DNA of 64,000 bases from Cohnella laeviribosi DSM 21336. GTDB lineage: Bacteria > Bacillota > Bacilli > Paenibacillales > Paenibacillaceae. This document shows, one piece after another, positions 1-64,000 of this stretch. Below the pieces are notes generated by a model. The model worked only from the letters and a program-made list of their open reading frames with translations, searched no databases and was not told the DNA's origin. The stretch covers positions 1-64,000 of the forward strand of contig NZ_KB899828.1 in assembly GCF_000378425.1 (NCBI RefSeq), in the 5' to 3' direction. Positions within the stretch are counted from its first letter, which is position 1. Each line of letters starts with the position of its first letter. A program made the position numbers and the translations under genes.

Positions 1-534
1 AACGTGCTGAACCGTCAGTTTAAACCGGATGCGCCTAACAAGGTTTGGGTCGCCGACATCACGTACATTGCCACGCGGCAGGGCTGGGTCTATTTAGCGA
101 GTCTCATGGATCTGTACTCCCGGAAGATCGTGGGTTGGGCGCTGGGCGAGCGAATGACGAAAGAGTTGGTGCTGGAGGCTTTTGACAAGGCATGCATGCG
201 TCAGAAGCCCCCAAAAGGCTTGATCCACCACTCTGATCGAGGGTCACAGTACGCTTCTACAGAATACCGGGCGAGACTGGAGTCGAACCAAATGATTGGC
301 AGCATGAGTCGCAAGGGCAACTGTTACGACAATGCCTGCATCGAATCTTTCCACAGCGTTCTCAAGAAAGAGCTCATTTACCAAACGAAATTTAACACTC
401 GTAAACAGGCGTATGATGCGATTTACGAGTACATTGAATTGGAGTATAACCGCATCCGTATCCATTCGTCGATCGGTTATCTGACTCCGTATTTGTACGA
501 AAAAAGGTACTATGAGCAACTCCAGGCAGGATAA
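1..534 (+). CDS. IS3-family transposase OrfB (5'-truncated by window)
   Basis: This is the DDE integrase-core part of an IS3 OrfB transposase, which carries out strand transfer of the element. The reading frame is open from base 1, so the gene starts upstream of the window. Counted from the GTG at 4, the catalytic triad is D18 (WVADITYI), D78 (HHSDRGSQY) and E114 (NACIESFHSVLK). The 35-residue spacing between the last two is the classic DD(35)E arrangement. The C-terminus (YNRIRIHSSIGYLTP) also matches the family. No frameshift is seen in the visible part, so this half may be functional. Confidence 0.93.
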   Translation, partial: NVLNRQFKPDAPNKVWVADITYIATRQGWVYLASLMDLYSRKIVGWALGERMTKELVLEAFDKACMRQKPPKGLIHHSDRGSQYASTEYRARLESNQMIGSMSRKGNCYDNACIESFHSVLKKELIYQTKFNTRKQAYDAIYEYIELEYNRIRIHSSIGYLTPYLYEKRYYEQLQAG

Positions 535-537
535 AAG

Positions 538-565
538 TTGTGTCCACTTTCTTGACAGTGATCCA
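538..565 (+). repeat. Putative right inverted repeat of the IS3 element
   Basis: The bases after the transposase stop (TTGTGTCCACTTTCTTGACA onward) look like an IS3-type right end finishing ...GATCCA at 565. The matching left repeat lies outside the window, so the exact boundary is inferred. Bases 566-624 hold no gene and no recognisable terminator for the operon that ends at 625. Confidence 0.5.
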
Positions 566-624
566 CGTAGATGTCGGTTGGCGGTTGTCGAAGCCTCAGC
601 ACTGCTTCCATTGTCAAAAGCGGC

Positions 625-1461
625 TCACCCTTTGACCGAACCGGTCAGGCCGGACACGAAATACTTTTGGAACAGGAGATACACGACCAAAATCGGAATG
701 ATCGACAGCAGCACGCCCGCGTTCATCAGCGTATAGTCGGTCGAGTGCTCCCCGCGGAACGACAGCAATCCTGTCGTGATCGTGCGCATGGAGTCCTTCG
801 TAATGAAAATTTGGGCGAGCAGAAATTCGTTCCACGTGGCCATGAAATCCAGAATGACCAGCGTCGCGATCGCCGGCATCGACAGCGGGAGAATGACCCG
901 GAAAAACTTGCCGATGTCGCCGCAGCCGTCGATGAGCGCCGCCTCGTCGATTTCCTTCGGAATCGTCCGGAAAAAACCGCGCAAAATGAGGATGCCGAAC
1001 GGAATGCCGAAACCGATGTAAATGAGGATGATGCCGGGATAGGTGCTGACCAGATGCGTTTTGTTGAGGAAAATGTTGAGCGGCACGAGCGTCGCCTGCA
1101 TCGGAATCATCATCCCAATCAGAAAAAAGGCGAACATCGCGTTGCTCCATTTGAAGTTCAGGCGGGTCAGCGCGAACGCCGCGAGCGCCTCGACCAAAAT
1201 GCCGAGCGGCACCTTGATGACGCTGATGAGCGCCGTATTTTTCATGTACATGCCCATCTTCCCCTGGTTCCAGGCTTTGGCGAAATTGCCCCACTGGAAT
1301 TTCTCGGGCAAGGCGTAAAACGGGCTCGTCAGCAAATCCGACCTCGATTTGAGGGCGGTGAACGCAATAAAGACGATCGGGACGAGGAAAATCACCGCCA
1401 AAACGATCAAAACGCCATATCGAATCGCCTGGACGGGCCAGGACGGTTGCCGGATTTCCAT
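625..1461 (-). CDS. Carbohydrate ABC transporter permease (MalG-like)
   Basis: Inner-membrane permease of a CUT1-type sugar importer, 278 residues with about six hydrophobic segments. The N-terminus (VLIVLAVIFLVPIVFIAFTA) is the first membrane helix. The EAA loop that contacts the ATPase is visible as EIDEAALIDGCGDIGKFF followed by RVILPLSMPAIATL. It follows the partner permease by about 25 bp on the same strand and is the last gene of the hydrolase/binding-protein/permease operon. No dedicated ATPase lies in the locus, which is common for Gram-positive CUT1 systems that share an MsmX-type ATPase. The substrate cannot be read from the sequence; the linked hydrolase suggests an oligosaccharide. 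Confidence 0.93.
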   Translation of the reverse strand: MEIRQPSWPVQAIRYGVLIVLAVIFLVPIVFIAFTALKSRSDLLTSPFYALPEKFQWGNFAKAWNQGKMGMYMKNTALISVIKVPLGILVEALAAFALTRLNFKWSNAMFAFFLIGMMIPMQATLVPLNIFLNKTHLVSTYPGIILIYIGFGIPFGILILRGFFRTIPKEIDEAALIDGCGDIGKFFRVILPLSMPAIATLVILDFMATWNEFLLAQIFITKDSMRTITTGLLSFRGEHSTDYTLMNAGVLLSIIPILVVYLLFQKYFVSGLTGSVKG

Positions 1462-1486
1462 AGGTGGTTCACCCTCTTTCTGCCGA

Positions 1487-2362
1487 TTACAGGTGCGATC
1501 TCTTCGTTGTATAGTAAACGTATGGGATAATGACGACCATCGTAATCAAAACGAGGAAGAAGGAGATGGCCGACCCCGTACCGATATTGGCGAATTTGAA
1601 GGTCTGATAATACATCCAGGAAGACAGCACCTGCGTGCTCTCCGCCGGCCCGCCGCCGGTCATCGCGTAGATGATGTCGTACACCTTCATCGACGCGATC
1701 ATCGTGGTGGCGACGACGATGACAAGCGTTTCCCGCAGCAGCGGGAACGTGATATACCAGAACGATTGATAGGGCTTCGCGCCGTCGAGAACGGCCGCTT
1801 CGTACGGATCGTGAGGAATCGTCTGCAGGCCGGCGAGAAACAGCACCATCGGCTGTCCGACCCCTTGCCACAGCGCCGCGACGAACACGGCATACAGCGC
1901 CGTCTCCGGCTCCGCCAGCCAGGCGCGCGTCCAGCTTTCGAGGCCGATCGTCTCCAGAAGCTTGTTGACGAAACCCTGCGTCGGATTGTACATCCATGCC
2001 CAGCTCGTCGCTACGATGACCCCGGACAGAACATAGGGGAAATAGAAGATGCCGCGGAACACGATGCGGCCTTTGATCCTTTTGTTCAGAAGCAGCGCGA
2101 GCATCAAACCGATGCCGATCATCAGAATCAGCGAACCGGCCGTCCACAGCAGGTTGTTCTTCAACGCCCGGGCGAAAACGGAATCGTGAAGGATCAAATC
2201 GGCATAGTTGTCCAAACCGACAAAAACTTTGTCGGCGGCTACGCCGTTCCATTTGAAAAAGCTGAGGTAAAACGTATAGAGAGACGGTACGAAAATGACG
2301 ATCAGGTAGATCGTCAGCGCGGGCAGCAAAAACAGCCACGGCTTCAGCGCTCTTGCGGTCAT
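1487..2362 (-). CDS. Carbohydrate ABC transporter permease (MalF-like)
   Basis: First permease of the CUT1 sugar importer, about 291 residues. The N-terminus (LKPWLFLLPALTIYLIVIF) is a membrane helix, and the EAA loop reads DPYEAAVLDGAKPYQSFWYI followed by TFPLLRETLVIV. An upstream in-frame ATG exists at 2404, but AAAGGAGAG lies just before the ATG at 2362, which I take as the start. The gene sits between the binding-protein gene (about 70 bp upstream) and the MalG-like permease. Together they would form the membrane channel used by the lipoprotein encoded at 2435-3709. Confidence 0.93.
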   Translation of the reverse strand: MTARALKPWLFLLPALTIYLIVIFVPSLYTFYLSFFKWNGVAADKVFVGLDNYADLILHDSVFARALKNNLLWTAGSLILMIGIGLMLALLLNKRIKGRIVFRGIFYFPYVLSGVIVATSWAWMYNPTQGFVNKLLETIGLESWTRAWLAEPETALYAVFVAALWQGVGQPMVLFLAGLQTIPHDPYEAAVLDGAKPYQSFWYITFPLLRETLVIVVATTMIASMKVYDIIYAMTGGGPAESTQVLSSWMYYQTFKFANIGTGSAISFFLVLITMVVIIPYVYYTTKRSHL

Positions 2363-2434
2363 GCGGTTCTCTCCTTTGTCAAAGCGGGTTGGAGCGATCT
2401 TCATTGACGCCCCAACCCGCTCCTTTCGCTTCTG

Positions 2435-3709
2435 CTACTTGCTTTTGTACTTGGCGATCGCCTCGTCCATCGCTTCGGCCGCCTGCTGCGGCGTCCATTC
2501 GTGAAACGCGAGCTTGTCCTGCGCCTCGAACAGCTTTTGGACGACTTCCTGCGGCAGCGCCTGGTCGGTAATGAGGAAAGCTCCGTCGCCCGCGCTGTCC
2601 AGCAGCGTCTTCAAGTGAGGCGTTTTTTCCGAGATGTTGACGTTTAACGTCGCCGGCGAGCCATACTGCTCGATATACTTGTTGACGACCTCCGGACGGG
2701 TCAAATATTCACCGAGCTTCACGGCCGCTTCCTGCTTCTCAGGGCTGGAGCCGCCGTTGATCTGGAACATTTCCGCGAAGACCGACGCCCGCGACGGGGG
2801 CTGATCGTTCGGGAATTTGAACACATCGTAGTTGTTCGGATCGAAGCCGTTTTCCATAATGTTGCCGTCAAACCACGTGCCTTCATTGATCATGGCCGCC
2901 TGCTCCTGATAAAAGAGGCTTTCCGCTTCGGTCGGATCAAGCGAGGAATAGCCTTTCGGGAAGTAACCCTTGTCGGTGTATTCCTGAATTTTCTCAAAGG
3001 CTTTAATAACGGCGGGATCGTTCCAGGAAGCCTCCAGACGGTTCAGCTTGTCGTGCAGCTCGGGACCGGCGAAATGCTCGATCAGCTGCTCGGTCAGGCG
3101 CATCGTATGCCAGCCGCCCTTGCTTCCGAACGCCAGCGGTACGACGCCGCCGTTCTTCAAAGCCGCAAGCTGCGATTCGAATTCCGCAAACGTCTTCGGC
3201 GCCTGCAATTTCAGCTTGTCGTACACGTTTTTCGAATACCACATGCCGAGCACGTTCAGGTGCACCGGAATGCCGGATACTTTGCCGTCATAAGTCGACA
3301 TGTCGATGGCCGCTTTATTGTAGATTTCGGACCACCTGTGATCTTTTGCGATTTGCGTCAAATCCATCGTCAGCCCGTTTTCGGGATAAAACGACCCAAG
3401 CGTTCCGCCCCACGTAAACCACATGTCGGGAAGCGTCTTGGAGCTGGCGGCCACTTTCAGCGCTTCCTTGATCGGATCGACCTCGTACTGAGTCAATTCC
3501 ACGTCGATGTTCGGATTGGCGTTCTCGAAATCTTTAACCGCCGGTTCGAGCCATTCCCAGCCCGTATTGAGCGCCCAGAAGGAGATGGCGACTTTTTTCT
3601 CCCCGCCGTTTTGTCCGTCTTCCGACGAACCGTTATCACCCGAGCCGCATCCCGCGGCCATGACGCCTGCAATCAGCAGGCTAAGCAGCGCCGAAATCGT
3701 CTTTTTCAT
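2435..3709 (-). CDS. Sugar-binding lipoprotein of ABC importer (family 1)
   Basis: Extracellular solute-binding protein of a CUT1 importer, 424 residues, similar in layout to maltose/multiple-sugar binding proteins. The N-terminus is a lipoprotein signal (MKKTISALLSLLIAGVMAAG followed by C) with the lipidated cysteine at residue 21 and a Ser/Gly/Asp-rich linker after it. Fold signatures include ISFWALNTGWEW near the start and WFTWGGTLGSFYPENGL. It lies 19 bp downstream of the glycoside hydrolase and upstream of both permeases, so the four genes are probably cotranscribed. The ligand is unknown. Confidence 0.93.
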   Translation of the reverse strand: MKKTISALLSLLIAGVMAAGCGSGDNGSSEDGQNGGEKKVAISFWALNTGWEWLEPAVKDFENANPNIDVELTQYEVDPIKEALKVAASSKTLPDMWFTWGGTLGSFYPENGLTMDLTQIAKDHRWSEIYNKAAIDMSTYDGKVSGIPVHLNVLGMWYSKNVYDKLKLQAPKTFAEFESQLAALKNGGVVPLAFGSKGGWHTMRLTEQLIEHFAGPELHDKLNRLEASWNDPAVIKAFEKIQEYTDKGYFPKGYSSLDPTEAESLFYQEQAAMINEGTWFDGNIMENGFDPNNYDVFKFPNDQPPSRASVFAEMFQINGGSSPEKQEAAVKLGEYLTRPEVVNKYIEQYGSPATLNVNISEKTPHLKTLLDSAGDGAFLITDQALPQEVVQKLFEAQDKLAFHEWTPQQAAEAMDEAIAKYKSK

Positions 3710-3728
3710 GGTGCTGTCCCCCTTATGT

Positions 3729-5210
3729 TTATGAAATGCGCCGTATCCGCAGCGCCTGATAAGGCTTGCCCGGCAAATCCACGCGGCATGTGCCCGAATA
3801 TTCGCCGTTCAGCCGCTCGATCGTCATGTCCCACGTATCGATCCGTTCGATATGGTACCGCTCGCCTTCCGGAAGCTCCAGGACGCGGAACGCCGGCCGG
3901 CTTGCGCCGAAATACACCAGGTAGTAATCCGGATCGGCGCCTCCGCCGACAGCGTCCCATTGGAACGGCACGGCGGTCGGATTGATCGGCGGCCCTTCCT
4001 CGATGAGCCGACGCAGGAAGCGGATGCGCTCCGGGCTTTCGCCATGCAGTTCGCCGCCGTGCGACCACCAGATGATGTCTTCGGGATGCACGAACGTCTC
4101 CCCGTGCGTCACATAGCCGCCGCGCGTCACCCCCTCCCAGAAGCACTCGAGCATTTTCTCTGCCGTAATGTTGCCCCAGCCGTGGTTGAGATTGCCTTCG
4201 TACCGGCATTCGTCGACGACGATCGGCTTTTGGTACAGCTCCCGCCACTCCGGAACGAAATACAAATCGTGATGCTGGATGCTGGCGTGCGTAACCCATG
4301 GCTTGCCGTGATCGTACCAGTGCAAATTGCTCCGATAGTGGATTTCCGGATGATGCCAGTTGTGAATGGACCGCAAATGCTGGTAGGGGTCGTGCGTTTG
4401 CAGAAGACGGAAGAAACGGTCCCAGTCGCTCATGGATTTGCTCTTCATCAGGTCGTATTCGTTGGCGAGCGACCACCAGATATTGCGGAACGCGGCCAAG
4501 CGGGCGACCGCATACCGCAAGTAGAATTCGTCCGTCTCCGGGCTCATCGTCGAGAATCCCCAGCGGTCGTAAGGGTGAAACAGGATCAAATCCGCCTCGA
4601 TTCCGAGCTTCTGCAGGTCCCGAATCCGGTCTTCCAGGTGCCTCCAGAAGACCGGATCGAATCTCGTAAAGTCCCACCCCAGCTCGGGCGAACCTTCGAA
4701 CGGGTACCGCTCCGGCTCCTTCCGGTTGTAGTCGTAATGCTTCGGGAAGACGCACATCCGGATTTTGTTGAATCCCGATCGGCTCAGGCTCCGCAGCGTC
4801 CGCTCTTCCAAATCCCGGCCTTGGTGGATCCAGGCGTAACACGTCGTTCCGAAAGGGAAAAAAGGGGTTCCGTCGGCGTAGGCGAAATGGTACCGGTTGG
4901 CGACGCGAACCGGGCCGCGATTGCCCGGATCGGGGGGGACGCACGTCAAGCTACCCTTGACGCCATCCAGTTCTGGAACGTTGCTTGCGGTTTCGAACGA
5001 CCATTCGCCCAGGATTTCCGGCATAAACCGGACGCAATACTGCCCGTCGCCGTCGTAGAACCCGTCTACCTCCAGCGTCAGAAAGCGATGCTTGAAGCGG
5101 GCCGAAAACCGGACATCGACAAACGGATTGCCGCCCGTCGGACCTTGCAGCCGCAGCTCAAACATGTCCCACCGTTTCGTTTCAAAGGCAAGGCTCTGAT
5201 GCGGCTTCAC
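3729..5210 (-). CDS. DUF5060/DUF5605-type glycoside hydrolase
   Basis: A 493-residue cytoplasmic (no signal peptide) putative glycoside hydrolase. Residues 10-100 form a DUF5060-like beta-sandwich ([10 protein letters not shown]). A TIM-barrel region follows from the segment [17 protein letters not shown]. Candidate catalytic acids are E251 (SLANEYDLM) and E334 ([11 protein letters not shown]), spaced as in clan GH-A enzymes. The last ~90 residues resemble the small C-terminal beta domain usual in this group. The start is GTG at 5210, preceded by AAAGGA. It is the first gene of the sugar operon, so it probably cleaves the imported oligosaccharide inside the cell. Specificity is not deducible. 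Confidence 0.82.
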
Positions 5211-5404
5211 TTTCGATCATCCTTTCTTTTCTCTTCACAATCCTCATTCTAAGGATCGGATTCCGGGGACGGTAGCATTCGAAACGGTCGTTTGGTTTGC
5301 TCTTTTTCCTTTTTGACCGCGCATCAACGCCATAGCGGATTCGGCAATAGAAGGGATTTGACTTTTCCTACGTTTTTTTGTTCCGGACCGAAATTTCATA
5401 AATA

Positions 5405-5452
5405 AACCCCCTTGTATGCTAAGAGCAGCTCCTGATTTGGGGGTTGCTCTTA
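5405..5452. other. Competing hairpins near the IS110 left side
   Basis: Bases 5420-5429 (TAAGAGCAGC) pair with 5443-5452 (GTTGCTCTTA) in a 10-bp stem followed by TGATTTTT, so it could act as a + strand terminator. An alternative 7-bp stem, AACCCCC (5405-5411) with GGGGGTT (5439-5445), uses part of the same bases, so the two folds exclude each other. The stretch 5211-5404 holds only the upstream region of the hydrolase operon; I could not assign a convincing promoter there. Confidence 0.4.
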
Positions 5453-5559
5453 TGATTTTTGTACCTTGAAAACTGAATGTAATGGTCCCGGTGGGGGACG
5501 CAGCCCAAGCGAAGCGCGGGAGCGGCCCGAAGGGACGAAAAATAGGTGTTTACGATCTT

Positions 5560-5811
5560 GGGCTGTCCTTGGGAAAATGCCAGTAGGTGCTACCGACGGG
5601 AATGTTCCTTCTCCCCCTGTAGACTCGATTAGTCGGGTTCTTCCATCTGAGAGTGTCCCCTTGGCCTCTTCCGTATTTTCCTACACGCTGACTGTATCCC
5701 GCGCGTCGCCATCTCTTCCGCATAGCAGAGGAAGGTTCGTGCACCGATGGGCCGCGGTGTATGCCAATAGCTCGCAAGGCTGTAAGCGGAGAGCTTTTCC
5801 AAGGACATCCC
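5560..5811 (+). ncRNA. Candidate IS110 bridge RNA / structured 5' RNA
   Basis: The non-coding arm upstream of the transposase has a long-range pairing: 5560-5577 (GGGCTGTCCTTGGGAAAA) is complementary to 5795-5811 (TTTTCCAAGGACATCCC) over about 16 bp with one mismatch and one bulge, enclosing about 217 nt. No convincing ORF lies here on the + strand. IS110-group elements are known to encode a bridge RNA in this arm that guides target and donor recognition. Assigning this RNA to that role is inference from position and structure; the guide loops were not resolved. Confidence 0.5.
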
Positions 5812-5851
5812 AGGACCGTAGCGCCGAGTCCAATCAAAGGAGGTGAATCTC

Positions 5852-7102
5852 ATGCCCCACATCTTATTTGTCGGGATCGATGTAAGCAGCAAGAACAACG
5901 TTGTTTGTTGCCTGCCCGAAGGTGATACCGCCAAATCGCTGAGCCGGTTTACGGTTCCTAATGACGAACCCGGCGTTCTCGCTCTTCAAGAGCGGATTCT
6001 TGCTCTCATGCAGAAGCATAGTCTTACTCACATACGCTTTGGTCTGGAAGCGACCGGTTGTTACTCCAGCCATCTCGCTCGTTACTTGGAGAGCGTACTT
6101 AGCTTCGCGCCGTATGAGCACAGCGTCTACGTGTTCAATCCCAGTCTGATCAAGGTGTTCAAGAAAACACACTATCTGGACGCTCCGAAAAACGACAGGG
6201 TAGACGCCTGGTTCATCGCCGCTAAGCTCCGATCCGGTCATCTACCCCGTGCCTTCACGTGGAGCGAATCCATCGCTGCGTTGCAGCGCCTGTGCCGGAC
6301 TCGTTTCCACGTTACTCAATGTTTGACACGGGAGACCAATTTCCTGCTGACCAATTTGTTCCTGAAATTCAGCAGCTATGCGGCGGGACCGTTCGGCAAG
6401 AAGACATCGGCGACAAGCCTCGCGGTATTGCAGCACTTTGCCAGTGTCGAGGACATCATCGACATGTCCGTAGAAGACCTCGTGGCATTTGTGGTCAAGT
6501 GTAGCAAAAACCGCTTTGAGAATCCGCAGGAGGTCGCACAGACCTTGCAAAAAGCTGCTCGTTCTTCTTACCGATTGCCCAAAGCGATGTCCGATGCCGT
6601 GAATCTGGCGATGGCCTCCAACATCCGGATTATCCGCTCGCTCCAAGAACAGGCAAAGTCACTGCAGAAGGCGATTGAAGAGCATCTGGCCACCATTCCG
6701 CAGACGCTCACTTCTGTGCCGGGAATCTCCACGATATTTGCTGCCGGCCTCATCTCGGAGATTGGCGACATCCAGCGCTTTCCGAACCAAATGGCGCTTG
6801 CCAAGTACGCGGGTCTCGCTTGGACGGAAAGCCAATCTGGCGATTTCAAAGGCGTTGAATCTCGGCTCATTAAATCCGGCAACCGCTATCTGAAGTATTA
6901 CTTCACCGAAGCCGCAAAGAGTGTCCAGGTGCACGACACTGTATTTGCGAAGTACTTCAGTCTCAAAGCGGCGGAACCGGCCAAGTATGCCGAAAAACGT
7001 GCCCTTGCGCTTACAGCTCGTAAATTGGTGCGGTTGGTCGATTATCTGCTGCGAACCAACCGACTTTACGAACCCAGAGAGGTGATCCGACAAAACGCAT
7101 GA
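5852..7102 (+). CDS. IS110-family DEDD transposase
   Basis: A 416-residue IS110-type recombinase. The RuvC-like N-terminal domain carries the DEDD residues D10 (FVGIDVSSKNN), E66 (FGLEATG), D115 and D118 (APKNDRVDAWFIA). The C-terminal Transposase_20 (IS116/IS110/IS902) region is clear: LTSVPGISTIFAAGLISEIG and AKYAGLAW, with the conserved serine region around ESRLIKSGNRYLKYYF. A GTG at 5843 is in frame but lies inside the Shine-Dalgarno AAAGGAGGTG, so the ATG at 5852 is the better start. The frame is intact, so the element could be active. Confidence 0.93.
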   Translation: MPHILFVGIDVSSKNNVVCCLPEGDTAKSLSRFTVPNDEPGVLALQERILALMQKHSLTHIRFGLEATGCYSSHLARYLESVLSFAPYEHSVYVFNPSLIKVFKKTHYLDAPKNDRVDAWFIAAKLRSGHLPRAFTWSESIAALQRLCRTRFHVTQCLTRETNFLLTNLFLKFSSYAAGPFGKKTSATSLAVLQHFASVEDIIDMSVEDLVAFVVKCSKNRFENPQEVAQTLQKAARSSYRLPKAMSDAVNLAMASNIRIIRSLQEQAKSLQKAIEEHLATIPQTLTSVPGISTIFAAGLISEIGDIQRFPNQMALAKYAGLAWTESQSGDFKGVESRLIKSGNRYLKYYFTEAAKSVQVHDTVFAKYFSLKAAEPAKYAEKRALALTARKLVRLVDYLLRTNRLYEPREVIRQNA

Positions 7103-7251
7103 CATAGGCCCTTTCATCTAACCGCCTATTTCCTTGATATTTAGGAAATATCTGAAAAATCTAGGTAGGGCGGGTTTAGTTTGGGTTTGCCTTTTTCCGG
7201 GTCACCCCCTGAAAAGAGTGCGGTTCATTCAAAATCATTGAATTTAAGGAC

Positions 7252-7257
7252 TTGACA
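7252..7257 (+). promoter_or_regulatory. Isolated -35-like TTGACA near the IS110 right end
   Basis: A perfect TTGACA near the presumed right end has no -10 element 16-18 bp downstream. In several IS110 elements a promoter forms only in the circular intermediate, with -35 from the right end and -10 from the left. A TATGAT at 5451-5456 could supply the -10. This is inference. Confidence 0.3.
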
Positions 7258-7333
7258 TCGTACCGCTGCTCTCATGCCTCGCCGGCAAAGGGGGTACAGG
7301 AGGGGGGCCACGTACGTCCGATTCCGTATTCGG

Positions 7334-8521
7334 TTACTGGTTGCGGTATTCAAGCGGCGTCTTGCCCAGACGCTCCTTGAACAGCTTGCTGAAGTAGTGC
7401 GGGTTCGTATACCCGATTTCCGCCGCGATCTCGTAGATTTTCCGGTTGGTTTCCCGAAGCTGCTTCCGGGCGTATTCGAGCTTGTTGCGAATGACGTAAT
7501 CGCTGAAGTTCTCCCCGATCTCCTTCAGAAAAATCCGGCTCAGGTAGCCGGGGCTGACATGCACGGCGGCGGCGGCTTTGGCCAGCGTAATGTCCTCGAA
7601 CAGGTGCTTGTCCACAAACTCCTTCGTCTTCCGCACGATAAGATTGTCGCTCTGCTCGTGCTGCGGCAGATGCAAAAGCGCTTCCATATAAGCGTCGGGC
7701 AGTTCGCTTATCCGCTCGTAAACGGGGCTGGAAGAATAGATTAGGGCAACATGGAGCAGTTCCAGCACCTTCTGCCGGAGCTGTTCCAGATACTTGCCGT
7801 GCTCCGCCGAATTGGCCGAATCGGCTTCCCCGGATTTCGCTCGAGCCGGCGCGATCCAGATCACTTCGCGGAAGCCGCGGTGAAAGACGACGCCTCCCCA
7901 ATCCTTCGCCACATATTCCTGGATCAAATAAAGGATGGACATAAAACGCAGTTCTGCCGAATCGCCGTCCGCTTGAACGGCATCGTCGCGCTTGCGAAAC
8001 ACGACAATCCGAAAGCCCGATTGGAAAAGCTCGTTGTTCAATCCGTCATCCTGCCGCCGCTGCGGAAACGTGTATTTGTCCAGTAGCGACAGATAGTATT
8101 CGTTTCGGTCCGCCTCCGCGTCGTTTCGCTTCCCGGTTTGCGCCGACTCCAGCCGTTCCACGGCTTTGCGCAGCGTCTGCTCGATCTCGTCCTCGTCCAT
8201 CGTCGGCTTGTGCAGGTAATCGACCGCGCCCAGCTTCAGCGCTTCTTTGGCATACGCGAATTCGTCGTAACTGCTCAGGAACACGATCTGCACTTCGGGA
8301 TAACGCTCCCGGATCCGTTTGGCCAGCTCCAGCCCATCCATCCCCGGCATCCGGATATCGGTCATCACGATGTGGATGTCTTCGGTCTCCATCGCCCGCA
8401 GCGCGTCTTCGCCGTTCGAGGCTTCCGATTTCCAACGGATGCCGCACTTTTCCCAATCCATCATATACTTGAGGCCGACCCGGACAATCGATTCGTCTTC
8501 AACGACCAGCAGATTCCACAT
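7334..8521 (-). CDS. AraC-type two-component response regulator (YesN-like)
   Basis: A 395-residue cytoplasmic transcription regulator. The N-terminal receiver has acidic residues near the start (LLVVEDES), phospho-acceptor D55 (HIVMTDIRMPGMDG) and the conserved lysine in DYLHKPT. The C-terminal ~100 residues are an AraC helix-turn-helix pair (ITLAKAAAAVHVSPGYLSRI and YEIAAEIGYTNPHYFSKLF). The ORF can be read from 8569, but GGGAGGAG sits before the ATG at 8521. It overlaps the end of the sensor kinase gene by 23 bp, so the two are translationally coupled. It probably activates the sugar operon at 625-5210, from which the IS110 element now separates it. Confidence 0.93.
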   Translation of the reverse strand: MWNLLVVEDESIVRVGLKYMMDWEKCGIRWKSEASNGEDALRAMETEDIHIVMTDIRMPGMDGLELAKRIRERYPEVQIVFLSSYDEFAYAKEALKLGAVDYLHKPTMDEDEIEQTLRKAVERLESAQTGKRNDAEADRNEYYLSLLDKYTFPQRRQDDGLNNELFQSGFRIVVFRKRDDAVQADGDSAELRFMSILYLIQEYVAKDWGGVVFHRGFREVIWIAPARAKSGEADSANSAEHGKYLEQLRQKVLELLHVALIYSSSPVYERISELPDAYMEALLHLPQHEQSDNLIVRKTKEFVDKHLFEDITLAKAAAAVHVSPGYLSRIFLKEIGENFSDYVIRNKLEYARKQLRETNRKIYEIAAEIGYTNPHYFSKLFKERLGKTPLEYRNQ

Positions 8522-10307
8522 GGACGTCTCCTCCCGGTTCAAGCGTTTTGTATGGCATGCTGAGCGCAACCGTCGTCATGCCTTCGTCTCTCTCGATTCT
8601 CAGCCCGTATTCGTCGCCAAAGCGCAAGCGAATCCGCTCCCGTACATTCAGCAGGCCGATGTGCGCCGACGCCTCGTCCGGCTCCTGACAGAGCAGATTT
8701 CGAACCGCCTCTTCTTCGAATCCGACCCCGTCGTCGCGGATCGTGACGGTCAGGCAGCGCCCGTTCCCCTCCAGCTTGGCCGCAACTTCAATGTTCAGCT
8801 TCCGCTCCAGCCCTTTGGCGCCGTGGAAGATCGCATTCTCCAGCACCGGCTGCAGCAGCATCGGCGGCACAGCCGCTTGAAGAACCTCCGGCGGAATGTT
8901 CCAGCGAATATCGAATACATTCGTATACCGCAAATCCATCAAGGCTGCATAATCCCGAAGCAGCCGTATTTCTTCCTCCAGCGTGACAAGCTCGTTGTCC
9001 AGTTTCATATTGGCGTGAAGCAGCTTGTTCAGCGATTGGATCAGCTTCGCAATCTGGGTCGACTGCTGCAAGATGGCCAGCATGCGGATCGAATTCAGCG
9101 TGTTATAGAGAAAATGAGGCTGAATCCGCGCGCGCAGCGCATACAATTCCGCTAGCCGTTTCTGCCGCTCCTTTTCCTCGATCGAGTGAATCATTTCGTC
9201 CAGCCGAAGCACCATCCGTCCGTAGCTGCTCTCGAGCCGGCCGATCTCGTCCTCCCGCTCGGGGGAGGCGGGCACCGAAAACTTCCCCTTCTCTACCTCG
9301 CGCATCGACCGGATCAGCCGGTAAAGCGGCTTGGACAAGCTTCTGGCGAGCAGCCAGGAAATCCCCGCCGCAAGAAACACAAGCGAGATAACGATGACCA
9401 AAGTAAAGTTCCGGATCGAACGGCTGCCGCTGAGCATCGCATCCCGATCAACGCCCATATAGATTTTCCAGCCCAAATACTCGCTTTGCCGGAATACGCC
9501 GCTGAACGTCCGCTTCCCGTCCGGCATGTCGACCGTTTGTTCCCAGCTTCCCCGTTTTTCCTGAACCCCGACCGATTTCAGTTCCTTCGCGAGCCGCGTT
9601 TCGGAAGCATAGACAAGTTGACGCTCCCTGTCCATGACGATCACCTGCACGCCCGGGAGTTCGAGGGAACGGACGATTTTCGGAATAAAATCGGGGGAAA
9701 TAAAAATAGCAATGACGCCCAGCGGATCGAAGTTCTCGTCGCGAAGCATGCGGGCACCAATGATCGCTTTGAACGGGCTGCCTTTGAACGGTCTGATTTC
9801 CTTCACGCCGGTCGTCACGAAACCGCCTTTGCTCTCCAGCACTTCCTTGTACCACGCGTCTTCCCGCACATTCTCGTCCGGGTTGATCGCAGAGGGTCCG
9901 TTCATTCGGTATCCGTTAACCGTACCGTTCATTCCATAAATCATCAGGCCGCTGATCGAAGAATTGATCGAGGGGTAAGCGCTCATGAGCCGCGCCATCG
10001 TCTTCTGCGCATTAAGCTCGGCCGTTCCCCATTGATCCGGGGAGACATAAGGTTTGTTCAGGAAGCTGAAGAAATCCGGAAGGAAGTACGGCAGCATGGT
10101 AAACCGGTCGAAGTCGCTGATTTGGCGCTCGACGGAGGTCATCAGCTGATCGAGAATTACGCTTAAGTCCTGCCGCGTCTGATGTTCCAGCAATTCGGCC
10201 GATTTGCGGTACGCCGTCGTTCCGATCAAAAGCGAGGGAATGGTACTCAGAAGAATAAACAGCGTGAACAGCTTGGTGCGGAAGCGCATGTTTTTCCATC
10301 TCGCCAT
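8499..10307 (-). CDS. Sensor histidine kinase (YesM-like)
   Basis: A 602-residue membrane sensor. The first helix is at residues 11-32 and a second at 301-321, enclosing a ~270-residue extracellular dCache-like sensor. A HAMP domain follows (RSLSKPLYRLIRSMREVEKG). The His_kinase domain has phospho-acceptor H398 (ARIQPHFLYNTLNSIRM). The C-terminal ATPase has the N box (LENAIFHGAKG) and G box (TIRDDGVGF). It pairs with the overlapping response regulator. A strong sigma-A promoter and a cre-like site lie upstream. The extracellular ligand is presumably a sugar, by analogy with YesM-type kinases. Confidence 0.93.
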   Translation of the reverse strand: MARWKNMRFRTKLFTLFILLSTIPSLLIGTTAYRKSAELLEHQTRQDLSVILDQLMTSVERQISDFDRFTMLPYFLPDFFSFLNKPYVSPDQWGTAELNAQKTMARLMSAYPSINSSISGLMIYGMNGTVNGYRMNGPSAINPDENVREDAWYKEVLESKGGFVTTGVKEIRPFKGSPFKAIIGARMLRDENFDPLGVIAIFISPDFIPKIVRSLELPGVQVIVMDRERQLVYASETRLAKELKSVGVQEKRGSWEQTVDMPDGKRTFSGVFRQSEYLGWKIYMGVDRDAMLSGSRSIRNFTLVIVISLVFLAAGISWLLARSLSKPLYRLIRSMREVEKGKFSVPASPEREDEIGRLESSYGRMVLRLDEMIHSIEEKERQKRLAELYALRARIQPHFLYNTLNSIRMLAILQQSTQIAKLIQSLNKLLHANMKLDNELVTLEEEIRLLRDYAALMDLRYTNVFDIRWNIPPEVLQAAVPPMLLQPVLENAIFHGAKGLERKLNIEVAAKLEGNGRCLTVTIRDDGVGFEEEAVRNLLCQEPDEASAHIGLLNVRERIRLRFGDEYGLRIERDEGMTTVALSMPYKTLEPGGDVHVESAGR

Positions 10308-10322
10308 CGTTTCACCCCGTTA

Positions 10323-10336
10323 TAACAGCGCTTTCA
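10323..10336 (-). promoter_or_regulatory. cre-like CcpA operator
   Basis: On the minus strand TGAAAGCGCTGTTA matches the degenerate cre consensus TGWNANCGNTNWCA at all but one position. It sits between the -10 element and the kinase start codon, where CcpA could block transcription. A near-identical site lies in the promoter of the locus at 61 kb. Confidence 0.5.
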
Positions 10337-10345
10337 AGTTCATTT

Positions 10346-10375
10346 ACATTATCATCGGGCTTGATTTTTTGTCAA
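10346..10375 (-). promoter_or_regulatory. Sigma-A promoter of the kinase/regulator operon
   Basis: Minus-strand TTGACA (10370-10375) and TAATGT (10346-10351) are separated by 18 bp and lie about 40 bp upstream of the kinase ATG. Bases 10376-10605 hold no gene, only a 14-bp direct repeat ACGCTTCGGTATCC at 10489-10502 and 10513-10526. Confidence 0.6.
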
Positions 10376-10605
10376 GGGAATGGGAACGGATGGCACTTGG
10401 ATCGCTTATGTTCCCCGGAAAGAGAGTTGCAGTTGCCATGATGCTAATTGCGCTCCGAACCGCCAGGAAGTGCTTCCGGACCGACCGGACGCTTCGGTAT
10501 CCGCCGATTCATACGCTTCGGTATCCCGCTCGTTCAGGCCCGCGTTGTCAACGTTTGGCGCATACGCACGGCAAGAGAGATGATGAACCGGTCCGTAAAA
10601 TGGCT

Positions 10606-10630
10606 AAAAACCCCGGCCATGCGGCCGGGG
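10606..10630 (-). terminator. Intrinsic terminator after heme O synthase gene
   Basis: Minus-strand stem CCCCGGCC/GGCCGGGG (10611-10618 with 10623-10630), 4-nt loop, followed by TTTTT. It lies about 22 bp past the stop codon of the gene at 10653. Confidence 0.85.
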
Positions 10631-10652
10631 CTGCTTAAGCGGCGATGCGGTT

Positions 10653-11588
10653 TTAGAATAAAGGACGGATCAGGCAATAGGCGATGATCAGGACGAACAG
10701 CACCGTAAGATGGTTCAGCGAATAAATAAACATCAGCTTCGCCCATTTGGGCGCGTCCATCTTGCGGAAACCGGCGACGCTGAGCACAAGCCACGCCGCG
10801 CTTAGCAAAAACGCGACTCCCGCAAGAAACGGGCTGACGGGCACGAGCAAGAAACTGGACGCGACCAGCAAAACCAAATATACATTCGTTTGCACGTACG
10901 TTCTCCGCATGCCTTTGACCACCGGCAGCATGGGAACGTTCGCCGCCTTGTACTCGTCGTGCCGGCGAATGGCGATCGCATAAAAATGGGGCATCTGCCA
11001 CAGCAGCATAATGACGAACAGCGCCAGCGCCCCCGGCTGCGCAATATCCGGCGAAATGGCGGCCCAGCCGATCAGCGGCGGCATCGCACCGGAGAAGCTC
11101 CCGACTTCCGTGTTGTAAATGGTGCGGCGTTTTGTCCACATGGTGTAAGGCACGACATAAATAAACAAGCCCAGCAAGCCGAACAGCGCCGCAAGCGGCG
11201 AAGCCAGGCCAAGCGCAAGCAGTCCCGACGCCGCCATGCCGCAGCCGAGCAGCAGCGCGGATTTCGTCTTGATCTGGCCGGTTACGGTCGGCCGGCTGCG
11301 GGTCCGCTCCATGATAAAATCAATGTCCCGGTCGTACACGTTGTTAAACGCGCCGGCAGCGCCGATGACAAGCGCGGAGCCGACCGTCGCCAGAAGAATG
11401 TCGCCGATTCTGTCGAAGAAACGCACGTCGTTTATATAGAGGGCTACGCAAAGCCCAGCGAACATCGCGATCAGATTCGATTTGATAATTCCCGTTTTGA
11501 TCGTTTGGAAAACAATATGTTGCAGCTCCCGAAACGGCAGCACTTGAGTCGGCTTGATCGATTCCTTTCCCGCGTCGGCCATTCTCAT
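10653..11588 (-). CDS. ctaB: Heme O synthase (protoheme IX farnesyltransferase)
   Basis: Membrane UbiA-family prenyltransferase, about 311 residues, that adds a farnesyl group to heme b to give heme O for cytochrome oxidases. The first aspartate-rich motif is NNVYDRDIDFIMERTRSRP; the second polar loop is IRRHDEYKAANVPMLPVVKG. Several hydrophobic helices follow, as expected. The frame is open from 11660, but AAGGGGG lies upstream of the ATG at 11588, giving the usual family length. It is monocistronic here, with its own terminator and no cta/cox genes nearby. It points to aerobic respiration with a heme-O or heme-A oxidase. Confidence 0.94.
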   Translation of the reverse strand: MRMADAGKESIKPTQVLPFRELQHIVFQTIKTGIIKSNLIAMFAGLCVALYINDVRFFDRIGDILLATVGSALVIGAAGAFNNVYDRDIDFIMERTRSRPTVTGQIKTKSALLLGCGMAASGLLALGLASPLAALFGLLGLFIYVVPYTMWTKRRTIYNTEVGSFSGAMPPLIGWAAISPDIAQPGALALFVIMLLWQMPHFYAIAIRRHDEYKAANVPMLPVVKGMRRTYVQTNVYLVLLVASSFLLVPVSPFLAGVAFLLSAAWLVLSVAGFRKMDAPKWAKLMFIYSLNHLTVLFVLIIAYCLIRPLF

Positions 11589-11632
11589 CGAAGTTGCTAC
11601 CCCCTTGCAATAGTAGTTCACCGTTAAAGAGT

Positions 11633-11660
11633 AACATATTTTGAGGCGCAACATCGACAA
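11633..11660 (-). promoter_or_regulatory. Possible ctaB promoter
   Basis: Minus-strand TTGTCG (11655-11660), 16-bp spacer, TATGTT (11633-11638), about 45 bp upstream of the chosen ctaB start. Both hexamers are imperfect. Nothing else was recognised between 11661 and 11890. Confidence 0.35.
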
Positions 11661-11890
11661 AATGCAAAAAAAGGCACAATAATGTCATGAAGGTGTGACA
11701 GCTCCGTTACGAAACCGGATAATCAGGCTCACGCCGCGCCGTTTCGCGCCTTTACCAATATGCCCGATGCCGGCCGGATTTATTTGCAAAAGCGGCAAAA
11801 GCCAGAAATCGGGGCGGATCGAGAAAGCCGGCAAGGGGCGGTCATTATGCAAAGATCCTGTGAACCGTTAGATCCCAGTATCATTATTAG

Positions 11891-11919
11891 TTGCGCATCC
11901 GCCGGATACGTAATAAAAT
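11891..11919 (+). promoter_or_regulatory. Promoter of small-RNA unit
   Basis: TTGCGC (11891-11896) and TAAAAT (11914-11919) with a 17-bp spacer on the + strand. No gene starts downstream; the next + strand signal is the terminator at 12020-12058. Confidence 0.5.
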
Positions 11920-11925
11920 AAAGGC

Positions 11926-12058
11926 AACAAAGCATTATATGGAAAAGGAGCCGTGTGCGACCACGACTCCTTGCGCAACAGCCGCTTTTAAGGGCGGTAG
12001 GCTTGCGGATTAGGCTTGGAAATAGACCGTTGTCCTCGTCAAGGGCGGTCTATTTTTT
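11926..12058 (+). ncRNA. Candidate ~130-nt small RNA (possible type I antitoxin-like)
   Basis: A promoter and an intrinsic terminator bracket about 130 nt with no credible protein gene (only a 24-codon ATG ORF at 11940). The RNA would fold into a hairpin at 11947-11970 (GGAGCCGTG with CACGACTCC) and the terminator stem. AAGGGCGGT occurs twice (11990-11998, 12041-12049). From memory, convergent type I toxin-antitoxin loci of Gram-positives have a similar layout, with the toxin mRNA on the other strand sharing the terminator. I cannot find an intact toxin ORF, so the locus may be decayed or a plain sRNA. Confidence 0.45.
12020..12058 (+). terminator. Bidirectional-looking intrinsic terminator
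   Basis: AATAGACCG (12021-12029) pairs with CGGTCTATT (12046-12054), then TTTTC. The complementary strand reads AAAAAATAGACCG...CGGTCTATTTCC, with a weaker T tail. Confidence 0.75.
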
Positions 12059-12172
12059 CTGAATTGAGTAAAGATACCAAAATCCTAAACAAAAACGCGA
12101 GCTATTAAGCCCGCGAAGCCGGTCAACTGCATGAAAAAATCCTTCAATATCCTCCCCTTATTTCGACTCGTC

Positions 12173-12742
12173 TCAAAACACCTTTTTCTGCTCCCGATCC
12201 GCCTTCAGAATCTCCACCGCCTCCTTGAACCGCATCGAGTGCACGATCTCCCGCTCCCGCAGGAACTTCAGGCTGTCCTGAATGTCGACGTCGTCGGTCA
12301 TATCGATCAGCCATTGGTAGGTTGCCCGCGCTTTCTCTTCCGCCGCGATGTCCTCATACAAATCCGCGATGGGATCTCCTTTGGCTTGAATATAAGTCGC
12401 GGTCCACGGAACGCCGCCCGCGCTCTCGTAAAACAGCGCGTTGTCGTGATTGACGAAGTGCGGCCCGAGCCCGGCCGCCTCCAGCATCTCCGGCGTCGCG
12501 TCCTTCGTCAGCTTGTAAACCATGGTTGCAATCATTTCCAGATGAGCGAATTCCTCCGTTCCGATATCCGTCAACAACCCGATTACCTTGTCCGGTATCG
12601 AATACCGCTGGTTCAAATAGCGGAGAGCGGCCGACAATTCGCCGTCGGCCCCGCCGTATTGTTCGATGAGATAACGTGCCATCCGCGGGTCGCACTTGCT
12701 CACTTTGACGGGATACTGAAGCTTTTTCTCATAAATCCACAC
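12173..12742 (-). CDS. cotJC: CotJC spore-coat manganese catalase
   Basis: Spore coat protein of the non-heme manganese catalase family, 189 residues from the GTG at 12742, the same length as Bacillus subtilis CotJC. The ferritin-like bundle carries the metal-ligand pattern EFAHLEMIATMVYKL and EEKARATYQWL. An in-frame GTG at 12763 lies inside the Shine-Dalgarno GGAGGG, so it was rejected. It is the last gene of cotJA-cotJB-cotJC. Expression is mother-cell specific (SigE) in B. subtilis; I could not identify a clear SigE promoter here. Confidence 0.93.
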   Translation of the reverse strand: MWIYEKKLQYPVKVSKCDPRMARYLIEQYGGADGELSAALRYLNQRYSIPDKVIGLLTDIGTEEFAHLEMIATMVYKLTKDATPEMLEAAGLGPHFVNHDNALFYESAGGVPWTATYIQAKGDPIADLYEDIAAEEKARATYQWLIDMTDDVDIQDSLKFLREREIVHSMRFKEAVEILKADREQKKVF

Positions 12743-12794
12743 TGGCGTCGTCCCTCCTGCCACGATAAACTTGCCGCCCCAAACTCGTCTCGCT

Positions 12795-13085
12795 CTACAC
12801 CTGCCACGGCCAGGGCGTATCCTTCCACTGCCACGGATAACGGGTAAAACTGTGCCCGAACTGCATCAACGGTCCGTATCTCAGCTCGAAGGCATGCGCC
12901 AGCTGCGCCCGTTTATGCGCCAGTTGATTAAATTGCTGAATCGCCTGAATGTCGTTCGGGTGCGTGTCCAGGTACAGAGACAGTTCCACCAACGCGAAAT
13001 CGACCTTCTGCAGTTCCTCAAGCTCCTGCCGGTATCGTTCGTCCCCCCGTTCGGGCCGCTTTTCCGGTTCGTTTTGCTCCGGCAT
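12795..13085 (-). CDS. cotJB: CotJB spore coat protein
   Basis: A 96-residue inner spore-coat component that acts with CotJA and CotJC. It shows the family core YRQELEELQKVDFALVELSL, then LDTHPNDIQAIQQFNQ and a C-terminus rich in W and P (YPWQWKDTPWPWQV). The frame is open from 13145, but AAAGGAGG lies nine bases before the ATG at 13085, which also removes an overlap with cotJA. The Glu/Arg-rich N-terminal ~20 residues are longer than in B. subtilis. Confidence 0.93.
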   Translation of the reverse strand: MPEQNEPEKRPERGDERYRQELEELQKVDFALVELSLYLDTHPNDIQAIQQFNQLAHKRAQLAHAFELRYGPLMQFGHSFTRYPWQWKDTPWPWQV

Positions 13086-13090
13086 GACCA

Positions 13091-13312
13091 TTATCCTCCT
13101 TTGGTTTTCTGTTTCGACGGATAAGGGCTGTACAACGCGGGCCACAAGGTGCCCCTGCGAAGCGCCTCGTCAAGCGGAAATTGCGGCAAATTCATCGGCT
13201 GGAAAGGGATAAACTGGTTGGGAGGAACTACATACCATTTCGTTTTGATGGGCGGGCACGGATCGCATGGACTGACATAAGGGTGCCATTCTCTCCACTG
13301 TCCGTCGTGCAC
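13091..13312 (-). CDS. cotJA: CotJA spore coat protein
   Basis: A 73-residue coat-associated protein, first gene of the cotJ operon. Characteristic features are the proline- and aromatic-rich sequence (YVSPCDPCPPIKTKWYVVPP) and the C-terminal LDEALRRGTLWPALYSPY. The start is GTG at 13312, preceded by AAGGAGG at 7 bases. The gene ends 5 bp before cotJB. CotJA anchors the other CotJ proteins in the forespore coat in Bacillus. Confidence 0.9.
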   Translation of the reverse strand: MHDGQWREWHPYVSPCDPCPPIKTKWYVVPPNQFIPFQPMNLPQFPLDEALRRGTLWPALYSPYPSKQKTKGG

Positions 13313-13633
13313 GTCGTATCCTCCTTCTTAAGACCTATTCACTCTTCTCTCATGTATATATGACAAAGAACCGGGCGACTTGCCCGTCCGCCCAAAATTA
13401 TGGTTCCCTTTACCCATCGAGCGAAGCGGTCCATGATCAGCCTGATGGCGGCCGTCCACGGACCGAGGGGCCAGATCGGCTGAATGGTGCGGTTATATGA
13501 AGCTTCGATGGTGTAACGAGTTTTAGCGGTTTCAAAAGCGGCTTAACCGCAACCTTCCATCGTAAACGCCGTACTAGTTGCTATAAGACGGCAACTGCAA
13601 GCGGGATTCGGATCGGACGGAGTATTTGAGAGT

Positions 13634-13666
13634 AAAAAAACCCGCCGCAGTAATGCGGCAGGGTTT
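13634..13666 (-). terminator. Terminator after CNNM/HlyC-like gene
   Basis: Minus-strand stem AACCCtGCCGCA/TGCGGCgGGTT with a TTTTTTT tail, about 25 bp downstream of the stop at 13692. Bases 13313-13633 hold the upstream region of cotJA and nothing else I can recognise. Confidence 0.85.
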
Positions 13667-13691
13667 TCGCATAGGTGTTCGGTTGTTCGGT

Positions 13692-15098
13692 TTATAGGCG
13701 CTCTTCCTCGCCAGGCGATGGGGAAACGTCCGCTTCGCCGGTTTCGGCAGCCGCGCCCGGCTGATCCTGTCCGGCGGATTTATCCGCCTTCCGTTTGTAA
13801 ATATGAACGCGCTGCACACGGTGGCCTTTCGTCTGGGACACCTCGAATACATATCCGGAATGTTCGATTTTCCGCCCCTTGGCGATGTTGCCTTCCAAGT
13901 TCTTGAACAGCCACCCGCCGATCGAGTCGACTTCGTCGTCTTCGATTTCCAAACCGAACATATCGTTGACGTCTTCGATCAGCATCCGGCCTTCGACGGA
14001 AGTGATGTCTCCGCGGACAAAAACGCTCGGCGGCTCGTCGTCGAATTCGTCGTGGATTTCGCCGACGATCTCCTCCAGAATCGTCTCGGCGGTCAGCATC
14101 CCCGCCGTGCCGCCGTACTCGTCAATGACGATGGCAAGCTGGGACTTGCGCTTCTGCATCAGTTTCAGCACCTTGCTGATCTCCATCGATTCCGGCACGC
14201 TGAGAATCGGGCGCAGAAACTCGACCAGATCGTGATCTTCATCCGGATCGGCCGTAAACAAATCGGCGATATGTACGAAACCGATAATTTGATCCTTGTC
14301 GTCGACTGCTACCGGGTAACGGGTATGCCTGGTCGCATAGGCGATCTTCATATTTTCCCGGAACGACAGATTCGTGTACATGCAGTCCATATCCGTCCGG
14401 GGAAGCATGACCTCGCGGGCGACGCGGTCCGAAAACTCGAAAACATTGTCGAACAGCGTCATTTCCTCTTTGTCGATAATCCCGCTCTTTGCGCTCTCGT
14501 TCATCAAGATCCGGATTTCTTCCTCCGTGTGCGCCGCTTCGTGCTCGCTGGCCGGCTGCACGCCGATCGAGCGGAGCAGCAGGTTGGCCGCGCCGTTCAG
14601 CGCCCAAATCACCGGCAGGAACAGCCTGTAAAACATGAGCAGCGGCCAGGAGAGCCACAGCGACACGCCTTCGGACCTTTGGATGGCAAGCGACTTGGGC
14701 GCAAGCTCGCCGAGCACGATGTGCATGAACGTGATGACCACGAACGCGATTACGCCGGAAATGCTGTGCACGACGGTGGGATTGGTCACGTCCAGGCGGT
14801 ACAGGATCGGCTCCACAATCAGCTCCGCAATCGCCGGCTCGCCCGTCCAGCCGAGACCCAGCGAAGCGAGCGTAATCCCGAGCTGGGTCGCGGACAGATA
14901 GGCGTCCAGTTTGCGGTTCACCTTCAGTGCGTAGCGGGCTCTGATGTTTCCTTCATTGACGAGCTGGGTCAGCCGGGATTGCCGAACTTTGACAAGGGCA
15001 AACTCGGCGGCCACGAAGAAGCCGTTCAGAAACACCAGAACCACGACGACGATCAGATTCCAGATGATGGATCCCCATAGAAATTCGGTATGTCCCAA
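13692..15098 (-). CDS. CNNM/HlyC-CorC family membrane protein with CBS domains
   Basis: About 468 residues. Order: N-terminal CNNM transmembrane domain (LVFLNGFFVAAEFALVKVRQ and further helices to about residue 190), a CBS pair (MLPRTDMDCMYTNL; YPVAVDDKDQIIGFVH; VIDEYGGTAGMLTAETILEE) and a C-terminal CorC/HlyC domain (EVSQTKGHRVQRVHIY). Family members are linked to magnesium or cobalt transport or efflux; the older name 'hemolysin' is not functional evidence. An ATG at 15140 has no ribosome binding site. AGGAGAGAGAG lies inside that reading frame and favours the TTG at 15098, though spacing is long. It follows yfkAB closely. Confidence 0.9.
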   Translation of the reverse strand: MGHTEFLWGSIIWNLIVVVVLVFLNGFFVAAEFALVKVRQSRLTQLVNEGNIRARYALKVNRKLDAYLSATQLGITLASLGLGWTGEPAIAELIVEPILYRLDVTNPTVVHSISGVIAFVVITFMHIVLGELAPKSLAIQRSEGVSLWLSWPLLMFYRLFLPVIWALNGAANLLLRSIGVQPASEHEAAHTEEEIRILMNESAKSGIIDKEEMTLFDNVFEFSDRVAREVMLPRTDMDCMYTNLSFRENMKIAYATRHTRYPVAVDDKDQIIGFVHIADLFTADPDEDHDLVEFLRPILSVPESMEISKVLKLMQKRKSQLAIVIDEYGGTAGMLTAETILEEIVGEIHDEFDDEPPSVFVRGDITSVEGRMLIEDVNDMFGLEIEDDEVDSIGGWLFKNLEGNIAKGRKIEHSGYVFEVSQTKGHRVQRVHIYKRKADKSAGQDQPGAAAETGEADVSPSPGEEERL

Positions 15099-15156
15099 TG
15101 ATAATCCCGCTCTCTCTCCTGAATTGTATTGCGCAATCATTATGAGTTAGCTATGT

Positions 15157-16311
15157 TTACAATCGGGCAGCGCGTTTGGTAAATTCGACGTCCTTGTAAT
15201 ACATGTCGCGGACAAGCAGGTTCGGACCGCAGCAGCTTGCGGCCGGGCAATGGCAGCTTACGCTCCGTTGGATCGGATGCGCCTGCCAGCGTTCGAACAC
15301 ATCATCCAGCTTTTCGGACTGAATGTTGCCGAACGGCGGAATGGAAGCGAAGTCGGTCACGTAGACGTCGCCGGTGAACAGGTTGACGTTGACGCGGTTG
15401 CGTCCGTCCGGGTCGTTGCGCACCGTCACGTTGGGCTCCGTCCGAATCCGCTGCAGAAGCTTCCGGTCTTCCTCGTCTTCGCTGCAGGCGAAGAAGGGAA
15501 GCGTGCCGAACAGCATCCATACGTTCGGATCGCGTTGATCCAGCAGGCTTGTAATCGCCTCCTTCATCTGCTCCCTCGAGATGACCGGAAGGTTGCTGGC
15601 GAACGAGCTCGGGTACATCGGGTGCACCTCGTGCCGCCGGCAGCCCATCTCGACGATCAGCCGGTGAATTTCCCCCATCTTCCGGTAGGTCCGGAAATTG
15701 ATCATCGATTCGGCGGAGACGAACAAGCCTCCGTCGGCCAGCTTGCGGGCATTTTCCATCATCCGCTCGTACATGCGCGCGGCCGAGTCGAATCCGACCT
15801 GCCTTCCGGTGCGGGCGAAACCGACCCGGTGAAAATCTTCCGCAGCCGTGTAGTTGAATGAAATGTGCATGACGTCAAGATACGGCGCAATGCGCTCATA
15901 CCGTTCGAAGTCCAACGTGACGTTCGAGTTGAGCTGGGACCGGATGCCTCTTGACCGGGCGTATTTCAGCAGCGGGAGCAGAATGTTCTCCACCGTTTCC
16001 TTGCGGAACGTCGGTTCGCCGCCGGTCAGGCTGATCGTCTCCAGATGTTCCACTTCATCCAGCCGCCGGAAAATCAGATCCAGCGGCAGGTGCGGCTTCT
16101 CGGTCATCGTCAGGCTGTCGCCTACCGCGCAATGCTCGCATCTCATGTTGCACAAGTGGGTCACCGTAAACTCCACGCTGGTCAGCACATGGCGGCCGTA
16201 CCGCCTTAGCGAGCGGATCGGATCCCATGGATCGTTCGAGGGCGACAATTCCGCCAGGTGTGATGGCGGCGCGAACGGCGCCGGCGCTGAGTGGACTGGT
16301 AAGCCATGCAT
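15157..16311 (-). CDS. yfkAB: YfkAB-like radical SAM protein
   Basis: A 384-residue radical SAM enzyme of the YfkAB family, function unknown. The [4Fe-4S] motif is CNMRCEHC at about residue 65, followed by the GGEP loop (ISLTGGEPTF). A C-terminal cysteine cluster (SVSCHCPAASCCGPN) suggests a second cluster, SPASM-like. The frame continues to 16440, but AGGAG sits 8 bases before the ATG at 16311. The gene is just upstream of the CNNM gene and separated from the HD-GYP gene by a terminator. Confidence 0.88.
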   Translation of the reverse strand: MHGLPVHSAPAPFAPPSHLAELSPSNDPWDPIRSLRRYGRHVLTSVEFTVTHLCNMRCEHCAVGDSLTMTEKPHLPLDLIFRRLDEVEHLETISLTGGEPTFRKETVENILLPLLKYARSRGIRSQLNSNVTLDFERYERIAPYLDVMHISFNYTAAEDFHRVGFARTGRQVGFDSAARMYERMMENARKLADGGLFVSAESMINFRTYRKMGEIHRLIVEMGCRRHEVHPMYPSSFASNLPVISREQMKEAITSLLDQRDPNVWMLFGTLPFFACSEDEEDRKLLQRIRTEPNVTVRNDPDGRNRVNVNLFTGDVYVTDFASIPPFGNIQSEKLDDVFERWQAHPIQRSVSCHCPAASCCGPNLLVRDMYYKDVEFTKRAARL

Positions 16312-16377
16312 GTCGAATACTCCTGTCATAACGTTGAATTTATTGTTTATTGTACCGGTCGACGTTCCGGAAAGCAA

Positions 16378-16408
16378 ACAAAAGCCCCTGGAAGGACTCC
16401 CCAAGGGC
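16378..16408 (-). terminator. Terminator after HD-GYP gene
   Basis: Minus-strand stem GCCCTTGG/CCAGGGGC (16401-16408 with 16384-16391), then TTTTGTTT. It lies between the HD-GYP stop and the yfkAB start. Confidence 0.7.
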
Positions 16409-16436
16409 CGAAAACATAGAGGCCCAAGGGCGAAAA

Positions 16437-17537
16437 TCACTTTGCCATAGGACCCGGATTCACTTTGGTAATCATGATCGACAGCTGTTTGGACAGATCG
16501 ATATCGTAAGGCGCTTTCAATTCATTGCCGGCTTCGTCCGTAATGACCCGAACGATCGGGCGGTGTACGCTCAGGGCATTGATGTCGACCACGACCGCCA
16601 ATTGCCCGGTATTCAGCTGCACCGTGATGCCGAGCGGATAGATCGCCACTTTGTCGCGGAACAGGCTCAGCATCTGCGTATCGTACAAAATGCCGCTTCC
16701 CGAATACAACGATTCCACCGCCTGATGCGGCAGCATCGCTTCCTTGTAAGCCCGGTGCGTCGTCATCGCGTCGTACGAATCGACAATGCCGATCCATTTT
16801 GCGTATTCATGGATTTCGTCGCCCTTCAGCCCGCGCGGATAACCCGAACCGTTGATGCGCTCGTGATGCTGGAAGGCGCAGTGAGCGGCGATCAGCGAAA
16901 TGTTCGGCTCGTCCTTGAGCAGATAATAGCCCAGCTCCGTATGCCGCTTCATCTCCTCAAATTCCTCGGGAGTCAGCTTTCCGGGCTTCATGAGCACCTG
17001 CATGGAGATTTGCGTTTTGCCGATGTCGTGCAGCAGCGCCCCCAGCCCCAGCGTAAGCAGTTCTTCCTTGCTGTAGCCGTTCGCGATCCCCAATAGGGTC
17101 GCATAGACGCAGACGTTCAGGGAATGCATGTAAAGGTAGTGATCGACCGTATGCAGGTTCATCAGCATGATCATGGCATCGCGGTTGCGCTGCAAATCGT
17201 CCAGCACCATATGCATCACGTTGCGGAGATTCCGCCCGACATACGGATACATCCCGCTTTGACGGCGTCCCGGCTGATCGATCAAATCGCGAAACACGCT
17301 GCGAATCGTGCTGAGCGCCTGCCTCTGCGTCTCTTCGTTCAGCAGCTCGGGCACCTCGATGCCTTCTGTCCTTGGATCCTGTATGTATAAATAACGAATT
17401 CCGTTCTCGGCCAGTTTCCGGATCAGAGAATTGGTCAGCTCCACTCCTTCAGCCAGAAGCACGATGCCATCGTCCGAGAAGATTTTTTTGCCCAGAACCA
17501 TGCCCGGGCTGCACATTGAGATCGGCATCATGCGCAT
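16437..17537 (-). CDS. HD-GYP domain phosphodiesterase
   Basis: A 366-residue cytoplasmic protein with an N-terminal ~120-residue region and a central HD-GYP domain: HSLNVCVYATLLG, the HD pair in GALLHDIGKTQI, HTELGYYLL, QHHERINGSGYPRGLKGDEI (GYP) and VDSYDAMTTHRAYK. HD-GYP proteins hydrolyse cyclic di-GMP to GMP or pGpG. The conserved metal ligands appear intact. Possible starts are TTG at 17576 and ATG at 17537; GGAGGGGGAG between them favours the latter. It has a strong promoter and its own terminator, so it is likely monocistronic. Confidence 0.9.
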   Translation of the reverse strand: MRMMPISMCSPGMVLGKKIFSDDGIVLLAEGVELTNSLIRKLAENGIRYLYIQDPRTEGIEVPELLNEETQRQALSTIRSVFRDLIDQPGRRQSGMYPYVGRNLRNVMHMVLDDLQRNRDAMIMLMNLHTVDHYLYMHSLNVCVYATLLGIANGYSKEELLTLGLGALLHDIGKTQISMQVLMKPGKLTPEEFEEMKRHTELGYYLLKDEPNISLIAAHCAFQHHERINGSGYPRGLKGDEIHEYAKWIGIVDSYDAMTTHRAYKEAMLPHQAVESLYSGSGILYDTQMLSLFRDKVAIYPLGITVQLNTGQLAVVVDINALSVHRPIVRVITDEAGNELKAPYDIDLSKQLSIMITKVNPGPMAK

Positions 17538-17591
17538 ATCCTCAACGGCTCCCCCTCCATTTTTTTCTTTTTCCAATCCAAAGTATTCGAA

Positions 17592-17619
17592 TCTATATTT
17601 AATGTAAGAGATTTGTCAA
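17592..17619 (-). promoter_or_regulatory. Sigma-A promoter of HD-GYP gene
   Basis: Minus-strand TTGACA (17614-17619), 16-bp spacer, TATAGA (17592-17597), about 55 bp before the chosen start. Confidence 0.6.
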
Positions 17620-17645
17620 TAAACGGCAAGGGAGAATGTCGAAAA

Positions 17646-18491
17646 TCATTTGTTCATGACGAAAAACCAGAACAGCGCCGCCAGCGCAAAACGGTACCAG
17701 GCAAAATGCTTCAGCTTTACCTTCTGCAGCACTTTCAGGAACCCGACGACGACAGCCCACGCGACGATAAAGGAAACGACGAATCCCGACGCGAAGAAGC
17801 GGAAGTCTTCCGCCTGAAAGCTTCCGATATTCTCCAGCAATTCGTAACCCGTGGCGACGGTCATGATGGGAATGGCGATAAAAAAAGAAAAATCGGCCGC
17901 CGCCCGGTAGCTGAGTCCGGTAAGCATGCCGGCGGCGATCGTCGCCCCCGACCGGGAAAACCCCGGCCACAGGGACAACATTTGCAGCAGCCCGATGACG
18001 AGCGCCTGACGATAGGTGATGTCGTCCATCGTTTCCGCGGTCCGTTTGATTTTGCCGGAATCGTACAACACTTCCGCAACCCACATGTAGATGCCGCCGA
18101 CGATGAGCGACAGCAGCACCGGATACGGCGAAAACCCCAGCTCCTTGATCGGATGCCGGAGCACGTACGCCATGCCCAGAGCGGGCGCAATCGCGATCAG
18201 CACGTGCGTCAGTTGCAGGCGGCGTTTGGGGAACGCCCCGATATCCAGGCCCCTGACCGACTCGGTACGGCGAAACCGCAGCACCTGAGCGATTTTGCTT
18301 CTGTATACGAGCGCGATCGCCAGAATGGCCGCGAATTGGATTACGACTTCGAATGATTTCAACTTCTCCGGCGCTTCTTCGTAGCCGAGCAGCTTGTTGG
18401 TCAAAATCATATGCCCGGACGAAGATACCGGCAGAAACTCCGTCAGCCCCTCGACGATTCCGAGAATGATACTATCGAACCAATGCAGCAT
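17646..18491 (-). CDS. uppP: Undecaprenyl-diphosphatase UppP (BacA)
   Basis: Polytopic membrane phosphatase, about 281 residues, that recycles undecaprenyl pyrophosphate for peptidoglycan synthesis and gives bacitracin tolerance. The two signature motifs are present: EGLTEFLPVSSSGHM near the N-terminus and WPGFSRSGATIAAGML with the PGxSRSGxT pattern. Seven or eight hydrophobic segments can be counted. GGAG precedes the ATG at 18491; a GTG four codons earlier overlaps that site. It lies 45 bp after the YunD-like gene and may share the moaA transcript. Confidence 0.95.
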   Translation of the reverse strand: MLHWFDSIILGIVEGLTEFLPVSSSGHMILTNKLLGYEEAPEKLKSFEVVIQFAAILAIALVYRSKIAQVLRFRRTESVRGLDIGAFPKRRLQLTHVLIAIAPALGMAYVLRHPIKELGFSPYPVLLSLIVGGIYMWVAEVLYDSGKIKRTAETMDDITYRQALVIGLLQMLSLWPGFSRSGATIAAGMLTGLSYRAAADFSFFIAIPIMTVATGYELLENIGSFQAEDFRFFASGFVVSFIVAWAVVVGFLKVLQKVKLKHFAWYRFALAALFWFFVMNK

Positions 18492-18536
18492 GGCGGTTTC
18501 CACTCCATTCGCCAGAAATAGGATTCATGCGGTCCG

Positions 18537-19973
18537 TCATCGCCTGCCGGAACGGTGCCACCTAGGCCGTCGGGCGTCCGCGACCGCTTCCGGATCGTTC
18601 AATGCGTCCGCCAGGATGTCGCGAATGAATTCCGGGAGAAAATACCGCAGGACGCGGCCCTCGCTAAGCCCTTTATATCCGATCCCGAAAGTAAACATGT
18701 CGAGCGTGCCGACCGCATATTCCCGCTCGTCGTCGAGCGGCTCGCCGCCGACCAGCACCTGCTGCACGCGCTCGTAAGGCGGCTTGGTATCGTCTGCGTA
18801 CACCTCAACCCCGTCCAGACAGAGCGTGCCGAGCACCTTGCCGCGGAATCCGAACCCTTGAAACTGCAGGTCGATAAAGTCGGGCAGCAGGCTTTCCTCC
18901 AAAGCCTGGCGCAGCAGCGCCCCTTTGAGCATAATCAGGCAAGGATTGATCGGCGACGGGCATATGGAATGAATATCGCCCTTCGTCACGGAGCCGGCCT
19001 TCAGCCCGCGAAGCAGTTGGCCGGCATTGGTCAAGCCGATTTCGGCGCCCGTCGTCTTCCGCAGCGCCGCGGCAAGCAGCGTGCCGAGCGGCGTTTCCCG
19101 CGACGGGTCGGAAGGAAGCGGGCTGTCCAGTTCGGCGATGACGCGGTTCATGACGGAACGGGCATCCGCCCCGTACTTGCGGATAAGCGCCTCGGCATCG
19201 GCATCGGCGGGGATATCGTCGGTCGGCACGCATCGCCCCTCGACCCGAATCCGTCCGTTCAAGCCGTCCTTCCGGATGTCGACGACCCCGACGTAGCGGC
19301 CGAACTTGCCTGCGGCGCATACCGTCGTCCGTCCGATCGTCAGCGGGGTTTCCAGCAGATGATGCGTGTGGGCCCCGAGAATCGCGTCGATCCCTTCGAC
19401 CTCCGCGGCAAGTCGTTCATCCATCCACAGCCCGAGATGGGACAACACGACGACCGCGTCCGCCTGCCGCCTCAGCTCGGGCACCCAGCGGGCGGCGGCT
19501 TCGATCGGGTCCTGCGCCTCCCAGCCCAGCAGGCGGTAATAGTCGTTGAATGCGGCCGTCAGTCCGAGCAGGCCGATTTTGATGCCCTTCTTCTCCACGA
19601 TCAGGGCCGGAATCATCCATGGCGGCGGGCTGCCGCTACCGGTCCAATTCAAATTCGCGCATACAACCGGAAACGGAGCCCCCGCATACATGCCTTCCAA
19701 ATGCTCGCGGGTACAGGTTATGCCCTCGTTGTTGCCCAGCGTAACCGCGTCGTAGCGAAGCAGCTCGAGCAGCGCCCGATTGACCGCTCCGCCTGTGCCC
19801 TCCGTCTCGGGACGAGCGCGATCCAGGAAATCGCCGCAATCGATCAACAGAAGCCGCTCCGGCTCAAGCTCGCGGCGCATCTGCTTGACAAATGTGGCGA
19901 TTTGCGCCGCTTCTTCAAGATGGCTGTGCAGATCGTTCGTATGAATCAACGTTACCGATGCATCGCGTTCGAT
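18537..19973 (-). CDS. yunD: YunD-like metallophosphatase / 5'-nucleotidase
   Basis: A ~478-residue UshA-like enzyme without signal peptide. The N-terminal metallophosphatase domain has IHTNDLHSHLEE, CGDFLDRA, TLGNNEG, VVLSHLG and GAHTHH metal-binding motifs. The C-terminal 5'-nucleotidase domain starts near ETPLGTLLAAALRKTTGAEI. It probably hydrolyses nucleoside phosphates in the cytoplasm. The start is unusual: the Shine-Dalgarno AAGGAGG lies 7 bases before an ATC codon at 19971-19973, and the only in-frame conventional start is TTG at 19949, 31 bases beyond the site. I extended the gene to the ATC. It follows moaA by 27 bp. Confidence 0.85.
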   Translation of the reverse strand: MERDASVTLIHTNDLHSHLEEAAQIATFVKQMRRELEPERLLLIDCGDFLDRARPETEGTGGAVNRALLELLRYDAVTLGNNEGITCTREHLEGMYAGAPFPVVCANLNWTGSGSPPPWMIPALIVEKKGIKIGLLGLTAAFNDYYRLLGWEAQDPIEAAARWVPELRRQADAVVVLSHLGLWMDERLAAEVEGIDAILGAHTHHLLETPLTIGRTTVCAAGKFGRYVGVVDIRKDGLNGRIRVEGRCVPTDDIPADADAEALIRKYGADARSVMNRVIAELDSPLPSDPSRETPLGTLLAAALRKTTGAEIGLTNAGQLLRGLKAGSVTKGDIHSICPSPINPCLIMLKGALLRQALEESLLPDFIDLQFQGFGFRGKVLGTLCLDGVEVYADDTKPPYERVQQVLVGGEPLDDEREYAVGTLDMFTFGIGYKGLSEGRVLRYFLPEFIRDILADALNDPEAVADARRPRWHRSGRR

Positions 19974-20000
19974 GGTACTCCCTCCTTAAGCTCGGGCACG

Positions 20001-21002
20001 TCAACCGCCGATTTGCGACATGCGTCTGTCCGTCGGCACATGAGACAGCGATTGCCCGGCCAGCAAAGCCGCCATCTCGTGATTTTCGGGTTTCATGTCC
20101 ATCGCGCGCTCGAACAACGCCGTCAACGCCTGGCTCGACCCAAGGGCAGGACGCACGTTCAATTCATCCATCCAGTACAGGCAAGGCTTAATGTAACCGT
20201 CGGCCGTCAGCCTCAGGCGGTTGCAGTTTTTGCAAAAGTGATCGCTGATCGGGTGAATGAGGCCGAACGTGCCGGCTCCGCCGCGAATCCGCCAGTTCTC
20301 CGACGGACCGCTGCCGACCGGAGCGGGTTCGGCGTCCAGCTCGTAGCCGAGACGTTCCGCTTCCTCCAGCACCCGCGTCAGCGGCAAATACGAATTGCGC
20401 CAATTGGCGTCGTCGTGGCCGATCGGCATATATTCGATAAACCGGACATGAAGCGGCTGCTCGTAGCTTAAACGCAGGAACGTGCCGATCTCGTCCTCGT
20501 TGATGCCTTTGAGGAGCACGCAGTTGAGCTTGATCGGCTGAAGTCCCGCCTCCCCGGCCGCCCTGATGCCTTCGATCACGCGGCTTAAATCCCCTCGCCG
20601 GGCGATAAAGCGGAAGCGGGCGGCATCCAGCGTATCCAGGCTGATGTTGACGCGGCTCAGTCCCGCTTCCTTGAGCTTCTTCGCTTGCGGCGCAAGCAAG
20701 ATGCCATTGGTCGTCAACGCGATTTCCTCGATCCCCGGTATGGCCGACAATTCGCCGATCAGCTCGTGGAGATTCGGGCGGACAAGCGGCTCTCCTCCGG
20801 TAATTCTCAGCTTGGATATGCCCAGCCGCGCCGCCGCGGCGACGATTTCCACAATTTGAGGGTACGTGAGCAGCCGATCCTGATCCATAAAGGGCATGCC
20901 TTCCTCCGGCATGCAGTACAGGCAGCGCAAATTGCACCGGTCCGTTACGGATATCCGCAAGTACGTATGCTTTCTTCCGAAGCGGTCAACCAATTCCGGC
21001 AT
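20001..21002 (-). CDS. moaA: GTP 3',8-cyclase MoaA
   Basis: Radical SAM enzyme of 333 residues that starts molybdenum cofactor synthesis by cyclising GTP. The SAM cluster motif is CNLRCLYC at about residue 24. LRITGGEPLVRPN follows. The C-terminal second cluster is given by HFCKNCNRLRLTADGYIKPC, and the protein ends with the conserved GG tail (RRMSQIGG) needed for activity. AAGGAGGGG precedes the ATG. It is divergent from the MoaD-MoaE fusion gene at 21146, so the two share an intergenic promoter region of about 140 bp. Confidence 0.96.
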   Translation of the reverse strand: MPELVDRFGRKHTYLRISVTDRCNLRCLYCMPEEGMPFMDQDRLLTYPQIVEIVAAAARLGISKLRITGGEPLVRPNLHELIGELSAIPGIEEIALTTNGILLAPQAKKLKEAGLSRVNISLDTLDAARFRFIARRGDLSRVIEGIRAAGEAGLQPIKLNCVLLKGINEDEIGTFLRLSYEQPLHVRFIEYMPIGHDDANWRNSYLPLTRVLEEAERLGYELDAEPAPVGSGPSENWRIRGGAGTFGLIHPISDHFCKNCNRLRLTADGYIKPCLYWMDELNVRPALGSSQALTALFERAMDMKPENHEMAALLAGQSLSHVPTDRRMSQIGG

Positions 21003-21145
21003 CAGCCAATCCCCTCCTTACTATACATACCATGCTTGTTTGGATGGCTATGCGTGCTATTCTCATTAGCATAACATTTTCGGAAGCGTTATGGTATGCT
21101 TGTGTAAACGATAATTTTCTGAAGCTGAATAGAAGGATGACGGAC

Positions 21146-21910
21146 ATGGAACAAGAAAACCGACGCTGGCAAATCGCCTTGTTCGCCGGTCTTGCGGAAC
21201 GGCTGAATACGAGGTCTTTGACGTTGGATATCGAAGCTTCGGCCTTGACGGTCGGGGAACTGAAGGAGCTGCTCAAGCAGCGGTTTCCGGAGCATGCGGA
21301 TTTGATCTCCATTTCCTTCATGGCCTGCAATCAGGCCTTTGCCGGGGACGACCGTACGGTGTCGGCAAGCGACGAGCTGGCGCTGCTGCCCCCGGTGTCC
21401 GGCGGCGAGGAGAGCGGAGCCGAAGAGGAAGCCCCGGCGCTTGCCGAGCGCTTCGCGATCCGCATGGAGAAGCTCGACCCGGACGAGGCGCTGGCGCTCG
21501 TAAGCCATCCCGATCACGGAGCCGCGCTAGTCTTCGTCGGCACGACGAGGGAATGGACGGCCGGAAAGCGGACGGTTCATCTGGAATACGAGGCTTACGT
21601 TCCGATGGCGCTGTCCGAAATGCGGCGGATCGGCCGGGAAATCGGCGAGCACTGGCCGGGAACGCTGTGCGCGATCCATCACCGCATCGGCTCCGTCGCC
21701 GTTGGCGAGGCGAGCGTCGTCATCGCCGTTTCCTCCCCGCATCGCGCCCAAAGCTATGAGGCGAGCCGCTACGCCATCGAGCGGTTGAAGCAAACGGTGC
21801 CGATCTGGAAAAAAGAAGTGTACGAGGATGGGTCGGAATGGAAAGGCCATCAGAGCGGTCCCTGGAACCCGCTCGCGTCCCCGGAACATACGGGAGAGGC
21901 GGGAAATTGA
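21146..21910 (+). CDS. MoaD-MoaE fusion, molybdopterin synthase
   Basis: A 254-residue single-chain molybdopterin synthase. Residues 8-87 are MoaD-like (ubiquitin fold, WQIALFAGLAERLNTRS to LLPPVSGG) and residues ~100-235 are MoaE (FVGTTREWTAG, HRIGSVAVGEASVVIAVSSP, WKKEVYEDGSEW). The two add sulfur to precursor Z. In MoaD the terminal Gly-Gly must be free for thiocarboxylation; here G86-G87 is followed by EESGAEEEAPAL, so processing is needed. The start at 21146 follows GAAGG; the earlier frame to 21032 lacks a site. A very strong terminator follows. Confidence 0.93.
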   Translation: MEQENRRWQIALFAGLAERLNTRSLTLDIEASALTVGELKELLKQRFPEHADLISISFMACNQAFAGDDRTVSASDELALLPPVSGGEESGAEEEAPALAERFAIRMEKLDPDEALALVSHPDHGAALVFVGTTREWTAGKRTVHLEYEAYVPMALSEMRRIGREIGEHWPGTLCAIHHRIGSVAVGEASVVIAVSSPHRAQSYEASRYAIERLKQTVPIWKKEVYEDGSEWKGHQSGPWNPLASPEHTGEAGN

Positions 21911-21999
21911 AAGGCCCGCATGACGAATCCCGCTTGCGTGAAGCAAGCGGTTCGTCCCGATCAGGCACAGGTCTGCGGCGCGATAGGATTTGAACGATA

Positions 22000-22045
22000 A
22001 AGCCCGAAAAACGCCTTGCAAAATCAAGGCTTTTTCGGGCTTTTT
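22000..22045 (+). terminator. Strong terminator after MoaD-MoaE gene
   Basis: AAGCCCGAAAAACGCCTTG (22000-22018) pairs almost fully with CAAGGCTTTTTCGGGCTT (from 22025), followed by TTTTT. It is a ~18-bp stem with a 6-nt loop. Confidence 0.9.
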
Positions 22046-22087
22046 AACATCCGCCGCCAATCGCTTGTCCCAGGCTGTGGATTGGCT

Positions 22088-22249
22088 GTAAACATTGAAA
22101 AAACGGCGCAGAGCAATGCAAGCAATCCTTGCACCTTCACCGTGACGTTGTCGGCGGAGGGGAGCTCAACGATAACAGGCTCACCCCTCTATCTTGTGCT
22201 TGTTGTCGACGCTACTTCTTCAATGGGGACACAGGATCTCAAGAATTAA
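22088..22249 (+). pseudogene. Fragment of a von Willebrand factor A surface protein gene
   Basis: A short open stretch translates to a sequence resembling the start of a vWA domain: PCTFTVTLSAEGSS followed by LYLVLVVDATSSMGTQDLKN, ending at a stop. LVVDATSSMG matches the MIDAS pattern DxSxS with a preceding hydrophobic strand, and the upstream beta-rich segment is typical of Gram-positive vWA adhesins. Only about 54 codons remain; there is no start signal of its own and no continuation of the domain in other frames. The frame runs back into the terminator at 22000-22045. I read it as a remnant left by deletion. Confidence 0.5.
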
Positions 22250-22346
22250 AATCTTGGGGAAGCGTACGTTTTCTGGGGAAATGCCCATTCAAGGAAATAG
22301 GCAACCGCATACGATGGGTTTGAACCTATTTCAAGGAGTGAATTTC

Positions 22347-22616
22347 TTGTATTCTCATCATTTCCATCATCATCCGAGCGCGATGGGGCCCATTCACGCG
22401 TATCCCGGGCATGTTCACACGGTGTCGTCCATTGATCCGTACGTCGTGGAAGCGCTCAGGCGCTTGATGGGCCGCTGTGTCTGTTTCGAAACGACCCGGG
22501 GAGCGATCGAAGGCACCATCCTGGATGTAAAACCGGACCATGTGCTGCTGGAACTGCACGGCGGCCGGCAAGCGTGCGTGCGGATTGCCGAAATCGTTTG
22601 GACCATGCCGCTGTAA
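22347..22616 (+). CDS. DUF2642 (YuzF-like) small protein
   Basis: An 89-residue protein with a His-rich N-terminus (YSHHFHHHPSAMGPIHAYPG) and a conserved C-terminal core (LMGRCVCFETTRGAIEGTIL, then VLLELHGGRQACVRIAEIVW). This core matches DUF2642, a small beta-barrel-like domain common in spore formers, function unknown. The start is TTG at 22347 with AAGGAG eight bases upstream; no ATG fits. The His-rich tail could bind metal. Cotranscription with neighbours is unlikely. Confidence 0.75.
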   Translation: MYSHHFHHHPSAMGPIHAYPGHVHTVSSIDPYVVEALRRLMGRCVCFETTRGAIEGTILDVKPDHVLLELHGGRQACVRIAEIVWTMPL

Positions 22617-23048
22617 CCGTTTGCTGCAACGGTTTGAAGGAAGGAACCGCTTGCGCGGTTCGCGAATCGTTGGTAAAGCCCCGGTTTCCGAGGATTTGCC
22701 GACTTATGGACGGTGGGATATCGTCGAACACATGCAAAAAACGTGTCCGGACGACTTGATCACGCAAGCGTGATAGTCACCGCGTCTTGACCAAAGCGCC
22801 GCGAACCCATTAACCCCAGGTCACGGCGCTTGTTTGATATGTCCATCATCCGGCTAGATTAACGACAACGTTTATTCATAACTTGGCACTCACCATCTAT
22901 TCGAAAACGTCGCCACCATCCAGATTCGCAGCCAGGGACAAGGGGGAACAAAACGAATTCCGTATTGCGTTTCGTTTGCGTTTTACGAAGAATCTGCATA
23001 AAGTTCGAAATCCATCAACGCTGTACCAATTTTGAAGGGGTGCCACAC
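22617..23048. other. Intergenic stretch with several hairpins, no gene
   Basis: No credible protein gene. Hairpins seen: AACCGTT/AACGGTT (22615-22634), the perfect inverted repeat ATCACGC-AA-GCGTGAT (22759-22774), and AAGCGCCG/CGGCGCTT (22794-22801 with 22824-22831), the last followed by GTTTGAT and possibly a weak + strand terminator. Confidence 0.4.
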
Positions 23049-23117
23049 ATGCCGTATTTCTTCACCAAGAAAATCGAAAAGGACGCGCTCGCCCTTTACC
23101 CACTATACATTCAGTAA
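23049..23117 (+). CDS. Possible 22-residue peptide ORF
   Basis: ATG at 23049 follows AAGGGG at a spacing of 8. The ORF encodes MPYFFTKKIEKDALALYPLY followed by IQ and a TAA stop. It is too short to judge by composition, and its 3' half overlaps the large inverted repeat at 23079-23147, so the coding reading may be accidental. Confidence 0.25.
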   Translation: MPYFFTKKIEKDALALYPLYIQ

Positions 23118-23147
23118 TGTGGGCAAATTATGGGCAAGCGCGTCCTT
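23079..23147 (-). terminator. Large inverted repeat, probable suf operon terminator
   Basis: AAGGACGCGCTCGCCC (23079-23094) is complementary to GGGCAAGCGCGTCCTT (23132-23147) with one mismatch, and CCCAC/GTGGG pair inside it. On the minus strand the stem ends in TTTTCGATTTT, about 30 bp after the sufB stop, so it can terminate the suf operon, though the T tract is interrupted. Confidence 0.6.
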
Positions 23148-23177
23148 AACCCCTCACAGCCCTTGATAAATCAAGGC

Positions 23178-24575
23178 TTAACCTATAGACCCTTCCATCT
23201 CGAACTTAATGAGACGATTCATTTCGACCGCGTACTCCATCGGCAGCTCTTTCGTAAACGGCTCGATGAAGCCCATTACGATCATCTGGGTCGCTTCCGC
23301 TTCCGACAGGCCGCGGCTCATCAGGTAGAAGAGCTGATCCTCGGACACTTTGGAGACGGTCGCCTCATGCTCCAGCGTGACGTTGTCGTTCAAAATTTCG
23401 TTGTACGGAATCGTATCGCTCGTCGACTGGTTGTCGAGGATGAGCGTGTCGCACTTGATGTTCGACTTCGCGCCTTCCGCGTTGCGCCCGAAGGAGGCCA
23501 GTCCGCGGTAGGTGACTTTGCCGCCATGCTTGGAAATCGACTTCGACACGATCGTCGACGTCGTTTCCGGCGCGAGGTGAATCATCTTGGCGCCGGCGTC
23601 CTGGTGCTGCCCTTTGCCCGCTACGGCGATGGAGAGCACCATGCCCTTCGCGCCGCGGCCTTTGAGCACGACGGCCGGATATTTCATCGTCAGCTTGGAA
23701 CCGATGTTGCCGTCGACCCATTCCATCGTCGCGTTCTCTTCGGCGACGGCGCGCTTGGTGACGAGGTTATAAATGTTCGGCGCCCAGTTTTGGATCGTCG
23801 TGTAGCGGACGCGCGCGTCCTTTTTGACGATAATTTCGACCACGGCGCTGTGCAGCGAGTTCGTGCTGTAAATCGGGGCGGTGCAGCCTTCCACGTAGTG
23901 GACGAAGCTGCCTTCGTCCGCGATGATCAGCGTGCGTTCGAACTGACCCATGTTTTCGGAGTTGATCCGGAAGTACGCCTGCAGCGGAATTTCGCATTTC
24001 ACGCCTTTGGGCACATAGATGAAGCTGCCGCCGGACCATACCGCGCTGTTCAGCGCCGCAAATTTGTTGTCCGTCGGGGGAACGACCGTGCCGAAATACT
24101 CCTTGAAAAGCTCCGGATGCTCGCGCAAAGCGGTGTCGGTGTCCATGAAGATGACGCCCTGCTTTTCGAGATCCTCCCGCATCGAGTGGTACACGACTTC
24201 CGATTCGTACTGGGCGGATACGCCGGCCAGGAATTTCTGTTCGGCTTCCGGAATGCCCAGCTTGTCGAACGTGGCCTTGATCTCCTCCGGCACTTCCTCC
24301 CACGTTTTGCCTTGCTTCTCGGACGGTCTTACATAATACTGAATGTCGTCGAAATCAAGGTCGTCCAAATTGCCGCCCCAACGAGGCAACGGCATCTTGT
24401 TGAACTGCTCCAGCGCTTTGAGGCGGAAATTCAGCATCCATTCCGGTTCGCCTTTAATTTCGGAAATGGTGCGGACCACTTCGGGAGTCAGCCCTTTGCC
24501 GGATTCAAATACCGCTTTGTGCTCGTCGCGGAACCCGTACTTGTACTCTTCCAATTCGGGCATATTTTTCGCCAT
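23178..24575 (-). CDS. sufB: Fe-S cluster assembly protein SufB
   Basis: Scaffold subunit of the SUF iron-sulfur assembly machine, 465 residues from the ATG at 24575 (AAGGAGG upstream), equal to B. subtilis SufB. It shows the SufB/D beta-helix core and motifs such as [30 protein letters not shown] and [14 protein letters not shown]. It works with SufC and SufD, receiving sulfur from SufS through SufU. It is the last gene of sufC-sufD-sufS-sufU-sufB, 46 bp after sufU. Confidence 0.97.
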
Positions 24576-24621
24576 GACGACCAACCTCCTTGTTTGTCAT
24601 GATATTGCAGCGTGCCTAAAT

Positions 24622-27590
<2,969 letters not shown>

Positions 27591-27612
27591 GATTCTAGCC
27601 TCCCTTGTCCTC

Positions 27613-28392
27613 TTACGCTTGGCCAACCGTCTCGTCGACGATTCCCAGTTCTTCTTTGACCCAATCGTAGCCTTCCGCCTCCAGGCGCTCCGCCAGCTCC
27701 GGTCCGCCGGATTTGACGATGCGGCCTTGCATCATGACATGGACGAAATCGGGCTTGATGTAATTCAGCAAGCGCTGGTAGTGGGTGATGATCAGGAAGC
27801 CACGTTCCGGCGAACGCATCGAGTTGACGCCTGCGGCAACGATCTTCAGCGCGTCGATATCCAGACCGGAGTCTATTTCGTCGAGAATGACCAGCTTCGG
27901 CTCGAGCATCATCATTTGCAGAATTTCGTTGCGCTTCTTCTCGCCCCCGGAGAAGCCTTCGTTCAGATAGCGGTGCATGAACTCGGGATTCATGTCCAGC
28001 TCCTTCATCTTGCTCTCCATCAGGCGGATGAACTTGATCAGGGAAATTTCGTTGCCTTCCCCGCGGCGGGCGTTGATCGCGCTGCGCAGGAAGTCGGAGT
28101 TCGTCACGCCGGTAATTTCGCTCGGATACTGCATGGCCAGAAACAGACCGGCGCGGGCGCGCTCGTCCACTTCCATCTCCAGCACGTTCTCGCCTTCGAG
28201 CAGCACTTCGCCTTCGGTCACTTCATATTTGGGATGGCCCATGATCGAAGAGGCGAGCGTGCTTTTCCCCGTACCGTTGGGTCCCATGATGGCGTGCACT
28301 TCTCCGCCTTGAATCGACAGGTCGAGGCCTTTCAATATTTCTTTACCTTCAATGGTCGATTTAAGACCACGGATTTCGAACAAACTGGACAT
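27613..28392 (-). CDS. sufC: Fe-S cluster assembly ATPase SufC
   Basis: ABC-type ATPase of 259 residues that powers SufB-SufD. Walker A is GPNGTGKST, the signature [10 protein letters not shown], and Walker [13 protein letters not shown], with the switch histidine in [16 protein letters not shown] lies 9 bases before the ATG at 28392; the extra in-frame ATG at 28455 would overlap the promoter. First gene of the operon, directly downstream of a strong promoter. Confidence 0.97.
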
Positions 28393-28426
28393 TGTGTTAT
28401 TCCCTCCAGGGTGCTTAATTGTAATC

Positions 28427-28455
28427 ATTTTAATTTGATTCTCAATGATTCTCAA
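28427..28455 (-). promoter_or_regulatory. suf promoter with tandem TTGAGAATCA repeat
   Basis: Minus-strand TTGAGA (28450-28455), 17-bp spacer, TAAAAT (28427-28432). The -35 region contains a perfect tandem repeat TTGAGAATCA-TTGAGAATCA (28436-28455) that loosely resembles a Fur/PerR-type operator (TGAGAAT-C-ATT). Iron or peroxide control would suit the operon, but the second half-site is poor. Confidence 0.5.
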
Positions 28456-28545
28456 CCTTCATTTTATGAAAAGCGAATTGGAAAAGCAAACCGGGCTTGC
28501 CCGCCCCCTTGGGGAAGAAACCCGGAATAGACCGAATGTCGACGA

Positions 28546-29115
28546 TTAGCCCCGAATCGCGCGTTTTACCCGCTCCGCCTGCGCTTCGAACTGCCGGTCG
28601 TCGAGCACCGGCCTGCGCCCGCGGGGTTCAATCGCCTCTTCCAATCGAAGCCAGGACTTGCAGCCCCCGTAGCTGTCTCGCTGCGATATTTCAATCGGTT
28701 CGTCGAACCGGTATACGCGCAAAAGAAGCACATGCAGAGGTTTCGTTTTCTTCCATTTAAGCCGTTCCTCCGCGTAGTCCGCCGTCCATATATGCAGCTC
28801 GTTCAACCGTTCCAGCGTCTTGGAGTCGGTGACTTCGAAATCTTCGACAACTTCGGCGCAGGAGGTCAGCCGGACCTTGCCGGGATGTTCGGCCGCTTCC
28901 GCCCGCGTCGCTTCCACGGCGCTGCGGGATTCCGGCTTGACGAGTTCGGGACGCTGATGCTCAAAAGAAGGAAAAAGGTAAAATTCCGGACTCACGAGCT
29001 GAAATTCCCGGGTCTCCTCGGCAATGCCGCCTTTGCGCAGCACGATGACCTGCCGGCCTTCCTCAAGCGCCCGCACGGCGACGGCCCATTCCCTGAGCGC
29101 AATTGGTCGTTCCAT
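28546..29115 (-). CDS. DUF1802 family protein
   Basis: A 189-residue cytoplasmic protein. The N-terminus (LREWAVAVRALEEGRQVIVL, then RKGGI) and the segments FYLFPSFEHQRPELVK and LHVLLLRVYRFDEP match DUF1802, whose function is unknown. It starts at an ATG after GGAACGAC-type spacing and is transcribed alone, opposite to mtnK. A GC-rich hairpin with a short T tract lies between it and the suf promoter (about 28490-28535). Confidence 0.75.
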   Translation of the reverse strand: MERPIALREWAVAVRALEEGRQVIVLRKGGIAEETREFQLVSPEFYLFPSFEHQRPELVKPESRSAVEATRAEAAEHPGKVRLTSCAEVVEDFEVTDSKTLERLNELHIWTADYAEERLKWKKTKPLHVLLLRVYRFDEPIEISQRDSYGGCKSWLRLEEAIEPRGRRPVLDDRQFEAQAERVKRAIRG

Positions 29116-29913
29116 GGAGTCGTTCCTTTCTCGGTCGTTGGCTTATGAATTTATTATAGCACAAGTTGAGTGCCGAAGCCGAAAGCAAGCGGGAAAAAGG
29201 CGAAAAAACGACAGCGCCATAGACACCCGGCAGTCGGACCGCGTTCATGGTGCGTAAGCAACCTGCTTTTGGCGAATAGCGAAACCGCCGGCTTTTGGGA
29301 AACGCTGCGTTGGGCCCATCCCGCGCTTGGCGGTCTCCGTGCTTGGCGGTCGCGATGATTGGTGGTCTCGATGATTGGCGATCTCCGTGCTAACCGATTT
29401 CGGTACTTTGCAGCCCCGAGCTTGGCAAACTGGGTCCTGACGATTCTCTGCACTGGAAACGGACACCAGATCCGCTATATCCCCTTTTTCGCTTCCTATC
29501 GCCTTGTTTGCGGACAGCAAATCCTTTATTTCCGTCAGATCGTCCTTTATCGCCCCTGTTTGCATGGAATAACGTCTCCTGTGTCCGGATCGCCCTGATT
29601 TTAACCGCTTCCAGACCGATTAGCGGAACTGTGGTCCGCCGAGCCGAATCGAAACGCTGGGTCGAATTGGTCCGCCCGACCGAATCGCCGACCCTGCCGC
29701 CTTCACCGGACCGGATCGGAGGGAAGCCGCCGTAACCGCTATATTATGCTATATTATGGTAAAGGTTTCGGCGTCCATTCGCGGGGGCGGGCAGACCGGA
29801 CACCCTTTGAGCGCAGATACCGGCGCCATGCCGGACACGGGTTTATCGAAGCTTGGCCCGTCCGGGACCCGTATTTCCCGTTTTTTCGGCTTTTATCCGC
29901 CATTAAATTGCAT
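29116..29913. other. Long intergenic region without a gene
   Basis: About 800 bp upstream of mtnK. I see no protein-like ORF on either strand. It contains the 16-bp minisatellite at 29325-29388, a hairpin CCGGC-GCCAT-GCCGG (near 29829-29843) and a stem CCGGACaCGGG/CCCGTCCGG near 29842-29879. I looked for an S-box (SAM) riboswitch, which precedes mtnK in Bacillus, and did not find its conserved core. Confidence 0.5.
29325..29388. repeat. Four tandem 16-bp imperfect repeats
   Basis: Units GCTTGGCGGTCTCCGT, GCTTGGCGGTCGCGAT, GATTGGTGGTCTCGAT and GATTGGCGATCTCCGT follow each other without spacers. The period is not a multiple of three, so they are not a protein repeat. Confidence 0.7.
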
Positions 29914-29919
29914 TATACT
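29891..29919 (+). promoter_or_regulatory. Possible mtnK promoter
   Basis: TATACT at 29914-29919 is a good -10; the hexamer 17 bp upstream (TTTTAT, 29891-29896) is a poor -35. It lies about 60 bp before mtnK. Confidence 0.35.
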
Positions 29920-29981
29920 GACTTAAGACGCGATGGACCCAATGACGGGACAGGCAGCACTCTTCTCGATGAGGTGAAAAT

Positions 29982-31196
29982 ATGACCCAATATCATCCGT
30001 TGACCGAAGCGGAAGCGATCGAAATCGCAAAATCGATTCAAGAGGTATTTCCGACGGGCGAGGGGCTCGAATGCCGGGAGATCGGGGACGGCAACCTGAA
30101 TCTGGTGTTTCATATTACCCAGCCTGCGACCGGGCGCAGCCTGATCATCAAGCAGGCGCTGCCCTATGCCAAAGTGGTCGGCGAATCCTGGCCGCTCACG
30201 CTGGACCGGGCGCGCATCGAAAGCGAGGCGCTCATTCTGCAGGGCAAGCTCGCTCCCGGTCTTGTGCCCAAGGTGTACAAAACCGACAACGAGCTGGCGA
30301 TTACCGTCATGGAGGATTTGAGCGACCATGTCATCATGCGCCGCGGCTTAATCGAAGGCGGCCGCTATCCGCTCTTTGCCGGACATATTTCCGAATTTAT
30401 GGCCCGGACGCTGTTCTTTACGTCCGACCTGGGATTCAACCAGCAGGAGAAGAAGCGCCTGGTCGGTTCGTTCATCAATCCGGAGCTTTGCAAAATCACC
30501 GAGGATTTGATTTTCGACGACCCTTATTATGATTCGCCCAACAACAACATCGAGCCGCATCTTCGCGACGCCGCTGAAGCGATCTGGCAGGACAAGGAGC
30601 TTCACCTGGAAGTCGCTGTGCTCCGCGAGAAATTTCTGACGCACGCGCAGGCGCTGATTCACGGCGATCTGCACACCGGCAGCATCTTCATTACACCAGA
30701 GTCGACCAAGGTCATCGATCCCGAGTTCGCCTACTACGGGCCGATGGGCTTTGATGTCGGGGCCGTCATCGCCAACTTGCTGCTGAACTACGCCGGACAA
30801 GAGCATTGGAGCCCGAACGGGGCGGAGCGGGCGGACCGCCGGGGTTATCTGCTGAACACCATCCGCGACGTATGGACGCTGTTCGAGGAGAAATTCCGCG
30901 CCCTGTGGAACGAACACGGCATCGACCGGATTTCCCGCACGGCCGGCTATCAGGACGAGTACATGCGCCGCCTGCTGCAGGACTCCATCGGCTTTGCGGG
31001 CGCCAAGACCGTCCGCCGCATTTACGGCCTGTCCCATGTCATCGACATCGACAACATCCCCGACGCCGCCGTCCGGGAGCGGGCCCAGCGGATCGCGCTC
31101 GACATCGGCACGGCGCTGATCAAGATCAACCGCAAAGCGGAATCGATCGAAGAGGTCGTCCGCATTGCGCAAGATGCCGTTTCCGCAAGAGGCTGA
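29982..31196 (+). CDS. mtnK: 5-methylthioribose kinase MtnK
   Basis: A 404-residue kinase of the methionine salvage pathway: methylthioribose + ATP gives methylthioribose 1-phosphate. The fold is protein-kinase-like; the catalytic loop is ALIHGDLHTGSIFIT and the metal-binding aspartate lies in VIDPEFAYYGPMGFD. The nucleotide loop region is EIGDGNLNLVFHI, and the lysine is in LIIKQALPY. GAGGTG precedes the ATG. It is followed 33 bp later by mtnA, and the two proteins act consecutively. Confidence 0.96.
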   Translation: MTQYHPLTEAEAIEIAKSIQEVFPTGEGLECREIGDGNLNLVFHITQPATGRSLIIKQALPYAKVVGESWPLTLDRARIESEALILQGKLAPGLVPKVYKTDNELAITVMEDLSDHVIMRRGLIEGGRYPLFAGHISEFMARTLFFTSDLGFNQQEKKRLVGSFINPELCKITEDLIFDDPYYDSPNNNIEPHLRDAAEAIWQDKELHLEVAVLREKFLTHAQALIHGDLHTGSIFITPESTKVIDPEFAYYGPMGFDVGAVIANLLLNYAGQEHWSPNGAERADRRGYLLNTIRDVWTLFEEKFRALWNEHGIDRISRTAGYQDEYMRRLLQDSIGFAGAKTVRRIYGLSHVIDIDNIPDAAVRERAQRIALDIGTALIKINRKAESIEEVVRIAQDAVSARG

Positions 31197-31229
31197 CGCC
31201 TCGCCCGGAACGCGAAAGGAGACTTCGAC

Positions 31230-32303
31230 ATGAGCACCGACAACCTGTCCGCAGCCTCCAAGGTTCTTCAGTCCGTCCGGTGGGCGGACGGCGTCCTGGA
31301 GCTGCTTGACCAACGGCTGCTGCCGGAGCAGACCGTCTATCTGCGACTGAAAACGCCCGAAGACGTATGGGAAGCGATACGCGAGCTTAAAGTGCGCGGC
31401 GCGCCGGCGATCGGCATTTCCGCCGCTTACGGCGTCGTGCTCGGCGTTGCCGGCGTCCAAGGAAGCGCCGCCGACGTGGCCGCGGAGGCCCGCCGCCATG
31501 CCGATTATTTGGCCACGTCCCGTCCGACGGCCGTCAACCTGTTCTGGGCGCTCGACCGGATGAAAGCCCGGGCGGACAAGCTGGCCGCAGACGGGCTGTC
31601 CGCCCGGGAGGCCGTTGCGGCGCTGCTGGATGAAGCGAAGCAAATCCAGGCCGAGGACGAGGAAACCAACCGTTTGATCGGCGAACACGCGCTTACCCTG
31701 TTCAAGGACGGCATGGGCGTGCTGACGCACTGCAATGCCGGAGGACTGGCCACCGCCAAATACGGAACGGCGCTGGCGCCGTTCTATCTGGCGCTGGAAC
31801 AGGGCATGCATCTTAAGGTGTTCGCGGACGAAACGCGCCCGGTTCTGCAGGGAGCCCGCCTGACGGCTTACGAGCTGCAGCAGGCCGGCGTCGACGTGAC
31901 GCTGATTTGCGACAATATGGCCGGTCACGTCATGTCCAAGGGCTGGGTTCAGGCCGTCATCGTCGGCACCGACCGCGTCGCCGCCAACGGAGACGTTGCG
32001 AACAAGATCGGCACCTACAGCGTGGCCGTCCTCGCCAAGGCGCACAATATTCCGTTTTACGTCGCATGCCCGATGTCGACCATCGATCTGTCGACGCCGA
32101 CCGGAGCCGATATTCCGATCGAGGAGCGCCCTGCCGACGAAATCACGAACGGCTTCGGCAAGCGGACCGCCCCGGAAGGCGTGAAAGTGTACAACCCGGC
32201 GTTCGACGTGACGCCCCATGAGCTGGTCACCGCCATCATTACCGAAAAAGGCATCGTCCGCGCTCCTTACGACATCGGCTTGCGCAAGCTGTTCGAATCC
32301 TGA
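31230..32303 (+). CDS. mtnA: Methylthioribose-1-phosphate isomerase MtnA
   Basis: A 357-residue aldose-ketose isomerase related to eIF2B, converting methylthioribose 1-phosphate to methylthioribulose 1-phosphate. Motifs: [15 protein letters not shown], the catalytic cysteine in [18 protein letters not shown] and the catalytic aspartate in [26 protein letters not shown] lies before the ATG. It forms an operon with mtnK, ended by a strong terminator. The remaining salvage genes are not in the window. Confidence 0.96.
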
Positions 32304-32318
32304 CCGCATGAAAACGAA

Positions 32319-32366
32319 GAACCTCCCTCTCCTCATCGTCATGAGGATTGCGGAGGTTCTTTTTTT
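32319..32366 (+). terminator. Terminator of mtnK-mtnA operon
   Basis: AGAACCTCC (32319-32327) pairs with GGAGGTTCT (32352-32360), with an inner stem CCTCA/TGAGG, followed by TTTTTT. Confidence 0.9.
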
Positions 32367-32431
32367 GCGAAAAGTGCGGACAACGAGGACTGCGGGAACC
32401 GTGAGGGCGCGTGACCCTCAGACTGCAGCCG

Positions 32432-32761
32432 TCAGGCCGTGCCTGATCCGGATGGCCCCTTGGCCATCAGCGCTACCGCCTCGCGTCCGATCATGCCCGG
32501 AACGATGCCGAGACGTTGCGCGGCATGGGTAACCGATTCCAGCGGCGCATCGAGAAGCTGCTCCAACGTACGGACGCCGACGGCGCGGCCGGCGACGATT
32601 TCCCGGTCCCGAAGGCGGTCGTTCAGCAGGCCGACGTCGAGCGCTCCGCACATAATGTATCCTTCCCCTGCCGTTACGGCAAGCAGCGTCGTTTTCGGCA
32701 GCAGCACTTCGACCCCCAGCGCCGTGCTTCCTTCGATTTGAATGGGGACGAGCCGAATCAC
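32432..32761 (-). CDS. yunC: YunC-like DUF1805 protein
   Basis: A 109-residue protein of the DUF1805 family (B. subtilis YunC), function unknown. The core reads LVPIQIEGSTALGVEVLLPK then TTLLAVTAGEGYIMCGALDV. The ORF may be read from the ATG at 32785, but GGAGG lies 8 bases before the GTG at 32761, giving the usual family N-terminus. In B. subtilis yunC and yunD are neighbours; here the YunD-like gene is about 12 kb away. Confidence 0.85.
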   Translation of the reverse strand: MIRLVPIQIEGSTALGVEVLLPKTTLLAVTAGEGYIMCGALDVGLLNDRLRDREIVAGRAVGVRTLEQLLDAPLESVTHAAQRLGIVPGMIGREAVALMAKGPSGSGTA

Positions 32762-32960
32762 CTCGTTCACCTCCGCATTTTCCATTTAGGGAAGGTTTAG
32801 GACATCTAGACGATTTCCCATGTTATAGTTTATGATTCTTTTGACCCGATAGGCTCCTGAAAAATACCCATTTAGGGCTATATTAGGCAGCTTGAACGTG
32901 GTATAGTTAAGTACACATTGATTGATTCTGTTGCGCATCATGATGGAGGCTTTATACAAA

Positions 32961-33380
32961 ATGCAAAAAGGGAAACCCACCGAGAACGGATCTTTCCTTT
33001 TCAAGGTGGATATTCTGGTCCACGCGGCCTCGGAAAGCCTGGCGATGGAACAATTGCTTCGCGGGTTGAACGGGGGCCAATTTTCGGATTTCCGGATCGA
33101 ATCCGGGGTTCAATTAGGCAAGAAGATTGAAGAGGAATTATCGGAAACGGTTACGCTGACGCCCATTGTAACGGACTCGCTTGAAGCTCGCATCCGTTCC
33201 TATATCGAGTCGAACAAGTTGATTCGCATCGTCGTCAACAAAGGCAAAGGGGTCAAGCTGGACATGCCTTGCCGGATTATAAACTTCGATCCCGAGCACG
33301 AGCTGCTCACGCTGTACCATGTCGACGAAAAAAAAGTATACTCGATCCTGCTGAACGAGGTTGACGATTTTATCGAATGA
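32961..33380 (+). CDS. Conserved-looking hypothetical protein
   Basis: A 139-residue protein I do not recognise. The first half has an alternating beta/alpha pattern (SFLFKVDILVHAASESLAME, then QLLRGLNGG). The second half looks like a small beta barrel (LIRIVVNKGKGVKLDMPCRI, then INFDPEHELLTLYHVDEKKV), reminiscent of Sm-like or YolD-like folds but without a firm match. It is acidic, with no membrane segment or signal peptide. GGAGG lies 11 bases before the ATG at 32961; earlier in-frame ATGs lack a site. A good terminator follows, so it is a real transcription unit. Confidence 0.7.
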   Translation: MQKGKPTENGSFLFKVDILVHAASESLAMEQLLRGLNGGQFSDFRIESGVQLGKKIEEELSETVTLTPIVTDSLEARIRSYIESNKLIRIVVNKGKGVKLDMPCRIINFDPEHELLTLYHVDEKKVYSILLNEVDDFIE

Positions 33381-33388
33381 AAGGTTGA

Positions 33389-33425
33389 AACGCCGCAGCT
33401 TCCGAAAGCTTGCGGCGTTTTCTTT
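33389..33425 (+). terminator. Terminator after hypothetical gene
   Basis: AACGCCGCAGCT (33389-33400) pairs with AGCTTGCGGCGTT (33407-33419), then TTCTTTT. It also lies at the 3' end of the convergent GGDEF-EAL gene. Confidence 0.85.
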
Positions 33426-33426
33426 T

Positions 33427-35130
33427 CTAGTGATTCATAGGCAGGACGCTCTCGCTGAGGAGCAGCTCTTTCATGCGCTCCCGGGGCAAAGGAGGGCTTC
33501 CGAAGTAGCCCTGCATTTCGTCGCAGCGATGGTGCCGCAGAAACTTCACCTGCTCCTCGGTTTCCACCCCTTCGGCAATCACCTGCAGCTGCAAATTGTG
33601 CGCCATCGCGATAATGGCGGAAACAATCGCAGCATCGCTCGGATCCTGCTGAATGTCGCGGACGAAGGAGCGGTCGATTTTCAGGCTGCCGATCGGAAAG
33701 TTCCGCAGGTAGTGGAAAGAGCTGTATCCCGTTCCGAAGTCGTCGATGCTGATGCCGACGCCAAGATCGGCCAGTTCCTGAAGGAAACGGGATGCCCGTT
33801 CGACATCCATCGTGATGCTTTCGGTAATCTCCAGTTCGAGATAACGGGGGTCCAGCTTCGTCTTCTGCAGAATGTCGGCGATTTTCCCGATCAGATTGCG
33901 CTGGGCGAACTGGCGGAACGACAGATTGACCGATACCGGGATGGGCGTCATGCCGGCATCCTGCCACGATTTGTTCTGCCGGCACGCCTCCTGCAGCACC
34001 CATTCGCCGAGCGGAACGATAAGGCCGCTCTCTTCGGCGGCCGGAATGAATTCTCCCGGCGGAACGAGCCCGCGCTCGGGATGCTTCCAGCGGACAAGCG
34101 CTTCGACGCCGACGATTCGTCCGCTCGCAAGATCGTACTGCGGCTGATAATAAAGAAGAAATTCCTGATTCTGCAGCGCCTTCTTGATTTCATGCTGCAG
34201 CGTAAGCTTATGCAGCGCGGTATGCGCAATATCGGACGAGAACAGCAAATAATCGTTTTTGCCGTTTTCCTTGACGCGGTGCAGCGCGGTGTCCGCCTTT
34301 TTCAGCAGTCCGATCGCATCGTCGCCCGCCCCTTGCGTTATGGAAATGCCTACGCTCACCGAAATGTGCAGATGAACGCCCGCGAGTTCGAACGGCTTCT
34401 CGAACAGGCGCATCAGCTCGTCCATGCGGCCCGACAGGTCTTCCTGATCCCGCACGTCTTCAAGCAGTCCCGCGAACTCGTCGCCTTCCATCCGCGCCAG
34501 ATTCCCGGTCTCGGGAAAAAAGCCCGTCAACCGCTCCGCGATCATCATCAGCAGCATGTCGCCGATATCCTTGCCGTACGAAGCGTTGACAAGCTTGAAT
34601 TGGTCGACGCCCAGATAGCAGACCGCCAACTGGCCGTCCCGCTTGTCCGCTCCGGCCAGCTTGTCTTCCAAGCGCTCCGTAAAGTAGCGCCGGTTCGGCA
34701 ATCCGGTCATATCGTCGAAATAGGCCATAAACCGGATTTTTTCCATCGTGCGCTTGCGCTCGCTGATATCCTGAAAAAAAACGACAATGCCGATCGTTTT
34801 TTTCCGCCGCATAAGCGGAACGGTATCGATGTTCAAATCGAGCGGATGCCCATCCTTGTGCAAAACCCGAATTTCCTGCGAACACTTTTCCCCCGCTAGC
34901 GTCCGTTCAAACACCTGCATCGTCATGTCGTACGACAGTTCGTCAAGCAGATCGGAAAATGGCTGCCCGGCCAGTTCCTCTCTGGAATACCCGAACATGT
35001 CGTAGGGGTCCCTGTTGATGTCCAGGAATCGCCCGAATCGGTCAATGACGGCAATGGCTAACGGATTGTCGTAATAAAGCGAATGAAGAAGAACATTCTG
35101 ATAAGCCGGATTGTCTGAGCATCCGTTCAC
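33427..35130 (-). CDS. PAS-GGDEF-EAL cyclic di-GMP signalling protein
   Basis: About 567 residues, cytoplasmic. Order: PAS sensor ([20 protein letters not shown], then [20 protein letters not shown]), GGDEF domain ([13 protein letters not shown]) and EAL domain. The cyclase signature is MEGDEF rather than GGDEF, so synthesis activity is doubtful. The EAL domain is intact: [49 protein letters not shown] and [10 protein letters not shown]. It is therefore probably a c-di-GMP phosphodiesterase. AAGGA precedes the GTG at 35130; the frame to 35163 is also open. Alone on its transcript. Confidence 0.9.
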
Positions 35131-35253
35131 GTGGCGCCGTCCTTCCTCCCGTGAGGGAAACATGACAGATTATGTATACCCCCATTATAAAACAAAATGA
35201 GAGTTTGCTGAACAAGCTTTTTCCAATTTTGTTGCACCGTGTCGCTTAACGTG

Positions 35254-35625
35254 TTATTTCTGCCGCGCGGACAACAGGAGACATAGCCAGCCGGCCAGCA
35301 GCGCCACGCCCCCGATCGGCGTAACGGCTCCGAGCTGCCTGACGCCGCTGAATACGAGCAAATACAAGCTTCCCGAAAAAAGGATGACGCCCGCAAGCAG
35401 CAGCCTGGCCGCCCAGCGGACCCATCCGGGAGACGGCAGCCGTTCGGACAGCAGCGCAACGATCAAAATGCCCAGCCCATGATACATTTGATAACGGACG
35501 CCCGTCTCGAAAATGTCAAAATCCTCCGCGGACAATTGCTTCTCAAGCACATGCGCGCCGAAAGCGCCGAACGCGACCCCGAGCAGGGCAATGGCGGCGC
35601 CGATCGCCGTGTATTTCCGTAACAA
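35254..35625 (-). CDS. DUF423 family membrane protein
   Basis: A 123-residue protein with four predicted membrane helices (IGAAIALLGVAFGAFGAHVL, MYHGLGILIVALL, LLLAGVILFSGSLYLLVF, IGGVALLAGWLCLLL). The GAFGAH motif and spacing match DUF423 (YwdK-like), function unknown. The start is TTG with GGAGG seven bases upstream. Confidence 0.88.
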   Translation of the reverse strand: MLRKYTAIGAAIALLGVAFGAFGAHVLEKQLSAEDFDIFETGVRYQMYHGLGILIVALLSERLPSPGWVRWAARLLLAGVILFSGSLYLLVFSGVRQLGAVTPIGGVALLAGWLCLLLSARQK

Positions 35626-35728
35626 GACTCTTCCTCCCCGTGCGATTTTGCCGGCCTCCCGAACCGGCTATCTCCATCATAACCCGCCGGAAGGCCGTTC
35701 GACAAATGGGGCGACAAAAAATGCGCAG

Positions 35729-36535
35729 CTACCCGCGGTTCTTGCCCGTGCGCCTCACGGGGCAAAACCCCGGATTATCCGCCTCCAGCCGTTCCGCATA
35801 GGCGGGGTCCCGCGCGGCCAGCGCCGCAAAGTAGCTGCCGATCAGATGATTGGCCGCCGGAGAACCGTTCTGAAACGGAAGCACGACCGCGCCCCGCACA
35901 TGGGAATAATAGTACGTTTTTTTGCTTCCCGGCATCCGGAGAATAAACGGCGGCAATTGGGCGACGGCGTCATAGGGATTGGCGATGCGGAAGCTTTTGC
36001 GCACCGCGGCGTTAAACGCTCGCGCAAAGCCGGGATCGCCGGTGCGCGGCGCGCCGAACGTGTACGCGGCCAGAAGCCGCCTGCTGTCAAGCGTCGCAAG
36101 GTCGAGCGCGCACAAGACGGCCAGCGCGCCGCCGAGGCTGTGGCCGGCCACGTATACCGGTTTGTCCGGAGGCAGAGAGGTTAAAGCGGACACGATCCGG
36201 GCTCTGGCCGAACGGTAGATGTGCGTAAAGCCTTGATGGGTTTGCCCGGCCTTATCCCGGTACGGGTAGCGGATTTGATAGGCGAGAGCGTCCGAAACCC
36301 AATCCGCGGTCGAGCTCGTGCCCCGGAAGGCGACCACGATGTCGCGATCCGATTCGAGAATGAATCCGAACCGTTCCCGTTTCCGGTCGAACGATGTGGC
36401 GTCGACGGTGAAAGCCGTCCGGTAGCCGAGCGGAACGACGAACTGTCCCTCCTTGTGGTTGTACTGCTCATAGGTTTGGCTGCACACCGCCGCGAGGAAA
36501 ATAGCCCAGGCCGGATCGTAGCCGCCCTTGCGCAT
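35729..36535 (-). CDS. Class 3 lipase-like alpha/beta hydrolase
   Basis: A 268-residue hydrolase of the fungal-type (class 3) lipase family. The nucleophile elbow is GHSLGGA with S133; D194 (NPYDAVAQLPP) and a histidine near residue 240 (NHLIGSY) complete a likely triad. The oxyanion region is VVAFRGTSSTADWVSD. There is no signal peptide, so it is intracellular or spore-associated. AAGGGGGG lies before the ATG. It is divergent from yhbH. Confidence 0.88.
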   Translation of the reverse strand: MRKGGYDPAWAIFLAAVCSQTYEQYNHKEGQFVVPLGYRTAFTVDATSFDRKRERFGFILESDRDIVVAFRGTSSTADWVSDALAYQIRYPYRDKAGQTHQGFTHIYRSARARIVSALTSLPPDKPVYVAGHSLGGALAVLCALDLATLDSRRLLAAYTFGAPRTGDPGFARAFNAAVRKSFRIANPYDAVAQLPPFILRMPGSKKTYYYSHVRGAVVLPFQNGSPAANHLIGSYFAALAARDPAYAERLEADNPGFCPVRRTGKNRG

Positions 36536-36732
36536 GGCAATCCCCCCTTTGCTTCATTTTATTGCGCGAAATTGCGGGAGGTGTCTAAAGACGGGCCGGG
36601 TTCGCAGTCACGCCGCCGAAATCGTCGGACAATTGGACCAAGCCCTTCGGGAATTCGCACACATTCTTTCGAAGCAGCCGAATATATTGAATAACACACA
36701 GCTAAGCCAATCCCCAAAGGTGGTGTCATGCC

Positions 36733-37878
36733 ATGACTGAACCGGCTTTCATCCTCTCCCGCGAAGACTGGTCACTGCACCGCAAAGGATATCAGGATCA
36801 GTCGCGGCATCAGCAGAAAGTTCGCGAAGCGATCAAGCAGAACTTGCCCGATCTGCTGTCCGAGGAAAACATCATTCTGTCCGACGGCAAGCAAATCATC
36901 AAAATCCCGATTCGCAGCCTGGATGAATACCGCTTTATCTATAACCACAACAAACGCAAACACGTCGGCCAGGGAAACGGAGACAGCCAGGTCGGCGACG
37001 TGATTGGCACGGAGCCCGCTAACGGGCCCGGCAAAGGCGAAGGCGCCGGCGACCAGCCCGGAGAAGACGTCGTGGAGGCCGAAATCTCGATCGCGGAGCT
37101 GGAAAATCTGCTGTTCGAGGAATTGGAGCTGCCCTACTTGAAGCAGAAGGAAAAGGAGCAAATCGAGGTTCAGGAAATCCGCTTCAACGATGTCCGCCGC
37201 AAGGGCATCATGTCCAACATCGACAAGAAAAGAACGATACTGGAAAACCTGCGCCGCAACGCCCGGGAAGGACGGAAGGAAATTCACGGGATCTCGCCGG
37301 ACGATTTGCGCTTCAAAACGTGGGAGGAAGTCGTCAAGCCGCAAAACAACGCCGTCATTCTGGCCATGATGGATACTTCGGGATCGATGGGGAGCTTCGA
37401 GAAGTACTGCGCCCGGTCTTTTTTCTTTTGGATGACCCGGTTTCTGCGGCGGCAGTACGAAAAGGTGGAGATCGTCTTCATCGCCCATCACACGGAGGCA
37501 AAGGAAGTGACCGAGGAGGAGTTTTTCACCCGCGGCGAAAGCGGCGGCACCATCTGTTCCTCCGCGTATATCAAGGCGCTGGAAATCATAGACAGCCGGT
37601 ATCCCCCGTCGCGCTACAATATCTATCCGTTCCACTTCTCGGACGGCGACAATCTGACAAGCGACAACGAGCGCTGCGTGCGGCTGATCAAGGAAATGCT
37701 GACCCGCTCCAACATTTTCGGCTACGGCGAAGTGAACCAGTACAACCGCAGCAGCACGCTTATGTCGGCCTACAAGCATATGGACCACCAGCAGTTCATC
37801 TATTACATCATCAAGGAAAAAAACGAAATTTTCAACGCGCTGAAGACGTTTTTCCGGAAACGCGAGGCGGTGGTGTAA
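36733..37878 (+). CDS. yhbH: Sporulation protein YhbH (DUF444)
   Basis: A 381-residue DUF444 protein, matching B. subtilis YhbH in the mother-cell SigE regulon; its partner there is the serine kinase PrkA. The N-terminus ([20 protein letters not shown]) and a Gly/Glu-rich linker precede a vWA-like domain with the MIDAS motif MMDTSGSMG and the second element [21 protein letters not shown] lies 9 bases before the ATG. Gene order around it does not include prkA. Confidence 0.93.
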
Positions 37879-37883
37879 GATGC

Positions 37884-37926
37884 GGGACTATCCCTCGGGT
37901 CTTTCAAGACCTTATGGGATAGCCCC
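37884..37926 (+). terminator. Weak terminator-like hairpin after yhbH
   Basis: GGGACTATCCC (37884-37894) pairs with GGGATAGCCCC (37916-37926) with an inner GTCTT/AAGAC stem. The T tract after it is poor (GTCCATTTTG). Confidence 0.45.
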
Positions 37927-38015
37927 GTCCATTTTGCGCACGGATGATTGCGCACGGTACGGTTTATGGACCAACCCCTTTCCAAAACAATCGCAGAGCA
38001 TCCGGCGTTTTGAGC

Positions 38016-38174
38016 TTACGGCCATTTGACCTTTGCTGCCTTCGGAGTTAATACGCCGGCCGAATCAAGAATGTCATCAATGGAGTAATCATCTTCAACT
38101 TCAATGGTGTCATATCCAGATCGATTTTCACTTTGCTTTTTGTAATATTCATTTTCGTCAAAATGGAACGGAGT
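38016..38174 (-). pseudogene. AT-rich gene remnant (C-terminal fragment)
   Basis: On the minus strand an open stretch of 52 codons ends at a TAA (38016-38018) and is bounded upstream by a TGA. It encodes a strongly acidic, protein-like tail: FHFDENEYYKKQSENRSGYD, then TIEVEDDYSIDDILDSAG and TPKAAKVKWP. There is no start codon or ribosome binding site. The surrounding ~250 bp are clearly more AT-rich than the neighbourhood. It looks like the decayed end of a foreign gene; I do not recognise the family. Confidence 0.4.
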
Positions 38175-38319
38175 TCATTGGCCGTTTTAACATAACGGCA
38201 ACGGATAAAAGAAGGAAACATCTTAAGATGAGACCGGCTTGTTCCCCCTCACCGCAGAAACCGCCCGTTTCGGTTTGTGTTTATAACCTCTTGCCGTTAT
38301 TTGTCACAGCCGACTTGCG

Positions 38320-38355
38320 AAAAAAAATCAAGCGAGCCGGGAAAACCGGCTCGCT
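38320..38355 (-). terminator. Terminator after sbcC
   Basis: Minus-strand stem AGCGAGCCGG/CCGGCTCGCT (38346-38355 with 38331-38340), loop TTTTC, then TGATTTTTTTT. Confidence 0.9.
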
Positions 38356-38407
38356 GATGCGTGTCGGAGGGAATGAGAGAGGTTGTTCCGGGATGACCCG
38401 GTTTCGC

Positions 38408-41400
38408 TTATCGCAGCACAAAAGCCGTGCGGCTGTGCCCTTCCTTCGTCTTCGTCACTTCCAGCACCGCCGGAAAAGCCTGCTTCAATTCCTGAACGTG
38501 CGAAATGACGCCGATCATCCGGCCGGATTGCTGCAGATCGGCGAGCGCGGCGATCGCCTTGTGCAGCGATTCTTCGTCAAGGGAGCCGAAGCCTTCGTCG
38601 ATGAACATCATCTCGATGGACACGCCGCCTTGATGCGCCTGAATGACGTCGGCCATGCCCAGCGCGAGCGCGAGCGACGCATTGAATTTCTCGCCTCCGG
38701 AGAGCGACTTGACGTCGCGGTTTTGCCCGGTGTACGCGTCGTAAACGTCGAGGCCGAGGCCGCTTTGCTTGCCCCTGGCTTCCAGCCGGTCGCTGCGCTG
38801 CAGGACGTATTGGCCGTCGGACAGCTGATGCAGCCTGGCGTTGGCCGCCGCCAAAATCTGCTCCAAATATTCGATCAAAATATAACGTTCGAAGGACATC
38901 TTGAGCGGGTTGTCCCCTTTGAGCGCCTGGTACAGATCCAATACCCGCTCCAGCTCGGACTCCGCCGCCGCATAGCGCTTGTTCGCGTCCGCGATCGCGC
39001 TTTGCAGCTTCTCGGCCGCCTCGGCATGGCGCTGCGCCGCCTGCTGCTCGGTCAGCGCCTCCTCCAGCTGCCGGACCAAAGCTTCCAACTCGCCGGACAG
39101 CGCCTCCGTGTCGGCCCTTTCCTTGCCCGCCAGCTCGCGCGCCAGCGCCTCGGCTTGCCGGGCGGTCGCGGCGTACTCCGCTTTGAACGCCTCGATCTGC
39201 GAACGCAGCGCTTGCCGCTCTTCCCGGCTCAGCTTGGACGCCGCGTAGCGTTCCGGCGTGTCGAAGCCTTCCTTCGCCAGCTCCTCGGCGAACCGCGCCG
39301 CCGCCTCCCGCTCGCGCGCGGCCGCCTCTTCGAGCCGGTCGGACAGCTGCGCGAAGTTCGCCTTCTCCTCGGCGAGGCGAAGCTGCGCGGCGGTCAGCCG
39401 TTCCCGCGCCGCCTTCCAGTCCGCCTCGAGCCGCTGAACAAGCTCGCGCTGCTCCGCAAGCGCAAGCGCAAAACGCTCCGGCGCCCGCAGCTCTTCGGGA
39501 ATGCGCGCAAGCTCGCGCTCCAGCACCGACTGCTTGGCGACCCTCTCGACCGCCTTCGCCTGCGCTTGCGCGGCGGCGGCCTCCTTCTCCGCCTGGCCTT
39601 TCGCCAGGCGTTCGTCCAGCTTCGCCGCCTCTTCCCGCAACTCCGCCAGCTTCGCGGCCAACTCCTGAAGCCGCTGGATTTCCGCCTTCAGCCCAAGCCC
39701 TTCCCGCTCCGTCTCGGCGAGCCGCTCCGCCAACCCGTCCGTTGCAACGCCGTATTCGCCAAGCAAGGCCGAGCGGTCTTCCCAGCCGGAACGGGCCGCC
39801 GCCGCTTGCGCCTGCACCGCGCTCAGCTCCCGTTCCACCGCCTGGAGCGCTGCCTTGGCCTGCTGCAATTCCTCGCGGCTCGGCACCGACGCCGCGGAAG
39901 CCGCCTTGGCCGGGTGCTCCAGACTGCCGCATACCGGACAAGGGCTTCCGTCGTGCAGATGGGCGGCCAGCAGCCCCGCCTGCCCTTCCAGCCACTGCGC
40001 TTCCAGCCGCTCCGCCTTCTCGCGCAGCCGCCCGGCCGCCTCGGCCCGCTCCGCTTCAAGCCGCTGCGCGTTCTCCAGCCGGACCGCCAGCTCGCTGAGC
40101 TCCTTCAGCAGCCGGTATTGTTCGCGCACCCGATCGCGCCGCTCCACCAGGTCCGGCAGCTTGGCCGTTTCCGCTTCGATCGACCGGATCCGCTCCGCCA
40201 GCTTGCGTCTCGCTTCGCGCAACTCAGCAAGCTGCCTGTCCGACGCCTCGATTGCGGACAAGAGCCGCTGTTCCTCCGCCGCAAGGCGCTCCACCTCCCG
40301 GCGGTTGTCCTCCAGCGACCGGACGGCCGGCTCGAGGTCCGCGAGCCGCTGCAGCGTCCGCTGCGCCTCCGTCCGCTGCGGCTCCCGCGCTTCCTCGCGC
40401 GCGTACCGCTCCTGCGCCTCCTGCGCGGTCCTCTCCGCCAGCGCCAGCTCCTCCCGCTTGCGTTCCAGTCCGCTTCGCCTTGCGGCCAATTCCGCCTTCG
40501 CTTGGGCGGCCTGCTCCTCGTACGCGGCGATGCGGCTCGCTTTTTCCGCCCAGCTCAGCTTAAGCTCGCGCTCCGCCGCTGCCTCCTTGCCGCCCTCGAG
40601 TTCCGCTAGCCGCCGCTGTTTGGCTTCCCATTCGGCAAACCGCCCGTTCAGCGCGAGCGCTTCCCTAAGCCGCGCCTCCTGCGCCTGCCGGGCTTGCAGC
40701 AGCTCCTCCCGCCGCAGCCCGATGTCCGCCGCCAGCTTTTCATAGTAAGCGCGCTCCTGCTCGAGTCCGTCCATCACCTGCGCCGGGCTGTACACGTCCT
40801 GCCGCAGCGTTGCGGCCAAATCGCCCTCTTCGCGAAGCGGCAGGACGTCCTTCGCCTGCGCCAGGACGTAGTCCAGGCGTTCCTTAAGCGTCCGGACTTC
40901 GTCCTTCAGATCGCGCTGCATCCGGTAAAAGCGCTCTTCCACCCGCTGGTACAGCCCCGTCCGGAAAATCCGGCGCATAATCTCCTCTTTGTTGTCCGTA
41001 TCCGAGGTCAGCAGCTTGCGGAATTCGCCCTGCGGCAGCATCACGATTTGGCTGAATTGGTCTTTATTCAGGCCGATGATCGCTTCCAGCTTCGCGTTGA
41101 CGTCGGACACCACAAAGCGGTCGACGCAGGGCACTTCCTCGCCCGACGTCGTCTCGTACAGCTCGACCCGGCCGCCGGTCTCGTTTTTGTTGGTTCCCTT
41201 GCGGTGCGGCATCTGGCGGAACACGCGGTACGTGCGGCTGCCGACGCCAAACACGAAATCGACAGACGTATGCGTGCCCTCGTCGGCAAAATGGCTGCGA
41301 AGCATTCGCGCCTCGGCCCGGTCCTCGCCGCTTGCGCTGCCGTACAAGGCGTAGCAAATCGCATCGAAAATCGTCGTCTTGCCCGCGCCCGTATTGCCGG

Positions 41401-41500
41401 AAATGACGAACAGGCGGCGGTCCTCCAGCAGCGAGAAATCGATCGTCTCCTCGTCCCGGTACGGCCCGAAAGCCGTCATCGTAAGCCGAATCGGCCTCAT
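38408..41500 (-). CDS. sbcC: Exonuclease subunit SbcC
   Basis: SMC-like ATPase of 1030 residues that with SbcD cleaves DNA hairpins and processes blocked ends. N-terminal Walker A is GNTGAGKTT. Two long coiled coils, very rich in Glu, Ala, Arg and Leu, flank a zinc-hook motif CPVC at about residue 521. The C-terminal half has LSGGEKFNASLALALGMADV and the Walker B FIDEGFGSLDEESL. It starts at an ATGA overlap with sbcD, so the two are cotranslated. The biased coiled-coil DNA produces very long false ORFs on the + strand. Confidence 0.96.
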   Translation of the reverse strand: MRPIRLTMTAFGPYRDEETIDFSLLEDRRLFVISGNTGAGKTTIFDAICYALYGSASGEDRAEARMLRSHFADEGTHTSVDFVFGVGSRTYRVFRQMPHRKGTNKNETGGRVELYETTSGEEVPCVDRFVVSDVNAKLEAIIGLNKDQFSQIVMLPQGEFRKLLTSDTDNKEEIMRRIFRTGLYQRVEERFYRMQRDLKDEVRTLKERLDYVLAQAKDVLPLREEGDLAATLRQDVYSPAQVMDGLEQERAYYEKLAADIGLRREELLQARQAQEARLREALALNGRFAEWEAKQRRLAELEGGKEAAAERELKLSWAEKASRIAAYEEQAAQAKAELAARRSGLERKREELALAERTAQEAQERYAREEAREPQRTEAQRTLQRLADLEPAVRSLEDNRREVERLAAEEQRLLSAIEASDRQLAELREARRKLAERIRSIEAETAKLPDLVERRDRVREQYRLLKELSELAVRLENAQRLEAERAEAAGRLREKAERLEAQWLEGQAGLLAAHLHDGSPCPVCGSLEHPAKAASAASVPSREELQQAKAALQAVERELSAVQAQAAAARSGWEDRSALLGEYGVATDGLAERLAETEREGLGLKAEIQRLQELAAKLAELREEAAKLDERLAKGQAEKEAAAAQAQAKAVERVAKQSVLERELARIPEELRAPERFALALAEQRELVQRLEADWKAARERLTAAQLRLAEEKANFAQLSDRLEEAAAREREAAARFAEELAKEGFDTPERYAASKLSREERQALRSQIEAFKAEYAATARQAEALARELAGKERADTEALSGELEALVRQLEEALTEQQAAQRHAEAAEKLQSAIADANKRYAAAESELERVLDLYQALKGDNPLKMSFERYILIEYLEQILAAANARLHQLSDGQYVLQRSDRLEARGKQSGLGLDVYDAYTGQNRDVKSLSGGEKFNASLALALGMADVIQAHQGGVSIEMMFIDEGFGSLDEESLHKAIAALADLQQSGRMIGVISHVQELKQAFPAVLEVTKTKEGHSRTAFVLR

Positions 41501-42672
41501 GCCGTCTCTCCCTCCTCGGCCTCTTGCACAGCCGCCGTCAGCGTCTCCGCAAACAGCCGCTTTTTGTCTTCGCTTAACGGGAGGCCCGTTACTTCCTCAT
41601 AAAAAGCGGCAAACAGCCCGACCGGATCGGACTTTGTCCGGCTCGGCGGGACGGCGGCTTCCCGCTTGTCCGCGTCCGCTTGGACCGAAGCAATGGGCCT
41701 GCGCTCCACATGAAGCGCGTTCGGATACACCGCCCGGACCTTTTCCATCGGAAAAAGCACCGGATTTTCGTTCAGCAGCGTAACGAATATGTAGTCGTCG
41801 GAAGGAGCGTGCGTTTGCAGTTCCTCGATGGTTGCCGTCACTCTGCGCATATCCCGGAGAGGGCGAAAGCTCCGCTTGTCCACCTTGACGCTGCCCGTCC
41901 CGTCCATTTCGACCATATAAAAGCCTTTGTTGTGCCGCTCCTCGGATATCGAATATTTCAGCGGCGACCCGGCGTAGCGGATCGTCTCGCTGGCGACGTA
42001 ATGGGCTTCGTGAAGATGCCCGAGCGCGGTATAGTGGAAGGGCTTGAACAGCTCCGCCCGAACGTACTCCGCTCCGCCGATCGAAAGGGGCCGTTCCGAG
42101 TCGCTCGTATTCGGCTGCGGCTGTCCGCCGGGGGTCACGAAGGCGTGCGCGACAAGCACGTGCCGGGCGCCGGGGTCCAGCTTCGCCTCGATGCCGCCGA
42201 TCACCGCCCGCATCGCGTCGTCGAACGTCCGGATCGAATCGTCCCCCAGCATCTGCCGCACCATGCCCGGATCGGCGAACGGCACGAGGTGGAAATGAAC
42301 CTCCCCGTATGCGTCCCGAAGGACGACCGGCTTGGGGTCCGGCTGAAGACGCCCGACCAGATGAAGCCCCTTTTCCTCCATGATGCGGGTGCCGAAGTTC
42401 AGCCTGTCCGGGCTGTCGTGGTTGCCCGCGATCGCCAGCACCGGCGTCTTAAGCTCAAGGACGATCGTACGGAACAGCTCGTCCAGCAAGTCCACCGCCT
42501 CGGTCGGCGGCACCGCCCGATCGTACAAATCGCCGGCGATGACGACGGCGTCCGGACGCTCGGCCCGCACCGTCTCGACCAGCTGCCGGAGCGCGTAACG
42601 CTGATCTTCCGTCATATAAATCCCCTGCACCAATTTGCCCAAATGCCAATCGGCCGTATGGATGAATTTCAT
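41497..42672 (-). CDS. sbcD: Exonuclease subunit SbcD
   Basis: Metallophosphoesterase nuclease subunit, 391 residues. Phosphoesterase motifs in order: HTADWHLGK, VIAGDLYDRAVPP, AIAGNHDSPDR, VLVAHAFV and ALGHLHEAH. The C-terminal ~110 residues form the usual cap domain. The last codon overlaps the sbcC start by 4 bp. AAGGCGGTG lies upstream of the ATG. Confidence 0.96.
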   Translation of the reverse strand: MKFIHTADWHLGKLVQGIYMTEDQRYALRQLVETVRAERPDAVVIAGDLYDRAVPPTEAVDLLDELFRTIVLELKTPVLAIAGNHDSPDRLNFGTRIMEEKGLHLVGRLQPDPKPVVLRDAYGEVHFHLVPFADPGMVRQMLGDDSIRTFDDAMRAVIGGIEAKLDPGARHVLVAHAFVTPGGQPQPNTSDSERPLSIGGAEYVRAELFKPFHYTALGHLHEAHYVASETIRYAGSPLKYSISEERHNKGFYMVEMDGTGSVKVDKRSFRPLRDMRRVTATIEELQTHAPSDDYIFVTLLNENPVLFPMEKVRAVYPNALHVERRPIASVQADADKREAAVPPSRTKSDPVGLFAAFYEEVTGLPLSEDKKRLFAETLTAAVQEAEEGETA

Positions 42673-42804
42673 ATCAGGATCACCGCCTTTTGATCACCGA
42701 TTTGGTTGCCGTGCAGCTTCGCCGTGAAGTCTATTGCTCTATTATACCTTATTTTCTCCCCGCCTGTGTCTCGGCCTATGAAAGACGCCTAGAACCCGGG
42801 CGCG

Positions 42805-44022
42805 TCAAGCGGGCGGTATCCGGTCCCCCGGGTTCAACACGGGCGCGTCCGCGCGGACCGTGTCCGGATATTTGATTCCGCTGCCCGTATTCAGCGCGAC
42901 GACCGTTTCCCCGCTCTTGATCCAGCCGCTCTCCCGGAGCTTGCGGGCCGCCGAGAAAGCGGCGGCCCCTTCGGGACACACGAAAGCCCCCTCCAGCCGG
43001 GCGATTCGGGCCTGTTCCTCAAGAAGCTCGGCGTCGTCTACGGCAATCGCGCAGCCCTCGGTTTCGTATACCGCTTCCAGAACCAGAAAATCCCCCAGCG
43101 CCTTCGGCACATTGATGCCGAAAGCGGCCGTCCTGGAATCGGCCCAGAACTCCGATTCGGACTTTCGTTCCTCCCACGCCTTCACGATCGGCGCGCATCC
43201 CGCCGCCTGGACCGCGACGAGCCTCGGGAACTTGTCTCTTTGCACCCAGCCGAGCGCGGCCAATTCCTTTAACGCTTTGTAAATGCCGATCAGCCCGACG
43301 CCGCCCCCGGTCGGATAAAGAATGACGTCGGGCAGCCTCCAGTTCAACTGTTCCGCGATTTCCAGGCCCATCGTTTTTTTGCCTTCGATCCGGTACGGCT
43401 CCTTCAACGTGGACGCATCGAACAACCCGCGCTCTTTCACCGCCTGAGCCACCATTTTTCCGGCATCGCCGATCAGACCGTTCACCAGGTTCAAATTGGC
43501 GCCGGATATCGCGCATTCCTTTCTTGTAATGAGGGGCGCCTCCACCGGCATGACAATGGACGCCCGGATGCCCGCTCTGGCCGCGTATAAAGCCCATGCC
43601 GCGCCGGCGTTGCCGTTGGTGGGCATGGCAAGCTCCTTCACGCCCAGCTCTTTCGCTTTGGATACGCCAACCGCAGCCCCCCGGGCCTTAAAGCTGCCGG
43701 TCGGGATCACGCCTTCGTCCTTCATCAAAAGCCGTTCGATCCCCATATCGGAGCCGAGACGCTTCATCGGCAAAAGCGGGGTCATGCCTTCTCCCAACGT
43801 GACGATGTTTCCCGGATCCGACAACGGAAGCAGCTCGTGGTATCTCCACAAATCGGGACTCCTTCCTTTCAGGCTGCCGGGAGTCCACTCTTTTTTTAAG
43901 GCCTGCAAGTCATAATCGGCCAGCAAGGGGGACCCGCAAACGCATAGTTGCCGAATTTCGGTGGATGCGTATGGCTTTTGGCATTTGGGACAATATAGAT
44001 GGCTCAAATAGCTGAACGGCAT
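42805..44022 (-). CDS. thrC: Threonine synthase with N-terminal zinc ribbon
   Basis: PLP enzyme of about 405 residues, fold type II, probably converting O-phosphohomoserine to threonine. The PLP lysine is in PTGSFKARGAAVG, the asparagine loop is PTNGNAGAAWALYAARAG, and the phosphate loop is LYPTGGGVGLIGIYKAL. The N-terminal ~35 residues contain CPKC and CVCG, a zinc ribbon seen in some archaeal and Gram-positive relatives. No hom or thrB is nearby, so a related role cannot be excluded. Two starts have binding sites: 44043 (GGGAGAG) and 44022 (AAGGA); I chose the second. Bases 44023-44299 hold no other gene. Confidence 0.85.
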   Translation of the reverse strand: MPFSYLSHLYCPKCQKPYASTEIRQLCVCGSPLLADYDLQALKKEWTPGSLKGRSPDLWRYHELLPLSDPGNIVTLGEGMTPLLPMKRLGSDMGIERLLMKDEGVIPTGSFKARGAAVGVSKAKELGVKELAMPTNGNAGAAWALYAARAGIRASIVMPVEAPLITRKECAISGANLNLVNGLIGDAGKMVAQAVKERGLFDASTLKEPYRIEGKKTMGLEIAEQLNWRLPDVILYPTGGGVGLIGIYKALKELAALGWVQRDKFPRLVAVQAAGCAPIVKAWEERKSESEFWADSRTAAFGINVPKALGDFLVLEAVYETEGCAIAVDDAELLEEQARIARLEGAFVCPEGAAAFSAARKLRESGWIKSGETVVALNTGSGIKYPDTVRADAPVLNPGDRIPPA

Positions 44023-44299
44023 ATCAATCGTCCTTCCCTTCATCCGCAATTTCTCTCCCTTTCCGATCTTATGCGCGCTGCCGGGATGCATGGCTTACGT
44101 TCGCGCGGTTCAACGTCGGCCGCCCCAACCGCTTGCACAAAAAAAGAAGCGCATCGCAACGAACGGCGGCTTGATTCGCTGCAATGGCTTCCTGCGGGCA
44201 GGTCAGCTTATTCCAATTCGGCTCTTACGGATGGGTTTAGCTAGAACATAGCATTCGATCGATCCGATTGCAACAAGCCCTAAATCCCGAAATGACGAT

Positions 44300-45247
44300 C
44301 TACCCCAGCTCAATCTCTTTCTTCAAATATTGGGACAACGTTCTGGCGATTTCTTTCATTCCCGATACGTTGGCTGCCGCTTCGGCTTCCGCATTATAGT
44401 TCGTATTCGTGTTTACGTCATACGTATACGCGACGCCCGCCGTATCGGTAATGAATTCGATGCCGGCGAAGCTGATGCCGTTCTGCTGCAGAAACGCTTC
44501 ATACTTGGGAATCAGCGGGCTGTTGAAGCCGCTGATCACCTCGAATTTGGCTCTTTTTTCCGCCTTCTCGCCGACCGGACAGTACCGGTCGCCGATTTGG
44601 CACGCATCCGCCGGACACAATTGAAAACCTTCCGACGCGTCGACCCGTACCGCATAATAAAATTTGCCGTCGATAAATTCGCAGCGGGTAATGAATTGAT
44701 CCTCATTCCGGATATACTGCTGAATCAGAGTAATGCCGTCAACCGATTCTTCATAGTCCGGCCCGAACACGTACCGCTCCAGCTCGGCCACATTGTCGAA
44801 CAAGTGAACGCCGAGCCCTTTGCCCGCGCGGTTGTGCTTCGTAATAAAGGTGCGGTACGGAAAATGCCGGGCGGCCTCAACGAGCGCTTCCTTGCCGGAA
44901 GCGGCAACCGTATACGGCGTTCGGATCCCGAATTTGTCCAGTTCGAGATATTGCTTGATTTTGCTGATTTCAAGCTCCAGCGCTCGGCTCGTATTCAGCA
45001 CCGTTCTGCCGTGATGCTCCAGCCAGGCCAGAACATTGGCCGTATATTCGGGAGCATACCGATGATTCCTTGAATGGGAGGAAGCGCTCATTCGATTGTA
45101 GAACACGCCGCTTGGGGGCTGCTCGCTGAGATCGAACTTCCCTTCGTGCAAATGCCAAAATTCATGAGGAACCCCGAGCTCCTCCAGCGCGCTTCGCAGC
45201 GGAACGATCCAGCTTTCGTTTTCGTGGATAATATACGCTTTGGACAA
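44300..45247 (-). CDS. ATP-grasp ligase (RimK-like)
   Basis: A 315-residue ATP-grasp enzyme. The nucleotide-binding lysine region is RTFITKHNRAGKGLGVHLF, a second element is GITLIQQYI, and the Mg-binding end is AYTYDVNTNTNYNAEAEA. Such enzymes join a carboxylate to an amine through an acyl phosphate, often adding amino acids to peptides. Substrates are not deducible. It is the last gene of the peptide-transport cluster, 15 bp after the M20 peptidase gene, which suggests it acts on the imported or trimmed peptide. Confidence 0.85.
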   Translation of the reverse strand: MSKAYIIHENESWIVPLRSALEELGVPHEFWHLHEGKFDLSEQPPSGVFYNRMSASSHSRNHRYAPEYTANVLAWLEHHGRTVLNTSRALELEISKIKQYLELDKFGIRTPYTVAASGKEALVEAARHFPYRTFITKHNRAGKGLGVHLFDNVAELERYVFGPDYEESVDGITLIQQYIRNEDQFITRCEFIDGKFYYAVRVDASEGFQLCPADACQIGDRYCPVGEKAEKRAKFEVISGFNSPLIPKYEAFLQQNGISFAGIEFITDTAGVAYTYDVNTNTNYNAEAEAAANVSGMKEIARTLSQYLKKEIELG

Positions 45248-45262
45248 CCGTGTCAGCTCCTC

Positions 45263-46411
45263 TCATTCCGATAGGTTCGAACTCAATCGTGCAATGAGAT
45301 TCGCCAGCAGCTTTGTGCGCGGAACAAGCGATTCGATCACCAAATACTCTTCTTTGCTGTGGGCCTTTCCTCCCCTGGGACCCAGAGCGTCGATCGTCGC
45401 CACTCCCAGGGCTGCCGTTAGATTGCCGTCCGAACCCGAACCGACCTTTTTATCCGTAACGGCTTCCCCTAATTTCAGCGCCTCTTCCTGCACGACTTTA
45501 AGCAGCCGCTCGGAGGCTTCCGTCTTGATCATCGGAGGTCTTGTTATCCCGCCTTTCAGCTCCAGGGAGGTTCCGGGAATATCCGCGCGCAAGCATATTT
45601 CCCGGATGCGGAAATCCAGTTCTTCCGCCTGCTGCTGCGTCTCCATCCGGACATCGATATAGGCGTAGGCGTGCGGAGCGATCGTATTGCTGGAAGTGCC
45701 GCCCCCGATGACGCCGACGTTGACGTGAATTCCCTTCTCCGGATCGGTCAAGGCATGCAGCTTGATAATTTTATGGGCCAGCTCGGCGATTGCGCTCCGC
45801 CCCTTTTCCGGTTCGGCCCCCGAATGCGCGGCGACTCCCGCGACCGTCAAATAATATTTGCCGCCGCCTCTCCTGCCGGTAACCAGCGTTCCGTCTTCAT
45901 CGCTTGGCTCGACAATCAGGGCATATTTTTTCGATTTCGCCTGCTCCTCGATCAGCTTTCTGGAATGGACCGAACCGACTTCCTCGTCGCTGTTCAGGAT
46001 GATCTGCACATTTTTGTAGCTGTCGCTGCCTGTTTCCATCAAATGCTTGATCGCATACAGCGTCGTAATCTGGCTGGCCTTCATATCATACACGCCCGGG
46101 CCGTAGGCATACCGCTCATCCCGCGAAAAAGGGCGCTGCGCTACCGTTCCCTCCGGAAATACGGTGTCCATGTGCGCAATGATGAGAATCTCCGGATTTC
46201 GCGCCTCCGGATGGGTGATCAGAAGATTGTTGCCGCGCTCCTGTTGCTCATCGACATGGACCCGAAAGCCCAGCGCCTCATATTCCCGGGCCAGCGCGCG
46301 GCCTACCCGGTCCACGCCGTCCTTCAGAAACGTTCCGCTCTCGATATTCACGATTTCCTCGATCAGCTTCAGCATTTCCGCCTCTTTTGTTTTCCAGTCT
46401 GCCGCCGGCAT
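45263..46411 (-). CDS. M20 family metallopeptidase (glutamate carboxypeptidase-like)
   Basis: A 382-residue zinc peptidase. Metal and catalytic motifs: IIAHMDTVFPEGT, YGPGVYDMKASQIT, ILNSDEEVGS and the C-terminal GGKAHSKEEY. The dimerisation domain follows VAAHSGAEPEKGRSAI. The layout resembles glutamate carboxypeptidase (CPG2-like) and related exopeptidases. No signal peptide, so it acts on imported peptides. AAAGGA lies 9 bases before the ATG at 46411; the frame to 46537 would overlap the ATPase gene. It is followed by the ATP-grasp gene. Confidence 0.9.
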   Translation of the reverse strand: MPAADWKTKEAEMLKLIEEIVNIESGTFLKDGVDRVGRALAREYEALGFRVHVDEQQERGNNLLITHPEARNPEILIIAHMDTVFPEGTVAQRPFSRDERYAYGPGVYDMKASQITTLYAIKHLMETGSDSYKNVQIILNSDEEVGSVHSRKLIEEQAKSKKYALIVEPSDEDGTLVTGRRGGGKYYLTVAGVAAHSGAEPEKGRSAIAELAHKIIKLHALTDPEKGIHVNVGVIGGGTSSNTIAPHAYAYIDVRMETQQQAEELDFRIREICLRADIPGTSLELKGGITRPPMIKTEASERLLKVVQEEALKLGEAVTDKKVGSGSDGNLTAALGVATIDALGPRGGKAHSKEEYLVIESLVPRTKLLANLIARLSSNLSE

Positions 46412-46448
46412 CGCACGACTTCCTTTCCCTAATTTTAAGTAGATTCGA

Positions 46449-47441
46449 TCAATCCCCATATAGATGGCACTGGACCCTGTGGCCCGAAGAGACTTCCCGA
46501 TCCGCGGGCTTAACCTGTCTGCACGGCTCCGCGGCATACGGACAACGGGTGTGAAACACGCAGCCGGACGGCGGATTCACGGGGGACGGAAGTTCTCCCT
46601 GCAAAATGATCCGCTCCCGCTTCAGCCGGGGATGCGGCGCAGGCGCCGCCGACAGCAAAAACCGGGTATAGGGATGGAGCGGACGGGCAAACAGCTCATC
46701 CGTCGGGGCTTCCTCCACCAGATTTCCCAGATACATCACGCCGATCCGGTCGGCAATATGCCGGACAACGCTTAAATCGTGGGCAATAAACAGGTAAGAC
46801 AAGCCGCGTTCCGCCTGCAGCTCCATCAGCAGATTCAAGATTTGGGACTGAATGGAGACATCCAGCGCCGACACCGGTTCATCGCATATGATGAGCCTGG
46901 GGTTTAAGGCAAGCGCCTTGGCGATTCCGATCCGCTGCCGTTGCCCTCCGGAAAATTCATGAGGAAAACGGTCCATATGCCGCGAGGAAAACCCCACTCT
47001 GCCCAACAGCTCAAGCGCGCGCTCCTTCCGCTCTTTTCTTGTCCCCTGCTTGTGAATGGCCAAAGGCTCGGCCACGCTGGACCAAATTCGTTTCTTGGGA
47101 TCCAGCGAAGAGTAGGGGTCCTGAAAAATCATCTGCACCTTCTTGCGCAAAAACGCCAATCGCCTGGACGGAAGGGAAAAAATGTCCTCGTTTTGAAAAA
47201 ACGCCTTTCCCCCGGTCGGCTCCGTTAACCGCAAAATCGTTCTTCCCGTCGTGCTCTTTCCGCTGCCGGATTCACCGACAAGACCGTAGGTCTCCCCTTC
47301 GTAAATGGAGAAGGACACATCCTCGACCGCTTTGAGTTGTTCTTTTCGCCAACCGTGCCGGGATCTGACGCGGAAGGTTTTGGACAAATGTTCGACTTGA
47401 AGCAGAGGATGCTCATGCGGTGACGAGTAAGCCGGACCCAT
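46449..47441 (-). CDS. Oligopeptide/dipeptide ABC transporter ATPase (OppF/DppF-like)
   Basis: A 330-residue ATPase. Walker A GESGSGKST, signature HEFSGGQRQRIGIAKAL, Walker B LIICDEPVSALDVSIQSQIL and the C-terminal oligo_HPY region (RPLHPYTRFLLSAAPAP) with a cysteine cluster (CVFHTRCPYAAEPC). The PSSLDPKKR-type Q-loop region FQDPYSSLDP is typical of OppF. Overlaps the upstream ATPase gene by 29 bp and precedes the M20 gene. Confidence 0.95.
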   Translation of the reverse strand: MGPAYSSPHEHPLLQVEHLSKTFRVRSRHGWRKEQLKAVEDVSFSIYEGETYGLVGESGSGKSTTGRTILRLTEPTGGKAFFQNEDIFSLPSRRLAFLRKKVQMIFQDPYSSLDPKKRIWSSVAEPLAIHKQGTRKERKERALELLGRVGFSSRHMDRFPHEFSGGQRQRIGIAKALALNPRLIICDEPVSALDVSIQSQILNLLMELQAERGLSYLFIAHDLSVVRHIADRIGVMYLGNLVEEAPTDELFARPLHPYTRFLLSAAPAPHPRLKRERIILQGELPSPVNPPSGCVFHTRCPYAAEPCRQVKPADREVSSGHRVQCHLYGD

Positions 47442-48438
47442 CGCTGCCGCCTCCGTTCGCTTGAATGTCTTTGTAGTGCCAGCACCTTACCCGGTGGCCG
47501 GGCTCCGCCTCTTCCAGCGAAGGAGCCTTCGACCGGCAAAGCTCCGTCGCAAACGGACATCGCGGGGCAAACCGGCAGCACGCTTCGACCTCATGCATGG
47601 CCGGGACGGCGCCGCTAATTTCATATAGCTTTTGTTTGCGTCTCCCATCCAATTGCGGAACCGACTTCAGCAGACCGGACGTGTAGGGGTGCAGCGGACG
47701 ATCAAACAGCGTCGTCACTTCCGCCTCCTCAACGACTTCGCCCAAATACATCACGATCACCCTCGAGCACATTTGAGCGACAACCGACAGATCGTGCGTA
47801 ATCAGCATGATTCCCATTCGCAGCTTCTCTTTCAGCTCATTCATCAGCTCGAGGATTTGAGCCTGAATGGTCACGTCAAGCGCCGTTGTCGGTTCATCGG
47901 CAATCAACAGACGCGGCTCGCAGGACAAAGCCAGCGCGATCATCACCCGCTGCCTCATGCCTCCCGACAGCTCATGCGGATAGGACCGCAGTCGTCTTTC
48001 GGGATCCGAAATTCCGGTCAACCGAAGCAGCTCCAGCGCCTTTTCCCTCGCCTGCCGCCTCGAGGCACGCTGATGCAGCCGGATCGCCTCCATGATTTGA
48101 TCGCCGATCGTATACACGGGATTCAACGAGGACATCGGGTCCTGAAAAATGATCGAAATCCGGTTGCCCCGAACCTTGCGCATCTCTTCCTCGGACAATT
48201 GCAGCAGGTCTCTACCTTCAAAAAGGATTTGTCCGCCGTACTCCGTCGTCTTTTCATCGAACAAACGCAGAATCGATTCGGCCGTGACGCTCTTGCCGCA
48301 TCCCGATTCGCCGACAATGCCCACCGTCTCTTCCGGATCGATATGCAGCGATACCCCGTCTACCGCTTTTACGATCCCCTGCTCCGTCGAGAACTTCGTG
48401 GTCAAATGTTTGATTTCCAGCAATGGCGCTTGACTCAA
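47413..48438 (-). CDS. Oligopeptide/dipeptide ABC transporter ATPase (OppD/DppD-like)
   Basis: A 341-residue ATPase. Walker [16 protein letters not shown], the OppD-type Q-loop [20 protein letters not shown], signature [17 protein letters not shown], Walker [21 protein letters not shown], and the oligo_HPY tail with cysteines ([15 protein letters not shown]). The start codon overlaps the upstream permease stop (ATGA). Pairs with the OppF-like ATPase on the permease complex. Confidence 0.95.
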
Positions 48439-49373
48439 TCGGAACGCCTCCTTCGCCGCCGCACGGCTTTCTTCCGTTTTGCAAAGCGATTGTTCGATCC
48501 GGCTCCGGGATCAAGAAAATCGCGCAATCCGTCTCCCAGCAAATTCAGTCCCAGAATCATCAAAATGATGAAGACACCGGGAAAGACCGTCATCCACCAT
48601 GCTTTGAAAATGACATTTTTGCCGTCCAGCAGCAGATTGCCGAGACTCGGCTCCGGAGCGGGAATGCCGGCGCCCAGAAAACTAAGCGAAGCTTCCGTCA
48701 AAATCGACACCGCAAATACGAAAGAAGCCTGCACGATCAGCGGAGACAGGACATTCGGCAACATATGCAGCCCCATTATCCGAAAAACGCCGGCGCCCTG
48801 CGCCCGCAAGCCTTCAATAAACGTTTTTTCCTGCACCACCAGCGCGGCCGACCTCACGATTCGCGCAATCGAAGGAATATAGACAATCGTCAGCGCCAGA
48901 ATGACATTGCCCGTCTGCGGCCCCATAATGGCGACGATGGAAATCGCCAGCAGAATGGACGGAAAGGCGTACAAGCCGTCGCAAATTCGCATGAAAATAT
49001 GATCGCAAACCGGGGAATACGCGGACGCCAGACCGACCAGAAGGCCGATCGCGCCCGCGATTGCGGTCACGCTGGCGCCCACGAGCAGCGACACTCGGAT
49101 CCCGTAAACGACGCGCGTAAACACGTCGCGGCCCAACTGGTCGGTGCCGAACAGATGCTCGCCGCTTGGCGGCTGCAGCCGGTTCAGCGTCTCGATCGAG
49201 TAGGGATCGTAAGACGTGGTCCACGGAGCCAGCAGAGCAAGCAATGCGACCACGCTCATGATCGCGGTGCCCGTAACGAGCAGAGGATTGGAGAAATAAC
49301 GCCGCCACGCGATCCGGCCCCTTCCCGGGGGCGCGGAAACAGCGATAGGCTCAAGAGAAGCCATGCCCTTCAC
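48435..49373 (-). CDS. Peptide ABC transporter permease (OppC/DppC-like)
   Basis: A 312-residue membrane permease. The N-terminal OppC_N helix is PLLVTGTAIMSVVALLALLA. The family sequence HLFGTDQLGRDVFTRVVYGI follows, and the EAA loop contains IEGLRAQGAGVFRIMGLHML. Five or six hydrophobic segments are seen. It overlaps both neighbours by 4 bp, showing tight translational coupling. Confidence 0.95.
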   Translation of the reverse strand: MKGMASLEPIAVSAPPGRGRIAWRRYFSNPLLVTGTAIMSVVALLALLAPWTTSYDPYSIETLNRLQPPSGEHLFGTDQLGRDVFTRVVYGIRVSLLVGASVTAIAGAIGLLVGLASAYSPVCDHIFMRICDGLYAFPSILLAISIVAIMGPQTGNVILALTIVYIPSIARIVRSAALVVQEKTFIEGLRAQGAGVFRIMGLHMLPNVLSPLIVQASFVFAVSILTEASLSFLGAGIPAPEPSLGNLLLDGKNVIFKAWWMTVFPGVFIILMILGLNLLGDGLRDFLDPGAGSNNRFAKRKKAVRRRRRRSD

Positions 49374-50329
49374 CTCCCCCTGCCGCCATTCAGCTTCACG
49401 CGCGGATCCAGCAGCCCGTATACCAGATCGATCGCCAGATTCAGCAGCACATAGGTTACCGTGATGAGCAGAATGCTTCCCTGAATCACGGCGAAATCCC
49501 GGCGCTGAATGGAACTGATGATCAACTGCCCGATGCCGGGAACGTTAAACACCGACTCGACGACGGAGGCGCCCGTAATCAAGGTTCCGAACGTTTCGCC
49601 GATCACCGTCAGAATCGGAATGAACGCGTTCCGCAGCGCATGCTTGTAGGTCACGACGCCCGGTTTCAAGCCTTTGGCCCGCGCCGTTTTGATGTAGGGC
49701 TCGCCGAGCGCCTCAATCAGCGACGAACGGGTCATCCGCGCGATCAGCGCGGCCTGCATGAACCCCAGGACCATGGCCGGAAGAATCAGATAGCGCAAAT
49801 GATTCCACAAGCCGCTGCTGATGGGCGCGTATCCCGCAACCGGCAGCCATTTCAGCTTCACGGCAAACAGAAGAATAAGAAACAGCCCCAGCAGGAAGCT
49901 GGGAACGGAAATCCCCAGCAATGAAAACCCCATTACGGCCTGATCCGTCAGCGTTCCTCTTCTGCGGGCGGCGGCAATTCCCAGCAGCAAAGCGATTCCT
50001 ACCGCGATGGTCTGAGCCAGAACGGCCAGGGACAAGGTCGGCTGAAGCCGGCTGAAAAACGCCTCGGTCACGCTCATGTCCATAAAGATGGAATCGCCTA
50101 GATCGCCGGTTACGACGCCGCCGAACCAAACGAAAAATTGCCGGTACAAAGGCAGGTCCAACCCGAGGCGGGAGCGCAGCTCCGCTACGCTCTCCTCGCT
50201 GGCCTCGTCGCCCAGAATGACGCTCGCAGGATCGCCGGGCGATAAATGAATGAGCAGAAATACGACAACCGCTACGACAATCAAGACAGGCACCAAAGAC
50301 AAGACGCGCTGAACAATATATTTGGTCAT
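49370..50329 (-). CDS. Peptide ABC transporter permease (OppB/DppB-like)
   Basis: A 319-residue permease. The N-terminal signature is YIVQRVLSLVPVLIVVAVVV followed by FLLIHLSPGDPASVILG, the EAA loop includes YIKTARAKGLKPGVVTYKHA then LRNAFIPIL, and GASVVESVFNVPGIGQLI closes the family pattern. It forms the channel with the OppC-like permease. It begins about 50 bp after the binding-protein gene. Confidence 0.95.
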   Translation of the reverse strand: MTKYIVQRVLSLVPVLIVVAVVVFLLIHLSPGDPASVILGDEASEESVAELRSRLGLDLPLYRQFFVWFGGVVTGDLGDSIFMDMSVTEAFFSRLQPTLSLAVLAQTIAVGIALLLGIAAARRRGTLTDQAVMGFSLLGISVPSFLLGLFLILLFAVKLKWLPVAGYAPISSGLWNHLRYLILPAMVLGFMQAALIARMTRSSLIEALGEPYIKTARAKGLKPGVVTYKHALRNAFIPILTVIGETFGTLITGASVVESVFNVPGIGQLIISSIQRRDFAVIQGSILLITVTYVLLNLAIDLVYGLLDPRVKLNGGRGR

Positions 50330-50380
50330 GATAATCTCCTTCAGTGACAGGCCTGTTTGATCAACGGGAAAACCTCCTGC

Positions 50381-51994
50381 TTAACGGGAAATCGACACAT
50401 TCCACAAAATCGGTCCGATCAAATCGTCAAGGCCTTTGACATGGTCCCTGATGGCGACCAGATTTTGAATATTGCCGATTTTGACGATCGGCAGGTAGTC
50501 CCAAGTTACCCGGTTCAACTCGTCGATCAGCGGCTTGGCCTCTTCAATCGAACTCGACGCCTGAATTTGATCCAGCAAGCGGTCGATCTCCGGACTGTTG
50601 GTCCACCCCGGATAATCCGCTTTGGAATCCAGGAACGGATATTGGTGGATCGTCGCCCGGGTCGCAAAGGAAACGGCAAACAGATCGAAGTTGTTCTCAT
50701 CCTTGCGCCGTTCCTGAACGGTCGGCCAATCGTACACATCCAGCCTGGATTTGACTCCGATGGACTTCAGCACCTCCTGGGCCACGACAGCCAGATTGTA
50801 CTGTTCCGGATAATCCCGGGTCGTCAAAATCACCACTTCTTCCCCGGCATATCCGGATTCGGCGACCAGCTTTTTGGCCGCTTCGATATCGTGCAGGTTG
50901 TACTTGTCCGACCCTGCCGTGCTGTACCAGTCCTTCTGGGAAGGCAGCGCCAAAGACGAATCCAGTTCGAAGAAGCGGGAATCGCTATACGCCGCCGTAA
51001 GCGCCTCTTCATTGTTCAGCGCGGTGTTGAACGCCTGGCGCAGCTTCTGATTGGCGAATGGCCCCGCTTTTTTGTTGAATACATACGCGACAATGCCGCC
51101 CGGGCTGAAATAATTGCTTACGCCTTCCGTCGCATCGATCTGATCCGAATTATCGAACGGCACGCCAAACGCCACGTCGTATTCCCCGCTCAGAATGCCT
51201 GCAACCCGTGTCGATTCATCCGTTACATAGCGGAAATAGATATCGTCCAGGTAGGCGTACTTCTTTCCGCTCAGCCCGCTCGGTTCCTCGTCAACGGCCG
51301 AATAATCGGCGAATTTTTTCAAATGGACATATTGATCCGTCTTCCACTCTTCCAGCTTGTAGGGCCCTGTCCCGATGTATTCCTTGATGCCTTCCGGTCC
51401 TGCGGACTCAATGACCTCTTTGGGCATAATTCCCGGAAAAGGAGCGGTATCCGCAAGAACATAGAGGGCAACGAGCGAAGGCTTTTGCAGCGTCAGTTGA
51501 ACCGTATATTCATCCGCTTGAAGGAACTTGGCGCCCTGCAGATTGGCCTGTCCCTGCGTGGAAGTGGACAACCACTTCTCCATCGAGGCGACCACATCTT
51601 CCGCCTTCATCTCTTTTCCATTATGGAAATGAACGCCTTTGCGCAGATGAAAGGTGTAAACCTTGCCGTCCTCGCTAATCTCGTAGGATTCGGCCAATTG
51701 CGGCACCACTTCGTAGTTTTTGTTCAACGTGACCAGCTGCTCGTAGATATTTCTCGCCACGTCTCTTGTCGCCTGATTGGTCGTCAAATGCGGGTCCAGC
51801 GTCGCCGGATTGGCCGGATACGCCACATTCAACGTTCCCCCGCCGGCAGGCTCGCCGGACGGTTGATCCGATTGCTGCGAAGATTCGCTGTTCGGGTTCG
51901 GCTGCTGCTGACGGTTTGACCCGGTCTCGCAAGCCGCAAGCAACAGCAACAGCCCTAACGCAAGACTAAACAACTTCCATCTCGATCGGTGCAT
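50381..51994 (-). CDS. Peptide-binding lipoprotein of ABC importer (family 5)
   Basis: A 537-residue extracellular binding protein. Signal: WKLFSLALGLLLLLAAC with the lipidated Cys about residue 22, then a Gln/Ser/Pro/Asn linker. SBP_bac_5 features: TLNVAYPANPATLDPHLTTN, YTFHLRKGVHFHNGKEMKAE and QAFNTALNNEEALTAAY. GGAGGGG lies 9 bases before the ATG at 51994; 52012 is a less likely start. First gene of the operon and divergent from the LysR regulator. Binds peptides, opines or similar compounds. Confidence 0.94.
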   Translation of the reverse strand: MHRSRWKLFSLALGLLLLLAACETGSNRQQQPNPNSESSQQSDQPSGEPAGGGTLNVAYPANPATLDPHLTTNQATRDVARNIYEQLVTLNKNYEVVPQLAESYEISEDGKVYTFHLRKGVHFHNGKEMKAEDVVASMEKWLSTSTQGQANLQGAKFLQADEYTVQLTLQKPSLVALYVLADTAPFPGIMPKEVIESAGPEGIKEYIGTGPYKLEEWKTDQYVHLKKFADYSAVDEEPSGLSGKKYAYLDDIYFRYVTDESTRVAGILSGEYDVAFGVPFDNSDQIDATEGVSNYFSPGGIVAYVFNKKAGPFANQKLRQAFNTALNNEEALTAAYSDSRFFELDSSLALPSQKDWYSTAGSDKYNLHDIEAAKKLVAESGYAGEEVVILTTRDYPEQYNLAVVAQEVLKSIGVKSRLDVYDWPTVQERRKDENNFDLFAVSFATRATIHQYPFLDSKADYPGWTNSPEIDRLLDQIQASSSIEEAKPLIDELNRVTWDYLPIVKIGNIQNLVAIRDHVKGLDDLIGPILWNVSISR

Positions 51995-52016
51995 CAAGAA
52001 CAACCCCTCCATAAAT

Positions 52017-52044
52017 CCAAGAAACTATAGTATTCCTCTTGGAA
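52017..52044. promoter_or_regulatory. Inverted repeat upstream of the peptide operon
   Basis: CCAAGA (52017-52022) and TCTTGG (52037-52042) form 6-bp arms, and TTCC/GGAA pair within the right side. The site lies just upstream of the binding-protein gene, where a LysR-type regulator or other repressor could bind. Its core promoter was not clearly resolved. Confidence 0.3.
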
Positions 52045-52150
52045 TTGTTTATATAATAGTAACATGGAACGCATGATTCGAATCTCCAATCATCGTAATA
52101 GCAACCATTACATCTATTAATAGCTTGGCATTTGGGGGAAGGGGATGGAG

Positions 52151-53038
52151 ATGGATATTCAATATTTCATCACGTTTCGGGCGGCCGCCCGCAGCCAAAG
52201 CCTGACCAAAGCCGCAGAGCAATTGAATTATGCGCAGCCTACCGTCAGCGTCCAGATCAAGAAGCTGGAAACCCATTTCGGGGTCAAGCTCTTTGAACGC
52301 AACAGCAATAAATTGAAATTGACGGATGCCGGCTGGAAGATGCTGAAATACGCGGATCAGATTGTGGAAGGGTACTTGGGAGCCGAGAATGTCTTTACGC
52401 CGGGATCGGCAATCGACCTGACCATCGGCACGACGGAGACGCTGGCCGCTTTTCTGCTTCCGCCTTATTTTCAGAAATTCCGCAAAAAGTATCCCGATGT
52501 CAGCGTCACTTTCTTTCCGGCGCTGGACGAGGCCAACATACGCAAGCTTAAAAACAATGAAATCGATCTGGCTATCGTTCTGAACACGCTTGTCTCCGAT
52601 CCCGATCTCCGAACGTTCCCGATTCGCCATGAACCGTTCGTTTTTATTTGTCCCCCCAACCATCCGTTAAGCGGGAGAAACGACGTGTCGATTCAGGAGC
52701 TGCACAACAGCTCGTTTATCTTTACGGAGAAGGGCTGCAATTACCGGGAGTCGCTGGAGCGGTCGATGAACGAGCACGGCGTCGCCTATAAGACCGTTAC
52801 GGAAATGGGAAGCATCGAGGGGATTAAACAATGCGTCATTTACGGCATGGGCATCGCCATGATTCCGCGAATCGCCGTTCACGAGCAGCTGCAGCAGAAT
52901 TTGCTGTCGAGCTTCTCGCTCCGGCCAAGCGCCATTCAGCCGTTCTACTCGCAAATCTTGATATCCCGAAACAAACATATATCCGCGCCGATCAACGATT
53001 TAATCTCTTTGTTGTCCTCTGAAAGCCTCGGCTATTAG
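52151..53038 (+). CDS. LysR-type transcriptional regulator
   Basis: About 295 residues. The N-terminal helix-turn-helix reads YFITFRAAARSQSLTKAAEQ, LNYAQPTVSVQIKKLE and LFERNSNKLKLTDAGW. The remaining ~200 residues are a LysR substrate-binding domain (TIGTTETLAAFLLPPYFQKF). AAGGGG precedes overlapping ATGs at 52145 and 52151; spacing favours 52151. Divergent from the peptide operon, so it most likely controls it in response to an imported or derived metabolite. Confidence 0.93.
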   Translation: MDIQYFITFRAAARSQSLTKAAEQLNYAQPTVSVQIKKLETHFGVKLFERNSNKLKLTDAGWKMLKYADQIVEGYLGAENVFTPGSAIDLTIGTTETLAAFLLPPYFQKFRKKYPDVSVTFFPALDEANIRKLKNNEIDLAIVLNTLVSDPDLRTFPIRHEPFVFICPPNHPLSGRNDVSIQELHNSSFIFTEKGCNYRESLERSMNEHGVAYKTVTEMGSIEGIKQCVIYGMGIAMIPRIAVHEQLQQNLLSSFSLRPSAIQPFYSQILISRNKHISAPINDLISLLSSESLGY

Positions 53039-53090
53039 CTTTTGGTCTTCTCGGGTCTCGGGGTCCCGCGTTCCGACAAAGACCCGGCAT

Positions 53091-53127
53091 AAAAAAATCA
53101 GCCGCCGCTTCGAAAGCGGCAGCCGAT
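53091..53127 (-). terminator. Strong intrinsic terminator facing left
   Basis: Minus-strand stem ATCGGCTGCCGCTT/AAGCGGCGGCTGAT (53114-53127 with 53097-53110), 3-nt loop, then TTTTTTT. It lies about 350 bp past the sigB stop. Bases 53128-53479 hold no gene I can support. Confidence 0.75.
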
Positions 53128-53479
53128 TCGGCGTATGTTCCCGCAAAAAAAAGAAGCCGGTCGTCCCGTTTCGAAACCACCGTCGATCTCCTCCCCCGAC
53201 CCGGCGCTCTCCGTGGTTTGGGACCCTTCCGCCGCTCGTCCTTACGCTTCTAAAAGTCTATTTTCCGAATCTCGTCCGTTCAAGGCAAACGAAAAAACGC
53301 CGGACATTGGGGGCCGGCGCGTGCCGGAGCGGGAACGCGTTTACGATTCATAACGGGTATCCGAGCAACCTCGGACAGGCGCGAATGGTCGAAGACCCAA
53401 CGCGGATATTGTTCTACTGGCGAAATCGATCCGTTCCCTTTTCAAGACGCCTTGCACGGCCGATCGCGGTCCTTTCGCT

Positions 53480-54259
53480 TCAGGACGAACCCGAACCGCC
53501 CGCATTCGTCAGCCACTTCTTCAACTGGCCGATCGCGCGCCGCTGGATGCGGGATACGCTCATTTGGGAGACGCCCAGCCGGTCGGCGACGTTGCGCTGG
53601 GAGAAGCCGTGCTCGTAGAGCAGCACGAGAACTTTCCGCTCCTCCGGCTTAAGCCGCATCATCGCTTCGTCCAAGTCCAGCTTGCGGTCGACATGGGCAT
53701 ATTCGTCCGTCGTGGCGGCGATGAGGTCGCCCAGCGTCGCGCCGTTCTCCTCCTCGGACACGGGCACGTCAAGGGAGACATAATGATAGAGCTCGCGTCC
53801 GGCAAGCACTTCCAGCGTTTCTTCCAGACTGATGCCGAGACGGTCCGCGATCTCCTGCACGTTCGGCGAACGCTCCAATTCCATGGTGAGCTCGTCGACC
53901 GCTTGCTGGAGGATCAGCCCTTTTTCCTTGATTCGGCGAGGCACCTGAACGTACCAGGACTTGTCCCGCAAAAAATTTTTCATTTGTCCGATAATGCTCT
54001 TCATGGCATAGGGCTCAAACGGCATCCCGTAATCCGGGTCGAACAGCTTCAAGAGCCTGAAAAGCGTCATTCGCCCCACCTGTACGAGATCCTCAAGCAG
54101 ATCGGGCCGGCTCCGGGAGATTTTGTGGGCAGCCATCTGAACGAGCGGCTCGAACCGGCGCACCAGCTCGTTCGCCAATTCGGCGGAGCCGCTGCGTTGA
54201 TATTGGCACAGCATGTCCATCGCGTCGTCGGGCAGACGCGCGTTGGGGGTCACATTCAT
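53480..54259 (-). CDS. sigB: RNA polymerase sigma factor SigB-type
   Basis: A 259-residue sigma-70 family factor of the SigB/SigF group, controlling general stress genes. Region 2: ANELVRRFEPLVQMAAHKIS, LEDLVQVGRMTLFRLLKLFD and FEPYAMKSIIGQMKNFLRDK. Region 3 has VQVPRRIKEKGLILQQAVDE. Region 4 helix-turn-helix: HGFSQRNVADRLGVSQMSVS followed by RIQRRAIGQLKK. AAAGG lies before the ATG at 54259; the ATGA overlap with rsbW supports it. Held inactive by RsbW, which binds it. Confidence 0.92.
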   Translation of the reverse strand: MNVTPNARLPDDAMDMLCQYQRSGSAELANELVRRFEPLVQMAAHKISRSRPDLLEDLVQVGRMTLFRLLKLFDPDYGMPFEPYAMKSIIGQMKNFLRDKSWYVQVPRRIKEKGLILQQAVDELTMELERSPNVQEIADRLGISLEETLEVLAGRELYHYVSLDVPVSEEENGATLGDLIAATTDEYAHVDRKLDLDEAMMRLKPEERKVLVLLYEHGFSQRNVADRLGVSQMSVSRIQRRAIGQLKKWLTNAGGSGSS

Positions 54260-54705
54260 AACGTCTGCGCCTTTGCGGCCGTCCGCCTTTTCGTCAGCAC
54301 GACGACCGTGCCCAGATCCTGGCACACTTCCACCTCGTCCATCAATGCTTGCATCAGATAGAGCCCCAATCCGCCCGACCGGATCTCCTCGATGGACTTC
54401 CCGTGCAGGTTGGATGTTTGCATTTCGCCGGTTGGTTGAAATCCGCCTCTTCCGTTATCGCGAACGGAAATCCGCAAATGGTGCTCGGTAGCGGCAAAAT
54501 CGATGTGAACGACGCCTTCGGGTTCTTCGGCGTAAGCATGCAGCACGACATTATTGCAGGCCTCGGAAACCGCTACCTTCATGTCCTCGATATCCTCGTA
54601 GGAGAAATCAAGCTTTGCGGCAATGCCGTACAGCGTCAAACGAACCAAATCCACGAATTCGGCTCTGGCCGGTACCGTAAGCGACACGAGCGCATCGTTG
54701 ATCAT
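54256..54705 (-). CDS. rsbW: Anti-sigma factor / serine kinase RsbW
   Basis: A 149-residue GHKL-type kinase that binds SigB or phosphorylates RsbV. ATP-site motifs: N box MKVAVSEACNNVVLHAYAEE, G1 VRDNGRGGF and G2 GGLGLYLMQALMDEVEV. Its stop overlaps the sigB start by 4 bp. It begins 43 bp after rsbV. The pair sets SigB activity by partner switching. Confidence 0.94.
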   Translation of the reverse strand: MINDALVSLTVPARAEFVDLVRLTLYGIAAKLDFSYEDIEDMKVAVSEACNNVVLHAYAEEPEGVVHIDFAATEHHLRISVRDNGRGGFQPTGEMQTSNLHGKSIEEIRSGGLGLYLMQALMDEVEVCQDLGTVVVLTKRRTAAKAQTL

Positions 54706-54748
54706 CGCGTTGTTTTCACCATTCCTTCTTCCTGTTTGCTGTTGACGG

Positions 54749-55087
54749 TTAAGCGCCTTCGGCCGGCGCGGGCGTTACATTCAAAAACGGGCTGATTCCC
54801 GTAAGGTCGAACAATTTGCGCACGTTTGCGGGGACTTCTTCGACGGCGAACGCTGCCTTGCGCGCATGGCGGGCTTTGACCATCCCGATCAGGATGCCGA
54901 TTCCCGTGCTGTCGATATACTTCAAATCGCGCAGATTGAGAACCAGCTTGCGGTCGGACAGCTCCAGGAAGGGCTCCATGGCGTCGCGCATCTTCGAAGC
55001 CACCTCCAAATCCAGTTCCCCCGCCACATACACGACGGTTTGGCCTTCGCGGTTTTCCGTCCGGAACTTGAGTTTATCCGTTTGCAT
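54749..55087 (-). CDS. rsbV: Anti-anti-sigma factor RsbV
   Basis: A 112-residue STAS-domain protein. The RsbW phosphorylation site is S60 in LKYIDSTGIGIL. GELDLEVASKM and VRKLFDLTGISPFLN match the family. Dephosphorylated RsbV captures RsbW and frees SigB. No phosphatase gene (rsbU/rsbP) or stressosome genes are in the window. First gene of the operon. Confidence 0.94.
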   Translation of the reverse strand: MQTDKLKFRTENREGQTVVYVAGELDLEVASKMRDAMEPFLELSDRKLVLNLRDLKYIDSTGIGILIGMVKARHARKAAFAVEEVPANVRKLFDLTGISPFLNVTPAPAEGA

Positions 55088-55126
55088 ACAGGTCCCCTCT
55101 CTCCAAAAAAACAGGATCGTTTGTCA

Positions 55127-55152
55127 TTACCCTGCGGCGCTTGGGATGAAAC
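55127..55152 (-). promoter_or_regulatory. SigB-type promoter of rsbV-rsbW-sigB
   Basis: Minus-strand GTTTCA (55147-55152), 14-bp spacer, GGGTAA (55127-55132), against the SigB consensus GTTTAA-N12-14-GGGTAT. It lies 40 bp upstream of rsbV, indicating autoregulation. Confidence 0.7.
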
Positions 55153-55335
55153 AGAACCGATGAAAGGCGGGCCGGCAGCCCGAGCGCGTCCGGAGATACG
55201 CCGAATAATGGCGGAATATGTCGAACCGAGGTCTGCTCCAGTATCTATGATAGCATGCTTTCGGGTCTTGTCACGTCATTCCGGAAAATGGATGCGGCCG
55301 CGCCGGTTCGATTCGATCGGAGAGCGGCTGCTTCC

Positions 55336-55386
55336 AAAAAAACAACCCGGAGCCGCAGGCGCTTCATACGCTTGCAGCTCCGGGTT
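55336..55386 (-). terminator. Terminator of the lyase-amidohydrolase-sugar transport operon
   Basis: Minus-strand stem AACCCGGAGCTGC/GCGGCTCCGGGTT (55374-55386 with 55344-55356) followed by GTTTTTTT. It lies about 40 bp after the last permease gene. Confidence 0.9.
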
Positions 55387-55424
55387 TTGCCTTTTCCGCG
55401 GACGGCCCTTCTTCGCTTGCCTCG

Positions 55425-56282
55425 CTACTTCATCCCGGTAAGCGCGATGCCTTGAAGAATCCGTTTTTGAAACACCAGAAAAACAAGGATGAGCGGGATG
55501 ACGGACACGGTCGCTCCGGCCATGATCTGAATCCAGCCGCTGTTGTCCTTCAGCTCGCTCGAGAAATACACCATGCCGACCGGAAGCGTATACTTCGTCT
55601 CCGTCTGCAGGACGATAAACGGCCAGATGAACTGATTCCAGCCCGATATGAAGCTTAAAATCGCCAGCGTGACGATGGCGGGCTTCACGAGCGGAACCGC
55701 GATATGGGCAAAAATCCTCCACTCGCTCAAGCCGTCGATGCGGGCGGCGTCCAGCAGCTCCGAGGGCAGCGACTCCATAAATTGCTTCATCAGAAAGATC
55801 CCGAACGCCGTAATCAGCCCGGGCAGCAGCAACCCGGCGTACGTATCCGCCAGATGCAATTGCGACGCCAGCAAATACCACGGAATGATCAACATCTCCG
55901 TCGGAACCATCAAGGTGCTGATGATGAAGAGAAAAATGATTTTTTTGCCGGCAAACGAGAACTTGGCAAGCACGTATCCGACCGCCGTATCGAAAACCAA
56001 TACCGACGCCGTCGTAATCGCCGCCACGGCCGCGGTATTGGCGATCCAGCGGCCGAAAGGGGCTTTGGCAAAGATATCGGCGTAATTGCCGAGCGTCGCC
56101 GGCGAAGGAATGAGACCCGGGTCGAACAAGTGTTGAGGCAGCTTAAGCGAAGAGGTCACCATCCATACGAAAGGAAACAACGTGATCCACACTCCGGCCA
56201 ACAGCAGCGCGTACCGAATCGCTGCGGACATTCCCCGCCCGATGGAACCGCGCCGCGCCTGATCGGTTGCAACCCGACTCAA
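55425..56282 (-). CDS. Carbohydrate ABC transporter permease (MalG-like)
   Basis: A 285-residue CUT1 permease, last gene of its operon. N-terminal helix YALLLAGVWITLFPFVWMVT, PTEMLIIPWYLLASQL, the EAA loop ELLDAARIDGLSEWRIFAHI followed by AVPLVKPAIVTLAI, and about six membrane segments. The upstream partner permease ends 15 bp before. The start is the first in-frame ATG at 56282. Not closely similar to the permeases at 0.6-2.4 kb. Confidence 0.93.
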   Translation of the reverse strand: MSRVATDQARRGSIGRGMSAAIRYALLLAGVWITLFPFVWMVTSSLKLPQHLFDPGLIPSPATLGNYADIFAKAPFGRWIANTAAVAAITTASVLVFDTAVGYVLAKFSFAGKKIIFLFIISTLMVPTEMLIIPWYLLASQLHLADTYAGLLLPGLITAFGIFLMKQFMESLPSELLDAARIDGLSEWRIFAHIAVPLVKPAIVTLAILSFISGWNQFIWPFIVLQTETKYTLPVGMVYFSSELKDNSGWIQIMAGATVSVIPLILVFLVFQKRILQGIALTGMK

Positions 56283-56297
56283 CCGTTTCCCCTCCCG

Positions 56298-57233
56298 TCA
56301 ATATTCGACTTTCCTGTTCAGGACTTTGAGCTGCAGCAGGGTGAACGCCAGGATGAGGACAAACAGAACGACCGTGGCCGCCGATGCGCTGCCCATCTCG
56401 AAGCTTTTGAACGCCAGCTTGTAGATATGGAAGACGAGTGTTCTCGTCGAGTTCAGCGGACCGCCGTCCTGCGTCATGCTGACGATTTGGGCGAAAGCCT
56501 GCAGGTACGAGATGCCCGCGATAACGGCGGAAAACAAGATGACGGGGTTAAGCAGCGGGATCGTAATATGCCGGAACCTGCGCCAGGGACCTGCGCCGTC
56601 GATATGCGCGGCCTCGTAGTACACGTTGGGGATTCCCTGCAGCCCGGTGATGAAAATCAGCATCTGAAAGCCCACGCTCTGCCAAATCATCGAAAGGGCG
56701 ATGACATAAGGCGCCTGATGCGGGGATTGCAAAAAAAGCTGGGCGTCGAGGCCGAGTTTCAACAGCGCGGCGTTCACCCAGCCGTTCGGCATCAGCAGCC
56801 AGCGGAACACCCAACTGACGGCGACGATGCTGGTGACGTACGGAATGAAGTAAACCGTCCGGAAAAAGCCGCGAAACCGGGTTACGCTCTGCAGCAGCAG
56901 CGCGACGGCCAGTCCCGCCGCAAGCTGTCCGGGAACGCCGACGGCCACGAACAAAAACGTATTGCCGATCGATTTGCGAAACACTTCGTCCGCGAACAGG
57001 CCCTTGAAATTGGCCAAGCCGACATAAGGCTTGTCGGGCGACAATACATCCCATTCGCGGACGCTGATGTTAAACGAATACACGATCGGCACAAGCCGCG
57101 TGCCGATAAAATAAAGCAGCGGGAGCGCCAGCATAAGATAAATGAACAGGTAGCGCTGCGTCTTGTAGGTCAACCGGATCGACAGCAGCCTGCGCCCCGC
57201 CCGCGCGCTTTGCCGGATGGCATTCGCAATCAC
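56298..57233 (-). CDS. Carbohydrate ABC transporter permease (MalF-like)
   Basis: A 311-residue CUT1 permease. N-terminal helix YLFIYLMLALPLLYFIGTRL; family segments YSFNISVREWDVLSPDKPYV then GLANFKGLFADEVF; EAA loop NVYYEAAHIDGAGPWRRFRH then ITIPLLNPVILF. It begins 24 bp after the binding-protein gene and ends 15 bp before the MalG-like permease. Confidence 0.93.
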   Translation of the reverse strand: MIANAIRQSARAGRRLLSIRLTYKTQRYLFIYLMLALPLLYFIGTRLVPIVYSFNISVREWDVLSPDKPYVGLANFKGLFADEVFRKSIGNTFLFVAVGVPGQLAAGLAVALLLQSVTRFRGFFRTVYFIPYVTSIVAVSWVFRWLLMPNGWVNAALLKLGLDAQLFLQSPHQAPYVIALSMIWQSVGFQMLIFITGLQGIPNVYYEAAHIDGAGPWRRFRHITIPLLNPVILFSAVIAGISYLQAFAQIVSMTQDGGPLNSTRTLVFHIYKLAFKSFEMGSASAATVVLFVLILAFTLLQLKVLNRKVEY

Positions 57234-57257
57234 GCGCTCAAGCCTCCCTTTCTAGCC

Positions 57258-58619
57258 TTATTTTTTATCCGCCTTGGCCCAATACTCGTCATACAGCTTC
57301 TGCGTTTTGTCCACGAGGCTCCGGAACGCCTTCTCGACGGGCACATTTTTCAGCAGCACTTCATTCGTTGCGTCGACGAACAGCGTTCTTTCGTTGGCCT
57401 CGTCGATAAAGAAGTGCGCCTTGCTGTTTTCCAGTTGGGCGATAAACGGCCCCAGCTTCTCGTCATGCAAATATTTGTCCTGCGAAGCGACCGCTTTCTG
57501 CGCCGGAAGCTCGCCTACCTTCTCGACTCACTGCTCCTGAACCTCCTTGCTGGTCAAAAACTGCAGGAACTTGGTGGCGGCCTCGAGCTTGGCTCCGGAC
57601 ACGTTGGCCGGTATGGCGTTCGCCCAGAACGAGGACGGGGTCGACTTGCTCTTGTAGGAAGGCAGCGGAGCAATGCCGTAGTTCAGGTCCGGCGCATCCG
57701 TCTTGAGCGAGCCGAGGCGGAACGAGCCGTCGATGTTCATGGCCGCGTGGCCGGTTTTGAAGGCGGTCGCGTCGTCCGTGAAGACGCCCGTCGTGCCGAC
57801 TTTATGCTTGAGCGCAAAGTCGAGCAGGTATTGGAACGCCTCCAGTCCCGCCGGCGAATCGGCCCATAAAAGGCGGCGGCGGTCTTCGCTCAGATCTTCC
57901 CCGCCCGCCTGATGCAGCAGGCCGTCGCGGTACCAGTGGTGAAGCTGCGCGCCCGGCTCCCAGGCAAGGCCTTCGACGACGAATTGCCCGTTGGCATCCT
58001 TCTCCGTCAGTTTAATGGCCGCCTCCACAAGCTCCTCCCAGGTGGCCGGAGGCTCCGCGATATTCGCCTTGGCGAACAGATCCTTATTGTAGAACAGCGC
58101 CAACGTGCGAACGGCCGTCGGAATCGCCCAGTAGCGGCCGTCGATTTTGGCCGCGCTCACCAGCGGATAATAATCGCTCTCGATGCTCGCCGCCGGGAAA
58201 GCCGATTCGGGAAGCGGCTGCAGGAAGCCGGAAGCTACGTATTGGGGCAGCCATCCGTAGTACAGGTTGATCACGTCCGGACCCTTGCCGGCCGGAACGA
58301 GCGTGGCGACCTTTTCATTGTACTGGTCGTACGGGAAGTTCGTCTGTTTGACGACAATATTCGGATTTTGCTCCTGGAACTGCTTGATCAGCTCGTCAAT
58401 AAGGGCGACCTTGGCGGGATATTCATATTGCCAGTATTCGATCGTAACCTTTTCCTGCTCGGATTTCGGGGAGGACGAAGCGGACGATGACGAACCGGAG
58501 CCCGGCGAAGGGGAAGCCGGCCCGTCCGCCTGTTTCCCGCCGCCGCATGCGGCCAGCAGCAAAACGAACGCGAGCGCCAGAATGGATAAAGCTTTCGCAT
58601 TACGGGAATAGGTTGTCAT
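57258..58619 (-). pseudogene. Sugar-binding lipoprotein gene with an in-frame TGA
   Basis: Family-1 binding protein, lipoprotein signal ALSILALAFVLLLAAC, then a Ser/Gly/Pro linker and the mature domain (VTIEYWQYEYPAKVALIDEL). Translation from the ATG at 58619 stops at TGA (57528-57530) after LTSKEVQEQ, but the same frame continues for 90 codons with typical family sequence (VEKVGELPAQKAVASQ, then FIDEANERTLFVDATNEVLL) to 57258. In relatives the interrupted position is usually tryptophan, so TGG has probably become TGA. The truncated protein would lack the last ~20% of the C-lobe. The start overlaps the amidohydrolase stop by 4 bp. Confidence 0.85.
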
Positions 58620-59599
58620 AATCGGGCAGTCTCCTTTTGTTCGGATATGGGTTCGGATTTTGGTTCGGAAAAGGGAACGGACGGCTCCAGATTCAGCAGC
58701 TTTCGGGCGTTGTTGCCGAAGATGAGCTCCATTTCCGCATCGGAGAAGCGAAGATCGCGCGCCACGCGCGTCTGTTCCTGAAGATAGCGGTAATTGTAGC
58801 CGCGGGGGAAGCCGAGCGAATCGGTGCCGAAGATGATCCGTTCCGGGCCGATCAGCTCGTACGTCTTGCGGAACAAGGTCTCCAGCGTCAGCTCGTACGG
58901 CATCCAGCGGATCCATTGGTTGGAGCCGGACGTATCGACGTACACGTTCGGACAGCTCCAGCACAAATGCAGCAGCTCCTGGAAATAACCGCAGCCGAAA
59001 TGCGGGATGATAAACGGAATGTCGGGATATTGGCGGGCCACGTTAAAGATGGAGAGCGGATTGATGTTCAGATGCCGGACAATCCCGCCGGCATGGCCCA
59101 GCAGGCCGAAATGGATCAGCACCGGCAGCTTCCGTTCCGCCGCAAATGTCCATACGGGCGTAAGCGACTTGTCGTCGAACGGAATTTGGGTCAGCGGTCC
59201 GAACAGCTTGTAGCCTTTGAGGCCCAGCTCGTCGACTGCGCGCTTTAACTCCTCCGCGGCATCGGGCCGTTCGATGGAGTGGGAGGCGAAGCCGGTAAAC
59301 CGGTCCGGCGCCTTGGCAATTTGCTCGGCCAGATCGTCGTTGGTCCAGCCGGTCAGAAAATTGAGCCCCCCGATGCCGTAGCGGTCCAGCTCGTCCTTCC
59401 ACCGGTCGATCAGCGGCCGGTTCGCCGCTTCGGGATCGGGCTCGGAGGTCCGGAAATCCCACGTCAGGCGCATCCGTTCGGACCGCTCGAGGCCGTACCG
59501 GACAATCTTTTCGTGCCTTTCGTGCGCGAACGGATAGTCGTAAGGCAGATGACCGTGAATATCGAACACTTTGAAACCGGCTCTAAACAAAGGTATCAC
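58616..59599 (-). CDS. Amidohydrolase family 2 (PF04909-type) protein
   Basis: A 327-residue TIM-barrel metal-dependent hydrolase. Metal-ligand motifs: FDIHGHLPY near the N-terminus, VLIHFGLLGHAGG, IIPHFGCGYFQELL and IIFGTDSLGFPRGY, then LIFGNNARKLLNLE. Relatives hydrolyse or decarboxylate small cyclic or aromatic carboxylates; the substrate here is unknown. The gene lies between a lyase-like gene (about 50 bp upstream) and the sugar-binding protein gene (4-bp overlap), so it probably processes the transported compound. Confidence 0.88.
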   Translation of the reverse strand: MIPLFRAGFKVFDIHGHLPYDYPFAHERHEKIVRYGLERSERMRLTWDFRTSEPDPEAANRPLIDRWKDELDRYGIGGLNFLTGWTNDDLAEQIAKAPDRFTGFASHSIERPDAAEELKRAVDELGLKGYKLFGPLTQIPFDDKSLTPVWTFAAERKLPVLIHFGLLGHAGGIVRHLNINPLSIFNVARQYPDIPFIIPHFGCGYFQELLHLCWSCPNVYVDTSGSNQWIRWMPYELTLETLFRKTYELIGPERIIFGTDSLGFPRGYNYRYLQEQTRVARDLRFSDAEMELIFGNNARKLLNLEPSVPFSEPKSEPISEQKETARL

Positions 59600-59647
59600 T
59601 CCTCCTGTCGGATGGTCCGATTTTGCCGCATCCCTCGGGCTCCCCTT

Positions 59648-61156
59648 CTAGGAGCGAAGCCATTCGGCCAGAATAAGGTCCAGCTCCTTCAGCTTGCGCT
59701 CAAGCGAGGCGCGCGTGCGCCGCATCCATTCGTACGCCTCTGCGTGCCTCTCAGCCTGCACCGACAAAGCACGGGCCACCTCCTGCGGATTCGGGCCGCC
59801 GGGAAGGCTGCGAACGGCGACAAAATGCCAGGGATCGAGCGCCTGTCCGAGCTCGTCGCCGCTTAGGCCCAGCGGCCGGCCAACGACCTTCAGCGCCGCC
59901 TCGTTCAGCATCTCGACCGTAAGCTCGCGCACGGTGAGCCCTGCGGCATCTGCTTTTTGAACGAGCGCCGCCACGACGGTGTGCGCGGTCCGAAACGTCA
60001 AGCCCTCCTTGCGCACCAGCGTATCGGCCAGCTCGGTCACGGTGGCGAAGCTGGCCTCCGCCCGCTTGCGCAGCACATCCCGGTTGATCTCCAGCGTTTC
60101 GATGATCCGCGCTAGCAGCCGGCAGACCGCCTCCAGCGTATGCAGGCTTCTCCAGGCGTAAGGCTGCAAGTCGTCCTCCGTGTCGACGATATCGCCGAAG
60201 GGCGTATTGTGGATCATCGTCAGCACCGTCGCGGCGTCGCCCGCGCAGCTGGACAGCAGGGAGCGCACATGCTCGACGGATACCGGATTGCGCTTCTGCG
60301 GCATGATCGAACTGATCTGGACGTACGGCGCCGCCACCCGCACGGCGGAAAACTCCTGCGTTCCCCACAGCAGCAGCTCCTGGGCGAACCGGCCCAGATT
60401 AAGGGCAGCCAGCGAAACGGCGGCAGCGATCTCTCCCACATAGTCCGCTCCGCTGACCGCGTCGTACGCGTTCGCAATCACCTCGTCGAAGCCGAGCAGC
60501 TCGGCCGTCCGCTCGCGGCTGATCGCGAAGCCGGACGTGGTCAGGGCAGCCGCGCCCAGACTGCTGCGGTTGCAGTTGGCATACGCGGCCCTAAGGCGCC
60601 TGATGTCGCGTCCGAGCGAATCGGACACGGCCGCGATATAGTGCGCGACCGTTGTCGGCTGCGCTTGCTGCGTATGTGTGTAGCCGATCATCAGCGTGTC
60701 CGTATGGGCGCGCGCCAAGCCGATCAGCCGCTCCTGAAGCGCGATCGCGGAATTCAAGGCGGCCAGCAGCTTGCCGCGCAGCACGAGCCGGTAAATGGCG
60801 ATGCCCATATCATTGCGGCTTCGGGCCAGATGCAGGTTGCCCGCCACTTCGCCCGCCAAGGCGAGCAGTTCATGCTCCACTTCAAAAAACAAATCCTCAA
60901 ACCGGCCGGTATAGCGGTTGGACCGCAGCTTCTCCGTATTCAGCTCCAGCAGCGCCCGGGCGATCGCTTGGGCATCCCGTTTGGCCACCAGGCCTTGCTC
61001 GTAAAGCATGATCAGGTGCGCCTTGTTGACGGCGATCATCGGGCCCAGCAGCTCTTTCTTGGCCTGATCGTAAGCCGGCTCGAGCACAACTTCGGCATAC
61101 GTTTTCCCAGGAAAGCGCGTCCCTTCCTCCGCTCCCCGCTCCTGTACGTCTTTCAC
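59648..61156 (-). CDS. Argininosuccinate lyase-like protein
   Basis: A 502-residue member of the fumarase/aspartase/argininosuccinate lyase superfamily, which eliminates fumarate or similar acids. The signature ISSIMPQKRNPVSVEHVRS carries the catalytic serine loop; GNLHLARSRNDMGIAIYRLV and IGYTHTQQAQPTTVAHYIAA match the ArgH substrate and proton-donor regions. The protein is about 40 residues longer than ordinary ArgH, and argG is not nearby. Its operon with an amidohydrolase and sugar importer suggests a catabolic paralogue. AGGAG lies 8 bases before the GTG at 61156. Confidence 0.82.
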   Translation of the reverse strand: MKDVQERGAEEGTRFPGKTYAEVVLEPAYDQAKKELLGPMIAVNKAHLIMLYEQGLVAKRDAQAIARALLELNTEKLRSNRYTGRFEDLFFEVEHELLALAGEVAGNLHLARSRNDMGIAIYRLVLRGKLLAALNSAIALQERLIGLARAHTDTLMIGYTHTQQAQPTTVAHYIAAVSDSLGRDIRRLRAAYANCNRSSLGAAALTTSGFAISRERTAELLGFDEVIANAYDAVSGADYVGEIAAAVSLAALNLGRFAQELLLWGTQEFSAVRVAAPYVQISSIMPQKRNPVSVEHVRSLLSSCAGDAATVLTMIHNTPFGDIVDTEDDLQPYAWRSLHTLEAVCRLLARIIETLEINRDVLRKRAEASFATVTELADTLVRKEGLTFRTAHTVVAALVQKADAAGLTVRELTVEMLNEAALKVVGRPLGLSGDELGQALDPWHFVAVRSLPGGPNPQEVARALSVQAERHAEAYEWMRRTRASLERKLKELDLILAEWLRS

Positions 61157-61189
61157 CTTTTTCACTCCTGTCCGGCCGGGCTTATCTAC

Positions 61190-61235
61190 CTCCAAAAAAA
61201 CAAAAGAGACCAAGCCCTAACGGGCATTCGGTCTC
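61190..61235 (-). terminator. Intrinsic terminator in the leader of the lyase-like gene
   Basis: Minus-strand GAGACC(61230-61235)/GGTCTC(61206-61211) with inner GCCC/GGGC, followed by TTTTGTTTTTTT. It lies between the promoter at 61348-61376 and the gene start at 61156, so read-through must be allowed or regulated. Confidence 0.75.
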
Positions 61236-61341
61236 CAGTTGTCCGGTAGATATGATAGGGGCCGTATTTTTTCCAAAGAAACCTGCAGCCTAAGCCGCAA
61301 GCCGATCAAATCCGATAATACAAACTGGTTATGTTGTTATT
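61206..61341 (-). ncRNA. Structured 5' leader, candidate attenuator or riboswitch
   Basis: The predicted transcript starts near 61341. The leader can form a closing helix CCAGTTTG (61321-61328) with CAACTGG (61235-61241), which adjoins the terminator's 5' arm, and an 8-bp hairpin CTTGCGGC-UUAG-GCTGCAGG (61282-61301). GGTTTC upstream could pair with GAGACC to form an antiterminator. The pattern suits a switch, but I could not match it to a known riboswitch or T-box. Confidence 0.45.
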
Positions 61342-61347
61342 TACTGG

Positions 61348-61376
61348 ATTTTAACACCGCTTCCAAGGAGCGTCAA
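61348..61376 (-). promoter_or_regulatory. Sigma-A promoter with cre-like site, lyase-like operon
   Basis: Minus-strand TTGACG (61371-61376), 17-bp spacer, TAAAAT (61348-61353). The spacer contains TGGAAGCGGTGTTA (61352-61365), one or two mismatches from a cre consensus and 12 of 14 identical to the cre-like site at 10323-10336. CcpA binding here would block RNA polymerase. Confidence 0.6.
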
Positions 61377-61433
61377 TGCATTTCCTAATAGATCATTCCT
61401 ATATTTCGATAAAAAATCGTTTGCGCCGGCCGT

Positions 61434-62285
61434 TCACCGGATTTTCCGGTAAATCCGGTATTCCTCGTTCCACGTCTCGTAGCAGTCGGCGTATCGGGTA
61501 AAGGCGATCGACTCCTTGCCGCCCAGAATCAGAAAGCCGCCCTTCGCCAAACTTTCGAACAACAGGCCGTGCACGCGGTCGCGAAGCTCCGAATTAAAGT
61601 AAATCAGGACATTGCGGCAAAAAATGACGTGAAACTCGTTAAACGACTGGTCCGTGACCAGATTGTGCTCCGCGAATACGATCCGTTCGTGCAAGCGGCG
61701 TTTCATCAGCACCAGATCGTGCTCTCTCTCGCAGTAGTCGGAAAAATCCGACTTGCCGCCGGCCAGCTCGTAATTTCTTGCGTACTGGCCGCATCTGTCG
61801 GCGGGGATGATGCGCTCCCGCGCCCGCCGCAGCGCGCTGCGGCTGATGTCCGTCGCGTAGAGGCGGGATTTGGCCAAAATCCCCTCTTCCTCGAACAAAA
61901 TGGCGGTCGAGTACGCCTCCTCGCCGGAAGCGCAGCCGGCGTGCCAGACGCGCACGAAGGGAAGGCGGCTTAAGATCGGCGCGATCCGCTCCCGGAGGAA
62001 AAGGAACAAGCCCGGGTCCCGGAACATCTCCGTCGCCGGGATGACCAAGTCGGACAGCAGCCGTTCGAACGAATCCCGGTCGTGCAGCACTTTTTCCTGC
62101 AGCGCCGATATCGTGCCCAGACGCTCCAGGTTAATCCGGTGCCAAATGCGGCGGCGCAGCGACGGGAAGGCATAGCGGCGAAAATCGTATCCGTACCTGC
62201 GGTAAACCCCTTCCAGCAGCAGCTCGATTTCGAGTTTTTCCAGCTGTTCGTCGGCGCCGGGCAATTGCTTCAGTTCGGCGTTCAT
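61434..62285 (-). CDS. CheR-type protein-glutamate methyltransferase
   Basis: A 283-residue SAM-dependent methyltransferase. The N-terminal CheR helical domain is followed by the SAM-binding motif RVWHAGCASGEEAYSTAILF and the motif LYATDISRSALRRARER, then FHVIFCRNVLIYFNSELRDR, the strongly conserved CheR signature. RBS AAAGGTG lies before the ATG at 62285, whose ATGA overlaps the kinase stop. CheR beside hybrid kinases usually belongs to stand-alone signalling modules rather than flagellar chemotaxis; no che genes are present here. Confidence 0.92.
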   Translation of the reverse strand: MNAELKQLPGADEQLEKLEIELLLEGVYRRYGYDFRRYAFPSLRRRIWHRINLERLGTISALQEKVLHDRDSFERLLSDLVIPATEMFRDPGLFLFLRERIAPILSRLPFVRVWHAGCASGEEAYSTAILFEEEGILAKSRLYATDISRSALRRARERIIPADRCGQYARNYELAGGKSDFSDYCEREHDLVLMKRRLHERIVFAEHNLVTDQSFNEFHVIFCRNVLIYFNSELRDRVHGLLFESLAKGGFLILGGKESIAFTRYADCYETWNEEYRIYRKIR

Positions 62286-64000
62286 CGGGACAACCACACC
62301 TTTAGCAGCGACAGCAGCCGATTGACCTGTACCGGCTTGGCCATGTAGTCGGAAGCGCCCGCCTGCAGGCATTTGTCCCTGTCGTCCTTCATCGCCTTGG
62401 CGGTAAGCGCGATGATCGGAAGGCCGCTCCATTTCGGATGCCTGCGGATGCGCGCTATCGCTTCGTAGCCGTCCATCTCCGGCATCATGATATCCATGAG
62501 CACGAGATCGACCTCCTCGGCCTGATCCAGAATGGCCAGCGCCTCCCGGCCGTTCTCCGCCGACAGCACGCGCAGCCGATGATGCTCGAGCAAGCTCGTC
62601 AGCGAGAAGACGTTGCGCTCGTCGTCGTCGACGAGGAGCACGGTCTTGCCGGCCAGAACCGAGTCGCCCTGGCGCTCTTCATCGCCAGCCGGCCCGGTAT
62701 CTGCCGGCTCCGCACGTGCCGGCTCCGCACCTGCCGACTCCGCCGACGTGCCGTCGGCAAGCGGAGCCGTCCCGGCTTCCGTTGCCGCTTGCGCTTCCGG
62801 CGCCGTTTCGGCCTCGGGTGCCGCTTGCGGCAGCGGGATCGAAGACTCGGCGCGTTCCTCCGCGGCTTCGGTACGATCCGGCGGGCCGTTTTCCGCTCCG
62901 CCGGCTGTGGAGGAGTCCGATTCCGGCAAGAATGCCGCGCTCCCCGCCTCTTTCCAGTCGGGGCACCGCTCCGGCAGGTACAGCGTAAAGGTGCTGCCGC
63001 GCCCCACCTCGCTCTCTAGCTCGATGAAGCCCCCGAGCAGGGCGGCGAGCTCCTTGCTGATGGTCAGGCCCAGTCCGGTGCCGCCGAACTTGCGGCTGGT
63101 CGTGCCGTCCGCCTGGCGGAACGCCTCGAAGATCACCTCGCGCTTGTCGGGCGCAATGCCGATCCCGGTATCCTCCACCGCGAACGCGATATAAGGCTCG
63201 GCTTCCCGTCCGCCCAGGTTCTCCCGCTCCGCCTCGGTGCATCGGCGGATATGCAGCTTGATGGAGCCTTCGAGGGTAAATTTGAGCGCGTTGGACAGCA
63301 GGTTGCGCAAAATCTGCTTCAGCCGGTGCCCGTCCGTAAGCAGCACCGGAGGCACGTTCTCTTCCATGCGTATGGAGAACTCGAGCCCCTTCTCCGCCGC
63401 GATCGACGCGTACGTGTCCTCCAGCGTCGCCGTAATGTCCTCGATCAGCGTCGGCTCCGGATGGATGTCCATTTTGCCGGAGTCGATTTTGGCCAAATCG
63501 AGAATTTCATCGATCATCTTCAGCAGGTCGTTGCCCGAGGATTGGATCGTCCGCACGAAGCTGAGCTGCTTCTCGGTCAAGTTCCCTTCGCTGTTGTCCT
63601 CCAAAAACTGCGCCAGAATAATCATGCTGTTCAGCGGCGTCCGCAGCTCATGCGACATGTTGGCGAGAAATTCGGATTTGTACTGGGACGCAAGGGCAAG
63701 CTGTCTCGCCTGGCGCTCCAGCTCCGCGTTCGCTTTGGCGACTTCGCGGCTTTTGCGCTCGGTTTGCCGGTTTTGCTCCTCCAACTCCAGCGTTTTGACC
63801 GTCAGTTCCTGGCTCGTATGCTCCAGCTCCCGCTGCTGCCGCTGCAGGCGCTCCTCGGAGAGCTTCAACTGCTCCCTCTGTCCCTCGAGCTGCTCGTTCG
63901 TCTGCCGGAGCTCTTCCTGCCGGGAACGCAGTTCCTCCGACTGCACCTGAAGCTCCTCCGCCATCGCCTGCGTTTCGCGCAGCAGCTCTTCGACCCGCTG
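62282..64000 (-). CDS. Hybrid histidine kinase-response regulator (N-terminus outside window)
   Basis: C-terminal ~570 residues of a larger hybrid kinase; the frame is open through base 64000. Order: long coiled coil rich in Glu/Gln/Leu (QSEELRSRQEELRQTNEQLE), HisKA with phospho-acceptor His in FLANMSHELRTPLNS, HATPase_c (NLLSNALKF, VEDTGIGIAP, FGGTGLGLTIS), an Ala/Glu/Pro-rich linker of about 95 residues, and a receiver with phospho-acceptor Asp in DLVLMDIMMPEMDGYEAI. The input domain is off the window. It overlaps the CheR gene by 4 bp. A one-component phosphorelay controlling the CheR protein or another partner is likely. Confidence 0.93.
   Translation of the reverse strand, partial: QRVEELLRETQAMAEELQVQSEELRSRQEELRQTNEQLEGQREQLKLSEERLQRQQRELEHTSQELTVKTLELEEQNRQTERKSREVAKANAELERQARQLALASQYKSEFLANMSHELRTPLNSMIILAQFLEDNSEGNLTEKQLSFVRTIQSSGNDLLKMIDEILDLAKIDSGKMDIHPEPTLIEDITATLEDTYASIAAEKGLEFSIRMEENVPPVLLTDGHRLKQILRNLLSNALKFTLEGSIKLHIRRCTEAERENLGGREAEPYIAFAVEDTGIGIAPDKREVIFEAFRQADGTTSRKFGGTGLGLTISKELAALLGGFIELESEVGRGSTFTLYLPERCPDWKEAGSAAFLPESDSSTAGGAENGPPDRTEAAEERAESSIPLPQAAPEAETAPEAQAATEAGTAPLADGTSAESAGAEPARAEPADTGPAGDEERQGDSVLAGKTVLLVDDDERNVFSLTSLLEHHRLRVLSAENGREALAILDQAEEVDLVLMDIMMPEMDGYEAIARIRRHPKWSGLPIIALTAKAMKDDRDKCLQAGASDYMAKPVQVNRLLSLLKVWLSR

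Follow-up and report, generated by a model that had tools for sequence, protein, structure and literature searches.

The leader of an ArgH-like lyase operon in Cohnella laeviribosi DSM 21336 quite probably belongs to a family of antitermination elements, in which a short conserved hairpin, held by a trans-acting factor, would control a sulfur-scavenging regulon. This reading comes from comparing the leader with related sequences across many genomes, and it is the content of the genes behind the element that points to sulfur. The window referred to below is the whole stretch of DNA analysed (64,000 nucleotides, positions 1 to 64,000 of contig NZ_KB899828.1).

The lyase leader and its terminator

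On the minus strand of the window, the leader precedes the lyase gene, an amidohydrolase gene, a gene for an ABC solute-binding protein, and two permease genes, in that order:

61395 to 61402, minus strand: ATAGGAAT box, upstream of the -35
61348 to 61376, minus strand: promoter TTGACG-17-TAAAAT (TTGACG at 61376-61371, TAAAAT at 61353-61348, TG before the -10)
61230 to 61252, minus strand: conserved hairpin, the candidate antiterminator (bulged A at 61247, tetraloop at 61242-61239)
61194 to 61236, minus strand: intrinsic terminator, a GGAGACCGA..TTGGTCTCT stem and then TTTTGTTTTTTT, with a 9-bp outer stem and a U-rich tail
59648 to 61156, minus strand: ArgH-like lyase gene (GTG start at 61156-61154, picked by inspection, with GGAG upstream)
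58616 to 59599, minus strand: amidohydrolase gene (Amidohydro_2), next after the lyase
57528 to 58964, minus strand: ABC solute-binding protein gene (coordinates of the whole open frame; translation probably begins further inside it)
55425 to 57233, minus strand: two ABC permease genes (56298-57233 and 55425-56282)

The lyase protein matches Pfam Lyase_1 and ASL_C2, and scores above cut-off for TIGR00838 (argH). Upstream of the leader and on the same strand lie a CheR methyltransferase gene (61434-62432) and a gene for a histidine kinase/response regulator hybrid (62282-64000). The leader itself spans about 185 nt between the promoter and the lyase GTG, taking the start site to be the one expected from the promoter.

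A first-pass annotation of this DNA had called a strong promoter and, just ahead of the lyase gene, an intrinsic terminator, and both hold up. The promoter is near consensus (10 of 12 matches) and scores highest among the 5 promoter-like sites in 58000-64000; the terminator at 61236-61194 was found by a separate stem search and again within the predicted fold of the leader, which is more stable than 200 of 200 shuffles (z -3.55). A simple terminator scan, which listed 6 sites compared with 6.1 in shuffles, missed the lyase-leader terminator, presumably because the loop limit there was 8 nt. The same annotation had seen an attenuator-type leader outside known riboswitch families, as both the terminator layout and Rfam (15) bear out: the whole window has no match at gathering score; the interval 61000-61450 has four weak matches only at E<=10, all to eukaryotic families; and 20 further loci have four weak matches at E<=1, all away from the elements. 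Nor is the leader a piece of repeated DNA, its own genome holding no second copy beyond short chance matches.

Two further structures had been proposed, a closing helix (61251-61245 with 61190-61184) and an 8-bp hairpin (about 61303-61280). Both exist in the window, but six nucleotides of the helix recur exactly at only one of the 143 sites considered below, namely the window itself, and the stretch holding the 8-bp hairpin is missing from the five close leaders that we aligned. Homologous leaders do share a conserved structure, as that annotation had asked to be checked, but a different one, a hairpin of about 23 nt. The original observation is thus partly confirmed, and its interpretation partly supported.

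A 13-codon frame on the minus strand of the window (61228-61187) begins inside the terminator with GGAG before it, and is not conserved in kind at other sites. Such a frame is what ribosome-mediated attenuation through a leader peptide could use; we give that explanation almost no credence, because a Shine-Dalgarno-like start with a frame running into the hairpin occurs at 9 of the 143 sites, compared with 8.15 expected from shuffles, which is chance level.

The conserved hairpin and its competition with the terminator

Comparison of 80 of the 161 loci with lyase relatives revealed in many leaders a common short block, ACCRG-NNNN-CYGGAGA, leading into a terminator that varies from site to site. 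When the window and five close leaders are aligned, the promoter, a GGAAT-like box, the hairpin block, and the terminator all fall into register, and the window has an extra stretch. Across 143 distinct class A elements (hairpin plus matched terminator), the consensus of about 23 nt is RUYK-A-CCRG-AYMA-CYGG-AGAY, in which one A is bulged and the loop is usually a tetraloop; the letters CCRG, CYGG, and AGAY and the four-base loop length were imposed by the class A pattern, which left room for covariation only in the third stem pair and the flanks. In the copies examined, the loop has four or five bases on a single hairpin. The window copy departs from the consensus in that the outermost pairs 61252:61230 and 61251:61231 are not formed, and its third upper-stem pair is G-U; model R1 matches it at 61227-61255 (27.9 bits, E 1.4e-5 over 0.97 Mb), a match by construction, since the window copy entered the 100 sequences behind the model through locus L001.

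Pairing where the pattern left it free argues for a real helix, with the proviso that relatedness of the sequences inflates all of these counts. Specifically, i) the third upper-stem pair is G-C in 73 elements, A-U in 62, G-U in 8, and A-C in 0, although the pattern permitted A-C, so that 143 are paired as against a shuffled mean of 111; ii) counting the bulged A as position 0, the helix continues below it, with -2:14 paired in 139 of 143 and -3:15 in 125 of 143; iii) further down, the lower stem is imperfect, -4:16 pairing in 98 of 143 (shuffled 83) and -5:17 in 70 of 143 (shuffled 51); iv) of the other registers tried, -6:17 alone is enriched, and mildly (66 versus 52, p 0.008); and v) position -1 faces 13 as G.A in 88 elements and as U-A in 40. 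Among 100 divergent elements, the named structure beats 500 of 500 shuffles in paired cells, in cells changed on both sides, and in covariation score; on two of the five measures it does not stand out, the number of double-change pairs being reached by 233 of 500 shuffles and that of further pair types by 491 of 500. Against slid registers the named structure is again top for covariation score, and further pair types are higher in the three 3'-ward slides. The 39 R1 matches in the window and the lyase loci (35 distinct rows) follow the same pairing trend, to be taken with care because these rows were fitted to the model.

One prediction was fixed beforehand: if -2 pairs with 14, elements with A at position 14 should have U at -2. 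A search with a pattern permitting C or U at -2 returned 17 sites, spread over 17 of 381 genomes, as against none for the control, and all 17 have U, compared with 34% in the 143 elements; one host copy with this combination (L283) was already known before the search. At these sites -4:16 is a G-C pair in 11 cases and an A-U pair in 6, and -5:17 and -3:15 are each paired in 16. A MetN-motif protein follows in 9, a closely similar ABC ATPase in 4, and no called gene within the stretch examined in 4; because 13 of the 17 thus precede MetN-like genes, the sites are in large part one orthologous leader rather than independent events.

The hairpin 3' arm CYGGAGAY contains the terminator 5' arm GGAGAY, as in the window, where the terminator 5' arm is the hairpin 3' arm; the two structures are therefore mutually exclusive. 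In a second class of elements, found at several lyase loci and elsewhere, nearly all of the 3' half of the hairpin lies within the terminator stem. By energy calculation the terminator beats the hairpin in 143 of 143 elements (mean -20.0 versus -6.9 kcal/mol), and when each site is folded in full, the prediction comes out terminated for 140, open for 2, and antiterminated for 1. Termination is thus the predicted default state, and with the terminator the more stable partner, read-through would need something that holds the hairpin during its synthesis.

Distribution, upstream signals, and neighboring genes

Of 381 genomes from the host's family, 108 carry class A elements, with zero matches to the reversed-pattern control among the rows listed for those genomes; a loose pattern is found in 117 of 148 family genomes, a figure that includes chance matches, as the control had some too. 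Further afield, 10 of 249 Bacilli genomes (22 of them from the same family) have a match, 7 of the 10 outside the family and the control at zero, and a slightly tighter pattern matches in 4 of 348 genomes drawn from the phylum. Of these 348, 333 lie outside the class and supply one of the 4 matches; the control had one chance match. One genus has no class A element among the 74 genomes listed, and related genera carry several, which suggests that the system was lost or replaced there. Contrasts occur inside a genus as well: genome G289 is element-rich, and for its congeners G288 and G290-G295 no class A match was found.

Within the 80 lyase loci, model R1 at E<=1 places an element upstream of the lyase in only 21 and directly after the lyase gene, between genes, in 10. 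The copies right after the lyase stop are those at L032:6501-6529, L033:6498-6526, L035:6501-6529, L043:6499-6527, L071:6463-6491, and five other loci. Such intergenic copies suggest that each terminator of an operon could be separately controlled. Some single leaders hold tandem copies, each with its own terminator (L078:4761 and 4845; L083:4703 and 4796; two copies at L230).

Upstream of the hairpin, only a promoter and a GGAAT box are enriched. A sequence TTGACN-16..18-TANNNT lies within 160 nt upstream of 112 of the 143 elements (shuffled mean 1.6), and ATNGGAAT occurs near the promoter in the upstream regions of 44 of the 143 (shuffled mean 2.8). The GGAAT-type box may resemble CymR-type operators, and its position near the promoter suggests a possible extra layer of repression by a CymR-like repressor. 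These frequencies, far above shuffles, would also suit a system regulated at the promoter only, by a CymR-like repressor at the box, with a constitutive terminator behind it; we regard this as improbable, because a fixed terminator has no need of a conserved, covarying, competing hairpin, and because copies lie between genes. Similarly low is the probability that we assign to a small-molecule riboswitch, in which the leader RNA would bind a sulfur metabolite and toggle between hairpin and terminator. It would share the attenuator layout, and SAM riboswitches (named in a passage of PMC5670726) serve sulfur genes in Bacilli; set against this are a conserved unit of about 23 nt, short leaders (a median of 46 nt separates the -10 from the bulged A in the 112 of 143 sites with a recognized promoter), upstream enrichment limited to the promoter and GGAAT box, copies between genes, and no Rfam match overlapping the element in the window or at the 20 further loci.

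To ask what the antitermination elements precede, we surveyed 30 class A loci and 80 chosen regions from the matches listed, giving 109 sites, at 98 of which a first gene was called. Each cluster takes its label from a single representative, and those for MetN-like and SsuA-like score below NCBIfam cut-offs. The 98 first genes, by cluster, are:

MetN-like, 14
UgpA/MalF-like permease, 10
NtaA/DmoA monooxygenase, 9
SsuA-like, 6
CocE/NonD, 6
MetY, 5
LysR, 5
Frd/Apr-like flavoprotein, 5
EmrB-like, 4
lyase, amidohydrolase, NlpA, GntR, HpaB, nitroreductase, LacI, and SBP_bac_3, two each
single cases, 18, including a sulfatase, a sulfatase-modifying enzyme, a rhodanese, and TauD

By our reading, locus L161 is a MetY locus called in the wrong frame, and the product at L169, which matches Pfam SBP_bac_11, is a sulfate-type binding protein. 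Families with a sulfur role account for about 42 of the 98 first genes (MetN-like, NtaA/DmoA, MetY together with L161, SsuA-like, NlpA, and five single cases); the remaining first genes, more than half, are without a clear sulfur role, being general or of no known function. Sugars, fumarate, arginine, and nucleotides, which the first-pass annotation had put forward as ligands, sit poorly with this list, which is largely one of sulfur scavenging.

Outside the family, the genes behind the matches are metY (twice), an SsuA-like gene, an SsuE-like reductase gene with SsuA, a MetQ-like gene, a GNAT gene accompanied by one for a cystine-type binding protein, and an OsmC-like gene, the names being our reading of the translations. 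At one match (L258) no gene is called downstream, and it looks like chance. The match outside the class (L305:1643-2521, genome G924) precedes a nitrogenase-reductase-like gene, which might encode a methylthio-alkane reductase, i.e. an enzyme of sulfur salvage.

The host genome holds at least 9 terminator-linked copies by model and pattern searches combined: besides the window, they lie before metY; a CocE-type hydrolase gene and a divergent monooxygenase gene; a solute-binding protein gene and a divergent OsmC-like gene; a LysR gene; a MetN-like gene; and an SsuD-like monooxygenase gene. Others among the 24 host model matches at E<=10 (e.g. those on C6, C18, C4, and C9) lie within coding sequence and were taken as chance. 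An element before a LysR-type regulator gene is seen in the host (L282, G000 C52:10102) and in other genomes (a cluster of five); this regulator may be a second tier of the regulon.

In view of these host copies, the lyase operon of the window is best read as a sulfur-acquisition operon. Its lyase might act on a thiol carrying a succinate adduct, which is no more than conjecture. S-(2-succino) lyases are described from other bacteria in a passage of PMC9706529, and that the window lyase is such an enzyme is a possible lead.

A candidate antitermination mechanism and its relation to known systems

In the scheme that we favor, the terminator would form when sulfur is sufficient, and transcription would end ahead of the gene. 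Under sulfur shortage, an RNA-binding factor acting in trans would hold the emerging hairpin, the terminator would be blocked, and polymerase would read on. The factor would most likely be a putative new protein. We favor a protein over an aptamer because the unit is short and free-standing, the leaders are short, and copies lie between genes. Domain searches of the host genome (99.99% complete) found no match to ANTAR (PF03861), CAT_RBD (PF03123), or HutP (PF09021). Across the genomes searched, ANTAR is encoded by 12 of 21 that bear elements and by 13 of 17 others; for CAT_RBD these figures are 8 of 21 and 16 of 17, and for HutP 4 of 12 and 0 of 8. With no match to any of the three in the host, the factor should therefore be of another class or new. 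K-turn, PyrR, and CsrA readings appear to fit poorly, and a trans-acting small RNA pairing with the element is made unlikely by the matched changes in both stem arms.

We wish to stress that a stronger proposal stands at about even odds in our estimation: that the hairpin is bound by antiterminator proteins that sense sulfur and form a so far undescribed RNA-binding family outside CAT_RBD, ANTAR, and HutP. These proteins would control a global sulfur-scavenging regulon across Paenibacillus-like Bacilli terminator by terminator, intergenic ones included. Sulfur control in Bacilli is described in terms of CymR and of SAM and T-box leaders; a regulon-wide antitermination hairpin, if real, would be a new layer of that control, and would predict which transporters and enzymes of no known role, including those of the lyase operon, serve sulfur acquisition. 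A short and defined RNA hairpin is also a bait with which to seek a new RNA-binding regulator.

In the open-licence literature we found no earlier description of the element, the sole hint being one sentence in Naville and Gautheret 2010 (PMC2965389) on a bacilli attenuator common to a sulfonate ABC operon and a gene of no known function. Their attenuator may be the same element.

Several known systems resemble the proposed one in part. The RAT hairpins of BglG, LicT, and SacT share sequence with a terminator and expose unpaired bases on their side, so that an antiterminator hairpin overlapping terminator sequence is common to both; RAT elements are longer, have two internal loops, and serve sugar genes, whereas the present hairpin is shorter and goes with sulfur-type genes. 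The S-box (SAM-I) riboswitch likewise brings methionine and sulfur genes of Bacilli under terminator control, but has a large aptamer, and the present element has no Rfam match. EutV and related ANTAR proteins, as described in a passage of PMC8934654, bind an RNA hairpin that overlaps the stem of the terminator and stops its formation, and several terminators within one operon are controlled one by one. ANTAR targets differ in being dual hexaloops with A1 and G4, whereas here there is a single hairpin with a bulged A and mostly an AYMA tetraloop. In the LoaP/dfn system, too, a small RNA hairpin recruits an antiterminator, according to a passage of PMC12691694. That hairpin has a UNCG loop, lies apart from the terminator, and serves antibiotic operons. 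The hairpin described here overlaps the terminator, and its loops are mostly AYMA, with UNCG (as UCCG) in 2 of the 138 sites with listed loops.
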